DNA of 35,562 nucleotides from Bacilli bacterium (GTDB lineage Bacteria > Bacillota_I > Bacilli_A > JAJDGJ01): contig JAISTP010000055.1 of assembly GCA_031272545.1 (NCBI GenBank), positions 1 to 35,562 on the forward strand, given 5' to 3'. Positions 1 through 35,562 of this stretch are shown here, piece after piece. Position 1 is the stretch's first letter; each line of letters opens with the position of its first letter. Both the position numbers and the translations under genes were made by a program. Below the pieces are notes generated by a model. The model was not told the DNA's origin. It made no database searches and saw nothing but the letters and a program-made list of their open reading frames with translations.

Positions 1-1430
1 TTTAAAGAAATATCTTTCTTAGTTACAATGAAGAATACAGGATTAGTAGTATGAGATGTAACAGTATGTTTATGTTCATCAAACATTAACTCACTGTTAC
101 CATGATCAGCCGTTACTAATAAAACACCATTCTTTTCTTTAATTTTATCATATAATTCTTTTAAACAAGAATCAACACTTTCTAATGCTTTTATTGTTGC
201 TTTCATTTTTCCAGTATGTCCAACCATATCACCATTAGCAAAATTTAATATTACTACATCATATATATCTTTATCTAATTCTTTAATTAATGCATCTTTA
301 ACTTTAAAAGCACTCATTTCAGGTTGTAAATCATAAGTTGCTACTTTAGGTGAATCAATTAATATTCTAGTACAATTTTTTAATTCAGGATTATTAATTC
401 CATCATATTTAACTTGCCCATCAAAGAAAAATGTTACATGAGCATATTTTTCTGTCTCAGCTATTCTTAATTGCTTAAAATCATTATTAGCTAAATAAAC
501 TCCTAATACATTATTTAATTTCTCATGTTCAAAAGCAATATCTGATATAACAGAATTATCATATTTCATCATTGAAACAAAATATAAATTCTTTGGTTGT
601 TTATCAAAAACTTTTAAATAATTAGGATTAGTTAATAAAGAAGCTAATTGAATCATACGATCAGGTCTAAAATTAATACTAATACAAACATCATTATCTT
701 CAATAAACTTATTAACTTGCTTATTATAAGCCGGTTTAATAAACTCATCAAAAATACCTTCTTGATAAGAAGCTTCTAAATAATCTACTGGATTATCAAA
801 ATTGTTGCCTTCATGTAAAACCATAGCTTGATATGCTTCAAAATTTCTTTCAAATCTCTTATCACGATCCATAGCATAATAACGACCTGATAAACTAGCT
901 ATTTTCCCATATTTAAGTTTATTACAATAATTAATGATATCTTTTAAATAATTAATACCACTATCAGGTGCAACATCACGACCATCAAAAAATAAATGTA
1001 AATAAACATCATTTATATTATTAGCTTTAGCCATCTTAATTAATTCTTTTAAATGATTGATATGAGAATGAACGCCACCATCACTTAATAGACCCATTAA
1101 ATGAAGATTTGAATTATTTTCTTTAACTTTACTAAAAGCTTTTAAAAAGATAGGATTTTTATCAAATGAACCATCTTCAATTGCTTTATTAATTAAAGAT
1201 AAAGATTGATAAACAATACGACCAGCTCCCATATTTAAATGACCTACTTCTGAGTTACCCATTTGTCCAGCAGGTAGACCAACATCTTCACCACTACATT
1301 TTAATTGTGAATGAGGATAATTATTTAAAAGATAATCAATGGTTGGAGTATTTGCCAGAAACAAAGCATTAGAATTATTCTTTTTACCAATACCTACACC
1401 ATCTAAAATACATAAAACTATCGGTTTCAT
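1..1430 (-). CDS. gpmI: 2,3-bisphosphoglycerate-independent phosphoglycerate mutase (partial, C-terminus cut by window edge)
   Basis: Converts 3-phosphoglycerate to 2-phosphoglycerate in cytosolic glycolysis, using two metal ions and a phosphoserine. I translated the open frame from the ATG at 1430 to the window edge: about 476 codons of a family usually near 510, so roughly 30 C-terminal residues are missing. Visible motifs are the N-terminal metal-ligand region ILDGVG (Asp10), the catalytic serine in GQMGNSEVGH (Ser60), FFDGRD, and near the edge TADHGNSE with SHTTNPV. The start codon directly abuts the tpiA stop, which implies translational coupling in a gapA-pgk-tpiA-gpmI operon. Identity is clear from the motifs; only the C-terminus is unseen. 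Confidence 0.96.
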   Translation of the reverse strand, partial: MKPIVLCILDGVGIGKKNNSNALFLANTPTIDYLLNNYPHSQLKCSGEDVGLPAGQMGNSEVGHLNMGAGRIVYQSLSLINKAIEDGSFDKNPIFLKAFSKVKENNSNLHLMGLLSDGGVHSHINHLKELIKMAKANNINDVYLHLFFDGRDVAPDSGINYLKDIINYCNKLKYGKIASLSGRYYAMDRDKRFERNFEAYQAMVLHEGNNFDNPVDYLEASYQEGIFDEFIKPAYNKQVNKFIEDNDVCISINFRPDRMIQLASLLTNPNYLKVFDKQPKNLYFVSMMKYDNSVISDIAFEHEKLNNVLGVYLANNDFKQLRIAETEKYAHVTFFFDGQVKYDGINNPELKNCTRILIDSPKVATYDLQPEMSAFKVKDALIKELDKDIYDVVILNFANGDMVGHTGKMKATIKALESVDSCLKELYDKIKEKNGVLLVTADHGNSELMFDEHKHTVTSHTTNPVFFIVTKKDISL

Positions 1431-2180
1431 CTAATCACCATACTTTATTAATTCTTTAAAAGAATCTATTTTTAAACTAGCGCCACCAACTAAAGCACCA
1501 TCAATGTCTTCACAAGCCATTAATTCTTTAATATTTTTTGAATTAACACTTCCACCATATTGAATGATTACATTGTCAGCATCTTCAGGATACATCATTC
1601 TTATTTTTTCTCTTATCAAATGACAAACTTCTTGAGCAATTTTACTAGTAGCACTTTTACCTGTTCCTATAGCCCAAACTGGTTCATAAGCAATTACACA
1701 TTCACTAATATTAATATCTTTACAACATTTTTCTATTTGAGCTTCAATCACTTCTTTTGTTTGATTATTTTCAAATTGTTCTAAAGTTTCACCAACACAA
1801 ATGATAGGTTCAATACCACACTCAAGCAATAATTTAGCTTTAGTATTGATTGCTTCATCACTTTCATTATAATATTGTCTTCTTTCTGAATGACCTATTA
1901 TACAAAAATTAGTTTCACATTCAGCTAAGATAACAGGACTAATTTCACCAGTATAAGCTCCTTCTAAATGATCACAACAAGTTTGCGCTCCTATTAGAAA
2001 ATTACCATCATAAAACTCGGCTATCATCGGTACTAATAATGGTGCTTGTAAAGCAATACCAACTCTGATATTATGAGTCATTTCTGTAGTATAAATTTTA
2101 TTTAATTCTTCTAAAAAATCATAAGCTTCATCAAAGCCTATATTCATTTTCCAATTACCAACTATATAAGGTATTCTCAT
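1431..2180 (-). CDS. tpiA: Triosephosphate isomerase
   Basis: Interconverts dihydroxyacetone phosphate and glyceraldehyde 3-phosphate in glycolysis. The 249-residue length is normal for the family. Substrate and catalytic residues are in place: Asn9/Lys11 in GNWKMN, His97 in IIGHSERR, Glu166 in AYEPVWAIGTG, and the C-terminal phosphate-gripping loops GGSVNSKN and GALVGGASL. The ATG is preceded by AAAGGAG eight bases upstream. The gene lies 20 bp after the small exported-protein gene and its TAG stop abuts the gpmI start, so it is mid-operon. One local oddity is AQTCCDHLEGAYTGEIS in place of the commoner AQNxHxxxxGAFTGEIS; this looks like harmless divergence. Confidence 0.98.
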   Translation of the reverse strand: MRIPYIVGNWKMNIGFDEAYDFLEELNKIYTTEMTHNIRVGIALQAPLLVPMIAEFYDGNFLIGAQTCCDHLEGAYTGEISPVILAECETNFCIIGHSERRQYYNESDEAINTKAKLLLECGIEPIICVGETLEQFENNQTKEVIEAQIEKCCKDINISECVIAYEPVWAIGTGKSATSKIAQEVCHLIREKIRMMYPEDADNVIIQYGGSVNSKNIKELMACEDIDGALVGGASLKIDSFKELIKYGD

Positions 2181-2200
2181 CTAATCACTCCTTTCAATTT

Positions 2201-2473
2201 TTAAGGACAACTTGTTTTAGTAAAAGCCTTACCTTTTTTCTTATAACAAATCTTAGTTTGTCCTTTATAAACATACCATTGCCCTTTTTTATTCTTCTTA
2301 ACTCGATGCCAATGACACTTCTTATTTTTCTTTTTACAATGATTACCATAATAATTACCTTTATATTTAACAACCGTACTTTTTTTTACATTTCCAACAC
2401 TAGCTTCAGCACTTAAACAAGTCATACTTAAAGCACAACATAAAGTAACCAATAAAGTTAATATCTTTTTCAT
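2201..2473 (-). CDS. Small exported Lys/Cys-rich basic protein of unknown function
   Basis: A 90-residue protein I do not recognise. Residues 1-24 form a classical signal peptide: MKK, then a hydrophobic stretch ending near LSAEA. The mature part is about 65 residues, very rich in Lys, with His, Tyr and Trp, and has four cysteines (CKKKNKKC, KICYK, TSCP) that could form two disulfides or bind metal. The start is well supported by AAGGAG six bases upstream of the ATG. It sits between pgk (22 bp gap) and tpiA (20 bp gap) on the same strand, so it is probably co-transcribed with the glycolytic genes. Its composition suggests a secreted cationic peptide that binds wall, nucleic acid or metal, or is antimicrobial; this is inference only. 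Confidence 0.8.
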   Translation of the reverse strand: MKKILTLLVTLCCALSMTCLSAEASVGNVKKSTVVKYKGNYYGNHCKKKNKKCHWHRVKKNKKGQWYVYKGQTKICYKKKGKAFTKTSCP

Positions 2474-2495
2474 AAATACTCCTTAATACTTAAAT

Positions 2496-3671
2496 TTATT
2501 TATTAGCAATCGCTTCAATACCAGGAAGTTTTTTACCTTCCATAAATTCTAATGAAGCGCCACCTCCAGTTGAAATATGAGTAAACTTATCACTATAACC
2601 TAATTGTTTTGCGGCTGCTGCACTATCACCACCACCGATAATAGTAATAGCATCTAAGTTAGCTAAACATTCACAAATAGCATTAGTCCCAGTCGCAAAA
2701 TTACTCATTTCAAAAACACCCATTGGGCCATTCCAAATAACGGTTTTAGCATCTTTTAAAATACTTTGATATTTATCAATTGTTTTAGGACCAATATCTA
2801 ATCCCATCATATCACTTGGCATATTATCATTATCATATGCTTCTTTAAAAGAATCATTACTAAATTCTTTAGCACAAATACTATCTATTGGCAAAACTAA
2901 TTTATCATTAGCTTTTGCTAGATAAGATTTAGCAAGTTCAATCTTATCTTCTTCTAATAATGAAGCGCCAATTTCATATCCCATTGCTTTTAAGAAGGTA
3001 TAAGCCATTCCTCCACCAATAATTATCTTATCAGCTATATTTAATAAATTATCAATAACACCAATCTTTTCACTTACTTTAGCGCCACCTATTATCGCAA
3101 CTAAAGGACGTTTAGGATTTTCTAGAGCATTACCAATAATATCTAATTCTTTTTCAATTAATAACCCAACACAACTATCATTAACATAATGAGCTACTCC
3201 TTCAGTAGAAGCATGAGCACGATGTGCTGTACCAAAAGCATCATTAACATATAAATCAACTAAACTAGCCCAATATTTAGCTAATTCCGCATCATTTTTA
3301 GTTTCACCAAGTTCAAATCTAGTATTTTCAAACAATAAAACTTGTCCAGCTTCTAAATTATTGATCGCCATTTCTAATTTAGATCCTTTTGTTACATCTA
3401 TAAAAATTACTTTTTGATTTAACAATTCACTTAATTTAGTTGCTACTACTTTTAAAGATAAATTCTTTTTATCTTCTTCTGTTTTAACTTTACCTAAATG
3501 CGAACAAAGAACAATTTTAGCATTATGTTCAATTAAATATTTTATAGTAGGTAATACCTGTACAATACGATTATCATCAGTAATAATTCCATCTTTTAAA
3601 GGAACATTAAAATCACATCTAACAAGAACCTTTTTATTATTAAAATCTAAATCATTTAAAGTTTTCTTCAT
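2496..3671 (-). CDS. pgk: Phosphoglycerate kinase
   Basis: Transfers phosphate from 1,3-bisphosphoglycerate to ADP, the first ATP-yielding step of glycolysis. I chose the ATG at 3671, giving 391 residues. It has GGAGAAAG nine bases upstream and the protein then starts [10 protein letters not shown] as in the family; the longer open frame to 3716 only reads through the end of gapA. Motifs include [11 protein letters not shown] (substrate Asp/Asn), [22 protein letters not shown], the nucleotide-binding WNGPMGVFE, and [15 protein letters not shown]. The start overlaps the gapA stop by one base (TAATG), so the two are translationally coupled. An exported-protein gene follows 22 bp downstream. Confidence 0.98.
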
Positions 3672-4681
3672 TAAATTCTTTCTCCAAAATATTTTAAAGT
3701 TCTTACTAATTGACAAGTATAAGACATTTCATTATCATACCATGATACAACTTTAACCATTGCTTTATCTCCTAAGTCCATAACTTTAGTTTGTGTTGCA
3801 TCAAATAAAGAACCATAACTCATACCAATAATATCTGTTGAAACAATCATATCTTCATTATAACCAAAAGATTCATTAACCGCCGCTTTCATCATAGCAT
3901 TAATTTCTTCTACAGTAGCTTTCTTTTCTACTACCGCAACTAATTCAGTTAAAGATCCAGTAATAACAGGAACTCTTTGAGCTGAACCATCTAATTTACC
4001 AACTAAATTAGGTAAAACTAATCCAATTGCTTTAGCAGCTCCAGTTGTATTAGGAACAATATTTGCTGCTGCAGCACGACCTCTTCTTAAATCTTTTTTA
4101 GGGTGTGGTCCATCCAAAGTAGATTGGTCATTAGTATAAGCATGAATAGTTGTCATTAAGCCTTTTTCAATTTTTAAATTTTCATCTAAGCATTTAGCCA
4201 TCGGCGCTAAACAATTAGTAGTACAACTTGCTCCTGAAATAATTTGTTCAGAACCATCAAGAACATCATGATTACAATTATAAACAATAGTTTTAACATT
4301 ATCACCAGTTGCAGGAGCTGAAATAACAACTTTACGAGCACCTGCTTCAATATGAGCCATTGCTTTTTCTTCACTAGTAAAGAAACCAGTACATTCTAAA
4401 ACTACATCTACATTTAAATCTTTCCATGGTAAATCCTTAGGATCTTTTTGTGCTAAAATTTCAATTTCTTTTCCATCTACAATAATACTATTATCTTTAA
4501 CACTAATACTATCTGTTTTATATCTTCCTTGTGAAGAATCATATTTCAATAGATGTGCTAATGTATTAGCATCAGTTAAATCATTAATAGCTACAATTTC
4601 AAAATCACTATCATCAAACATTTGTCTAAATGCAAGACGCCCTATTCTCCCAAATCCATTAATTGCGACATTTACTGCCAT
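3671..4681 (-). CDS. gapA: Glyceraldehyde-3-phosphate dehydrogenase, NAD-type
   Basis: Oxidises glyceraldehyde 3-phosphate to 1,3-bisphosphoglycerate with NAD. The 336-residue length is normal. The N-terminal Rossmann motif NGFGRIGRL and the INDL segment, whose Asp favours NAD over NADP, are present. The catalytic Cys153 lies in [12 protein letters not shown], with His180 in TIHAYTND. The C-terminal [16 protein letters not shown] closes the active site. It is the first gene of the glycolytic operon and is preceded by GAAAGGAAAG. No other gapA copy is seen in the window, so this is presumably the glycolytic (forward) enzyme. Confidence 0.98.
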
Positions 4682-4740
4682 ATTATATCTTTCCTTTCAA
4701 AGTTAATTTTTCCATCTTTTATTGTAACAAAAAAATACCA
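4682..4740 (-). promoter_or_regulatory. Candidate gapA operon promoter (extended -10) and RBS
   Basis: On the minus strand an extended -10, TGT-TACAAT, lies with its hexamer at 4721-4726. The spaced -35 is poor (TACTCA), as tolerated by extended -10 promoters. The predicted leader is about 30 nt, with GAAAGGAAAG just before the gapA ATG. No operator for a CggR-type repressor was recognised. Confidence 0.4.
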
Positions 4741-5044
4741 ATATGAGTATTATTAAACATAAATTATGCAATAGAATTTATCCAACTAAATAATAACACT
4801 ATTACTTAATAAATATATTGAGATTCTATATTCTTATATTTATTTAATCTTTCTTATCAAAGAATTATTATAAATCCAAAATTTCATTCTAAGAAATACC
4901 ATATTTTCAAAATCATTAATACCAAAATTTGTTAATAAGTATTTCTTAATAAGTAAAATCACTTAATGTTTTTACCTAACATATTCAAACAGCGTTCAAA
5001 CAAATAAATTCATTTATTATATCTAAATACCAATTAAATCGAAT
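4741..5044. other. AT-rich intergenic region with no gene seen
   Basis: About 300 bp between the gapA promoter and the rubrerythrin terminator. I found no credible ORF, tRNA or riboswitch. It holds short direct repeats: TTCAAACA at 4984-4991 and 4995-5002 (11-bp period), and two copies of TTAATAAGTA near 4930-4950. Function unknown; it may simply be spacer. Confidence 0.5.
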
Positions 5045-5093
5045 AATAATAAAAGCAAGTAAACATAAGTTTTTAAAACTATCTTTACTTGCT
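5045..5093 (-). terminator. Rho-independent terminator of the rubrerythrin gene
   Basis: A perfect 10-bp stem (AGCAAGTAAA at 5054-5063, TTTACTTGCT at 5084-5093) encloses a second small palindrome. On the minus strand it is followed by TTTTATTATT. It lies about 65 nt after the rubrerythrin stop. Confidence 0.8.
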
Positions 5094-5157
5094 ATTAATA
5101 TATTAATTTATTAAAAACAAATTATTTATATTCTAACAATTTAGTTAGCATATATTA

Positions 5158-5727
5158 TTATACTTCTTTATTGAAATATCTTTTTAATAAACCTTGTAAT
5201 GAACGTCCATGTCTAGCTTCATCTTTAGCAATTTCATGAACTACATCATGAATAGCATCATGAGCTGCATCCGCAGGTCCTTCACTTTTAGCTTTATGAG
5301 CAATTTGCCATCTTAATTCACAAGCTCCACTTTCGCCTAGAATCATTTTTTCTAAGTTTTCTGCAGTAGTTCCTAAGATCTTATCTTGGGCTAATTCTTC
5401 AAATTTAGCTGCATGTTCTGCTTCTTCCCAAGCAATATTTTTTAAAACATCACCAATTTCAGGATAACCTTCACGATAAGCAACACGAGCCATAGCCATA
5501 TACATTCCTACTTCAGTAGTTTCAGCTTCAAAACATTTTAATAATCCATCATAGATTTCTTTATCAACACTAGCTTCTTTAGCAATACCTAGTGTATGTT
5601 CTTGAGCCCATTCAACTCCATTAACTTCAATTTCTTCAAAGTTTTCTGCACCTTTTACTTTACATAATTCACATACATCATTAGTATCTTGAATATGCCC
5701 ACATACTTTACATTTATATTTTTTCAT
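5158..5727 (-). CDS. Reverse rubrerythrin (N-terminal rubredoxin, C-terminal ferritin-like diiron domain)
   Basis: A peroxide/oxygen-detoxifying non-haem iron protein of anaerobes and microaerophiles, acting in the cytosol. Domain order is reversed relative to classical rubrerythrin. Residues 1-30 form a rubredoxin-type Fe(Cys)4 site (CKVC and CELC), and residues 50-189 form the diiron four-helix bundle with Glu-x-x-His motifs (EEAEHAAKFEE and DEARHGRSL) plus further Glu ligands (FEAETTEVGMYM). This arrangement is known from clostridial reverse rubrerythrins. The 189-residue length fits. RBS CGGAGG precedes the ATG. The gene is monocistronic: it has its own promoter with an overlapping dyad (5752-5777) and its own terminator. 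It implies that the host copes with oxygen or peroxide without relying only on catalase. Confidence 0.93.
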   Translation of the reverse strand: MKKYKCKVCGHIQDTNDVCELCKVKGAENFEEIEVNGVEWAQEHTLGIAKEASVDKEIYDGLLKCFEAETTEVGMYMAMARVAYREGYPEIGDVLKNIAWEEAEHAAKFEELAQDKILGTTAENLEKMILGESGACELRWQIAHKAKSEGPADAAHDAIHDVVHEIAKDEARHGRSLQGLLKRYFNKEV

Positions 5728-5751
5728 TTATTTCTTACCTCCGTTGAACAT

Positions 5752-5777
5752 ATTATAACACTATTTATTTAAATAGT
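5752..5777 (-). promoter_or_regulatory. Rubrerythrin promoter (extended -10) with overlapping dyad operator
   Basis: On the minus strand the -10 TATAAT (5752-5757) carries an upstream TG (extended -10). Immediately upstream is a perfect 8-2-8 palindrome, ACTATTTA-N2-TAAATAGT (5760-5777), in the -10/-35 spacer, where a bound repressor would block RNA polymerase. It does not match the PerR, Fur or Rex consensus closely. No T-run follows, so it is not a terminator. Confidence 0.65.
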
Positions 5778-5809
5778 ATCATTGATATGCATTAGATAAG
5801 CTATACAAA

Positions 5810-8386
5810 TTATTTATCATTTATTTTCTTAGATATTACTAATCCTGATAAAGCAATTATTTCAATTAATAAAGTAATAATTAAATAATCATTACCAGTT
5901 TTTGGTAATTCACTAACTATTGTCTTTTTACCTTTGTTAGTACTAACTTTTCCTATTTCTGGTAAAACAGTAATAGTTATAGTAGCTGTCGTAGTATTGC
6001 CTTCAGCATCTGTCACTGTATAACTAAAAGTATCTATTCCAGAAAAATCTTTGTTTGGAGTATAAGTAATTGTTCCATCACTATTGATTTTTACTGTTCC
6101 ATTATGAGGAGTTCCAATAGAAGTAACAATTAACTTAGTACCTTTATCATTTATTGTAACATTTAAAGTTACAGATGAATTTTCTTTAACTAAAGTAACA
6201 TCATCAACTGCTTTAGGTAACACAGTTATCGTTACCAAATTAGTATAAGTATTACCATCACTATCAATACCTGTATATGTAAAAGTATCTGTTCCTGAAT
6301 AATTATCATCAGGAGTATAAACTATTTCACCATCTACTATTTCGACACTTCCATGAGTTGGATTAGTTACACTATCTATACTTAGATCTGTTCCACTATC
6401 ATTTGCTAGTACATCAAGAGTAACTGGTGTATTCACATTAGTTGTATCAGTATCATCTAAACCTTTTGGTAAAACTATTACCGTTACCGTATTAGTATAA
6501 GTATTACCATCACTATCAATACCTGTATAAGTAAAAGTATCTGTTCCTGAATAATTATCATTTGGAGTATAAACTATTTCACCATCTACTATTTCGACAC
6601 TTCCATGACTTGGATTAGTAACACTATCTATACTTAGATCTGTTCCACTATCATTTGCTAGTACATCAATAGTAACTGGTGTATTCAGATTAGTTGTGTA
6701 ACTATCATTTAAACCAGTAGGAGAAACAATAACTAATACACTTACTGGAATTATATTTCCATTTTCATCAGTAAAAGTATAAGTAAATGTATCATGACCT
6801 GAGTAGTTATCATCTGGTGTATAAGTTATTTCCCCACTAGTATTACCATTTTCACCATCACTCACATCACTTACATTATCTCCTAATGGAGGGACATCAA
6901 CTGGCGTATTAACTGTCGTTGAAGCTAATTGAACTCTAATTTTTGTATTGTCAATGGCTTTTTCACCTATACTACTATTTATCCAAGTTTCAATTATTTT
7001 ACTACCTGTATTACTATTATTTCCATATCCATTATTTCCTAGACCTGAAGTTTCCCATCCATGTACTCCAGATGTTACATCACTATTTATTCCAGCTAAA
7101 TTATCTTTAGGTCTAGAACTAAGTGGAGCAGTGCCTGATATTAATGTATCATCCCAGTAAACTGTTGATTGCCCAGCATCTGAACCATTAAGTTGGGTAA
7201 TACTCAAACCACCAAATCTTTCGAGATCTTCTAATGTAACATAAAAAGTACTAGCATTATCTATTTTCAATCTCACATTTATTGGTTGAGTAATTGCTAC
7301 TGTATTACCATTACCATCTTTACCATCCCATACAACTTGTAAAGGATTGCTTACACTTCCATTTTCTTCTCCACCATTAGCTACAAGTGGTATTGAAACA
7401 TCATTAGCATCAGTATAACTACCATTATTATCAGTATCTATTTGTATTTCATAAGGGCCAACAAATGCATTATCCACATAATAATTTATAGTACCACTAT
7501 AATCTTTCCTACTATTAGTTTTAGTCATATTGATAATATTACCAATATCTCCATCATCATCAAATGGTTCTGGTTTAATAGAGCTAGGCAAATCATTAGC
7601 AGGATGTTCAAAGAAAATATGATAAACACCACTTTCACTTAATGTTATCCCATCTCCTGAACCATAAGTTTGAATTGACTTATTTATAGGAAAGCCATCG
7701 CTATCTACTAATCCCAAACTAGAAAAATTTAAAACAGAACTGCTATATCCATTATAATGATATAAATCTAACTCATACATATAGCCACTTGAACCTACTG
7801 TATATAAACTAGTATTAAACCATGGTTCATCATACGTAACACCACTAACAGTTTTTGCTGTATATTGTGTTAAATACAAAGTATCAACCCAAATTCTTCC
7901 ATCTATAATATTATCATTACTATCTTTAACATTTAAAGTATAATTAATATTACTATTTTGTGGTAACGCTTCACTACTTTGTATTGGTGAAGTAAAAACA
8001 ATAGAATAAACACCTTCACTTGGTGGAGTAAAAGTAGTTGTATATGAAGATGTAACATTTAAATTTAAAGTTTGTGCATTACTATTAAATACTAAATTAT
8101 TATCTGCATCATATATTTTAACAGTTACACTTTTACTTACACTATATCCTTGTAATAAGCTAACACTTAAATCTAGTTCTTCACCATTTTTTAAATAAGC
8201 ATAGAAAGTATTATCTGTATGCCCATAATTAGATAAAAAACTAGGAATAGTACTATTAGTATTATTATTTATTTCTCCAATACTAACTGCATTTAATTTA
8301 TTAGCACTAAACATAAATGTTAAAACTAATAATAATATTATAAGAAACCTTTGTCTTTTCTGATTTATTTTATTAGTATATTTCAT
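5810..8386 (-). CDS. LPKTG-anchored cell-surface protein with tandem Ig/cadherin-like repeats
   Basis: An 858-residue sortase substrate. The N-terminus (residues 1-34) is a signal peptide with a basic start and a long hydrophobic core. The middle (about 40-480) is Ser/Thr/Asn/Asp-rich, with a DTDNNGSYTDAND segment (317-330) resembling a calcium-binding loop. Residues about 490-809 hold four Big/cadherin-like beta-sandwich repeats, each ending in a core like YTPxDNYSGTDTFTYT; repeats 2 and 3 (559-641 and 643-725) are nearly identical. The C-terminus has LPKTG (827-831), a hydrophobic segment and a basic tail (SKKINDK), the classical wall-sorting signal. No sortase gene lies in the window. RBS AAAGGGTGATG supports the start. 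The likely role is adhesion or surface structure; the ligand cannot be predicted. Confidence 0.95.
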   Translation of the reverse strand: MKYTNKINQKRQRFLIILLLVLTFMFSANKLNAVSIGEINNNTNSTIPSFLSNYGHTDNTFYAYLKNGEELDLSVSLLQGYSVSKSVTVKIYDADNNLVFNSNAQTLNLNVTSSYTTTFTPPSEGVYSIVFTSPIQSSEALPQNSNINYTLNVKDSNDNIIDGRIWVDTLYLTQYTAKTVSGVTYDEPWFNTSLYTVGSSGYMYELDLYHYNGYSSSVLNFSSLGLVDSDGFPINKSIQTYGSGDGITLSESGVYHIFFEHPANDLPSSIKPEPFDDDGDIGNIINMTKTNSRKDYSGTINYYVDNAFVGPYEIQIDTDNNGSYTDANDVSIPLVANGGEENGSVSNPLQVVWDGKDGNGNTVAITQPINVRLKIDNASTFYVTLEDLERFGGLSITQLNGSDAGQSTVYWDDTLISGTAPLSSRPKDNLAGINSDVTSGVHGWETSGLGNNGYGNNSNTGSKIIETWINSSIGEKAIDNTKIRVQLASTTVNTPVDVPPLGDNVSDVSDGENGNTSGEITYTPDDNYSGHDTFTYTFTDENGNIIPVSVLVIVSPTGLNDSYTTNLNTPVTIDVLANDSGTDLSIDSVTNPSHGSVEIVDGEIVYTPNDNYSGTDTFTYTGIDSDGNTYTNTVTVIVLPKGLDDTDTTNVNTPVTLDVLANDSGTDLSIDSVTNPTHGSVEIVDGEIVYTPDDNYSGTDTFTYTGIDSDGNTYTNLVTITVLPKAVDDVTLVKENSSVTLNVTINDKGTKLIVTSIGTPHNGTVKINSDGTITYTPNKDFSGIDTFSYTVTDAEGNTTTATITITVLPEIGKVSTNKGKKTIVSELPKTGNDYLIITLLIEIIALSGLVISKKINDK
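6212..6712 (-). repeat. Two near-identical 252-bp tandem repeats in the surface-protein gene
   Basis: Units 6212-6460 and 6464-6712 have an exact 252-bp (84-codon) period and are nearly identical at DNA as well as protein level. This indicates recent duplication or gene conversion and possible length variation by slippage or recombination. The flanking domains are clearly more diverged. Confidence 0.92.
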
Positions 8387-8474
8387 GTCACATCACCCTT
8401 TACTTTTGTTAACTGTTTATTAACTATTGTTTATATTATTAAATAATTATAATCCATTTTTATATCATTGTACA
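8387..8474 (-). promoter_or_regulatory. Candidate promoter of the LPKTG surface-protein gene
   Basis: On the minus strand -10 TATAAT (8446-8451) and a -35-like TGTACA (8469-8474) are 17 bp apart. A leader of about 50 nt ends with AAAGGGTGATG ahead of the ATG. The leader contains GTTAA/TTAAC inverted half-sites (8409-8425) of unknown meaning. Confidence 0.45.
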
Positions 8475-8783
8475 TAAAAACTCTTGATTGATAATTTGAT
8501 TATTGATTATATATATGTGTGTGTTATATTAGCTATCTTAACTTAATGTAAGTTATTTCTAAATATAATTTAAAATGAATATATAATAAAAAGAGCTTAA
8601 AAATTATTAAATTAATTTTTAAACTCTATTTTCCTCTATTATTTAAAACCCTTCTTTTATTACAAGTTTATTTTATACTTTATTAATATTTATTAAAAGT
8701 TCTTTTTTTTATACCTAAGATATATAATTGATTATAATTATTAACTTATACTTAATTTATTTTATATAGAAATGTATTAAACA
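8475..8783 (-). terminator. Intergenic region with HxlR-gene terminator (hairpin 8592-8626)
   Basis: On the minus strand a 15-bp stem (8612-8626 with 8592-8606, one G-U pair) is followed by TTTTTATT, a rho-independent terminator about 160 nt after the stop of the HxlR-like gene. The remaining sequence is plain AT-rich spacer with a short AT/GT dinucleotide run near 8505-8525. No ORF is supported. Confidence 0.6.
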
Positions 8784-9164
8784 TCAGATTTTGAATTTAT
8801 TTTTTAATTCCATGGCTAATTTCATTTTATTTGTATTTGACATTGATACTCCAAACATTTCTATATTCTTATCTTTAAATATATTTGTTACTCCTAAAGC
8901 AAAATTAATATATAATTTATTAAGTTTATTACCTTTACTCGTTAATGAGTATTTTTTTGATCTTCCTAATTTATCATGTGTTATTAAATCTTCTGCTTCT
9001 AATAATTTTAAATTATTAGATAATATAGATCTTTGTAATCCATCAATAGATTCTAATAATTTGGTAAATGTATTAATATTTAAGCCAATACATACAATTA
9101 TAAAAGCTGTATATCTAGTTAGATATGGGGCTAAGAAGTCGATAAGTTCTACTTTTTCTCGCAT
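8784..9164 (-). CDS. Winged-helix transcriptional regulator, HxlR-like
   Basis: A small (126-residue) cytosolic DNA-binding protein. The segment FTKLLESIDGLQRSILSNNLKLLEAEDLI followed by KKYSLTSKGNKL matches the helix-turn-helix and wing of HxlR-type regulators, which often sense reactive electrophiles or redox stress. The usual N-terminal redox Cys is not obvious; one Cys is present in IIVCIGLN. I chose the ATG at 9164 because GGAGG lies eight bases upstream; the longer frame begins with a TTG that overlaps this RBS. A MarR/PadR-like assignment is possible. The target is unknown: both neighbours lie beyond terminators, so it is monocistronic. Confidence 0.75.
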   Translation of the reverse strand: MREKVELIDFLAPYLTRYTAFIIVCIGLNINTFTKLLESIDGLQRSILSNNLKLLEAEDLITHDKLGRSKKYSLTSKGNKLNKLYINFALGVTNIFKDKNIEMFGVSMSNTNKMKLAMELKNKFKI

Positions 9165-9308
9165 AATCAATACCTCCAATAATTAAAAAAAATATTAATA
9201 ATCCCTTTATCTTTTTTACATTATATTACAATTATTTATTATTAGAGTGGTATTTGCTAAAAAAAAGTACACTTTTAGATTAAAATTTATTACTTATTAA
9301 ATTCTTTG
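9165..9308 (-). promoter_or_regulatory. Promoter region of the HxlR-like gene with short palindrome
   Basis: On the minus strand a -10 TATAAT lies at 9220-9225 without a convincing -35. Upstream at 9263-9276 is the dyad AAAAGT-AC-ACTTTT, a possible autoregulatory operator. The leader includes GGAGG before the ATG. Confidence 0.35.
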
Positions 9309-9346
9309 TTATAAAAACTCAAATTATTTTTTTTATAATTTGAGTT
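9309..9346 (-). terminator. Terminator of the ispF-to-tetR operon
   Basis: A perfect 12-bp stem (AACTCAAATTAT at 9317-9328 with its complement at 9335-9346) and a 6-nt loop, followed on the minus strand by TTTTTAT. It begins 8 nt after the TetR stop. Confidence 0.88.
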
Positions 9347-9353
9347 CTATTTA

Positions 9354-10019
9354 TTATGCTTTTAAATATCCTAGAATTATATTCTTATAAACTTTACATT
9401 TATAGTCATATTTTTCTTTACTTATATTTCTTCCAACTGTTATAGCACTTAAATAACCATAAATTCCTTGATATATAGCTCGTGCTAATTCATGAGTATC
9501 ACTATCTTTTTTTGTAATCGAACCATCTTCATATCCGCGTTCTATGATATTAACTAACTCTAAAACAAATGATTCATGCATTTTTAATGATTCGTCTTTA
9601 TAGTCATTCTCATACTTTTGATATGATAAATAAATTCTTACTTCAGTAATAAACATAAATTTATCTATATTATTATAGTATGCTTCAAAATTAGTTTCTA
9701 AAGCTTTATCAAAGTTTTCTAATCCATTTAATTCATAGTCATAATTTACATGAAAATCAGGATCAACTTCTTTAGTAGCTTCAACCATTAAGTAATTTAA
9801 TAATGTTGTCTTTGTTGCAAAATAATTGTAAATAGTTCTTCTGGTAATATGGCAAGCATCCGCAATATCATTCATTGCAGTTTCTGAAATACCATTTTCA
9901 AAAATAAGTTTGTAAGCAGTATCTACAATACTCTTTTTTCTTTTTGTTTTAGTTCTTGATAAAACTTTACTTTCTTTTCTTATTTTCAATTCATCAATTG
10001 TAAGTACTTTATTTTCCAT
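9354..10019 (-). CDS. TetR/AcrR-family transcriptional regulator
   Basis: A 221-residue repressor-type protein. The N-terminal TetR HTH is clear: SIVDTAYKLIFENG, then ISETAMNDIADACHITRRTIYNYFATKTTLLNYLM at about residues 30-80. The C-terminal ligand and dimer domain is divergent and gives no clue to the ligand. The ATG overlaps the rqcP stop by one base (TAATG), and a strong terminator follows, making this the last gene of the ispF-rhomboid-flavodoxin-gltX-rqcP operon. No drug exporter lies nearby, so the usual neighbour-based target inference fails. The residues before the HTH are Lys/Arg-rich (KIRKESKVLSRTKTKRKKS). Confidence 0.9.
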   Translation of the reverse strand: MENKVLTIDELKIRKESKVLSRTKTKRKKSIVDTAYKLIFENGISETAMNDIADACHITRRTIYNYFATKTTLLNYLMVEATKEVDPDFHVNYDYELNGLENFDKALETNFEAYYNNIDKFMFITEVRIYLSYQKYENDYKDESLKMHESFVLELVNIIERGYEDGSITKKDSDTHELARAIYQGIYGYLSAITVGRNISKEKYDYKCKVYKNIILGYLKA

Positions 10020-10273
10020 TAGATACTCTCCTTTTGGATTATTTCAAATAATTCTTCAACTTCTTCTTTTTTAATCTTATCTCTAATATCTAAAACTTTA
10101 ATTGTTAAAGTAGCATTTCCAAACCGTAATTTTATGTAATCTCCTATATTAACATTTGTACCTGGTTTAGCAACTTTATCATTAATTAAAACACGACCTT
10201 GGACAAGCATTTCTTTAGCATTTACTCTTCTTTTAATAATTCTTGTTACTTGTAAATATTTATCTATTCTCAT
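10019..10273 (-). CDS. rqcP: S4-domain RNA-binding protein, RqcP-like
   Basis: An 84-residue S4-domain protein matching B. subtilis RqcP (YabO). That protein binds stalled 50S subunits and supports RqcH-directed alanine tailing in ribosome-associated quality control. The visible S4 signature is MRIDKYLQVTRIIKRRVNAKEMLVQGRVLINDKVAKPGTNV, split across residues 1-41, followed by a beta-rich tail. The start overlaps the gltX stop by one base, and its own stop overlaps the tetR start by one base, so all three genes are translationally chained. Another small S4 protein of HslR type is possible, but size and sequence favour RqcP. Confidence 0.85.
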   Translation of the reverse strand: MRIDKYLQVTRIIKRRVNAKEMLVQGRVLINDKVAKPGTNVNIGDYIKLRFGNATLTIKVLDIRDKIKKEEVEELFEIIQKESI

Positions 10274-11721
10274 TATAATAACTCGATTGTCTTTTTAATG
10301 TTAGTAATAACTTGATCTTTACCATATAATTCTAAAACTGTTGGTAAATCGCCACCATGTCTTTCATTAGATACCGCTAGTCTAATTGGCATAAATAAAT
10401 TCTTACCTTTTCTATTAAGTGCTTTTCCAGTATCCTTAATACATTTTTTTATATTTTCCATATCAAAAACTTCTAGATTATTAAAATTATCGCTAATAGC
10501 TTCTAATAAGTCTTTGCCTTCTAATTCATTAATAAAATCTTTATCTTCATTACTTAAATGATATTGTGCAAAGAATGGAGCTACTAATTCAACTATTTCA
10601 CTACAATAATTTAATTGTGGTTTAAATAAAGCAATAATTTTAGTTAACCATTCTTCATCTTTAGAACTTATTGGTAATTCTTTTTCTAGATATGGTTTAC
10701 ACATTTCAGTGATTTTAATTAGATCTTCATTTTGAATATATTGATTATCAATCCAGTGTAATTTCTTTTTATCAAACATAGAAGGTGATTTAGATAATCT
10801 AGTTTCATCAAATATTTTAATTAACTCTTCTTCTGAAAATATTTCATCTTCACTATCAGGTGACCAACCTAATAAAGCAAAGAAATTAAACATTGCCTCT
10901 GGTAAATAACCTTCATCTTTATATTGAGAAATAAATTGCATAATGCTTTCATCTCTTTTAGAAAGTTTTTTTCTTTCTTCATTAACAATTAAAGTCATAT
11001 GGCCAAATTGAGGAGCTTCCAAACCTAAAGCTTCATAAATCATTAGTTGTTTTGGAGTATTAGAAATATGTTCTTCTCCTCTAAATACATGAGTCATTTT
11101 CATTAAAGCATCATCAATTACAACTGCAAAGTTATAAGTTGGAATACCATTAGACTTTAAAATAACCCAATCTGATATATCTTTACCTGGTACACTAATA
11201 TGTCCACGAACAATATCATTCCACTCATAATCTTTTGTTTCATCAACTTTAAATCTTATTGCAGGTTTGCGTCCTTCCGCAATATAAACTGCTTTTTGTT
11301 CTTCACTAATGTTTAAACATTTGCGATCATAACGATAAGAAAAATTACCTTCTGCTTCTTGTTTTTTACGATCTTCTTCTAACTCTTCAGGAGTACAATA
11401 ACATTCATATGCTAATCCTAAATCTAATAATTTATTAGCATATTCTTTATATAAGTCTAATCTTTCTGTTTGACGGTATGGCCCATATGGTCCAGGATTA
11501 AGTGGTGATTCATCTGGAATAATACCCAACCATTCTAAGTTATCTAATTGACTAGCTTCCCCACCAGGAATGTTTCTTTCTAAATCAGTATCTTCTAATC
11601 TAAAAATAAATTTTCCATTATAATGCTTCGCAAATAAATAATTAAATAATGCTGTTCTGGCACCACCAATATGTAAATGTCCTGTTGGACTAGGTGCATA
11701 TCTTACTCTAACTTCCTTCAT
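10273..11721 (-). CDS. gltX: Glutamyl-tRNA synthetase
   Basis: A class I aminoacyl-tRNA synthetase that charges tRNA-Glu. In organisms lacking GlnRS it also charges tRNA-Gln for later amidation. The HIGH-type motif is at residues 17-20 (RYAPSPTGHLHIGG) and the KMSKS-type loop is KLSKRDES. I chose the ATG at 11721 (482 residues): AAAGGA lies eight bases upstream, whereas the ATG three codons earlier directly abuts that RBS. Length is normal. It lies 15 bp after the flavodoxin-like gene and overlaps rqcP by one base. Whether it is discriminating cannot be told from this reading. Confidence 0.97.
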   Translation of the reverse strand: MKEVRVRYAPSPTGHLHIGGARTALFNYLFAKHYNGKFIFRLEDTDLERNIPGGEASQLDNLEWLGIIPDESPLNPGPYGPYRQTERLDLYKEYANKLLDLGLAYECYCTPEELEEDRKKQEAEGNFSYRYDRKCLNISEEQKAVYIAEGRKPAIRFKVDETKDYEWNDIVRGHISVPGKDISDWVILKSNGIPTYNFAVVIDDALMKMTHVFRGEEHISNTPKQLMIYEALGLEAPQFGHMTLIVNEERKKLSKRDESIMQFISQYKDEGYLPEAMFNFFALLGWSPDSEDEIFSEEELIKIFDETRLSKSPSMFDKKKLHWIDNQYIQNEDLIKITEMCKPYLEKELPISSKDEEWLTKIIALFKPQLNYCSEIVELVAPFFAQYHLSNEDKDFINELEGKDLLEAISDNFNNLEVFDMENIKKCIKDTGKALNRKGKNLFMPIRLAVSNERHGGDLPTVLELYGKDQVITNIKKTIELL

Positions 11722-11736
11722 TACTTCCATCCTTTT

Positions 11737-12195
11737 CTATTTTTCATTATTAACTTTTCTAACAAAATTATCAATTTTATCAATTTGTCTATTACTTAAC
11801 TTATGTTTAAATAACCAATGACTTTTTAATCCCATTCTAACAACTAATTTGCGACGATTAACTTTTATACCTTTTCTAGAAAGTAATTCACTCATTTGTC
11901 TTAAAGCAATACTTTGTATACCTGATGTCGCAAAAAGAACTACTTCTTTAACTTTTTTACTATCTAAATTATTGATAAATGTTTTAAGTTCCTTATCAAT
12001 TTTACCATAATAAGTGCCACCACCTAAATACAAAATATCACATTTATTTAATTTAGTTGTTATTGGTTTAGCCTTATTTTTTAAGTTAGTCGCAATAACA
12101 TCCGCAACTAATTTAGTATGACTATGACGCGATTGATATCTTATCGCAATATTTTTCTTTTTAAAGCCAATGCTTTTTATTAATTCTTTTATCAA
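11737..12195 (-). CDS. Flavodoxin-fold protein
   Basis: A 152-residue protein with the flavodoxin order of strands and loops: NIAIRYQSRHSHTKLVADVIATNL, then CDILYLGGGTYYGKIDKELKTFINNL, then KEVVLFATSG. The FMN phosphate loop is degenerate (SRHSHTK rather than a T-G-N-T type), so FMN binding is uncertain. The C-terminus is strongly basic. The start is a TTG at 12195 with AGGGGG at good spacing, overlapping the rhomboid gene by 35 bp. Function is unknown; it could be a low-potential electron carrier or a flavodoxin-derived regulator. It is in an operon with the rhomboid protease and gltX. Confidence 0.7.
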   Translation of the reverse strand: MIKELIKSIGFKKKNIAIRYQSRHSHTKLVADVIATNLKNKAKPITTKLNKCDILYLGGGTYYGKIDKELKTFINNLDSKKVKEVVLFATSGIQSIALRQMSELLSRKGIKVNRRKLVVRMGLKSHWLFKHKLSNRQIDKIDNFVRKVNNEK

Positions 12196-12745
12196 AAATA
12201 TAACCCCCTACTAATCCGATTACTAAACCTGATAAATGTCCCATTAAACTAATACCAGGAGTAAATGAAATAATTATATTAATTATAATAGTTGGCCCAA
12301 AACTTTTCAGTATACTTTTATTCCCTAATCGATATTCTTTTAGACCAATATATATTAATACACCAAATAAACCATAGATTGCACCACTTGCGCCAACTGT
12401 TACAGCAGTGCTTTGAAACGATGTTACGATACCACTACCAATACCAGCAATGAAATAAATAATTACTGAAAATTTCTCACTAGTTAAGTAAGGAACTAGC
12501 ATTCCTAAGCTATACAAAGCAACCATATTCATCAATAAATGCATAATACCACCATGATCAAACATGTATGTAATGATACGATAATATTGATGTTGCGAAA
12601 ATACTAAATCTTTCTGTGTTCCAAAAAGCATATATTCATTTCCTCCATAACCAGCAAAATTACCATACATTACCATTAAAATATAAACTATACATGTTAT
12701 AAATATTATAATGGTTATACCATTGTATTTAATATTACGATTCAT
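12161..12745 (-). CDS. Rhomboid-family intramembrane serine protease
   Basis: A 194-residue polytopic membrane protein with six likely helices. The catalytic dyad is visible: Ser120 in VGASGAIYGLFG and His170 in GHLSGLVIG. The L1-loop region and HLLMNM (69-74) also fit the family. It cleaves transmembrane helices of substrate proteins in the cytoplasmic membrane. The length is near the minimal six-helix rhomboid core, without the extra domains of B. subtilis GluP. It overlaps ispF by 11 bp upstream and the flavodoxin-like gene by 35 bp downstream. The substrate is unknown. Confidence 0.92.
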   Translation of the reverse strand: MNRNIKYNGITIIIFITCIVYILMVMYGNFAGYGGNEYMLFGTQKDLVFSQHQYYRIITYMFDHGGIMHLLMNMVALYSLGMLVPYLTSEKFSVIIYFIAGIGSGIVTSFQSTAVTVGASGAIYGLFGVLIYIGLKEYRLGNKSILKSFGPTIIINIIISFTPGISLMGHLSGLVIGLVGGYIFDKRINKKHWL

Positions 12746-13217
12746 CTTTTCTTACCATAACTATGGCCTGAGCCATAATCCCTTTCCCCTCACCAATAAA
12801 TCCTAGTTTCTCAGCACAAGTAGCTTTGACATTAACTAAAGATTTATCTATATTTAAAGTTTGTGCTAAACTAGTTCTAATATCATTAATATATGGTCTT
12901 AGCTTAGGCTTTTCAATGATAATAATGCTATCAATATTTACTATTTCATAGCCAATACTATGCATCTTATCATTAATAATTGTTAACATTTCTAAAGATG
13001 AACGATTTTTATTTACAGGATCTTTATCACTAAAATGATAACCTAAATCATTCAAACCTAGAGCTCCAATAATTGCTTCTGTAATAGCATGAGTTAAAAC
13101 ATCACCATCACTATGAGCAACACAACCAAAATCAGATGGAATGCTTATACCACCTAGAATTAGTTTCTTATTTAAAGCTAATTGATGAATATCTGTTGAT
13201 TGTCCAATTCGATACAA
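12735..13217 (-). CDS. ispF: 2-C-methyl-D-erythritol 2,4-cyclodiphosphate synthase
   Basis: Forms MEcPP in the non-mevalonate (MEP) route to isoprenoids. The 160-residue length is typical. Metal ligands are Asp9/His11 (STDIHQL) and His43 (LTHAI), with HSDGD at 35-39. The usual GADS substrate motif reads NRSS here, a mild deviation. CTP-binding residues lie in the C-terminal KATCAEKLGFIGEGKGI. The start is TTG, supported by AAAGGAG nine bases upstream. First gene of its operon, running on into rhomboid, the flavodoxin-like gene, gltX, rqcP and tetR. It shows that this organism makes isoprenoids by the MEP pathway. Confidence 0.96.
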   Translation of the reverse strand: MYRIGQSTDIHQLALNKKLILGGISIPSDFGCVAHSDGDVLTHAITEAIIGALGLNDLGYHFSDKDPVNKNRSSLEMLTIINDKMHSIGYEIVNIDSIIIIEKPKLRPYINDIRTSLAQTLNIDKSLVNVKATCAEKLGFIGEGKGIMAQAIVMVRKDES

Positions 13218-13317
13218 CTTATCTCGCTCCTTTTACTTGTGTATAATAACGTTTATATCTTATCATAAATAAAAAATCCTATCTATACATCTACTGAAAA
13301 TATTTAATAATGTATAC

Positions 13318-13341
13318 AAAAAGACCATAAATGGCCTTTTT
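13318..13341 (-). terminator. Terminator of serS
   Basis: On the minus strand AAAAAGGCCAT-TT-ATGGTCTTTTT forms an 11-bp stem with one G-U pair and an overlapping T-run, 18 nt after the serS stop. Confidence 0.85.
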
Positions 13342-13358
13342 ATAAAAATATTTAAAAA

Positions 13359-14636
13359 TTATTTTCTTTTTTCTATTTTAGTAACTCCGCCCATATAAGG
13401 AACTAAGATTTCAGGAATAGTTACGCTACCATCTTCATTTTGATAGTTTTCTAAGATTGCTGAAAAACATCTACCTACAGCTACTCCAGATCCATTTAAA
13501 GTATGAATAAATTCAACTTTACCATTTTCATCTCTAAATCTAATATTAGCTCTACGAGCTTGGAAATCTAAACAATTTGAACAAGAACTGATTTCACGAT
13601 AAGTATCAAATCCTGGCATCCATACTTCTAAATCATTAGTATTGGCAGAACAGAATCCTAAATCACCAGTTGCAAGTTGCATAACACGATATGGTAGATT
13701 AAGTCTTCTTAATACTTCTTCTGCTTCATCAGTTAGCATATCTAAAGCTTCATAAGAATGTTCTGGATGAGCATACATAACTAATTCAACCTTATTAAAT
13801 TGATGTTGTCTTATTAACCCTCTTGTGTCACGTCCAGCTGATCCAGCTTCTTGTCTAAAGCAAGGTGTGTAAGCTGTCATTTTAATTGGGAATTGCGCAT
13901 TTTGAATAATTTCATCTTGATTATAATTAGTAAGAGGAACTTCGGCAGTTGGAATTAACCAATTGTCAGTTCCATCGACATGATACATATCTTCTGAGAA
14001 CTTTGGTAATTGTCCAGTACCAAACATTGTCTTAGAGTTTACCATGAATGGTGGAATAAATTCTAAATACCCTTGTTCTTCAGTATGCATATCTAACATA
14101 TAAGCGATTAATGCTCTTTCTAATTTTGCGCCTAATCCTTTATAAGTAGCAAAACGACTACCACTTATTTTAGATGCTCTTTCAAAATCTACAATATCTA
14201 AATCTTCAGCTATTTCATAATGTGGTTTAGGTTTAAAAGTAAACTTTCTTGGTTCTCCCCACATTTTTAAGCATACATTATGGTCTTCATCACCTTCGGC
14301 TAATGTTTCACGTGGAACATTAGGTGTCATAGCTAATGCATCAAAGATTTTCTTTTCTAATTCCGCAATCTTATCATCTTCTGTTTTGATCTTATCACCA
14401 AAATCAGCTACTTCATTCATAATGGCAGTTGTATCTTCACCTTTACGTTTCATTTCACCAATTAATTTTGATTTATCATTTCTTTCTTTTTTAAATTCTT
14501 CAACTTTTTGAACAAGGACTCTTCTTTCATCATCCCATTTCACTACATCACGTAAATAACCAAAATCATCTCCACGACGATTTAATGCTGTAATAATAGT
14601 TTCTACATCATCTCTTAACATTTTAATGTCTAACAT
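13359..14636 (-). CDS. serS: Seryl-tRNA synthetase
   Basis: A class II aminoacyl-tRNA synthetase that charges tRNA-Ser. The N-terminal ~100 residues form the long antiparallel coiled coil that grips the tRNA-Ser variable arm. Catalytic motif 2 is seen in [24 protein letters not shown] (split at about 270-295) and motif 3 in [18 protein letters not shown]. The 425-residue length is normal. RBS AGAGG precedes the ATG. Expression is controlled by an upstream T-box leader with its own consensus promoter, so synthesis should rise when uncharged tRNA-Ser accumulates. The codons for NVPRET contain an exact parS sequence (14304-14319). Confidence 0.98.
14304..14319. other. parS: parS centromere site inside serS
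   Basis: The sequence TGTTTCACGTGGAACA (complement TGTTCCACGTGAAACA) is an exact match to the B. subtilis spo0J-locus parS consensus, where ParB/Spo0J loads. It lies in coding sequence (NVPRET) about 10 kb from oriC. Firmicutes parS sites are known to cluster near the origin. Confidence 0.88.
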
Positions 14637-14655
14637 AATAATACCTCTTTCTTTT

Positions 14656-14903
14656 TAATAAAATAAAAGGCCTATCATCCAAAGGGACGATAGACCGTGG
14701 TGCCACCCATATTCATTGTTTCACGTGAAACATGAAACAACCTCTTAATGTTAACGGTATTAAACCGAATATAGATACTCAATACTTTTCACTATATCAC
14801 TCCTGGGTTGATTTCTAATAATGTTACTACTAACTTACACCAAATGTTAGCTCTCTTTAAATAACTTAATTATTATACTTATCCCAATCAACGATTTGAT
14901 TGT
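14656..14903 (-). promoter_or_regulatory. T-box riboswitch leader of serS
   Basis: On the minus strand the leader shows a stem I with AGAGAG and TTGGTG-type conserved elements, an AGTA...GAA specifier-loop pair, and a candidate serine specifier UCA (14809-14811) followed by A. The T-box GGGTGGCACCACGG lies at 14695-14708. Its UGGC bulge is complementary to a GCCA tRNA end, matching the G discriminator of tRNA-Ser. A 12-bp terminator (14669-14696, stems with G-U pairs) with TTTTATTTTATT follows. Uncharged tRNA-Ser should stabilise the antiterminator and allow serS transcription. Confidence 0.95.
14717..14732. other. parS: parS centromere site inside the serS T-box leader
   Basis: TGTTTCACGTGAAACA is a perfect 16-bp palindrome and an exact parS consensus. 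It falls between stem I and the antiterminator of the T-box, where stem III is expected. Flanking TTCAT/ATGAA extends the pairing (14712-14736), so the same bases can form an RNA hairpin. Confidence 0.92.
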
Positions 14904-14908
14904 TTATT

Positions 14909-14937
14909 ATTATAAAGCTTTAATATAGAGTTGTCAA
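14909..14937 (-). promoter_or_regulatory. Consensus sigma-A promoter of serS
   Basis: On the minus strand TTGACA (14932-14937), a 17-bp spacer and TATAAT (14909-14914) match the sigma-A consensus perfectly, placing the transcript start just before the T-box stem I. Confidence 0.93.
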
Positions 14938-14949
14938 ACTAATATTAAA

Positions 14950-15666
14950 CTAAAATTTAATTTTTAAATAATTTTTTAATTCAAAGAGAATAGCTTTAGG
15001 AAAACTCTTAAAATTACTTAGTTTTCCTGTCAAAGCATCAGCATGTTTAATATAGATATAACGAACTTTTCTTGAAATATATATTTTATTAGCTAGTTGA
15101 TAAAGAGGAATTATATAATAAATATCTTCAAACATTTTTTCTATATTAAACAAAATACCACTATTTAACAAAAAATTAGTATTAATAATTTTATTCCAAG
15201 ACCAATTTTGTTTAAAAACTAAAGAAGGCATATCATCAATGCTAATTAAACGATCAGTTCTAGCATAATGCCAATATTTATTTCTTTTCTTAAAATCTGT
15301 TTCAAATACGGAAGTAATAAAAATATCAGGTTTATATAATTCTAATTCTTTAACTAAACTAGAAAGAGAATCAGTATCAAATAATTTATCATCTATATCG
15401 ACAAACCAAATATAATCACCACTTGCTTGAGAAATTCCTAAATTTCGAGCACTACCATGCCCTCTATTCTCAGTATTAAATAGTTTAATTAATATATCAC
15501 TATGATTATCAAGATATTGCATAAGTATATCTTTAGTATTATCTATGGAACCATCATTAATAATAATAATTTCATAATTATCATAATCTTGACTAACAAT
15601 ACTATCCAAACAACGATGAATAAAATTAGCACCATTATATATTGGAATAATAAAAGAAATTTTCAT
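14950..15666 (-). CDS. Family 2 glycosyltransferase
   Basis: A 238-residue GT-A fold enzyme that transfers a sugar from a nucleotide-sugar, probably to a cell-surface polysaccharide, glycolipid or glycoprotein. The N-terminal ISFIIPIYNGANFI, the IINDGSIDNT nucleotide site (Asp38), ENRGHGSARNLGI and the metal-binding DxD (VDIDD, Asp90/Asp92) are all seen. MFEDIYY holds the probable ED catalytic base. The C-terminus is short, with no membrane helix. It sits alone between gyrA and serS. The gyrA terminator ends only about 14 nt before its ATG, leaving little room for a private promoter. The donor and acceptor cannot be predicted. Confidence 0.92.
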   Translation of the reverse strand: MKISFIIPIYNGANFIHRCLDSIVSQDYDNYEIIIINDGSIDNTKDILMQYLDNHSDILIKLFNTENRGHGSARNLGISQASGDYIWFVDIDDKLFDTDSLSSLVKELELYKPDIFITSVFETDFKKRNKYWHYARTDRLISIDDMPSLVFKQNWSWNKIINTNFLLNSGILFNIEKMFEDIYYIIPLYQLANKIYISRKVRYIYIKHADALTGKLSNFKSFPKAILFELKNYLKIKF

Positions 15667-15679
15667 AAATTCACCAACC

Positions 15680-15711
15680 TAAAAAAATAAGAGCTATAAC
15701 ATAGCTCTTAT
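15680..15711 (-). terminator. Terminator of gyrA
   Basis: A perfect 11-bp stem (ATAAGAGCTAT at 15687-15697 and its complement at 15701-15711) with a 3-nt loop, followed on the minus strand by TTTTTTT. It starts about 10 nt after the gyrA stop. Confidence 0.88.
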
Positions 15712-15720
15712 TATTATATA

Positions 15721-18237
15721 TTAATTTTTAACTAACTCAATATCTTCTTGTGATGTATTATCATTATCATCACCAGAATCTAAAGCATCAACAACTGAAA
15801 TGGTAGAAACTTTAGCATCATCATTAACATTTACTAATTTAACGCCCATAGTAGCACGACCTTTAATACCAACTTGTTCAATAGGGAAACGAATTATAAT
15901 ACCATCACTAGTAACTAAGATAATATCTTGTGTTATATTAGCAACAGCTTTAAGACACATTAGATCACCATTCTTTTCAGTAATCTTTAAAGTAATAACT
16001 CCTTGTGTTCCACGATTAGATTTACGATAGTCTTCATAATCAGAAAGTTTACCATAACCTTTTTCTGAAACAACTAATAATTTTTTACCTTCACTTGAAG
16101 TAGTCATACCAATAACATAAGCATCATTAGGAAGTTTCATTGCTTTAACACCAGCAGCTGCACGGCCCATTGCTCTAATTTTTGTTTCATCAAATCGCAC
16201 TAATTTACCTTTATTAGAAGCAATAAAGATATCTTCATCACCATTAGTAATATTAACTTGGACTAATTCATCATCTTCTCTAAGATTAATTGCTTTTTTA
16301 CCATTAGATTGAATTCTTTCAAATTCACTAAGATTAACTCTTTTCGCAATACCTTTCTTGGTAATAAAGAATAAATAACGATTATCACTAAACTCTTTAA
16401 CAGGTAAGATAGTTTTTATTGTTTCATCACTATCAATTTTTAAGATATTAACAATTGGTAAGCCTTTTGCTGTTCTACTTGCTTCTGGAATTTGATATGC
16501 TTTTATACGATAAACTTTTCCTAAATTAGAGAAAGCTAAAATATAATCATGTGTTGACATAGTAATCATTTGATCAACATCATCGCCATCTTTTGTAGCC
16601 ATACCTTTAACACCACGTCCACCTCTATTTTGTAAACGATAAGTATTTTCAGGCAATCTTTTTACATAACCAATATTAGTCATAGTGATAATAACATTTT
16701 CTTCTGGTATTAAATCTTCATCTTCTAAATCAAAACCACCAGAAATAATATTAGTTCTTCTTTTATCACCGTATTTATTTTTTACTTCAGTTAAATCTTC
16801 TACAATAATATTAAGTACTCTTTCAGAATGAGATAGAATATCTTTATAATCAGCGATAGCTAATTCTTTTTCATTTAACTCATTTTCTAATTCTTCAATC
16901 GCAAGACCAGTTAATCTTCTTAATTGCATATCTAAAATAGCTTGTGATTGAATATCATCTAATCCAAATTCTTCTTGCATTGTCATTTTAGCTTCACTAG
17001 CTGTATGAGAACCTCTAATTATTTCAATGAAACGATCAAGATTATCAACCGCTGTTTTAAATCCTCTTAAAATATGAGCTCTTTCTTCAGCTTTCTTTAA
17101 ACGATATCTTGTTCTTCTTTCAATTACATCAATTTGATGTTGAACATAATATTTAATTAAATCTTTTAAATTTAGTAATTCAGGTCTACCATTAACTAAA
17201 GCTAAATTATTAATACTAAAAGAAGATTGTAAAGGAGTCATTTTATATAATTGATTTAAAACTACTTCCGCATTAACATCCTTTTTTAATCCAATAACAA
17301 TTCTAACTCCATTACCATCAGAATAATCTTCAACAGAATCAATATCAGAAATAATTTTATTACTACTTAAATCTTCAATTTTAACCAATAAAGAAGAGGT
17401 ATTTAGTCCATAAGGAATTTGTGTAACTACTATTTGTTTTTTTCCATGAGCTTTTTCTTCAATATCACAAACAGCACGCATTACAACTCTTCCTTTACCT
17501 GTTTCGTAGGCTTGTCTAATTCCAGAATATCCTAAAATAGTTGCTCCCGTTGGAAAATCAGGCCCAGTAATATATTTTTCATTTAACTCGGCAATAGTAA
17601 TATCAGGATTATGAATATAAGCTAAAATACCATCGATAACTTCACTTAAATTATGAGGAGCCATATTAGTAGCCATACCAACAGCAATACCCATAGACCC
17701 ATTAACTAATAAATTAGGGAAACGACTTGGCAATACCACAGGTTCCATTTCATCTTCAGAGAAATTAGGCATAAAATCAACAGTATCTTCATTGATATCT
17801 GACATTAATAAAGAAGCATAATTTGACATTTTAGCTTCAGTATAACGTTGCGCAGCAGCTCCAAATCCACCAATAGATCCAAAATTACCTTGTGAACTTA
17901 CTAATGGATAACGATAATTCCATGCTTGAGCCATTCTAACCATAGCTTCATAAACTGAACTATCACCATGAGGATGATAATTACCAATTACAACCCCAAC
18001 TATTTTCGCGGACTTAACTGTTTTACCATTAGGACGAAAGCCTTCTTTATCCATCGCATAAACAATACGACGATGAACTGGTTTAAGACCATCCCTAACA
18101 TCAGGTAAAGCACGAGAAACAATTACAGACATTGAATAAGCTAGAAATGATTCTCTCATTTCCTTGGAAATATTAACATCAACTATTTTATCGTAATTTT
18201 CCGATGTTAAATTATCATTTATATTATTTTCTTCCAT
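15721..18237 (-). CDS. gyrA: DNA gyrase subunit A
   Basis: The breakage-reunion subunit of DNA gyrase, which introduces negative supercoils as an A2B2 complex with GyrB. The catalytic Tyr132 lies in QRYTEAKM. The quinolone region reads HPHGDSSVYEAMVRMAQ, with Ser93 and Glu97 at the E. coli 83 and 87 positions, the quinolone-susceptible type. A GyrA-box (QNRGGRGVKG) marks the C-terminal DNA-wrapping domain and separates it from ParC. The 838-residue length is normal, with an acidic tail. The segment before the Tyr is unusual: GSIGGFGAAAQ where GSIDGDxAAAM is near-invariant. RBS AGGAGG; 10 bp after gyrB, last gene of the yaaA-recF-gyrB-gyrA operon. Confidence 0.97.
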   Translation of the reverse strand: MEENNINDNLTSENYDKIVDVNISKEMRESFLAYSMSVIVSRALPDVRDGLKPVHRRIVYAMDKEGFRPNGKTVKSAKIVGVVIGNYHPHGDSSVYEAMVRMAQAWNYRYPLVSSQGNFGSIGGFGAAAQRYTEAKMSNYASLLMSDINEDTVDFMPNFSEDEMEPVVLPSRFPNLLVNGSMGIAVGMATNMAPHNLSEVIDGILAYIHNPDITIAELNEKYITGPDFPTGATILGYSGIRQAYETGKGRVVMRAVCDIEEKAHGKKQIVVTQIPYGLNTSSLLVKIEDLSSNKIISDIDSVEDYSDGNGVRIVIGLKKDVNAEVVLNQLYKMTPLQSSFSINNLALVNGRPELLNLKDLIKYYVQHQIDVIERRTRYRLKKAEERAHILRGFKTAVDNLDRFIEIIRGSHTASEAKMTMQEEFGLDDIQSQAILDMQLRRLTGLAIEELENELNEKELAIADYKDILSHSERVLNIIVEDLTEVKNKYGDKRRTNIISGGFDLEDEDLIPEENVIITMTNIGYVKRLPENTYRLQNRGGRGVKGMATKDGDDVDQMITMSTHDYILAFSNLGKVYRIKAYQIPEASRTAKGLPIVNILKIDSDETIKTILPVKEFSDNRYLFFITKKGIAKRVNLSEFERIQSNGKKAINLREDDELVQVNITNGDEDIFIASNKGKLVRFDETKIRAMGRAAAGVKAMKLPNDAYVIGMTTSSEGKKLLVVSEKGYGKLSDYEDYRKSNRGTQGVITLKITEKNGDLMCLKAVANITQDIILVTSDGIIIRFPIEQVGIKGRATMGVKLVNVNDDAKVSTISVVDALDSGDDNDNTSQEDIELVKN

Positions 18238-18247
18238 GTGCTACCTC

Positions 18248-20221
18248 CTAAATATCTAAATTAGTTACATAATGAGCATTAGTTTGAATAAAATCTTTAC
18301 GAGGTCCAACTTCCTCACCCATTAACATAGTAAACACTTCATTAGCTTCTTCAGCATCATTAATTTCAACTCTTACTAAAACACGATTATTAGGATCCAT
18401 GGTAGTATCTCTTAATTCTGTCCAATCCATTTCTCCTAAACCCTTGTTACGAGTTATTTCATAATTACCATTAAGTTCATTTTTAATTTTATTTAAAGCT
18501 TCATCATCTTGTGCAAATATTTTTTCTTTACCTTTAGTTACTTTATATAAAGGTGGTTGTGCAATATATAAATAACCATTTAATATTAATTCAGGCATAA
18601 AACGATAAAAGAAAGTTAATAATAAAGTAGTTATATGTGAACCATCAACATCCGCATCAGTCATTATAATAATTTTATGATAACGAGCTTTATCAATATC
18701 AAATTGATCATGAATTCCAGTTCCTAATGCTGTAATCATTGATCTAATTTCTTCATTACCATAGATTTTATCAATACGAGCTTTTTCTACATTTAAAATC
18801 TTACCTCTTAAAGGTAGAATAGCTTGTGTTTTATTATCACGGCCATCGCAAGCACTACCACCTGCAGAATCCCCTTCGACAATAAATAATTCACATTCTT
18901 CTGCATTTTTGCTAATACAATCAGTTAATTTACCAGGTAAAGAATTACTTTTTGAAGCACCTTTACGAGACACATCTCTAGCTTTTTCAGAGGCAATACG
19001 AGCTGATTGAGCCGTAATACATTTATCAATAATTATCTTTGCAACGCTAGGGTTTTCATATAAGAAATCCTTTAATGTAATACCAAATATTTTAGAAACA
19101 ATTTTTCTAGCCTCTGAATTACTTAATTTAGATTTAGTTTGTCCTTCATAAATAGGATTGGGATGCTTAATAGATATAACAGCTGTTAATCCTTCCCAAG
19201 TATCAGCTTGCGACAAACTATCATCTTTAGATTTTAATAAATTATTATCTTTAGCATATGCATTTAGAACACGACGCAATGCTTCTTTAAATCCATCGAC
19301 ATGAGTACCATCTCCTGTAGTATTAATATTATTACAATAACTTAATATTTTACTGTTATAACCATTATTATAATTCATAGCAATTTCTACAACGACATTA
19401 GCTTCTCTTAAAGAACCATCAGGATTAGGAATAGAAATATTTTCTATTCCTTCACTATAAATCATTTCATCAAATAAGGCATGATTATCATCTTTCTTAT
19501 TAATAAAATTAACATATTCTTTAATACCACCATCATATTTAAACTCTTCATACACTTCAGTTCGCTCATCTTTAATCGTTAACTTCAATCCTTTAGTAAG
19601 AAAAGCCATTTGTCTAATACGACGTTGTAAAGTTTCAAAATCAAAAGTAGTTGTATCTTTAAAAATTTCAGGATCAGGTTTAAATTTAACTTCAGTTCCA
19701 GTAAAATCATATCCAGAATCGGCAATATTAAGAGGTACTACTGTCTTACCACCATCTTCAAATCTAATATAATGACGATTACCATCACGATAAACATTAA
19801 CTTCCAAATATTCACATAAGAAATTAACAACAGTAGCTCCTACACCATGTAATCCTCCAGAAGTATTATAAACTTTACTATCAAACTTACCACCAGCATG
19901 TAAAACAGTAAATACTGTTTCAATAGTAGATAAACCAGTATCTTCATTTATTCCTGTTGGAATACCACGTCCATTATCTTTTACGATAATAGCATTATCT
20001 GTAGTAATAGTTAAATTAATTTCATTACAATAACCAGCTAAAGCTTCATCAATAGAATTATCTATAATTTCCCATACTAAATGATGTAACCCTTTTTCAG
20101 TAGTTGCTCCAATATACATTCCAGGACGTAAACGAACAGCTTCTCGATCCTCCAAAGCATGAATATCATCATCACTATAATTATCGACATTTAATAATTC
20201 TTTATTATTGTCCAAACTCAT
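18248..20221 (-). CDS. gyrB: DNA gyrase subunit B
   Basis: The ATPase subunit of gyrase. GHKL ATP-site motifs are visible: EIIDNSIDEALAG, DNGRGIPTG and GGLHGVGATVVN. The TOPRIM domain holds EGDSAGGSA, PLRGKILNVEKA and the metal-binding TDADVDGSHI. I chose the ATG at 20221 (657 residues): AAAGGG lies nine bases upstream, while the longer frame to 20248 only reads into recF. It overlaps recF by 17 bp and precedes gyrA by 10 bp. ParE is an alternative on sequence alone, but position after recF and before gyrA makes GyrB the natural call. Confidence 0.96.
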   Translation of the reverse strand: MSLDNNKELLNVDNYSDDDIHALEDREAVRLRPGMYIGATTEKGLHHLVWEIIDNSIDEALAGYCNEINLTITTDNAIIVKDNGRGIPTGINEDTGLSTIETVFTVLHAGGKFDSKVYNTSGGLHGVGATVVNFLCEYLEVNVYRDGNRHYIRFEDGGKTVVPLNIADSGYDFTGTEVKFKPDPEIFKDTTTFDFETLQRRIRQMAFLTKGLKLTIKDERTEVYEEFKYDGGIKEYVNFINKKDDNHALFDEMIYSEGIENISIPNPDGSLREANVVVEIAMNYNNGYNSKILSYCNNINTTGDGTHVDGFKEALRRVLNAYAKDNNLLKSKDDSLSQADTWEGLTAVISIKHPNPIYEGQTKSKLSNSEARKIVSKIFGITLKDFLYENPSVAKIIIDKCITAQSARIASEKARDVSRKGASKSNSLPGKLTDCISKNAEECELFIVEGDSAGGSACDGRDNKTQAILPLRGKILNVEKARIDKIYGNEEIRSMITALGTGIHDQFDIDKARYHKIIIMTDADVDGSHITTLLLTFFYRFMPELILNGYLYIAQPPLYKVTKGKEKIFAQDDEALNKIKNELNGNYEITRNKGLGEMDWTELRDTTMDPNNRVLVRVEINDAEEANEVFTMLMGEEVGPRKDFIQTNAHYVTNLDI

Positions 20222-21305
20222 CTGCATCAACCCTTTCACAATTTCCATTTTCTACTTTATATATATAACTATTTTTAATAACTTCTTTATTTATACCTTC
20301 AAGATTAGTTGTCGTAATAAATGTTTGAATATTATTATTTAATAGCTTAAATAGATTTTCTTGTCTTTTAAGATCTAATTCTGCTAAAACATCATCTAAT
20401 AAAAAAATAGGATAATCTTTTGTAATTAAATAAATATATTCTAATAAAGCTAATTTTAATGCTAAAATAATTGATTTTTGTTCACCTTGCGATCCATAAT
20501 CTCTAACTTCTTTATTATTTAATAAAAAAATAAAATCATCACGATGAATTCCTACATTACTTTGCATTGTTTTTAAATCTTTATTTCTATTATTAATAAT
20601 TAACATCTCACATAGTTCATAATCATCCATAAAATTAGATTGATACTTAATATTAACTAACTTATCACTACAAGATATTTTTAAATAATATTTATTAACT
20701 AAAGGTTCTAAATGACTAATAAATTTCTTTCTTATTTGATAAATAATATGCCCATATTTAAGCATTTGTTTATCATAAACATCTAAAATTTTACTTTCAA
20801 TATTATTATTTTTTAAATATATATTTCTTTGTTTTAATAAATAATAATACTTTGCTAGACTATCAAAATATTCATTATCAATTTTAGATAATTCAATATC
20901 AATTAACTTACGACGATTACCAGGCATTCCCTTAATTAAATTAAGATCATCAGGAATAAAAATAATAATATTTAACAATCCAAAAATTTCTTTTAAAGTT
21001 TTAATTTTTTTATTATTTAATAATAATTCTTTCTTTTTATTTTCATAAGAAAATAATAAATCATAAGTATAATCATTTTTAATAAAACTAGCTTTTAAGA
21101 CAAAACCATCTTTATCAAAATTAACTAAATCATTAATATTATTTGTTTTAAAACTTTTAGTAAGTGATAATAAATATAATGCTTCCAAAATATTAGTCTT
21201 ACCTTGAGCATTATCTCCAACAAAAATATTACATTTATCATAAAAAAACAATTCCTGAAAAACAAGATTTCTAAAATTTAGAATTTTTAATGATTGATAA
21301 ATCAT
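20205..21305 (-). CDS. recF: DNA replication and repair protein RecF
   Basis: An SMC-like ATPase that loads RecA at single-strand gaps with RecO and RecR. Walker A is GDNAQGKTNILEAL (from about residue 30), the ABC-type signature is SQGEQKSIILALKL and Walker B is PIFLLDDVLAELD. The 366-residue length is normal. The start overlaps the yaaA stop by one base (TAATG), and the end overlaps gyrB by 17 bp. This is the classical Bacillus-type origin order. Confidence 0.97.
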   Translation of the reverse strand: MIYQSLKILNFRNLVFQELFFYDKCNIFVGDNAQGKTNILEALYLLSLTKSFKTNNINDLVNFDKDGFVLKASFIKNDYTYDLLFSYENKKKELLLNNKKIKTLKEIFGLLNIIIFIPDDLNLIKGMPGNRRKLIDIELSKIDNEYFDSLAKYYYLLKQRNIYLKNNNIESKILDVYDKQMLKYGHIIYQIRKKFISHLEPLVNKYYLKISCSDKLVNIKYQSNFMDDYELCEMLIINNRNKDLKTMQSNVGIHRDDFIFLLNNKEVRDYGSQGEQKSIILALKLALLEYIYLITKDYPIFLLDDVLAELDLKRQENLFKLLNNNIQTFITTTNLEGINKEVIKNSYIYKVENGNCERVDADEFGQ

Positions 21306-21511
21306 TATTTAATAATAAATAAATTATCATTGATATTAATAGTATCATCAATGAATAATTTACGTCCTCTTCTCTTTTCTAATTCATCATTTACATAAAC
21401 ATCATTTTCAATTAAAAAATATTTTGCTTGTCCTCCAGAACTAATAAAACTTTCTAATTTAAGCAATTGTTGTAAAGTAATATAATCTTGATTAATCTTA
21501 ATTGTTTTCAT
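21305..21511 (-). CDS. yaaA: S4-domain RNA-binding protein YaaA
   Basis: A 68-residue S4-domain protein always found between dnaN and recF in Firmicutes. The visible pattern ITLQQLLKLESFISSGGQAK, with VYVNDELEKRRGRKL, is typical of the family; it is thought to act on ribosomes or RNA, but its role is not settled. Its start is close to an extended -10 promoter (21529-21557) and its RBS is weak (AGAGTGAT). It is first gene of the yaaA-recF-gyrB-gyrA operon. Confidence 0.93.
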   Translation of the reverse strand: MKTIKINQDYITLQQLLKLESFISSGGQAKYFLIENDVYVNDELEKRRGRKLFIDDTININDNLFIIK

Positions 21512-21528
21512 ATATTTATCACTCTAAA

Positions 21529-21557
21529 ATTATACCATAAAATAAGGAAAAAAACAA
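21529..21557 (-). promoter_or_regulatory. Promoter of the yaaA-recF-gyrB-gyrA operon
   Basis: On the minus strand an extended -10, TGG-TATAAT (hexamer 21529-21534), is 17 bp from a -35-like TTGTTT (21552-21557). The leader to the yaaA ATG is only about 10-12 nt. Confidence 0.75.
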
Positions 21558-21586
21558 AAATACATATTAGTGTTATTTATAGATTA

Positions 21587-21615
21587 ATTAATAAAAAAAA
21601 GAGCCTAAGCTCTTT
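21587..21615 (-). terminator. Terminator of the dnaA-dnaN operon
   Basis: On the minus strand AAAGAGC-TTAG-GCTCTTT (21598-21615) is followed by a run of eight T. It lies directly after the dnaN stop and separates dnaAN from yaaA. Confidence 0.88.
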
Positions 21616-21619
21616 AAAT

Positions 21620-22735
21620 TTAAAATGGATTTTTAACTGGTAATATTAATTGAATTAATGAATCATCATCTTCATTAACAATAATAATTGGATTCATATT
21701 GCCATTAAATTGAAATTTAATATTATCATTTTTAAATGCATTTAATGCATCAGTAACATATTTAGAATTAAAAGAAATCTTAATATTGTTACCAATATAA
21801 CTTAGATAATCTAACTCTTCATTAAAGTCCCCTACTTCTTTATTTTTAGAAGATAAAGTTAAAACATTATCATTTTTTTCTAAGTTAACTGTAAAGTTTT
21901 GTGTATTAATTGATAGTACATTAGATCTATCTAAAGCATCTTTAATAACTTTTTTATCAATAACTAAAGTACTTTCAAAATTATTAGGTATTAAATTAGA
22001 AGTTTGAGGATAAGATCCTTTAATTAAACGAGATATAACTACTGTACTATCAATTTCAAATAATAATCTTTGTTCTTCAATATATACATCAACATTATTA
22101 TCTTCATTTTGATATGAAACTAATTTATTTACTTCATTTAAACATTTACCAGGAACAATAATATTAAAGTTTAAATTTTCATTTATATGAAATGACTTTT
22201 TAGCTAATCTAAAACTATCAGTAGCAGTACAAGTTAATAAATTATTTTCACAAATCATATTAACTCCAGTTAATTGTGGTCTAATCACTTCATTAGAAAC
22301 CGCAAAACATGTTTCATTAATAATATCAATAATATCACTTTTACTAAATTTAAGTAATTCACCTTTATGATTAAAATCTATAGTAGGAAATTGATTAGCA
22401 TCAACTCCATTAATTTTATATTCTAATTTACCTGCTTTTAATAAAAGTAATTCATTATTTATTAATTCAAAATCAATAAATTCATCATTAATTTTAGCAA
22501 TCGTAGATTCAATAAACTTAGGAAGAATAATTTTACCATCTTCTAGCACTTCAATATTATCATTAATAGTAGTTTTTATAGTTATTTCAGTATCACTACC
22601 AATTAAACTAAGTTTATTATCAGATACATCAAAATAAATACCATTAAGTGCTAAAACTGGAGATTTAGCATTAATGACATGACTTACTTTTCTTATAGCA
22701 TTAGCTAATTCATTTTTTTTAATTTTAAATTTCAT
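21620..22735 (-). CDS. dnaN: DNA polymerase III sliding clamp (beta subunit)
   Basis: The homodimeric ring that tethers DNA polymerase III to the template and docks repair and regulatory partners through clamp-binding motifs. The 371-residue length fits. It starts MKFKIKKNELANAIRKVSHVI, shows the three-domain repeat pattern (SRLIKGSYPQ, FNSKYVTDAL) and ends LILPVKNP, as in beta clamps. RBS GGGAGG precedes the ATG. It lies downstream of dnaA across a 141-bp gap holding DnaA boxes and an AT-rich stretch. Confidence 0.97.
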   Translation of the reverse strand: MKFKIKKNELANAIRKVSHVINAKSPVLALNGIYFDVSDNKLSLIGSDTEITIKTTINDNIEVLEDGKIILPKFIESTIAKINDEFIDFELINNELLLLKAGKLEYKINGVDANQFPTIDFNHKGELLKFSKSDIIDIINETCFAVSNEVIRPQLTGVNMICENNLLTCTATDSFRLAKKSFHINENLNFNIIVPGKCLNEVNKLVSYQNEDNNVDVYIEEQRLLFEIDSTVVISRLIKGSYPQTSNLIPNNFESTLVIDKKVIKDALDRSNVLSINTQNFTVNLEKNDNVLTLSSKNKEVGDFNEELDYLSYIGNNIKISFNSKYVTDALNAFKNDNIKFQFNGNMNPIIIVNEDDDSLIQLILPVKNPF

Positions 22736-22876
22736 TAAAATACCTCCCTGGTATTATTATTTATATTATATAAAAATAATAATAATAATACAAATAAATA
22801 TCGTGGAAAACACACAACATTCCTTTTAATTACTAAATTATACTTGTGGATAAGTATGTGGATAAATTGTTGATAA
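22736..22876 (-). other. oriC: dnaA-dnaN intergenic origin half: DnaA boxes and AT-rich unwinding region
   Basis: Two perfect DnaA boxes (TGTGGATAA at 22845-22853 and 22857-22865) and one with a single mismatch (TGTTGATAA, 22868-22876) abut the dnaA stop. Next comes an AT-only, trinucleotide-periodic tract at about 22751-22800 (TAT/TTA repeats in the dnaA sense), a good candidate for the duplex unwinding element. This mirrors the B. subtilis incC-DUE layout. Confidence 0.85.
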
Positions 22877-24238
22877 CTAAGTAGTTTTACACAATTTAGT
22901 AATTTCAGAAATGGCGACTTTAAAATCATTATCATTAGCTTCAATTTTCTTTTTCACAAAATTAAAACTTGACATAATTGTAGAATGATCTCGATTACCA
23001 TATAATTTACCTATTTTTTCATATGGAGTTTCTAATAAAATACGGTCTAAATATATTGCTATATGACGAGGAATAACTATTTTATTGACTCGAGATTTAC
23101 TTGTTATTTGAGATTTAGATAAATTATAGTAATTACAAACACATTCTTGAATTAATTCACTAGTTAATTCTTTATTTTGATAATCAAAATTAAAATCTTT
23201 AAAAGTTTGATGAATAATTTTTAAATCAATTAAATTACTTTCAGAATTAATTAATTGAAACAATAATGTTCTTAAAGCACCTTCTAATTCACGAACATCT
23301 TTAGAAAAATGAGTCGCAATAAATTTTAAAGCTTCATCAGAAATAATAGCTTCACCAGTTTCATCAAAAAAAGATAATTTATTTTTTAAAATATTAATAC
23401 TAGTTTCAAAATTAGGTGGAGTTATTGATATTGATAAACCTTGATTAAAACGTGAAACTAAACGATTGGTTAAACCGTTTAATTTACTAGGATTAACATC
23501 AGCAGTAATAACAACTTGTTTATTGTGATTAAATAAATTATTGTAAATATTAAAGAACATTTCATTAGTTTTTTCTTTTTTTTGTAAGAATTGAATATCA
23601 TCAATTAATAATACATCTAAATTACGATATTTATTATTAAAATAATCATTATTTTCAGTACTAGGTTCTCGACTTAAAAATAAATAATCACTTAAGAATT
23701 CATCACTAGTAACATAAAGAATACGCATATTAGGTTTATTTTTAACAATACTATTACCTATTGAATGCATTAAATGAGTTTTACCTAAACCAGAATCACC
23801 ATATAAAAAAAGAGGATTAAAAATATTACCAGGATTAGTAGAAGCTGCGATAGCTGCTTTATAAGCTTGTTCATTTGAAGGACCTACAACAAATGATTCA
23901 AAAGTTAGATCTTTCTTTAAATTAGTTAATGGTACATTTAAATTATTACTTTGTATATCATCATTATCATTTTTTTCTTTATTTAGATCATCGGCTAAAA
24001 TAAAGTTTAATTTAAAATTTGATTCAGTTATTATATTAAAATTATCTTCAATAAAATCTCTATTTGTATTTAGGTATTCTCTTGCCAGATAATCTTCGAC
24101 AATAATATTAACAATATTGTTGTTTACATCATTAAAAAAAGTATTTTTATAATAAGCATTAAATGCTATATCATCACCAAGTTCTTTTTTTATTAATTCA
24201 AGTGTATTTGTCCAAACTTGCGACAAGTTACTAGTCAT
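22877..24238 (-). CDS. dnaA: Chromosomal replication initiator DnaA
   Basis: An AAA+ initiator that binds DnaA boxes and melts oriC. Domain I (residues 1-80) begins VWTNTLELIKKEL. A short linker is followed by the AAA+ domain with Walker A GDSGLGKT (147-154), Walker B LLIDD (210-214) and sensor RLVSRFNQG. Domain IV contains the DNA-binding helix-turn-helix with RHIAIYLDRIL and GNRDHST. The last motif normally reads RDHTTVxH; here the trailing His is replaced (STIMSSF). Length 453 is usual. RBS AAGGTGAG. DnaA boxes overlap its upstream region, so autoregulation is likely. Confidence 0.98.
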   Translation of the reverse strand: MTSNLSQVWTNTLELIKKELGDDIAFNAYYKNTFFNDVNNNIVNIIVEDYLAREYLNTNRDFIEDNFNIITESNFKLNFILADDLNKEKNDNDDIQSNNLNVPLTNLKKDLTFESFVVGPSNEQAYKAAIAASTNPGNIFNPLFLYGDSGLGKTHLMHSIGNSIVKNKPNMRILYVTSDEFLSDYLFLSREPSTENNDYFNNKYRNLDVLLIDDIQFLQKKEKTNEMFFNIYNNLFNHNKQVVITADVNPSKLNGLTNRLVSRFNQGLSISITPPNFETSINILKNKLSFFDETGEAIISDEALKFIATHFSKDVRELEGALRTLLFQLINSESNLIDLKIIHQTFKDFNFDYQNKELTSELIQECVCNYYNLSKSQITSKSRVNKIVIPRHIAIYLDRILLETPYEKIGKLYGNRDHSTIMSSFNFVKKKIEANDNDFKVAISEITKLCKTT

Positions 24239-24619
24239 ATTTTCTCACCTTCTTTATCTAGTGAAAATATTATATATTAATCCACAATAAAAAACTATAA
24301 AAATGTTTAAATGAAAAAATTATCCACTAAATTATCCACAATAAATTAAGTGAAATATTCAATAATTTACTAGTTATCCACATAATTAAAAAAAAGTTGT
24401 CCACATAGTTAACAACTATTATCCACATTTCCACATTAAATTGTGGATATAAAATAATTAATAAATAGTTATCCACTAAAATTGTGGATAACTATAAACA
24501 ATTTATTAAGAAAATAAAGCTAATTTAAACAGTTATCCACAGTTTCCACAATCTAATTATAAACAAATCAACAACAATAATAGTTTTAAACAATTTAGAT
24601 ATGGAGTATAATAAAAAAC
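24239..24619. other. oriC: Replication origin oriC, upstream DnaA-box cluster
   Basis: This 381-bp gap between divergent dnaA and mfd contains five perfect TTATCCACA boxes: 24332-24340, 24374-24382, 24419-24427, 24483-24491 (reverse) and 24533-24541. Five one-mismatch boxes lie at 24278-24286, 24320-24328, 24397-24405, 24442-24450 (reverse) and 24469-24477. A dnaA -10 (TATAAT, 24269-24274 complement) sits beside the first near-box. Gene orientation switches here, as expected at a bidirectional origin. Confidence 0.95.
24603..24619 (+). promoter_or_regulatory. -10 element immediately before the mfd start
   Basis: TATAAT at 24607-24612 lies only 7 bp before the mfd ATG, so a transcript from it would start at or one base before the ATG (leaderless). 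A GGAG at 24603-24606 is 13 bp from the ATG, an awkwardly long RBS spacing. There is no good -35. Confidence 0.35.
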
Positions 24620-27600
24620 ATGGAATTTATAAAATTATTAAAAGATTATCCACTAGAAAATGGCTATGCTCAATTAGATGTTTATGAAGAAGCATTATTG
24701 TTAGTAAAAAATTTTCATGGAAAAGAAACAATTTTAGTTATAAAAGATACCTTATATCAAGCTAATAGACTTTATAATGAGTTATTATATTACTTAAATG
24801 AAGAAGAATTAGCTCTTTTTGCGTATGATGAAGCTTTAGTAATTGAAAGTATTGCATCAAGTGATGATTTGAAAATTAAGAATTGTGAATGTTTATACAA
24901 ATGTAGTATCAAACAACCGATGATTATTATTACTCATACCTTAGGAATAATTAGATCATTAATGGACGTTAATAAATATAAAAATAATATTATTGATTTA
25001 AAATTAAATGATGTTATTAATCGTGATGATTTTATTAATAACTTAATTAATCTAGGTTATCAAAGAGTTAGTAAAGTAAGTAGTTTAAATGAATTCTCAA
25101 TAAGAGGAGATATTATTGATATTTATACAATTACTAATTATTTACCAATTAGAATTGAATTATTTGATGATATAGTTGAAAGTATTAGAACATTTGACAT
25201 TAATGAACAACGTTCTAAAACAAAATTAGATAATATTAAGATATATAATGCTAGTTATTATGATTATGAAATTAAAGATGAGATATTAGATAACATAAAA
25301 AAGATAGAAAGTGATGAAGATATTATTAATCATTTAATTAATATGAAAGATACTAATATTGATTTATTTTTTTCTCGATATTATAGTTTAGCTTCTAAAA
25401 AAAGTAGTTTAATTGACTATTTATATTTACCAATAATTATAACTTCTTCTTTAGATCATATTAAAAATAAGGCAATTAATTTAAATGAAGAAAGTTATCA
25501 ATATTTAAAAAATATGCATCAAGAAAAGAAAGCTATTTATGATTATAAGATATTTTATGATGTTGAAGAAGTATTATATGATGTAATTGATATTAAAACG
25601 TATGCTAGTAGTACTCATGATAAAGCAATGAATTTATATGAAATTAATAAATTTAATAGTATTGAGTTATTTAAAAATGATTTATTAAAACATTTGAAAG
25701 ATGATTATCAAGTAGTTATTTGTTTAAAGAAAAGTAATGAAAGAGATATTATTATTCATTTATTAAATGAGGAAGAATTAATATTTGATAATGAGATAAA
25801 TAATAATGAACAAATCATATTATTAGAAGAAGAAATTAGTCGTGGTTTTATTAATTATGAACAAAAAATAATAGTTTATTCAGATAAAGAATTATTTAAT
25901 AAAGTAGTTAAAAGAAAAAAAAGAAGAGTTAAATATGAAAATGCTATTGAGATAGATAGCATTGATGATATTAAAATTGGTGATTATATTGTTCATGATA
26001 TTCATGGAATTGGTTTATATCAAGGAATTACTAAACTTAAAGCCGATAATATTATGAAAGATTATTTAATGATAGAATATAAAAATAATGAGAAGGTTTA
26101 TATTCCAATTGAGAAATTTAATTTGATTAGAAAATATAGTGGTAAAGATGGTTATGTACCTAAAATTAATAATGTTGGTGGAAGTGAATGGACTAAAATA
26201 AAACGTAAAGTTAAGAAGAAAATAGAAGATATGATGGATGAACTTCTTAAACTTTATGCGGCTCGTAAAGCAGAAATAGGTTTTTGTTTTAGTGAAGATA
26301 ATTCACTTCAAGAACAATTTGAAAATGATTTTGAATATGAATTAACTAGAGATCAAGCTAAAGCATTAATTGAAGTAAAAGAAGATATGCAATCTAATAA
26401 AGTTATGGATCGTTTAATTTGTGGTGATGTTGGTTTTGGCAAAACAGAAGTTGCTATTAGAGCAATGTTTAAAGCTATTTTAAATAATAAACAATGTGCT
26501 TTTTTATGTCCAACTACGATATTAGCTCGTCAACATTTTAATACTTTAAAAGAAAGATTTTTAGAATATGGTATTAGTGTTGTTATTCTAACAAGAAATA
26601 CTAGTGCCAAAATGTTTAAACAAATTATTGAAGATGTTAAAAATAGAAAAATAGATATTGTTGTTGGAACACATAAGGTATTAAATGCTAAATTAGAATT
26701 TAACGATTTAGGATTATTAGTTATTGATGAAGAACAGCGTTTTGGAGTTAAAGATAAGGAGAAAATAAAACAAATAAAAAATAATGTAGATGTTCTAACT
26801 TTAAGTGCTACACCTATTCCTCGTACATTACAAATGTCATTAACTGGTATTAGAAAAATGTCATTATTACAAACACCACCAGTTAATCGTGTTCCAATTC
26901 AAACATATGTAGTTGAAAAAAATCAATATTTAATTAAAGAAGTAATTGAAAGAGAATTATCAAGACAAGGACAAGTATTTTATTTATATAATAGAACTTC
27001 AAATATTGATAGTGTAGCTAATAATTTACAAGATCAATTTATTGATGCTAAAGTTGGGGTTATTCATGGGAAATTAAGTAAAGCTGAAATAGAAGAAACA
27101 ATGGAAAAATTTGATAATAATGAATATCAAATTTTAGTTTGTACTACTATTATTGAAACGGGTATTGATATTCCTAATGTTAATACTATTATTATTGAAG
27201 ATGCTAATAAATTTGGTTTAGCTCAACTTTATCAAATTAAAGGAAGAGTAGGTAGAAGTGATCGTATTGCCTATGCTTATTTGTTATATCAAAAAGATAA
27301 AATTATTAATGAAAATGCTATTAAAAGATTACAAGCTATTAAAGAATTAACACAATTAGGAAGTGGTTATAAAATTGCTTTACGTGATTTAAATATTAGA
27401 GGTGCTGGTGATTTATTAGGAAAATCACAAGCTGGAAACATTGATGCAGTTGGATATGATATGTTTATTGATATGTTAGAAGAAGAAATTAATAATCGTA
27501 AAGGTATAAAAAAAGAAGATAAAGTCATTAATAATATTGAAATAAGTAATACTGGTTATATTCCTGAAAATTATACTATTGATGATGCTAATAAGATTGA

Positions 27601-27970
27601 ATTATATCAAAATATATATTCTTGTATTTCTAATGAAGAATTAGATAGGATAGTAATTAAAATAGAGGATAATTATGGTAATATACCACAAAGTATTAAG
27701 GATATTATCAGTAAAAGAAGAATTGATATTTATTTAAATAAATTAAAATATGTAACATTAAAAGATAATAGTGAAGATGTAGAATTACATATAAAAATGA
27801 ATGTTGCTAATAAAGAACTTTTAAAAGAAGTTATGAACATGATAGAAGATGCTAGTTTATTATTTAAAATTGTTATTATGGAAAAAGAAGTTAAAATTAT
27901 TCATAAGAAAAATAAAAATTATTTAGAAGCTATTATCGTATTACTAAATGAACTAACAAAAATTAAATAA
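24620..27970 (+). CDS. mfd: Transcription-repair coupling factor
   Basis: A DNA translocase that removes stalled RNA polymerase and recruits UvrA. The order is an N-terminal UvrB-like region; the CarD-like RNA-polymerase interaction domain (KIGDYIVHDIHGIGLYQG, about residue 453); RecG-like helicase motifs including Walker A GDVGFGKT (about 601), DEEQRFG (about 702) and SATPIPRTL; then VGRSDRIAYAYLL; and a C-terminal TRCF domain. Length 1116 is slightly short of the usual 1150-1180. The start is the first Met of the frame, since no other Met follows for over 100 residues. It is the first gene on the right replichore. Confidence 0.97.
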   Translation: MEFIKLLKDYPLENGYAQLDVYEEALLLVKNFHGKETILVIKDTLYQANRLYNELLYYLNEEELALFAYDEALVIESIASSDDLKIKNCECLYKCSIKQPMIIITHTLGIIRSLMDVNKYKNNIIDLKLNDVINRDDFINNLINLGYQRVSKVSSLNEFSIRGDIIDIYTITNYLPIRIELFDDIVESIRTFDINEQRSKTKLDNIKIYNASYYDYEIKDEILDNIKKIESDEDIINHLINMKDTNIDLFFSRYYSLASKKSSLIDYLYLPIIITSSLDHIKNKAINLNEESYQYLKNMHQEKKAIYDYKIFYDVEEVLYDVIDIKTYASSTHDKAMNLYEINKFNSIELFKNDLLKHLKDDYQVVICLKKSNERDIIIHLLNEEELIFDNEINNNEQIILLEEEISRGFINYEQKIIVYSDKELFNKVVKRKKRRVKYENAIEIDSIDDIKIGDYIVHDIHGIGLYQGITKLKADNIMKDYLMIEYKNNEKVYIPIEKFNLIRKYSGKDGYVPKINNVGGSEWTKIKRKVKKKIEDMMDELLKLYAARKAEIGFCFSEDNSLQEQFENDFEYELTRDQAKALIEVKEDMQSNKVMDRLICGDVGFGKTEVAIRAMFKAILNNKQCAFLCPTTILARQHFNTLKERFLEYGISVVILTRNTSAKMFKQIIEDVKNRKIDIVVGTHKVLNAKLEFNDLGLLVIDEEQRFGVKDKEKIKQIKNNVDVLTLSATPIPRTLQMSLTGIRKMSLLQTPPVNRVPIQTYVVEKNQYLIKEVIERELSRQGQVFYLYNRTSNIDSVANNLQDQFIDAKVGVIHGKLSKAEIEETMEKFDNNEYQILVCTTIIETGIDIPNVNTIIIEDANKFGLAQLYQIKGRVGRSDRIAYAYLLYQKDKIINENAIKRLQAIKELTQLGSGYKIALRDLNIRGAGDLLGKSQAGNIDAVGYDMFIDMLEEEINNRKGIKKEDKVINNIEISNTGYIPENYTIDDANKIELYQNIYSCISNEELDRIVIKIEDNYGNIPQSIKDIISKRRIDIYLNKLKYVTLKDNSEDVELHIKMNVANKELLKEVMNMIEDASLLFKIVIMEKEVKIIHKKNKNYLEAIIVLLNELTKIK

Positions 27971-27982
27971 GGAAGGTGAATT

Positions 27983-28729
27983 ATGGATAAATTAATAATA
28001 TTAATAATAGTGTCATTATTAATTATAATTGGTACTTTAATTGCCTTATTATTAAATATTAAATTAAAAAAATACCAACCTATATATATGGGATTTGCGG
28101 TTGGTGTTATGATATATACTTCCTTAGTTATATTATTACAAGATGCTTCAGAAAATATAAATTATTATGTTGATCATAATATAATTAAATTAATAGTAAT
28201 AGCTTTATTTATATCAATAGGAGTTATCTGTGGTGTTATTTTAGATAATGTATCTCATAAAATATTAAAACATTTTAATAATACTCATTCACTAATACTT
28301 GTTATATTAATAAGTATATCTTTAAGCCTTCATAATTTTATAGAAGGTGGTAGTTTAATGATATTAGATGATAAAAAAGATTTTATATCTTATGCTATAG
28401 CGATAGCTATTCATAATTTACCATTTGGGTTAGCTCTAGGAATATTTGGTTACAAAGCATTTAATAACAAGTTAAAAACATCAGTTCTTGCCTTAGTAGT
28501 AACAAGCTTTTCCTTAATAGGTGGAATTGTAGGATTACATATATCATCTATTATTAGTAATGATATGATAAATGGTTTGTGTTTAACTTTTGCTAGCGGT
28601 TTATTACTTTATACATCTTTTGATGAAATCCTACCAGAAGTTAGTATTAATAAAGATAATCATCTTATTGTCTATGGTGTATGTTGTGGAGTAATATTAA
28701 TGTATTTTTTATCACAAGTGATAAGATAA
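27983..28729 (+). CDS. ZIP-family divalent metal transporter
   Basis: A 248-residue membrane protein with about eight hydrophobic segments. The ZIP metal site is visible: LHNFIEGG in the fourth helix region (about 115-122) matches HNxxEG, and IAIHNLPFGLALG (about 141-151) matches the second motif. There the usual Glu of HNxPEG is Phe, so one binuclear-site ligand is lost. Members move Zn, Mn or Fe into the cytosol. RBS GGAAGGTG; 12 bp after mfd, so probably co-transcribed. The direction and metal are not determinable here. Confidence 0.88.
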   Translation: MDKLIILIIVSLLIIIGTLIALLLNIKLKKYQPIYMGFAVGVMIYTSLVILLQDASENINYYVDHNIIKLIVIALFISIGVICGVILDNVSHKILKHFNNTHSLILVILISISLSLHNFIEGGSLMILDDKKDFISYAIAIAIHNLPFGLALGIFGYKAFNNKLKTSVLALVVTSFSLIGGIVGLHISSIISNDMINGLCLTFASGLLLYTSFDEILPEVSINKDNHLIVYGVCCGVILMYFLSQVIR

Positions 28730-28736
28730 AAATCAA

Positions 28737-28752
28737 ATATGTAAATACATAT
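28737..28752. promoter_or_regulatory. Palindrome upstream of the toxin-antitoxin operon
   Basis: A perfect 7-2-7 dyad, ATATGTA-AA-TACATAT, ends 34 bp before the antitoxin ATG, in the place expected for an antitoxin autoregulatory operator. A second dyad, TATCAC-AA-GTGATA (28710-28723), lies in the last codons of the ZIP gene. Confidence 0.5.
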
Positions 28753-28786
28753 ATATTATGTTATTATTATTATAGAGTTGGTAATA

Positions 28787-29101
28787 ATGAATGTTAAAAC
28801 AAGAAAACAAGGAAATTCTATTACAGCAACTTTTCCTAAATATTTAGGCATTAAAGCTGGTAGAATATTTGAGCCTGTTCTTACAAATGAGGGTGTTTTA
28901 TTTAAGTTTGTTGATGATGATAACGCTTATGATGTTGATATTTATAATGATTTACATAAATATTTGATAAATAAGGGTTATTCAGGCGATAATTTATATA
29001 ATAAATTTATTGATATTCAAAATAACATTACTAAGGTTGTAGAAGTTTTAGAAAATGATTTATATGTTAGTGATAATCCAAGAAAGGATATTTTTGGTTA
29101 A
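28787..29101 (+). CDS. AbrB/MazE-fold antitoxin
   Basis: A 104-residue protein whose N-terminus (VKTRKQGNSITATFPKYLGIKAG, split over residues 3-25) is a clear swapped-hairpin AbrB/MazE/SpoVT DNA-binding domain. The C-terminal part (DVDIYNDLHKYLINKGYSGDNLYNK) is presumably the toxin-binding tail. I chose the ATG at 28787; the longer frame starts with a TTG three codons earlier that overlaps the presumed RBS (GAGTTGG). Its stop overlaps the toxin ATG by one base (TAATG), typical antitoxin-first layout. It probably represses its own operon. Confidence 0.82.
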   Translation: MNVKTRKQGNSITATFPKYLGIKAGRIFEPVLTNEGVLFKFVDDDNAYDVDIYNDLHKYLINKGYSGDNLYNKFIDIQNNITKVVEVLENDLYVSDNPRKDIFG

Positions 29102-29397
29102 TGTATAGAATTGAATATAGTAATAAAGCAGTAAAATATTTAAAAAAATTAAAAGATGTAAAACTAAAAAAATTGTTTGAAAATACTATTTATCAAAAAA
29201 TAGCAAATAGTCCTTACAAAGCTAAAAAGAAAAAAAATAACTTGTATGAAATATGGACTGTTGGTTTTAACTATCAAAAGACTGAATATAGAATTGGATA
29301 TAAAATTAAGGATAATGCAATAGTTATTATTCTATTATGTGGAAGTTATGAAAACTTCTATAATGAATTGGTTAGAATAATAGACAATTATAAATAA
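29101..29397 (+). CDS. RelE/ParE-superfamily toxin
   Basis: A 98-residue basic protein starting YRIEYSNKAVKYLKKLKD, with LYEIWTVGFNYQKTEYRIGYKI and IVIILLCGSYENF. This is the strand pattern of RelE/YafQ/HigB-type toxins, most of which cleave mRNA on the ribosome (ParE members hit gyrase). Conserved basic and aromatic residues (Arg in TEYRIGY, Tyr in GSYENFY) could be catalytic. It is translationally coupled to the AbrB/MazE-like antitoxin gene and followed by a strong terminator. The mixed family pairing is notable. Its biochemical target is inferred, not shown. Confidence 0.82.
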   Translation: MYRIEYSNKAVKYLKKLKDVKLKKLFENTIYQKIANSPYKAKKKKNNLYEIWTVGFNYQKTEYRIGYKIKDNAIVIILLCGSYENFYNELVRIIDNYK

Positions 29398-29435
29398 AAA
29401 ATAACAAGCCAGTAAATTAATGTTTGTTATTTTTT
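29396..29435. terminator. Bidirectional terminator between toxin gene and orphan regulator
   Basis: A perfect 12-bp stem (29396-29407 with 29424-29435) whose arms begin with an A-run and end with a T-run, so it can work for both convergent genes. Confidence 0.82.
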
Positions 29436-29451
29436 AATATTTAAATAATTA

Positions 29452-30108
29452 TTAGTTCCACATATAACCTTTACCTCTAATTGTTTTGATACAATCAAAA
29501 TTAATTTTTCTTCTAAGAATTTTAATAATAGATGTAATTGAATAATAACTAATATTATCATTATTATATTCCTTAGGATATAATTCATAGTATAGATCTT
29601 TAATAGAGAAAATGGTATTGGGATTACTAACTAATTTCTTAAGAATAATAAATTGACTTAGTGATAAGATTAATTTTTTATTATGGAAAATTGCTAATTT
29701 ATTTTCAATATCTAGTAGTAATTGATATTTTTTATTAAAAACAAAATTACTCATATGTATGGGATAATCATTATGCAAATCTGTTAATATGCTATCTAAT
29801 TGCAATTTATCCTTTATGACAAATAAATGATTATTACTTGGATAATTATAATAATTATTTTCATCAATAATAATTATTCTAGCATCATTTTGATACTTTA
29901 AAATTATATTAATTCTAACAATATTTTGTTCTTTATTATTAGTGGAATCAAAAATAATAGTATGGTATTTATTATTAGAAATATTTTTTTCAAAATTATT
30001 AAAATCATAATAGATTTCATATATTTTTTTATATTCAATTAATTTACATGCGACATATTTTGCATAAAAATTGTCTTCAATAAAAACAACAATATTTCTT
30101 TTCTCCAT
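29452..30108 (-). CDS. Orphan OmpR/PhoB-type response regulator with divergent receiver
   Basis: A 218-residue protein. The C-terminal 85 residues are a winged-helix Trans_reg_C domain (LSLSQFIILKKLV ... SIIKILRRKINFDCIKTIRGKGYMW). The N-terminus has receiver-like spacing: Glu11/Asp12, Asp54 (IIFDSTN) and Lys99. The usual conserved Thr/Ser is Asp82 (IIIID) and overall similarity is low. No histidine kinase is present. It is read head-on to replication and divergently from the peptide operon, with its own good promoter and RBS TTGGAGG. It probably controls the adjacent operon through the half-site array at 30214-30250; this is inference. Confidence 0.85.
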   Translation of the reverse strand: MEKRNIVVFIEDNFYAKYVACKLIEYKKIYEIYYDFNNFEKNISNNKYHTIIFDSTNNKEQNIVRINIILKYQNDARIIIIDENNYYNYPSNNHLFVIKDKLQLDSILTDLHNDYPIHMSNFVFNKKYQLLLDIENKLAIFHNKKLILSLSQFIILKKLVSNPNTIFSIKDLYYELYPKEYNNDNISYYSITSIIKILRRKINFDCIKTIRGKGYMWN

Positions 30109-30134
30109 AAATATTCCTCCAACATCATAATATT

Positions 30135-30163
30135 ATTATATGATATATATATTAAACGTTCAA
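30135..30163 (-). promoter_or_regulatory. Promoter of the orphan regulator gene
   Basis: On the minus strand TTGAAC (30158-30163), a 17-bp spacer and TATAAT (30135-30140) form a near-consensus promoter, with a leader of about 20 nt. Confidence 0.75.
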
Positions 30164-30213
30164 TTATATCCACAAATATATGTAATTATTAATTTACAAA
30201 AAATAATAATATT

Positions 30214-30250
30214 TAGACAAAAAATAGACAAATTTTGTCGTGTTTTAGTC
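30214..30250. promoter_or_regulatory. Composite symmetric operator of four GACAAA-type half-sites
   Basis: Two direct TAGACAAA repeats (30214-30221, 30225-30232; 11-bp period) are mirrored by TTTTGTC (30233-30239) and TTTTAGTC (30243-30250), also 11 bp apart. The array is symmetric about 30233. Tandem half-sites at 11 bp suit PhoB/OmpR-family dimers. It sits 17 bp upstream of the -35 of the peptide operon. Confidence 0.7.
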
Positions 30251-30266
30251 AATTTATTATTATTAA

Positions 30267-30295
30267 TTGACCATATATATATTATATGATACTAT
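30267..30295 (+). promoter_or_regulatory. Promoter of the secreted-peptide operon
   Basis: TTGACC (30267-30272), a 17-bp spacer and TACTAT (30290-30295) with an upstream TG (extended -10). The predicted start is near 30302, overlapping the perfect palindrome ACAATATATTGT (30303-30314), a possible second operator. The leader is about 64 nt and ends in AAAGGAG. Confidence 0.65.
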
Positions 30296-30365
30296 TTGAT
30301 TAACAATATATTGTATATAGATAAATATTTGTATTAGATAATTTAATGTTAAAGGAGAAAGAATT

Positions 30366-30794
30366 ATGAGAAAGCTATTATTATTATTCTTTTGTTTTAT
30401 TATGACATTTACTTTTGTAAATGCAAATAGTATTAGTGCTGCTCAAGCAGATCCAATGGAATATAAAATAACTATAAATTATGGTAAATATTCAACAATG
30501 TCTGGTGATAAAGGAGTATCATACAAATATTATAAAGGAACTAATAAAATAGATAAAAGTGCTTATGTTATTAATAGTAATTCTAGTATTAATTTTAGTC
30601 ATTACATTTCAGATAAAGCTGGAAATAGAAAAAGCAATTTTGGGACACATATTAAAACCCACCGCACTTCATATAAAAATTATGCTTTAAGAGATGTTAG
30701 TTATGGTTGTCGATTATGGGCATCTAGAGAACATCTTATAGATAGATCTTATACAATAAGTGGTTCTTGGTCATCTGATGATAAGCTTAAATAA
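30366..30794 (+). CDS. Secreted peptide, lactococcin-972-like bacteriocin candidate
   Basis: A 142-residue precursor. Residues 1-28 are a Sec signal peptide (MRKLLLLFFCFIMTFTF, then NANSISAAQA), leaving a mature part of about 114 residues rich in Tyr, Ser, Lys and Asn. It contains a GVSYKYYKGTNK segment followed by a repeated S-Y pattern and one Cys (SYGCRLW). This recalls lactococcin-972-type bacteriocins, which block septum formation through lipid II and are encoded with membrane proteins and an ABC ATPase, as here. Sequence resemblance is modest; the assignment rests mainly on gene context. It is not a glycine-leader or lantibiotic type. RBS AAAGGAG. Confidence 0.55.
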   Translation: MRKLLLLFFCFIMTFTFVNANSISAAQADPMEYKITINYGKYSTMSGDKGVSYKYYKGTNKIDKSAYVINSNSSINFSHYISDKAGNRKSNFGTHIKTHRTSYKNYALRDVSYGCRLWASREHLIDRSYTISGSWSSDDKLK

Positions 30795-31656
30795 TAAGTG
30801 GAGCTTAAGACTAGCTTTAGATAAATTAATTTTTCAAGCTAGTCTTTGTTCATATTCAATAAGAGTAGTTATTTATACCATTATATTATTAGTAATGTAT
30901 TTTTCATTTTCTGGTTTAGTAGGGATATTTAATGGTACTACACAATTTGGAACTACATATGAAATGTTAAGAGAAGTATTTAATATATATAGTTTTTCAC
31001 ATTTTAGTAATGATTATATAATGCTAATTTTTATTATTGAAAGTATTATTCATGTATTTATTTCAGATAAATATAAAAATGAACAATTAATTTATTTTGT
31101 AGGTCGAGAGAAAAAAGTTAATAAGCAATATTTTAAATATAATTTAAAATTAATCTTAAAATCATCATTAATGATTTATTCAATTTTTATATTAGGATGT
31201 TTAGTAATAATTATAGGTAATTTTATAGTTACTAAAGAAATAATGATTATGAATCGTCATTATTTTGTAACATATTTTATTGATCCTCCTTTTGATAAAT
31301 TTTTAATAGTTCATTTTTATCCACAATATTTTTTATTTATAATATGGATTCCTGCAATTATAAATTATATTATTCTTTTTTTTATGCAAATATTAGTAAA
31401 TGATATTGTAAAAAATAAGATTATGACATTATTGTTTTCCGTGGTAATTTATTTATTTATAATGATAATTTTAATTAATATAAACATTATGAGCAATTGT
31501 CCACTTGATTTACATTATTTCGCACCTAGTCTTTCAATATTTAATTTAATAAGCCGTTATTCTCAATTATATTCTTGGTTAAATATTGGTGGTTTACTAA
31601 TAATATTAATTGTTATGTTTACTATAAAAAGAAGGTCTAATTATAATGATTTCTAA
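30778..31656 (+). CDS. Polytopic membrane protein of the peptide operon (ABC-2-like permease half)
   Basis: About 293 residues with six predicted membrane helices: one near the N-terminus, then a loop, then YIMLIFIIESIIHVFI, LKSSLMIYSIFILGCLVIII, LFIIWIPAIINYIILFF, MTLLFSVVIYLFIMIILI and a final helix. No catalytic motif is seen. The start is uncertain. I prefer the ATG at 30778, translationally coupled to the peptide stop (17-bp overlap); a GTG at 30760 is also open. It overlaps the next membrane-protein gene by 11 bp. With the following gene and the ATPase it probably forms an ABC exporter or immunity complex. Confidence 0.75.
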   Translation: MISLNNKWSLRLALDKLIFQASLCSYSIRVVIYTIILLVMYFSFSGLVGIFNGTTQFGTTYEMLREVFNIYSFSHFSNDYIMLIFIIESIIHVFISDKYKNEQLIYFVGREKKVNKQYFKYNLKLILKSSLMIYSIFILGCLVIIIGNFIVTKEIMIMNRHYFVTYFIDPPFDKFLIVHFYPQYFLFIIWIPAIINYIILFFMQILVNDIVKNKIMTLLFSVVIYLFIMIILININIMSNCPLDLHYFAPSLSIFNLISRYSQLYSWLNIGGLLIILIVMFTIKRRSNYNDF

Positions 31657-32875
31657 ATTAAAAAATAATAAATATATAATAATTTTAATTTTAATATATG
31701 GATATTCATTTTATACTAATTTTGATTATGCAATGGTAATACCAATTAACGAATTAGATATTGGTGCTGTTTTTTTCTCTAATAATCTATTTACTATGTT
31801 TATATTTATTATCATTACTGAAAGAATGCAGCATATGATAAAAATGTTAAAATATCGGTTAGGTAAAAATGAATTAATATTTAAAGATATGATATTTTTA
31901 GAATTAAAATATACAATTAAGTACTTTATTTTAATTCAAGTAATTTATTTATTTTATTGTATTCTAATTAATAAAGAAATGTTAATAACTTTATGGTTAT
32001 TTTCTATAAGTAGCATGTATTTTGGAATTATCATATTAAGAGCAATACTAAGTTATATAATATCACCAAGAATAACAAGTTTAATTTTATTTATGATTCT
32101 TTGTTTAAATTTAGGTATTAACAATTTATTTCCTAATTTATTAATTTTTCAAATAAATATTTGGTTAAATATCTTTAATATGAATGATGAATATGCTAAT
32201 TTATTTAAAATTGGATGTATTATAATTACATTTTTATTAGTATATTTTGGTTATAAATATCATTGGTTTAATAAAGTTAAATTGTTGTTATCTAAAATAA
32301 ATATCTTTATTATTTTATCTATTATCAATTTAATATTATTATCTTTATCTTTAGTAAATAGATATCAATTTAATATTAATATCTTGTTTTATAATGCAGA
32401 TAATTATTATAGTGTATTTGATTATATTTTAGGAAATTATCTTTTTTATTTTATTCTTATTTATAGTATTACTTCATATTTATATACTATTAATAATGGA
32501 ATTTATAATTATTTTAAGTATCGAATAAAACTAAAAGAGAAATTAAAAATAGTAATTATAAAAAAAACAAATTTAAATTTAATATTTAATATATGTTTAA
32601 TAATCGTTACTAATGTAATTATTATGATTAGTGGTAAGTATGATGCTAATATTATTCAATTAATAATGGATATAGTTAAGTTAGTACTTTGTATGACAAT
32701 CATAAATTACTTAGCTTTATTATTAAATAATACTATTGATCAAAAGATAATAGTTATGAATATTATATATTCAATATTAATTATGCTTTTAACAATTTTT
32801 AATATCTATTTATTGATTGGTTTATTAATTATTGAAATTATAATGTTACTTTTAAAGAAAGAGGTTATATCGTGA
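31646..32875 (+). CDS. Large polytopic membrane protein of the peptide operon
   Basis: A 409-residue protein with about eleven membrane helices. The cytoplasmic motif MLKYRLGKNELIFKDMIFLELKYT resembles the loop after helix 2 of the preceding protein (IYFVGREKKVNKQYFKYNLKLI), suggesting the two are distant relatives acting as a pair. I do not recognise a named family. GAAGG precedes the ATG. Its TGA stop overlaps the GTG start of the ATPase by four bases. The likely role is as permease partner of the ATPase, in export of the peptide or in producer immunity. Confidence 0.75.
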   Translation: MISKLKNNKYIIILILIYGYSFYTNFDYAMVIPINELDIGAVFFSNNLFTMFIFIIITERMQHMIKMLKYRLGKNELIFKDMIFLELKYTIKYFILIQVIYLFYCILINKEMLITLWLFSISSMYFGIIILRAILSYIISPRITSLILFMILCLNLGINNLFPNLLIFQINIWLNIFNMNDEYANLFKIGCIIITFLLVYFGYKYHWFNKVKLLLSKINIFIILSIINLILLSLSLVNRYQFNINILFYNADNYYSVFDYILGNYLFYFILIYSITSYLYTINNGIYNYFKYRIKLKEKLKIVIIKKTNLNLIFNICLIIVTNVIIMISGKYDANIIQLIMDIVKLVLCMTIINYLALLLNNTIDQKIIVMNIIYSILIMLLTIFNIYLLIGLLIIEIIMLLLKKEVIS

Positions 32876-33513
32876 TTGAATTAAAAAATATAAGTAAGAT
32901 ATATAAAGGTAGAAATATTTTAAATAATATAAGTTTTAAATTTAAAGATAAAGGATGTATTGGTATTGTTGGGCCAAATGGATGTGGTAAATCAGTACTT
33001 CTTAATTGTATATGTGGGTTTATTAAACCTAATAGTGGCGAAGTAATAATTGATAATAAAATAATAGGGAAAGATATTGATTATATAATAAATGCTGGTA
33101 TCATTGTCAATTCTCCTAATATGGTACCTCATTTAAGCATTGAAGATAATTTACAATTAATCAGTAAAATCTTAAATTTAAAAGAAACTAATAATAGAAT
33201 TAATATCTTACTTAAATATTTTGAATTAGAAGAAGATAAATATACTTTATTTGATAATTGTAGTCAAGGAATGAAACAAAAAACAAGATTAATTCAAGCA
33301 TTAATGGAACCATCAAAGTATTTAATCTTAGATGAACCAACAGTTGCTTTAGATCATCATATGATAAAAAAATTAAGAGATTTATTATTAGAATTAAAAA
33401 AAGATAAATTAATTATTATTACTTCACATAATGATCAAGATATTAAATTATTATGTGATGAAATATATGAATTTAGAGATGGAAGAATTGAAAAATATGA
33501 AGAGATTAATTAA
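32872..33513 (+). CDS. ABC transporter ATP-binding protein of the peptide operon
   Basis: A 213-residue nucleotide-binding subunit. Walker A is GPNGCGKS (34-41), the signature is CSQGMKQKTRL (130-140; usually LSGGM or LSGGQ), Walker B is LILDEPTVALD (151-161) and the H-loop is TSHND (His186). The closest type is the small ATPases of ABC-2 and bacteriocin immunity exporters. The GTG start overlaps the upstream stop (GTGA), with AAAGAGG before it. It presumably powers the two preceding membrane proteins. Confidence 0.93.
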   Translation: MIELKNISKIYKGRNILNNISFKFKDKGCIGIVGPNGCGKSVLLNCICGFIKPNSGEVIIDNKIIGKDIDYIINAGIIVNSPNMVPHLSIEDNLQLISKILNLKETNNRINILLKYFELEEDKYTLFDNCSQGMKQKTRLIQALMEPSKYLILDEPTVALDHHMIKKLRDLLLELKKDKLIIITSHNDQDIKLLCDEIYEFRDGRIEKYEEIN

Positions 33514-34027
33514 TAAAAATACTTATATGATAATTTTACTATTAATTATATTCATACTTATTAATGGTTGTAGTACTGGCTATTATGATTATGCTATTTA
33601 TGATTTAGATAATAAAGATAAAAATAATTATTTACTTAAGAATTATCAATATTTAGATATATGTAAAAAAGAATATAAAGATTCTGAACAAATAGGTGAT
33701 GGTTATTTTCGCTGTTTTAATAATAATATAAAAATTGAAATAAAAGCTTATGAAAATAATACTGGATTATTTGATATTAATTTAATTTTTAATAATGAAG
33801 TTAATATAGAAGATGTTCTTAATGAATTAAATAAAATATATCAAAGTAATAATTTAAAAAAGATGAGTTTAAATCAATTAAATGAATTAATTAATGATGA
33901 GAAAATAAGAAAATTTAATAATATACAAATTACTTCAAAATATGATGATATTCATAATGAAAATTTAATTGTTATAACTGGCTATAAGGTTGATGATAAA
34001 GATAATTATATTAAAGATATTAAATAA
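33497..34027 (+). CDS. Lipoprotein, first of a tandem paralogous pair
   Basis: A 176-residue protein with a lipoprotein signal: MKRLINKNTYMIILLLIIF, then LINGC, lipid-anchored at Cys25. I chose the ATG at 33497, with GGAAG upstream, overlapping the ATPase by 17 bp; the longer frame from 33431 reads through the ATPase gene. The mature part contains LLKNYQYLDICK, a second Cys (FRCFNN), and LNELNKIYQSNNLKKM, all shared with the next gene. No known family recognised. An extracytoplasmic immunity or substrate-binding role in the peptide system is a plausible inference. Confidence 0.82.
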   Translation: MKRLINKNTYMIILLLIIFILINGCSTGYYDYAIYDLDNKDKNNYLLKNYQYLDICKKEYKDSEQIGDGYFRCFNNNIKIEIKAYENNTGLFDINLIFNNEVNIEDVLNELNKIYQSNNLKKMSLNQLNELINDEKIRKFNNIQITSKYDDIHNENLIVITGYKVDDKDNYIKDIK

Positions 34028-34054
34028 TATAGTATTTAGAAAAGAGGTAATAAT

Positions 34055-34573
34055 ATGAAACTAAAAAACATAAACACAATATTGTTCCTATTACTTGTAT
34101 CAATATTATTTGTAGGGTGTCAAACAAATAAATTTAAAGAGTATGAACCTTTTACTAGCGAAATAAGTAAGAATGATTTTATTTTAAAAAATTATCAATA
34201 TTTAGATGAATGCAAAAATTACCAAGATTATGCTTTAGTAGGTAATGGTATGTATCATTGTAAAAATAATAATATTAACATTGAAATGAATGCTTATGAT
34301 AATAATATTGGTCTACATTTAATAGATTTAACATATGATAGTAACGTAAATAATAAAACAATTCTAAATGAAATTAATAAAATATATAAGAGTAATAATT
34401 TAAAAGCAATGAATGAAAAACAACTTAATGAATTATATAAAGATGGGCATAAAAGAATATTTAATGAAATGGAAATATATTATAGTTATGATAAAGATAT
34501 TAAACAAAATGTTATATCAATAACAGGTTATAAAGTAAGTAATATTTATCTAGAAAGCAAATATATAAACTAA
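34055..34573 (+). CDS. Lipoprotein, second of a tandem paralogous pair
   Basis: A 172-residue protein with signal MKLKNINTILFLLLVSILF and lipobox FVGC (Cys22). It is clearly homologous to its neighbour: ILKNYQYLDECK, GNGMYHCKNNNINIEMNAYDNN, INKIYKSNNLKAMNEKQLNEL and ISITGYKV align over nearly the whole length. AGAGG precedes the ATG and a terminator follows. The pair arose by duplication and has diverged. Last gene of the peptide operon; function not known. Confidence 0.85.
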   Translation: MKLKNINTILFLLLVSILFVGCQTNKFKEYEPFTSEISKNDFILKNYQYLDECKNYQDYALVGNGMYHCKNNNINIEMNAYDNNIGLHLIDLTYDSNVNNKTILNEINKIYKSNNLKAMNEKQLNELYKDGHKRIFNEMEIYYSYDKDIKQNVISITGYKVSNIYLESKYIN

Positions 34574-34595
34574 TAATAATAGTTTTTTCATAATT

Positions 34596-34632
34596 AAAAA
34601 CAATAATCATATAATAATGGTTATTGTTTTTT
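34596..34632 (+). terminator. Terminator of the peptide operon
   Basis: A 15-bp stem with one G-U pair (AAAAACAATAATCAT with ATGGTTATTGTTTTT) and a run of T, 22 nt after the last lipoprotein stop. Confidence 0.85.
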
Positions 34633-34681
34633 ATATAAAATTTACTATTTTTATATTATAATAGTAGGGAAATGAGTTGAT

Positions 34682-35562
34682 ATGATGAATAAAAAACAAA
34701 GTGATTCTAATAAAGCTATCTATGCTGCATTACTTGCTAATTTAGGTGTTGCTTTAATGAAGTATATTGTAGCTTTCTTTTCAAGATCAAGTTCAATGTT
34801 TTCAGAAGCAATTCATTCAACTAGTGATACTTTGAATCAAATATTATTACTTATTGGTAAAAGAAAAGCAAAAGAAAAATCTAATGAAAAACATCCTTTT
34901 GGATATGCTCGTAATCGTTATATTTATTCAGCTTTAGTTGCCATTTTATTATTCTTTGTTGGTGGTATTTTCGCTATATATGAATCTACTCATAAAATAG
35001 AACATGTATTAAGTAGTACTAATCATATTATTGAAACTAATGCTTTATTAATAGCAGGAGTTATTTTAATAGCAAGTATTTGTTTGGAAGGATTTAGTTT
35101 AAGAACAGCTTTAAAAGAAGTAAAACATTTAAATCATAAAAATGAAAAAACAATTCATTTTTTTAAAAGGACAAAGAATAGTGAAATAGTTGTTGTGGCT
35201 GTTGAAGATAGCACAGCTTTATTAGGATTATTTCTGGCTTTAATAGGAGTTAGTCTTACTTTACTTACTCATAATCCTATATATGATGCTTTTGGTGGAT
35301 TAAGTATTGGGCTGTTACTAATTATAGCTTCTATTATCTTAGGAATAAGAATGAAATCTTTAATTATTGGTGAATCTTTATCAGATGAAGAGCTAACAAT
35401 AATTAAAACTATTATTCAAAATAATCCCTATGTATTACATGTTATTGATATAAAAAGTATTCATATCGGTCCTGAAGATGTGTTATTAGGAATTAAGATT
35501 GATTATGATGATGATAAAGAATTTAATCATAGTGGTGAAACTAATAAAATAGAAAAAGAAAT
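34682..35562 (+). CDS. Cation diffusion facilitator (CDF) family transporter (partial, C-terminus cut by window edge)
   Basis: About 293 codons of a CDF proton-coupled metal exporter (Zn, Mn or Fe). Helix 2 shows EAIHSTSDTLNQ, a His-x3-Asp metal site, and the fifth helix shows VVAVEDSTALLGLFLALIG, the usual Glu/Asp pair region. KHPFGYARNRYIYS is the conserved loop after helix 2. The C-terminal cytosolic domain has begun (SLSDEELTIIKTIIQ ... IHIGPEDVLLGIKI). The start could be the ATG at 34682 or 34685. A TATAAT lies at 34657-34662. The start of a new transcription unit after the terminator is likely. Confidence 0.9.
   Translation, partial: MMNKKQSDSNKAIYAALLANLGVALMKYIVAFFSRSSSMFSEAIHSTSDTLNQILLLIGKRKAKEKSNEKHPFGYARNRYIYSALVAILLFFVGGIFAIYESTHKIEHVLSSTNHIIETNALLIAGVILIASICLEGFSLRTALKEVKHLNHKNEKTIHFFKRTKNSEIVVVAVEDSTALLGLFLALIGVSLTLLTHNPIYDAFGGLSIGLLLIIASIILGIRMKSLIIGESLSDEELTIIKTIIQNNPYVLHVIDIKSIHIGPEDVLLGIKIDYDDDKEFNHSGETNKIEKE

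Follow-up and report, generated by a model that had tools for sequence, protein, structure and literature searches.

A Bacilli operon joining a secreted protein, an ABC module, and paired lipoproteins as a possible regulated bacteriocin-like system

What is the function of an operon in which a small secreted protein is encoded ahead of an ABC module and two lipoproteins, with a regulator gene facing it? The question is raised by the window analyzed here, a stretch of 35,562 nucleotides from a Bacilli bacterium (contig JAISTP010000055.1, assembly GCA_031272545.1). Six genes are read from the same strand at 30366-34573 and encode the secreted protein (SP), the membrane proteins MP1 and MP2, an ABC ATPase, and lipoproteins A and B (Table 1). 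From SP to lipoprotein A the genes overlap by 17, 11, 4, and 17 bp, and a gap of 27 bp separates lipoprotein A from lipoprotein B. The start of MP1 was taken as the ATG at 30778; the ORF tool instead places it at the upstream GTG at 30760. The terminator stem has a stability z score of −4.0, with 0 of 200 shuffles equally stable, and was overlooked by a G+C-based scan. The initial annotation had described this gene set, its tight packing with these overlaps, the signal peptide of the 142-residue product, the single terminator, and the divergent OmpR-like regulator, and our analysis bears out each of them. An Rfam search gave no match within the operon, and in a PADLOC search the only matches were generic ones for the ATPase and weak ones for lipoprotein B.

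Table 1. Features of the operon and its upstream region (positions in the window)
Feature	Position	Strand	Remarks
Orphan OmpR/PhoB-type regulator, 218 aa	29452..30108	-	Receiver-like N-domain and winged helix; Trans_reg_C E 5.7e-10
Conserved putative regulatory region and 5' leader	30201..30365	+	81% identical to the upstream region of the paralogous operon
Operator-like array	30212..30255	+	TTTAGACAAAA / AATAGACAAAT / TTTGTCGTGTT / TTAGTCAATTT, phasing about 11 bp
Central dyad within operator-like array	30226-30239		AGACAAATTTTGTC
Candidate operator-like sequence			AGACAAANTTTGTC
Candidate promoter, TTGACC-17-TACTAT	30267..30295	+	TG precedes second hexamer; consensus scan, match by itself not above chance
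SP, secreted protein, 142 aa	30366..30794	+	Signal peptide; about 115 aa when mature
MP1, membrane protein, about 6 TM	30778..31656	+	Only found adjoining SP
MP2, membrane protein, 409 aa, about 10 TM	31646..32875	+	No family match
ABC ATPase, 213 aa	32872..33513	+	Nearest NCBIfam model TIGR03740
Lipoprotein A, 176 aa	33497..34027	+	Lipobox ...ILINGC
Lipoprotein B, 172 aa	34055..34573	+	Lipobox ...LFVGC
Terminator stem-loop, then U tract	34596-34631	+	3' of lipoprotein B; A/U-rich stem, −13.3 kcal/mol

The comparison of gene order across related genomes, which had been suggested earlier, found the order SP-MP1-MP2-ATPase in a paralogous locus of the same genome, in a sister genome, and in three more distant Bacilli (G091, G368, and G356). 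Because it recurs in this way, the gene order is not due to chance. The window genome carries two copies of the operon and the sister genome at least five loci, and the three distant genomes hold single or tandem copies. SP and MP1 are strictly linked: in 346 genomes, all convincing MP1 matches adjoin an SP gene, which is the first gene in every such locus. Relatives with the ABC genes and no secreted peptide, which according to the initial annotation would speak against its reading, were thus not encountered among these matches. The operons are patchy, multi-copy, and located at unrelated genomic places, and no relatives were found in plasmids or viral contigs. The G091 locus has a LanM synthetase gene as a neighbor, and the G368 and G356 loci adjoin ABC genes of the lactococcin-972 type. 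Judged from these comparisons, the window operon apparently belongs to a small undescribed family.

It had also been proposed that the locus resembles those of lactococcin 972, a likeness based on the joining of a secreted peptide, a membrane protein, and an ATPase in one operon. The ATPase is indeed matched by TIGR03608 at 96.5 bits (cut-off 254.85), as it is by many ABC models, whereas the ATPase of a control locus reaches 264.2 bits. However, neither SP nor its relatives match PF09683 or TIGR01653, although a positive control from the sister genome matches both, and the mature part of SP gave no alignment with lactococcin-972 above shuffled controls in a profile-profile comparison. When the membrane proteins were compared with bacteriocin-associated membrane families, neither MP1 nor MP2 matched TIGR01654, DUF1430, or FtsX-like models; in the control locus L128, TIGR01654 and DUF1430 were matched, though below cut-off. 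In the ATPase tree, the window ATPase does not fall within the lactococcin-972 group, and the genuine lactococcin-972 locus of the sister species is built differently, its membrane protein having 656 aa and its ATPase being of the TIGR03608 type. The SP profiles, the ATPase type, and the sister-species locus refute membership at the sequence level, and we regard a lactococcin-972-type bacteriocin locus as highly improbable.

SP itself has a pI of 9.6, a Sec-type signal peptide, and a basic mature part, and ends in the motif SRxxxxDxxxxIxGSWSxDD. The members of its family have pI values of 7.9-9.9 and no conserved Cys. SP had zero matches in Pfam, PHROG, or PADLOC and only matches below cut-off in NCBIfam, and it matches no known toxin. 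One of the weak matches, to GLPGLI (23 bits, cut-off 50), was taken as composition noise, and the weak matches (E 1e-4 to 0.1) that the SP profile gave across many genomes, mostly pieces of long unrelated frames, were taken as chance. A PDB sequence search with the SP and DUF2712 profiles found nothing, and the AF2 model of SP, built from four sequences, is unreliable (pLDDT 42). Alternatively, SP might belong to the ABC transporter as a subunit for substrate binding or assembly, and the transporter would then serve envelope maintenance and not competition. The strict linkage of SP to MP1 and the 17-bp overlap of their genes in both operons of the window genome would suit such a role. However, SP has no lipobox or anchor and diverges faster than the ATPase (42% versus 60% identity between the own-genome paralogues), and patchy multi-copy operons at unrelated sites are unlike housekeeping genes, so that we consider this role quite unlikely.

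The best NCBIfam model for the ATPase is TIGR03740 (lantibiotic protection), with 136 bits and an E value of 1.2e-39 against a cut-off of 310. For MP1 and MP2, Pfam and NCBIfam gave no match to a LanE, LanG, or ABC-2 model. In the ATPase tree, the window ATPase falls into one clade with the other SP-linked ATPases (support 97/97), and the neighboring clade is that of the DUF2712 operons (81/84, below the line for strong support); the two are probable sisters in this tree. The operon could be a remote branch of the Bacillales operons with the order DUF2712-DUF2705-WxPxxD-ABC, with MP2 as a fusion of the two later membrane modules. Besides the neighboring ATPases, such a descent would explain the shared gene order, often with another gene straight after the ATPase, the similar summed length of the membrane proteins (298+409 versus 254+233+243 aa), and the similar C-terminal hydrophobic-x-G-x-W motif. 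However, DUF2712 membership of SP, at which gene order and motif hinted, was not supported by the profile comparison, which did not rise above shuffled controls, and PF10916 (DUF2712) has no match in the window genome or among the SP members. The DUF2705 and WxPxxD models detect the Priestia control proteins but neither MP1 nor MP2, and the sisterhood of the ATPases stays below strong support. We hold this origin to be well conceivable, if somewhat short of an even chance; it concerns ancestry and is compatible with a bacteriocin and self-protection function.

Lipoproteins A and B are paralogues with 47% identity. Lipoprotein genes directly follow the ATPase gene in several loci, and the sister genome has lipoprotein A homologues 3' of the ATPase; in the paralogous operon and in the G091, G368, and G356 loci, no lipoprotein gene follows it. 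A PIN_8 match of lipoprotein B was below cut-off and taken as composition noise.

The regulator is of the OmpR/PhoB type by its Trans_reg_C winged helix, and it gave no match to the Response_reg profile. Its AF2 model (pLDDT 76.5) has a receiver fold followed by the winged helix, and in Foldseek it resembles OmpR/PhoB proteins (E 4e-10). At the receiver Asp position an Asp aligns in the window regulator, and Y, K, or S in three syntenic orthologues. No histidine kinase gene adjoins it. The 165 bp 5' of SP are more similar between the two operons of the genome than every gene compared, whereas the stretch further upstream of 30201 is only 52% identical (shuffled null, ≤64%). Both operons share the operator-like array, at −140/−141 from the SP start and just 5' of the −35 box, and the TTGAC of the candidate promoter is kept in the paralogous operon. 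Since the regulator gene adjoins just one of the two operons, a single regulator may serve both.

We suggest, with a probability of roughly 0.45, that the operon represents an undescribed family of systems for the regulated secretion of a bacteriocin-like protein and for self-protection against it. This interpretation is based on the Sec signal peptide, the basic SP, the TIGR03740-nearest ATPase, the lipoproteins, the regulator, the accessory distribution, and the neighboring bacteriocin genes. The recurrent gene order, the SP-MP1 linkage, and the conserved operator region also count for it. Against it stand the fact that no member has known antimicrobial activity or immunity, the missing toxin match of SP, the missing LanE/LanG/ABC-2 matches of MP1 and MP2, the four loci without lipoproteins, and the unreliable structure model of SP. 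The earlier description as a regulated bacteriocin-like system is still the most likely reading, on account of the signal peptide, the ATPase, and the regulator, and only its lactococcin-972 kind has to be given up. In such a system, the regulator would bind the repeat/dyad array and activate the operon, and probably also the regulator-less paralogous operon. SP would leave the cell via Sec, have its signal peptide cleaved off, and, as a basic mature protein, act on the envelope of kin or neighbors. MP1, MP2, and the ATPase would form an ABC-2/LanFEG-like transporter clearing SP from the producer membrane, and the lipoproteins, LanI-like, would sequester SP at the cell surface.

Export, sensing, or detoxification would be equally conceivable roles for an ABC module tied to a secreted protein. 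The ABC module and lipoproteins might guard against foreign antimicrobial peptides, with SP as a secreted decoy, chaperone, or signal. The CprABC and LctFEG resistance operons likewise combine LanFEG-like transporters, sometimes with a lipoprotein, with regulators (PMC5786555), and the window operon contains no modification gene or dedicated exporter gene for SP. However, such operons have no obligatory Sec-secreted first-gene partner, the histidine kinase is absent here, and multiple divergent copies per genome better suit variable toxins; we consider a resistance or sensing module unlikely. A bacteriocin function could go further and, as a tentative proposal, define a new class: bacteriocins of about 115 residues, exported via Sec and left unmodified, each with its own self-protection by a LanFEG-like transporter and a LanI-like lipoprotein pair, in several divergent copies per genome, all switched by one orphan receiver-type regulator via a shared operator.

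Among known systems, the immunity set of lantibiotics consists of the LanI lipoprotein and the LanFEG ABC transporter (PMC5786555). The window operon resembles it in its possibly LanF-like ATPase, two membrane proteins, and surface lipoproteins, but it has no lanthipeptide genes, its membrane proteins lack a match to LanE/LanG models, its ATPase is far under the TIGR03740 cut-off, and its substrate would be an unmodified Sec-secreted protein. CprABC, LctFEG, and NsrFE1E2G share with it an ABC-2 type transporter, several membrane proteins, a regulator, and in some cases a neighboring lipoprotein (PMC5786555); unlike the window operon, they have a two-component system with a histidine kinase and no gene for a secreted protein. 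The three-gene loci of lactococcin 972 and streptococcin B also begin with a Sec-secreted unmodified protein, followed by membrane protein(s) and an ATPase, but differ in the secreted family, the ATPase type, and the membrane protein type; the functions of their B and C components are unproven (PMC11796350).

The DUF2712-DUF2705-WxPxxD-DUF2705-ABC operons, found on Priestia plasmids (NZ_CP086209 and NZ_CP072476) and in a Listeria locus, have the same order of secreted small protein, membrane proteins, and ATPase, but three membrane genes where the window operon has two, and their secreted and membrane proteins have no detectable sequence homology to those of the window. We take yybNMLKJ of B. 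subtilis to be an operon of this kind. Such operons are annotated in Bacillales with no known function; that of the yybN operon is unknown (PMC11841835), and YybJ2KL has been predicted to be an exporter (PMC11466899). Beyond these operons, the SP family brings paired lipoproteins, a dedicated divergent orphan OmpR-type regulator, and a conserved operator-like region with a shared array, and it also offers bacteriocin genes near distant members and a within-genome pair suited to the comparison of cross-immunity. If the operon is a bacteriocin system, it would extend the principle of LanFEG/LanI protection to proteins secreted via Sec in unmodified form, and it would point to a possible role for the unexplained yybN-type operons.

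The six-gene operon and its divergent regulator described in the initial annotation were recovered, with overlaps of 17, 11, 4 and 17 bp (the first, between SP and MP1, counted from the ATG of MP1 at 30778), a gap of 27 bp between the lipoprotein genes, and the expected terminator. SP, MP1, MP2 and both lipoproteins had no match above the cut-off in Pfam or PHROG; SP had only a sub-threshold match to GLPGLI in NCBIfam, and PADLOC returned only weak matches, to lipoprotein B. The two lipoproteins are tandem duplicates (47% identical). In SP members an N-terminal signal peptide precedes a mature part of approximately 90-125 residues and pI 7.9-9.9, with a conserved C-terminal region terminating in hydrophobic-x-G-(S/N)-W; no conserved cysteine was found among them. 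The truncated gene 3' of the operon had no relative at E 1e-20 in the sister species (G001) or in genomes G002 and G003, so this downstream flank may also be accessory.

Features of the window and of related loci
Feature	Location	Remarks
T-box leader	14680-14900 (-)	Rfam, 134 bits; upstream of next entry
425-aa ORF	13359-14636 (-)	
Two-gene module	28778-29397	ParE-like toxin (PF15781, E 1.3e-16); directly before regulator gene
Regulator	29452-30108 (-)	winged helix (Trans_reg_C, E 5.7e-10)
SP	30366-30794	secreted, 142 aa
MP1	30778-31656	membrane protein
MP2	31646-32875	409 aa, about 10 TM
ABC ATPase	32872-33513	
Lipoprotein A	33497-34027	
Lipoprotein B	34055-34573	
Terminator	34596-34631	stable A/U-rich stem, U tract
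Truncated gene	34682-35560	cation-efflux-like by eye
Paralogous MP2, own genome	L007 6919-8146	two overlapping frames
Interrupted SP, sister species	L083 698-1087	stops
MP2 ends at contig edges, sister species	L009 1-300; L010 6960-7262	near-identical
Tandem SP-MP1-MP2-ATPase copies, G368	L050 3865-6531; 8761-11419	C39-like peptidase gene between
Lactococcin-972 locus, sister species	L128 (G001:C12) 1249-4215	positive control
ATPase, own genome	L096 (G000:C40:53032-53634)	

The operon represents a real, recurrent and uncharacterised secreted-protein/ABC family. A second copy in the same genome encodes SP (42% identical), MP1, MP2 and ATPase (60% identical) and has neither a regulator nor a lipoprotein next to it; its MP2 is split by a frameshift, either natural or an assembly error. 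The sister species, a Bacilli MAG (JAITPW01), has three loci with the same type of SP, each faced by a divergent regulator, as well as two loci of greater divergence in which a lipoprotein follows the ATPase; further contigs of this species begin within the ATPase or a lipoprotein and carry lipoproteins downstream. At one of the two more distant loci SP appears broken, with internal stops, while MP1, MP2, ATPase and lipoprotein are intact, as would be expected if immunity outlasts toxin loss. Two operons of the sister species with differing SPs end in near-identical MP2 sequence, reflecting recent recombination or an assembly-breaking repeat. Outside the genus, the operon is present in the Bacilli genomes G091, G356 and G368, in the last as a tandem duplicate. 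Genomic neighbourhoods differ among all loci. Since SP had convincing matches in only five genomes (about 395 of the class and 392 of the phylum searched, as overlapping sets), the family is rare and patchily distributed. ABC genes free of a secreted peptide would have argued against the proposed system; a MP1 profile run against 346 genomes found no MP1 lacking an adjacent SP, and its one extra weak match (E 2e-4, stops inside) was unconvincing.

The layout had been likened to lactococcin-972 loci, a likeness that did not hold. In the genuine lactococcin-972 locus of the sister species, which is independent of its SP operons, the secreted protein matches PF09683 and TIGR01653, the 656-aa membrane protein matches TIGR01654/DUF1430 below the cut-off, and the ATPase scores 264 bits with TIGR03608. 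The window operon has none of these three components: its ATPase reaches 96.5 bits against TIGR03608, compared with 136 bits against TIGR03740, the model for lantibiotic protection (cut-off 310). In the maximum-likelihood tree, SP-linked ATPases form one group (support 97/97) that neighbours DUF2712-linked ATPases (81/84), apart from the lactococcin-972 type, and profile comparison of mature secreted proteins between SP and lactococcin-972 gave nothing above shuffled controls. At the sequence level, a lactococcin-972 identity is therefore rejected. The window's genome, in which no PF09683 gene was detected, nonetheless encodes a separate ATPase (L096) that groups with the lactococcin-972 type (100/98).

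The two operons of this genome also share a cis region. The 165 bp upstream of SP are 81% identical between them, and the next ~90 bp 52% (shuffled controls at most 64%); nucleotide identity is 62% for SP, 54% for MP1 and 68% for the ATPase. The conserved stretch contains TTTAG(A/C)CAAAA, AGACAAANTTTGTC and TTTTAG(T/G)CAATTT in a phase of about 11 bp, with a central dyad beginning 140-141 bp 5' of both start codons and a common candidate -35 box, TTGAC, directly 3' of the repeat array. Among 130 loci searched, the exact dyad occurs only in these two operons. Its score against shuffles of A+T-rich DNA (window 2/60, paralogue 20/60) is unremarkable by itself, and the evidence for it is therefore its conservation and position, the latter compatible with a predicted activator site. 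In the sister-species loci other repeats stand in roughly this place, and the loci have regulators of their own, which share just 22-25% identity with the window regulator. The model of the latter combines a receiver-like domain with a winged helix and matches OmpR/PhoB in Foldseek. The phospho-acceptor Asp is aligned in it, but the orthologues have Y, K or S at this position, and none of the neighbouring genes encodes a histidine kinase. Pseudo-receivers are widespread, and their switching mode is largely unknown (PMC12632262).

The bacteriocin-like part of the original proposal is retained as the most likely reading, based on the fit of the gene set and on bacteriocin genes near relatives: a LanM lanthipeptide synthetase gene (TIGR03897, above cut-off) in G091, and lactococcin-972-type ABC genes in G356 and G368. 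We infer that SP would be a secreted antibacterial protein, the regulator an activator, and the remaining gene set a means of self-protection. Of this scheme, the gene set, its linkage, the grouping of the ATPases and the cis region common to both operons are directly observed, and secretion, toxicity, immunity and activation are predicted steps. LanI-type lipoproteins bind the substrate and LanFEG-type transporters expel it (PMC5786555). Lipoproteins A and B could be LanI-like helpers, and their absence from some loci is compatible with such a role.

The family may be distantly related to the DUF2712 operons, which are themselves unexplained. B. subtilis has one DUF2712 gene in the database, which we take to be yybN. 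The function of the yybN operon is unknown (PMC11841835). Profile comparison gave no demonstrable relationship between SP and DUF2712. The DUF2712 operons of Priestia plasmids and one Listeria locus encode a DUF2712 protein, three membrane proteins (DUF2705, WxPxxD and DUF2705 where annotated) and an ATPase, directly followed by a further gene in two of three. In arrangement and total membrane length they correspond to SP, MP1, MP2 and the ATPase of the window, and MP2 may be two modules fused.
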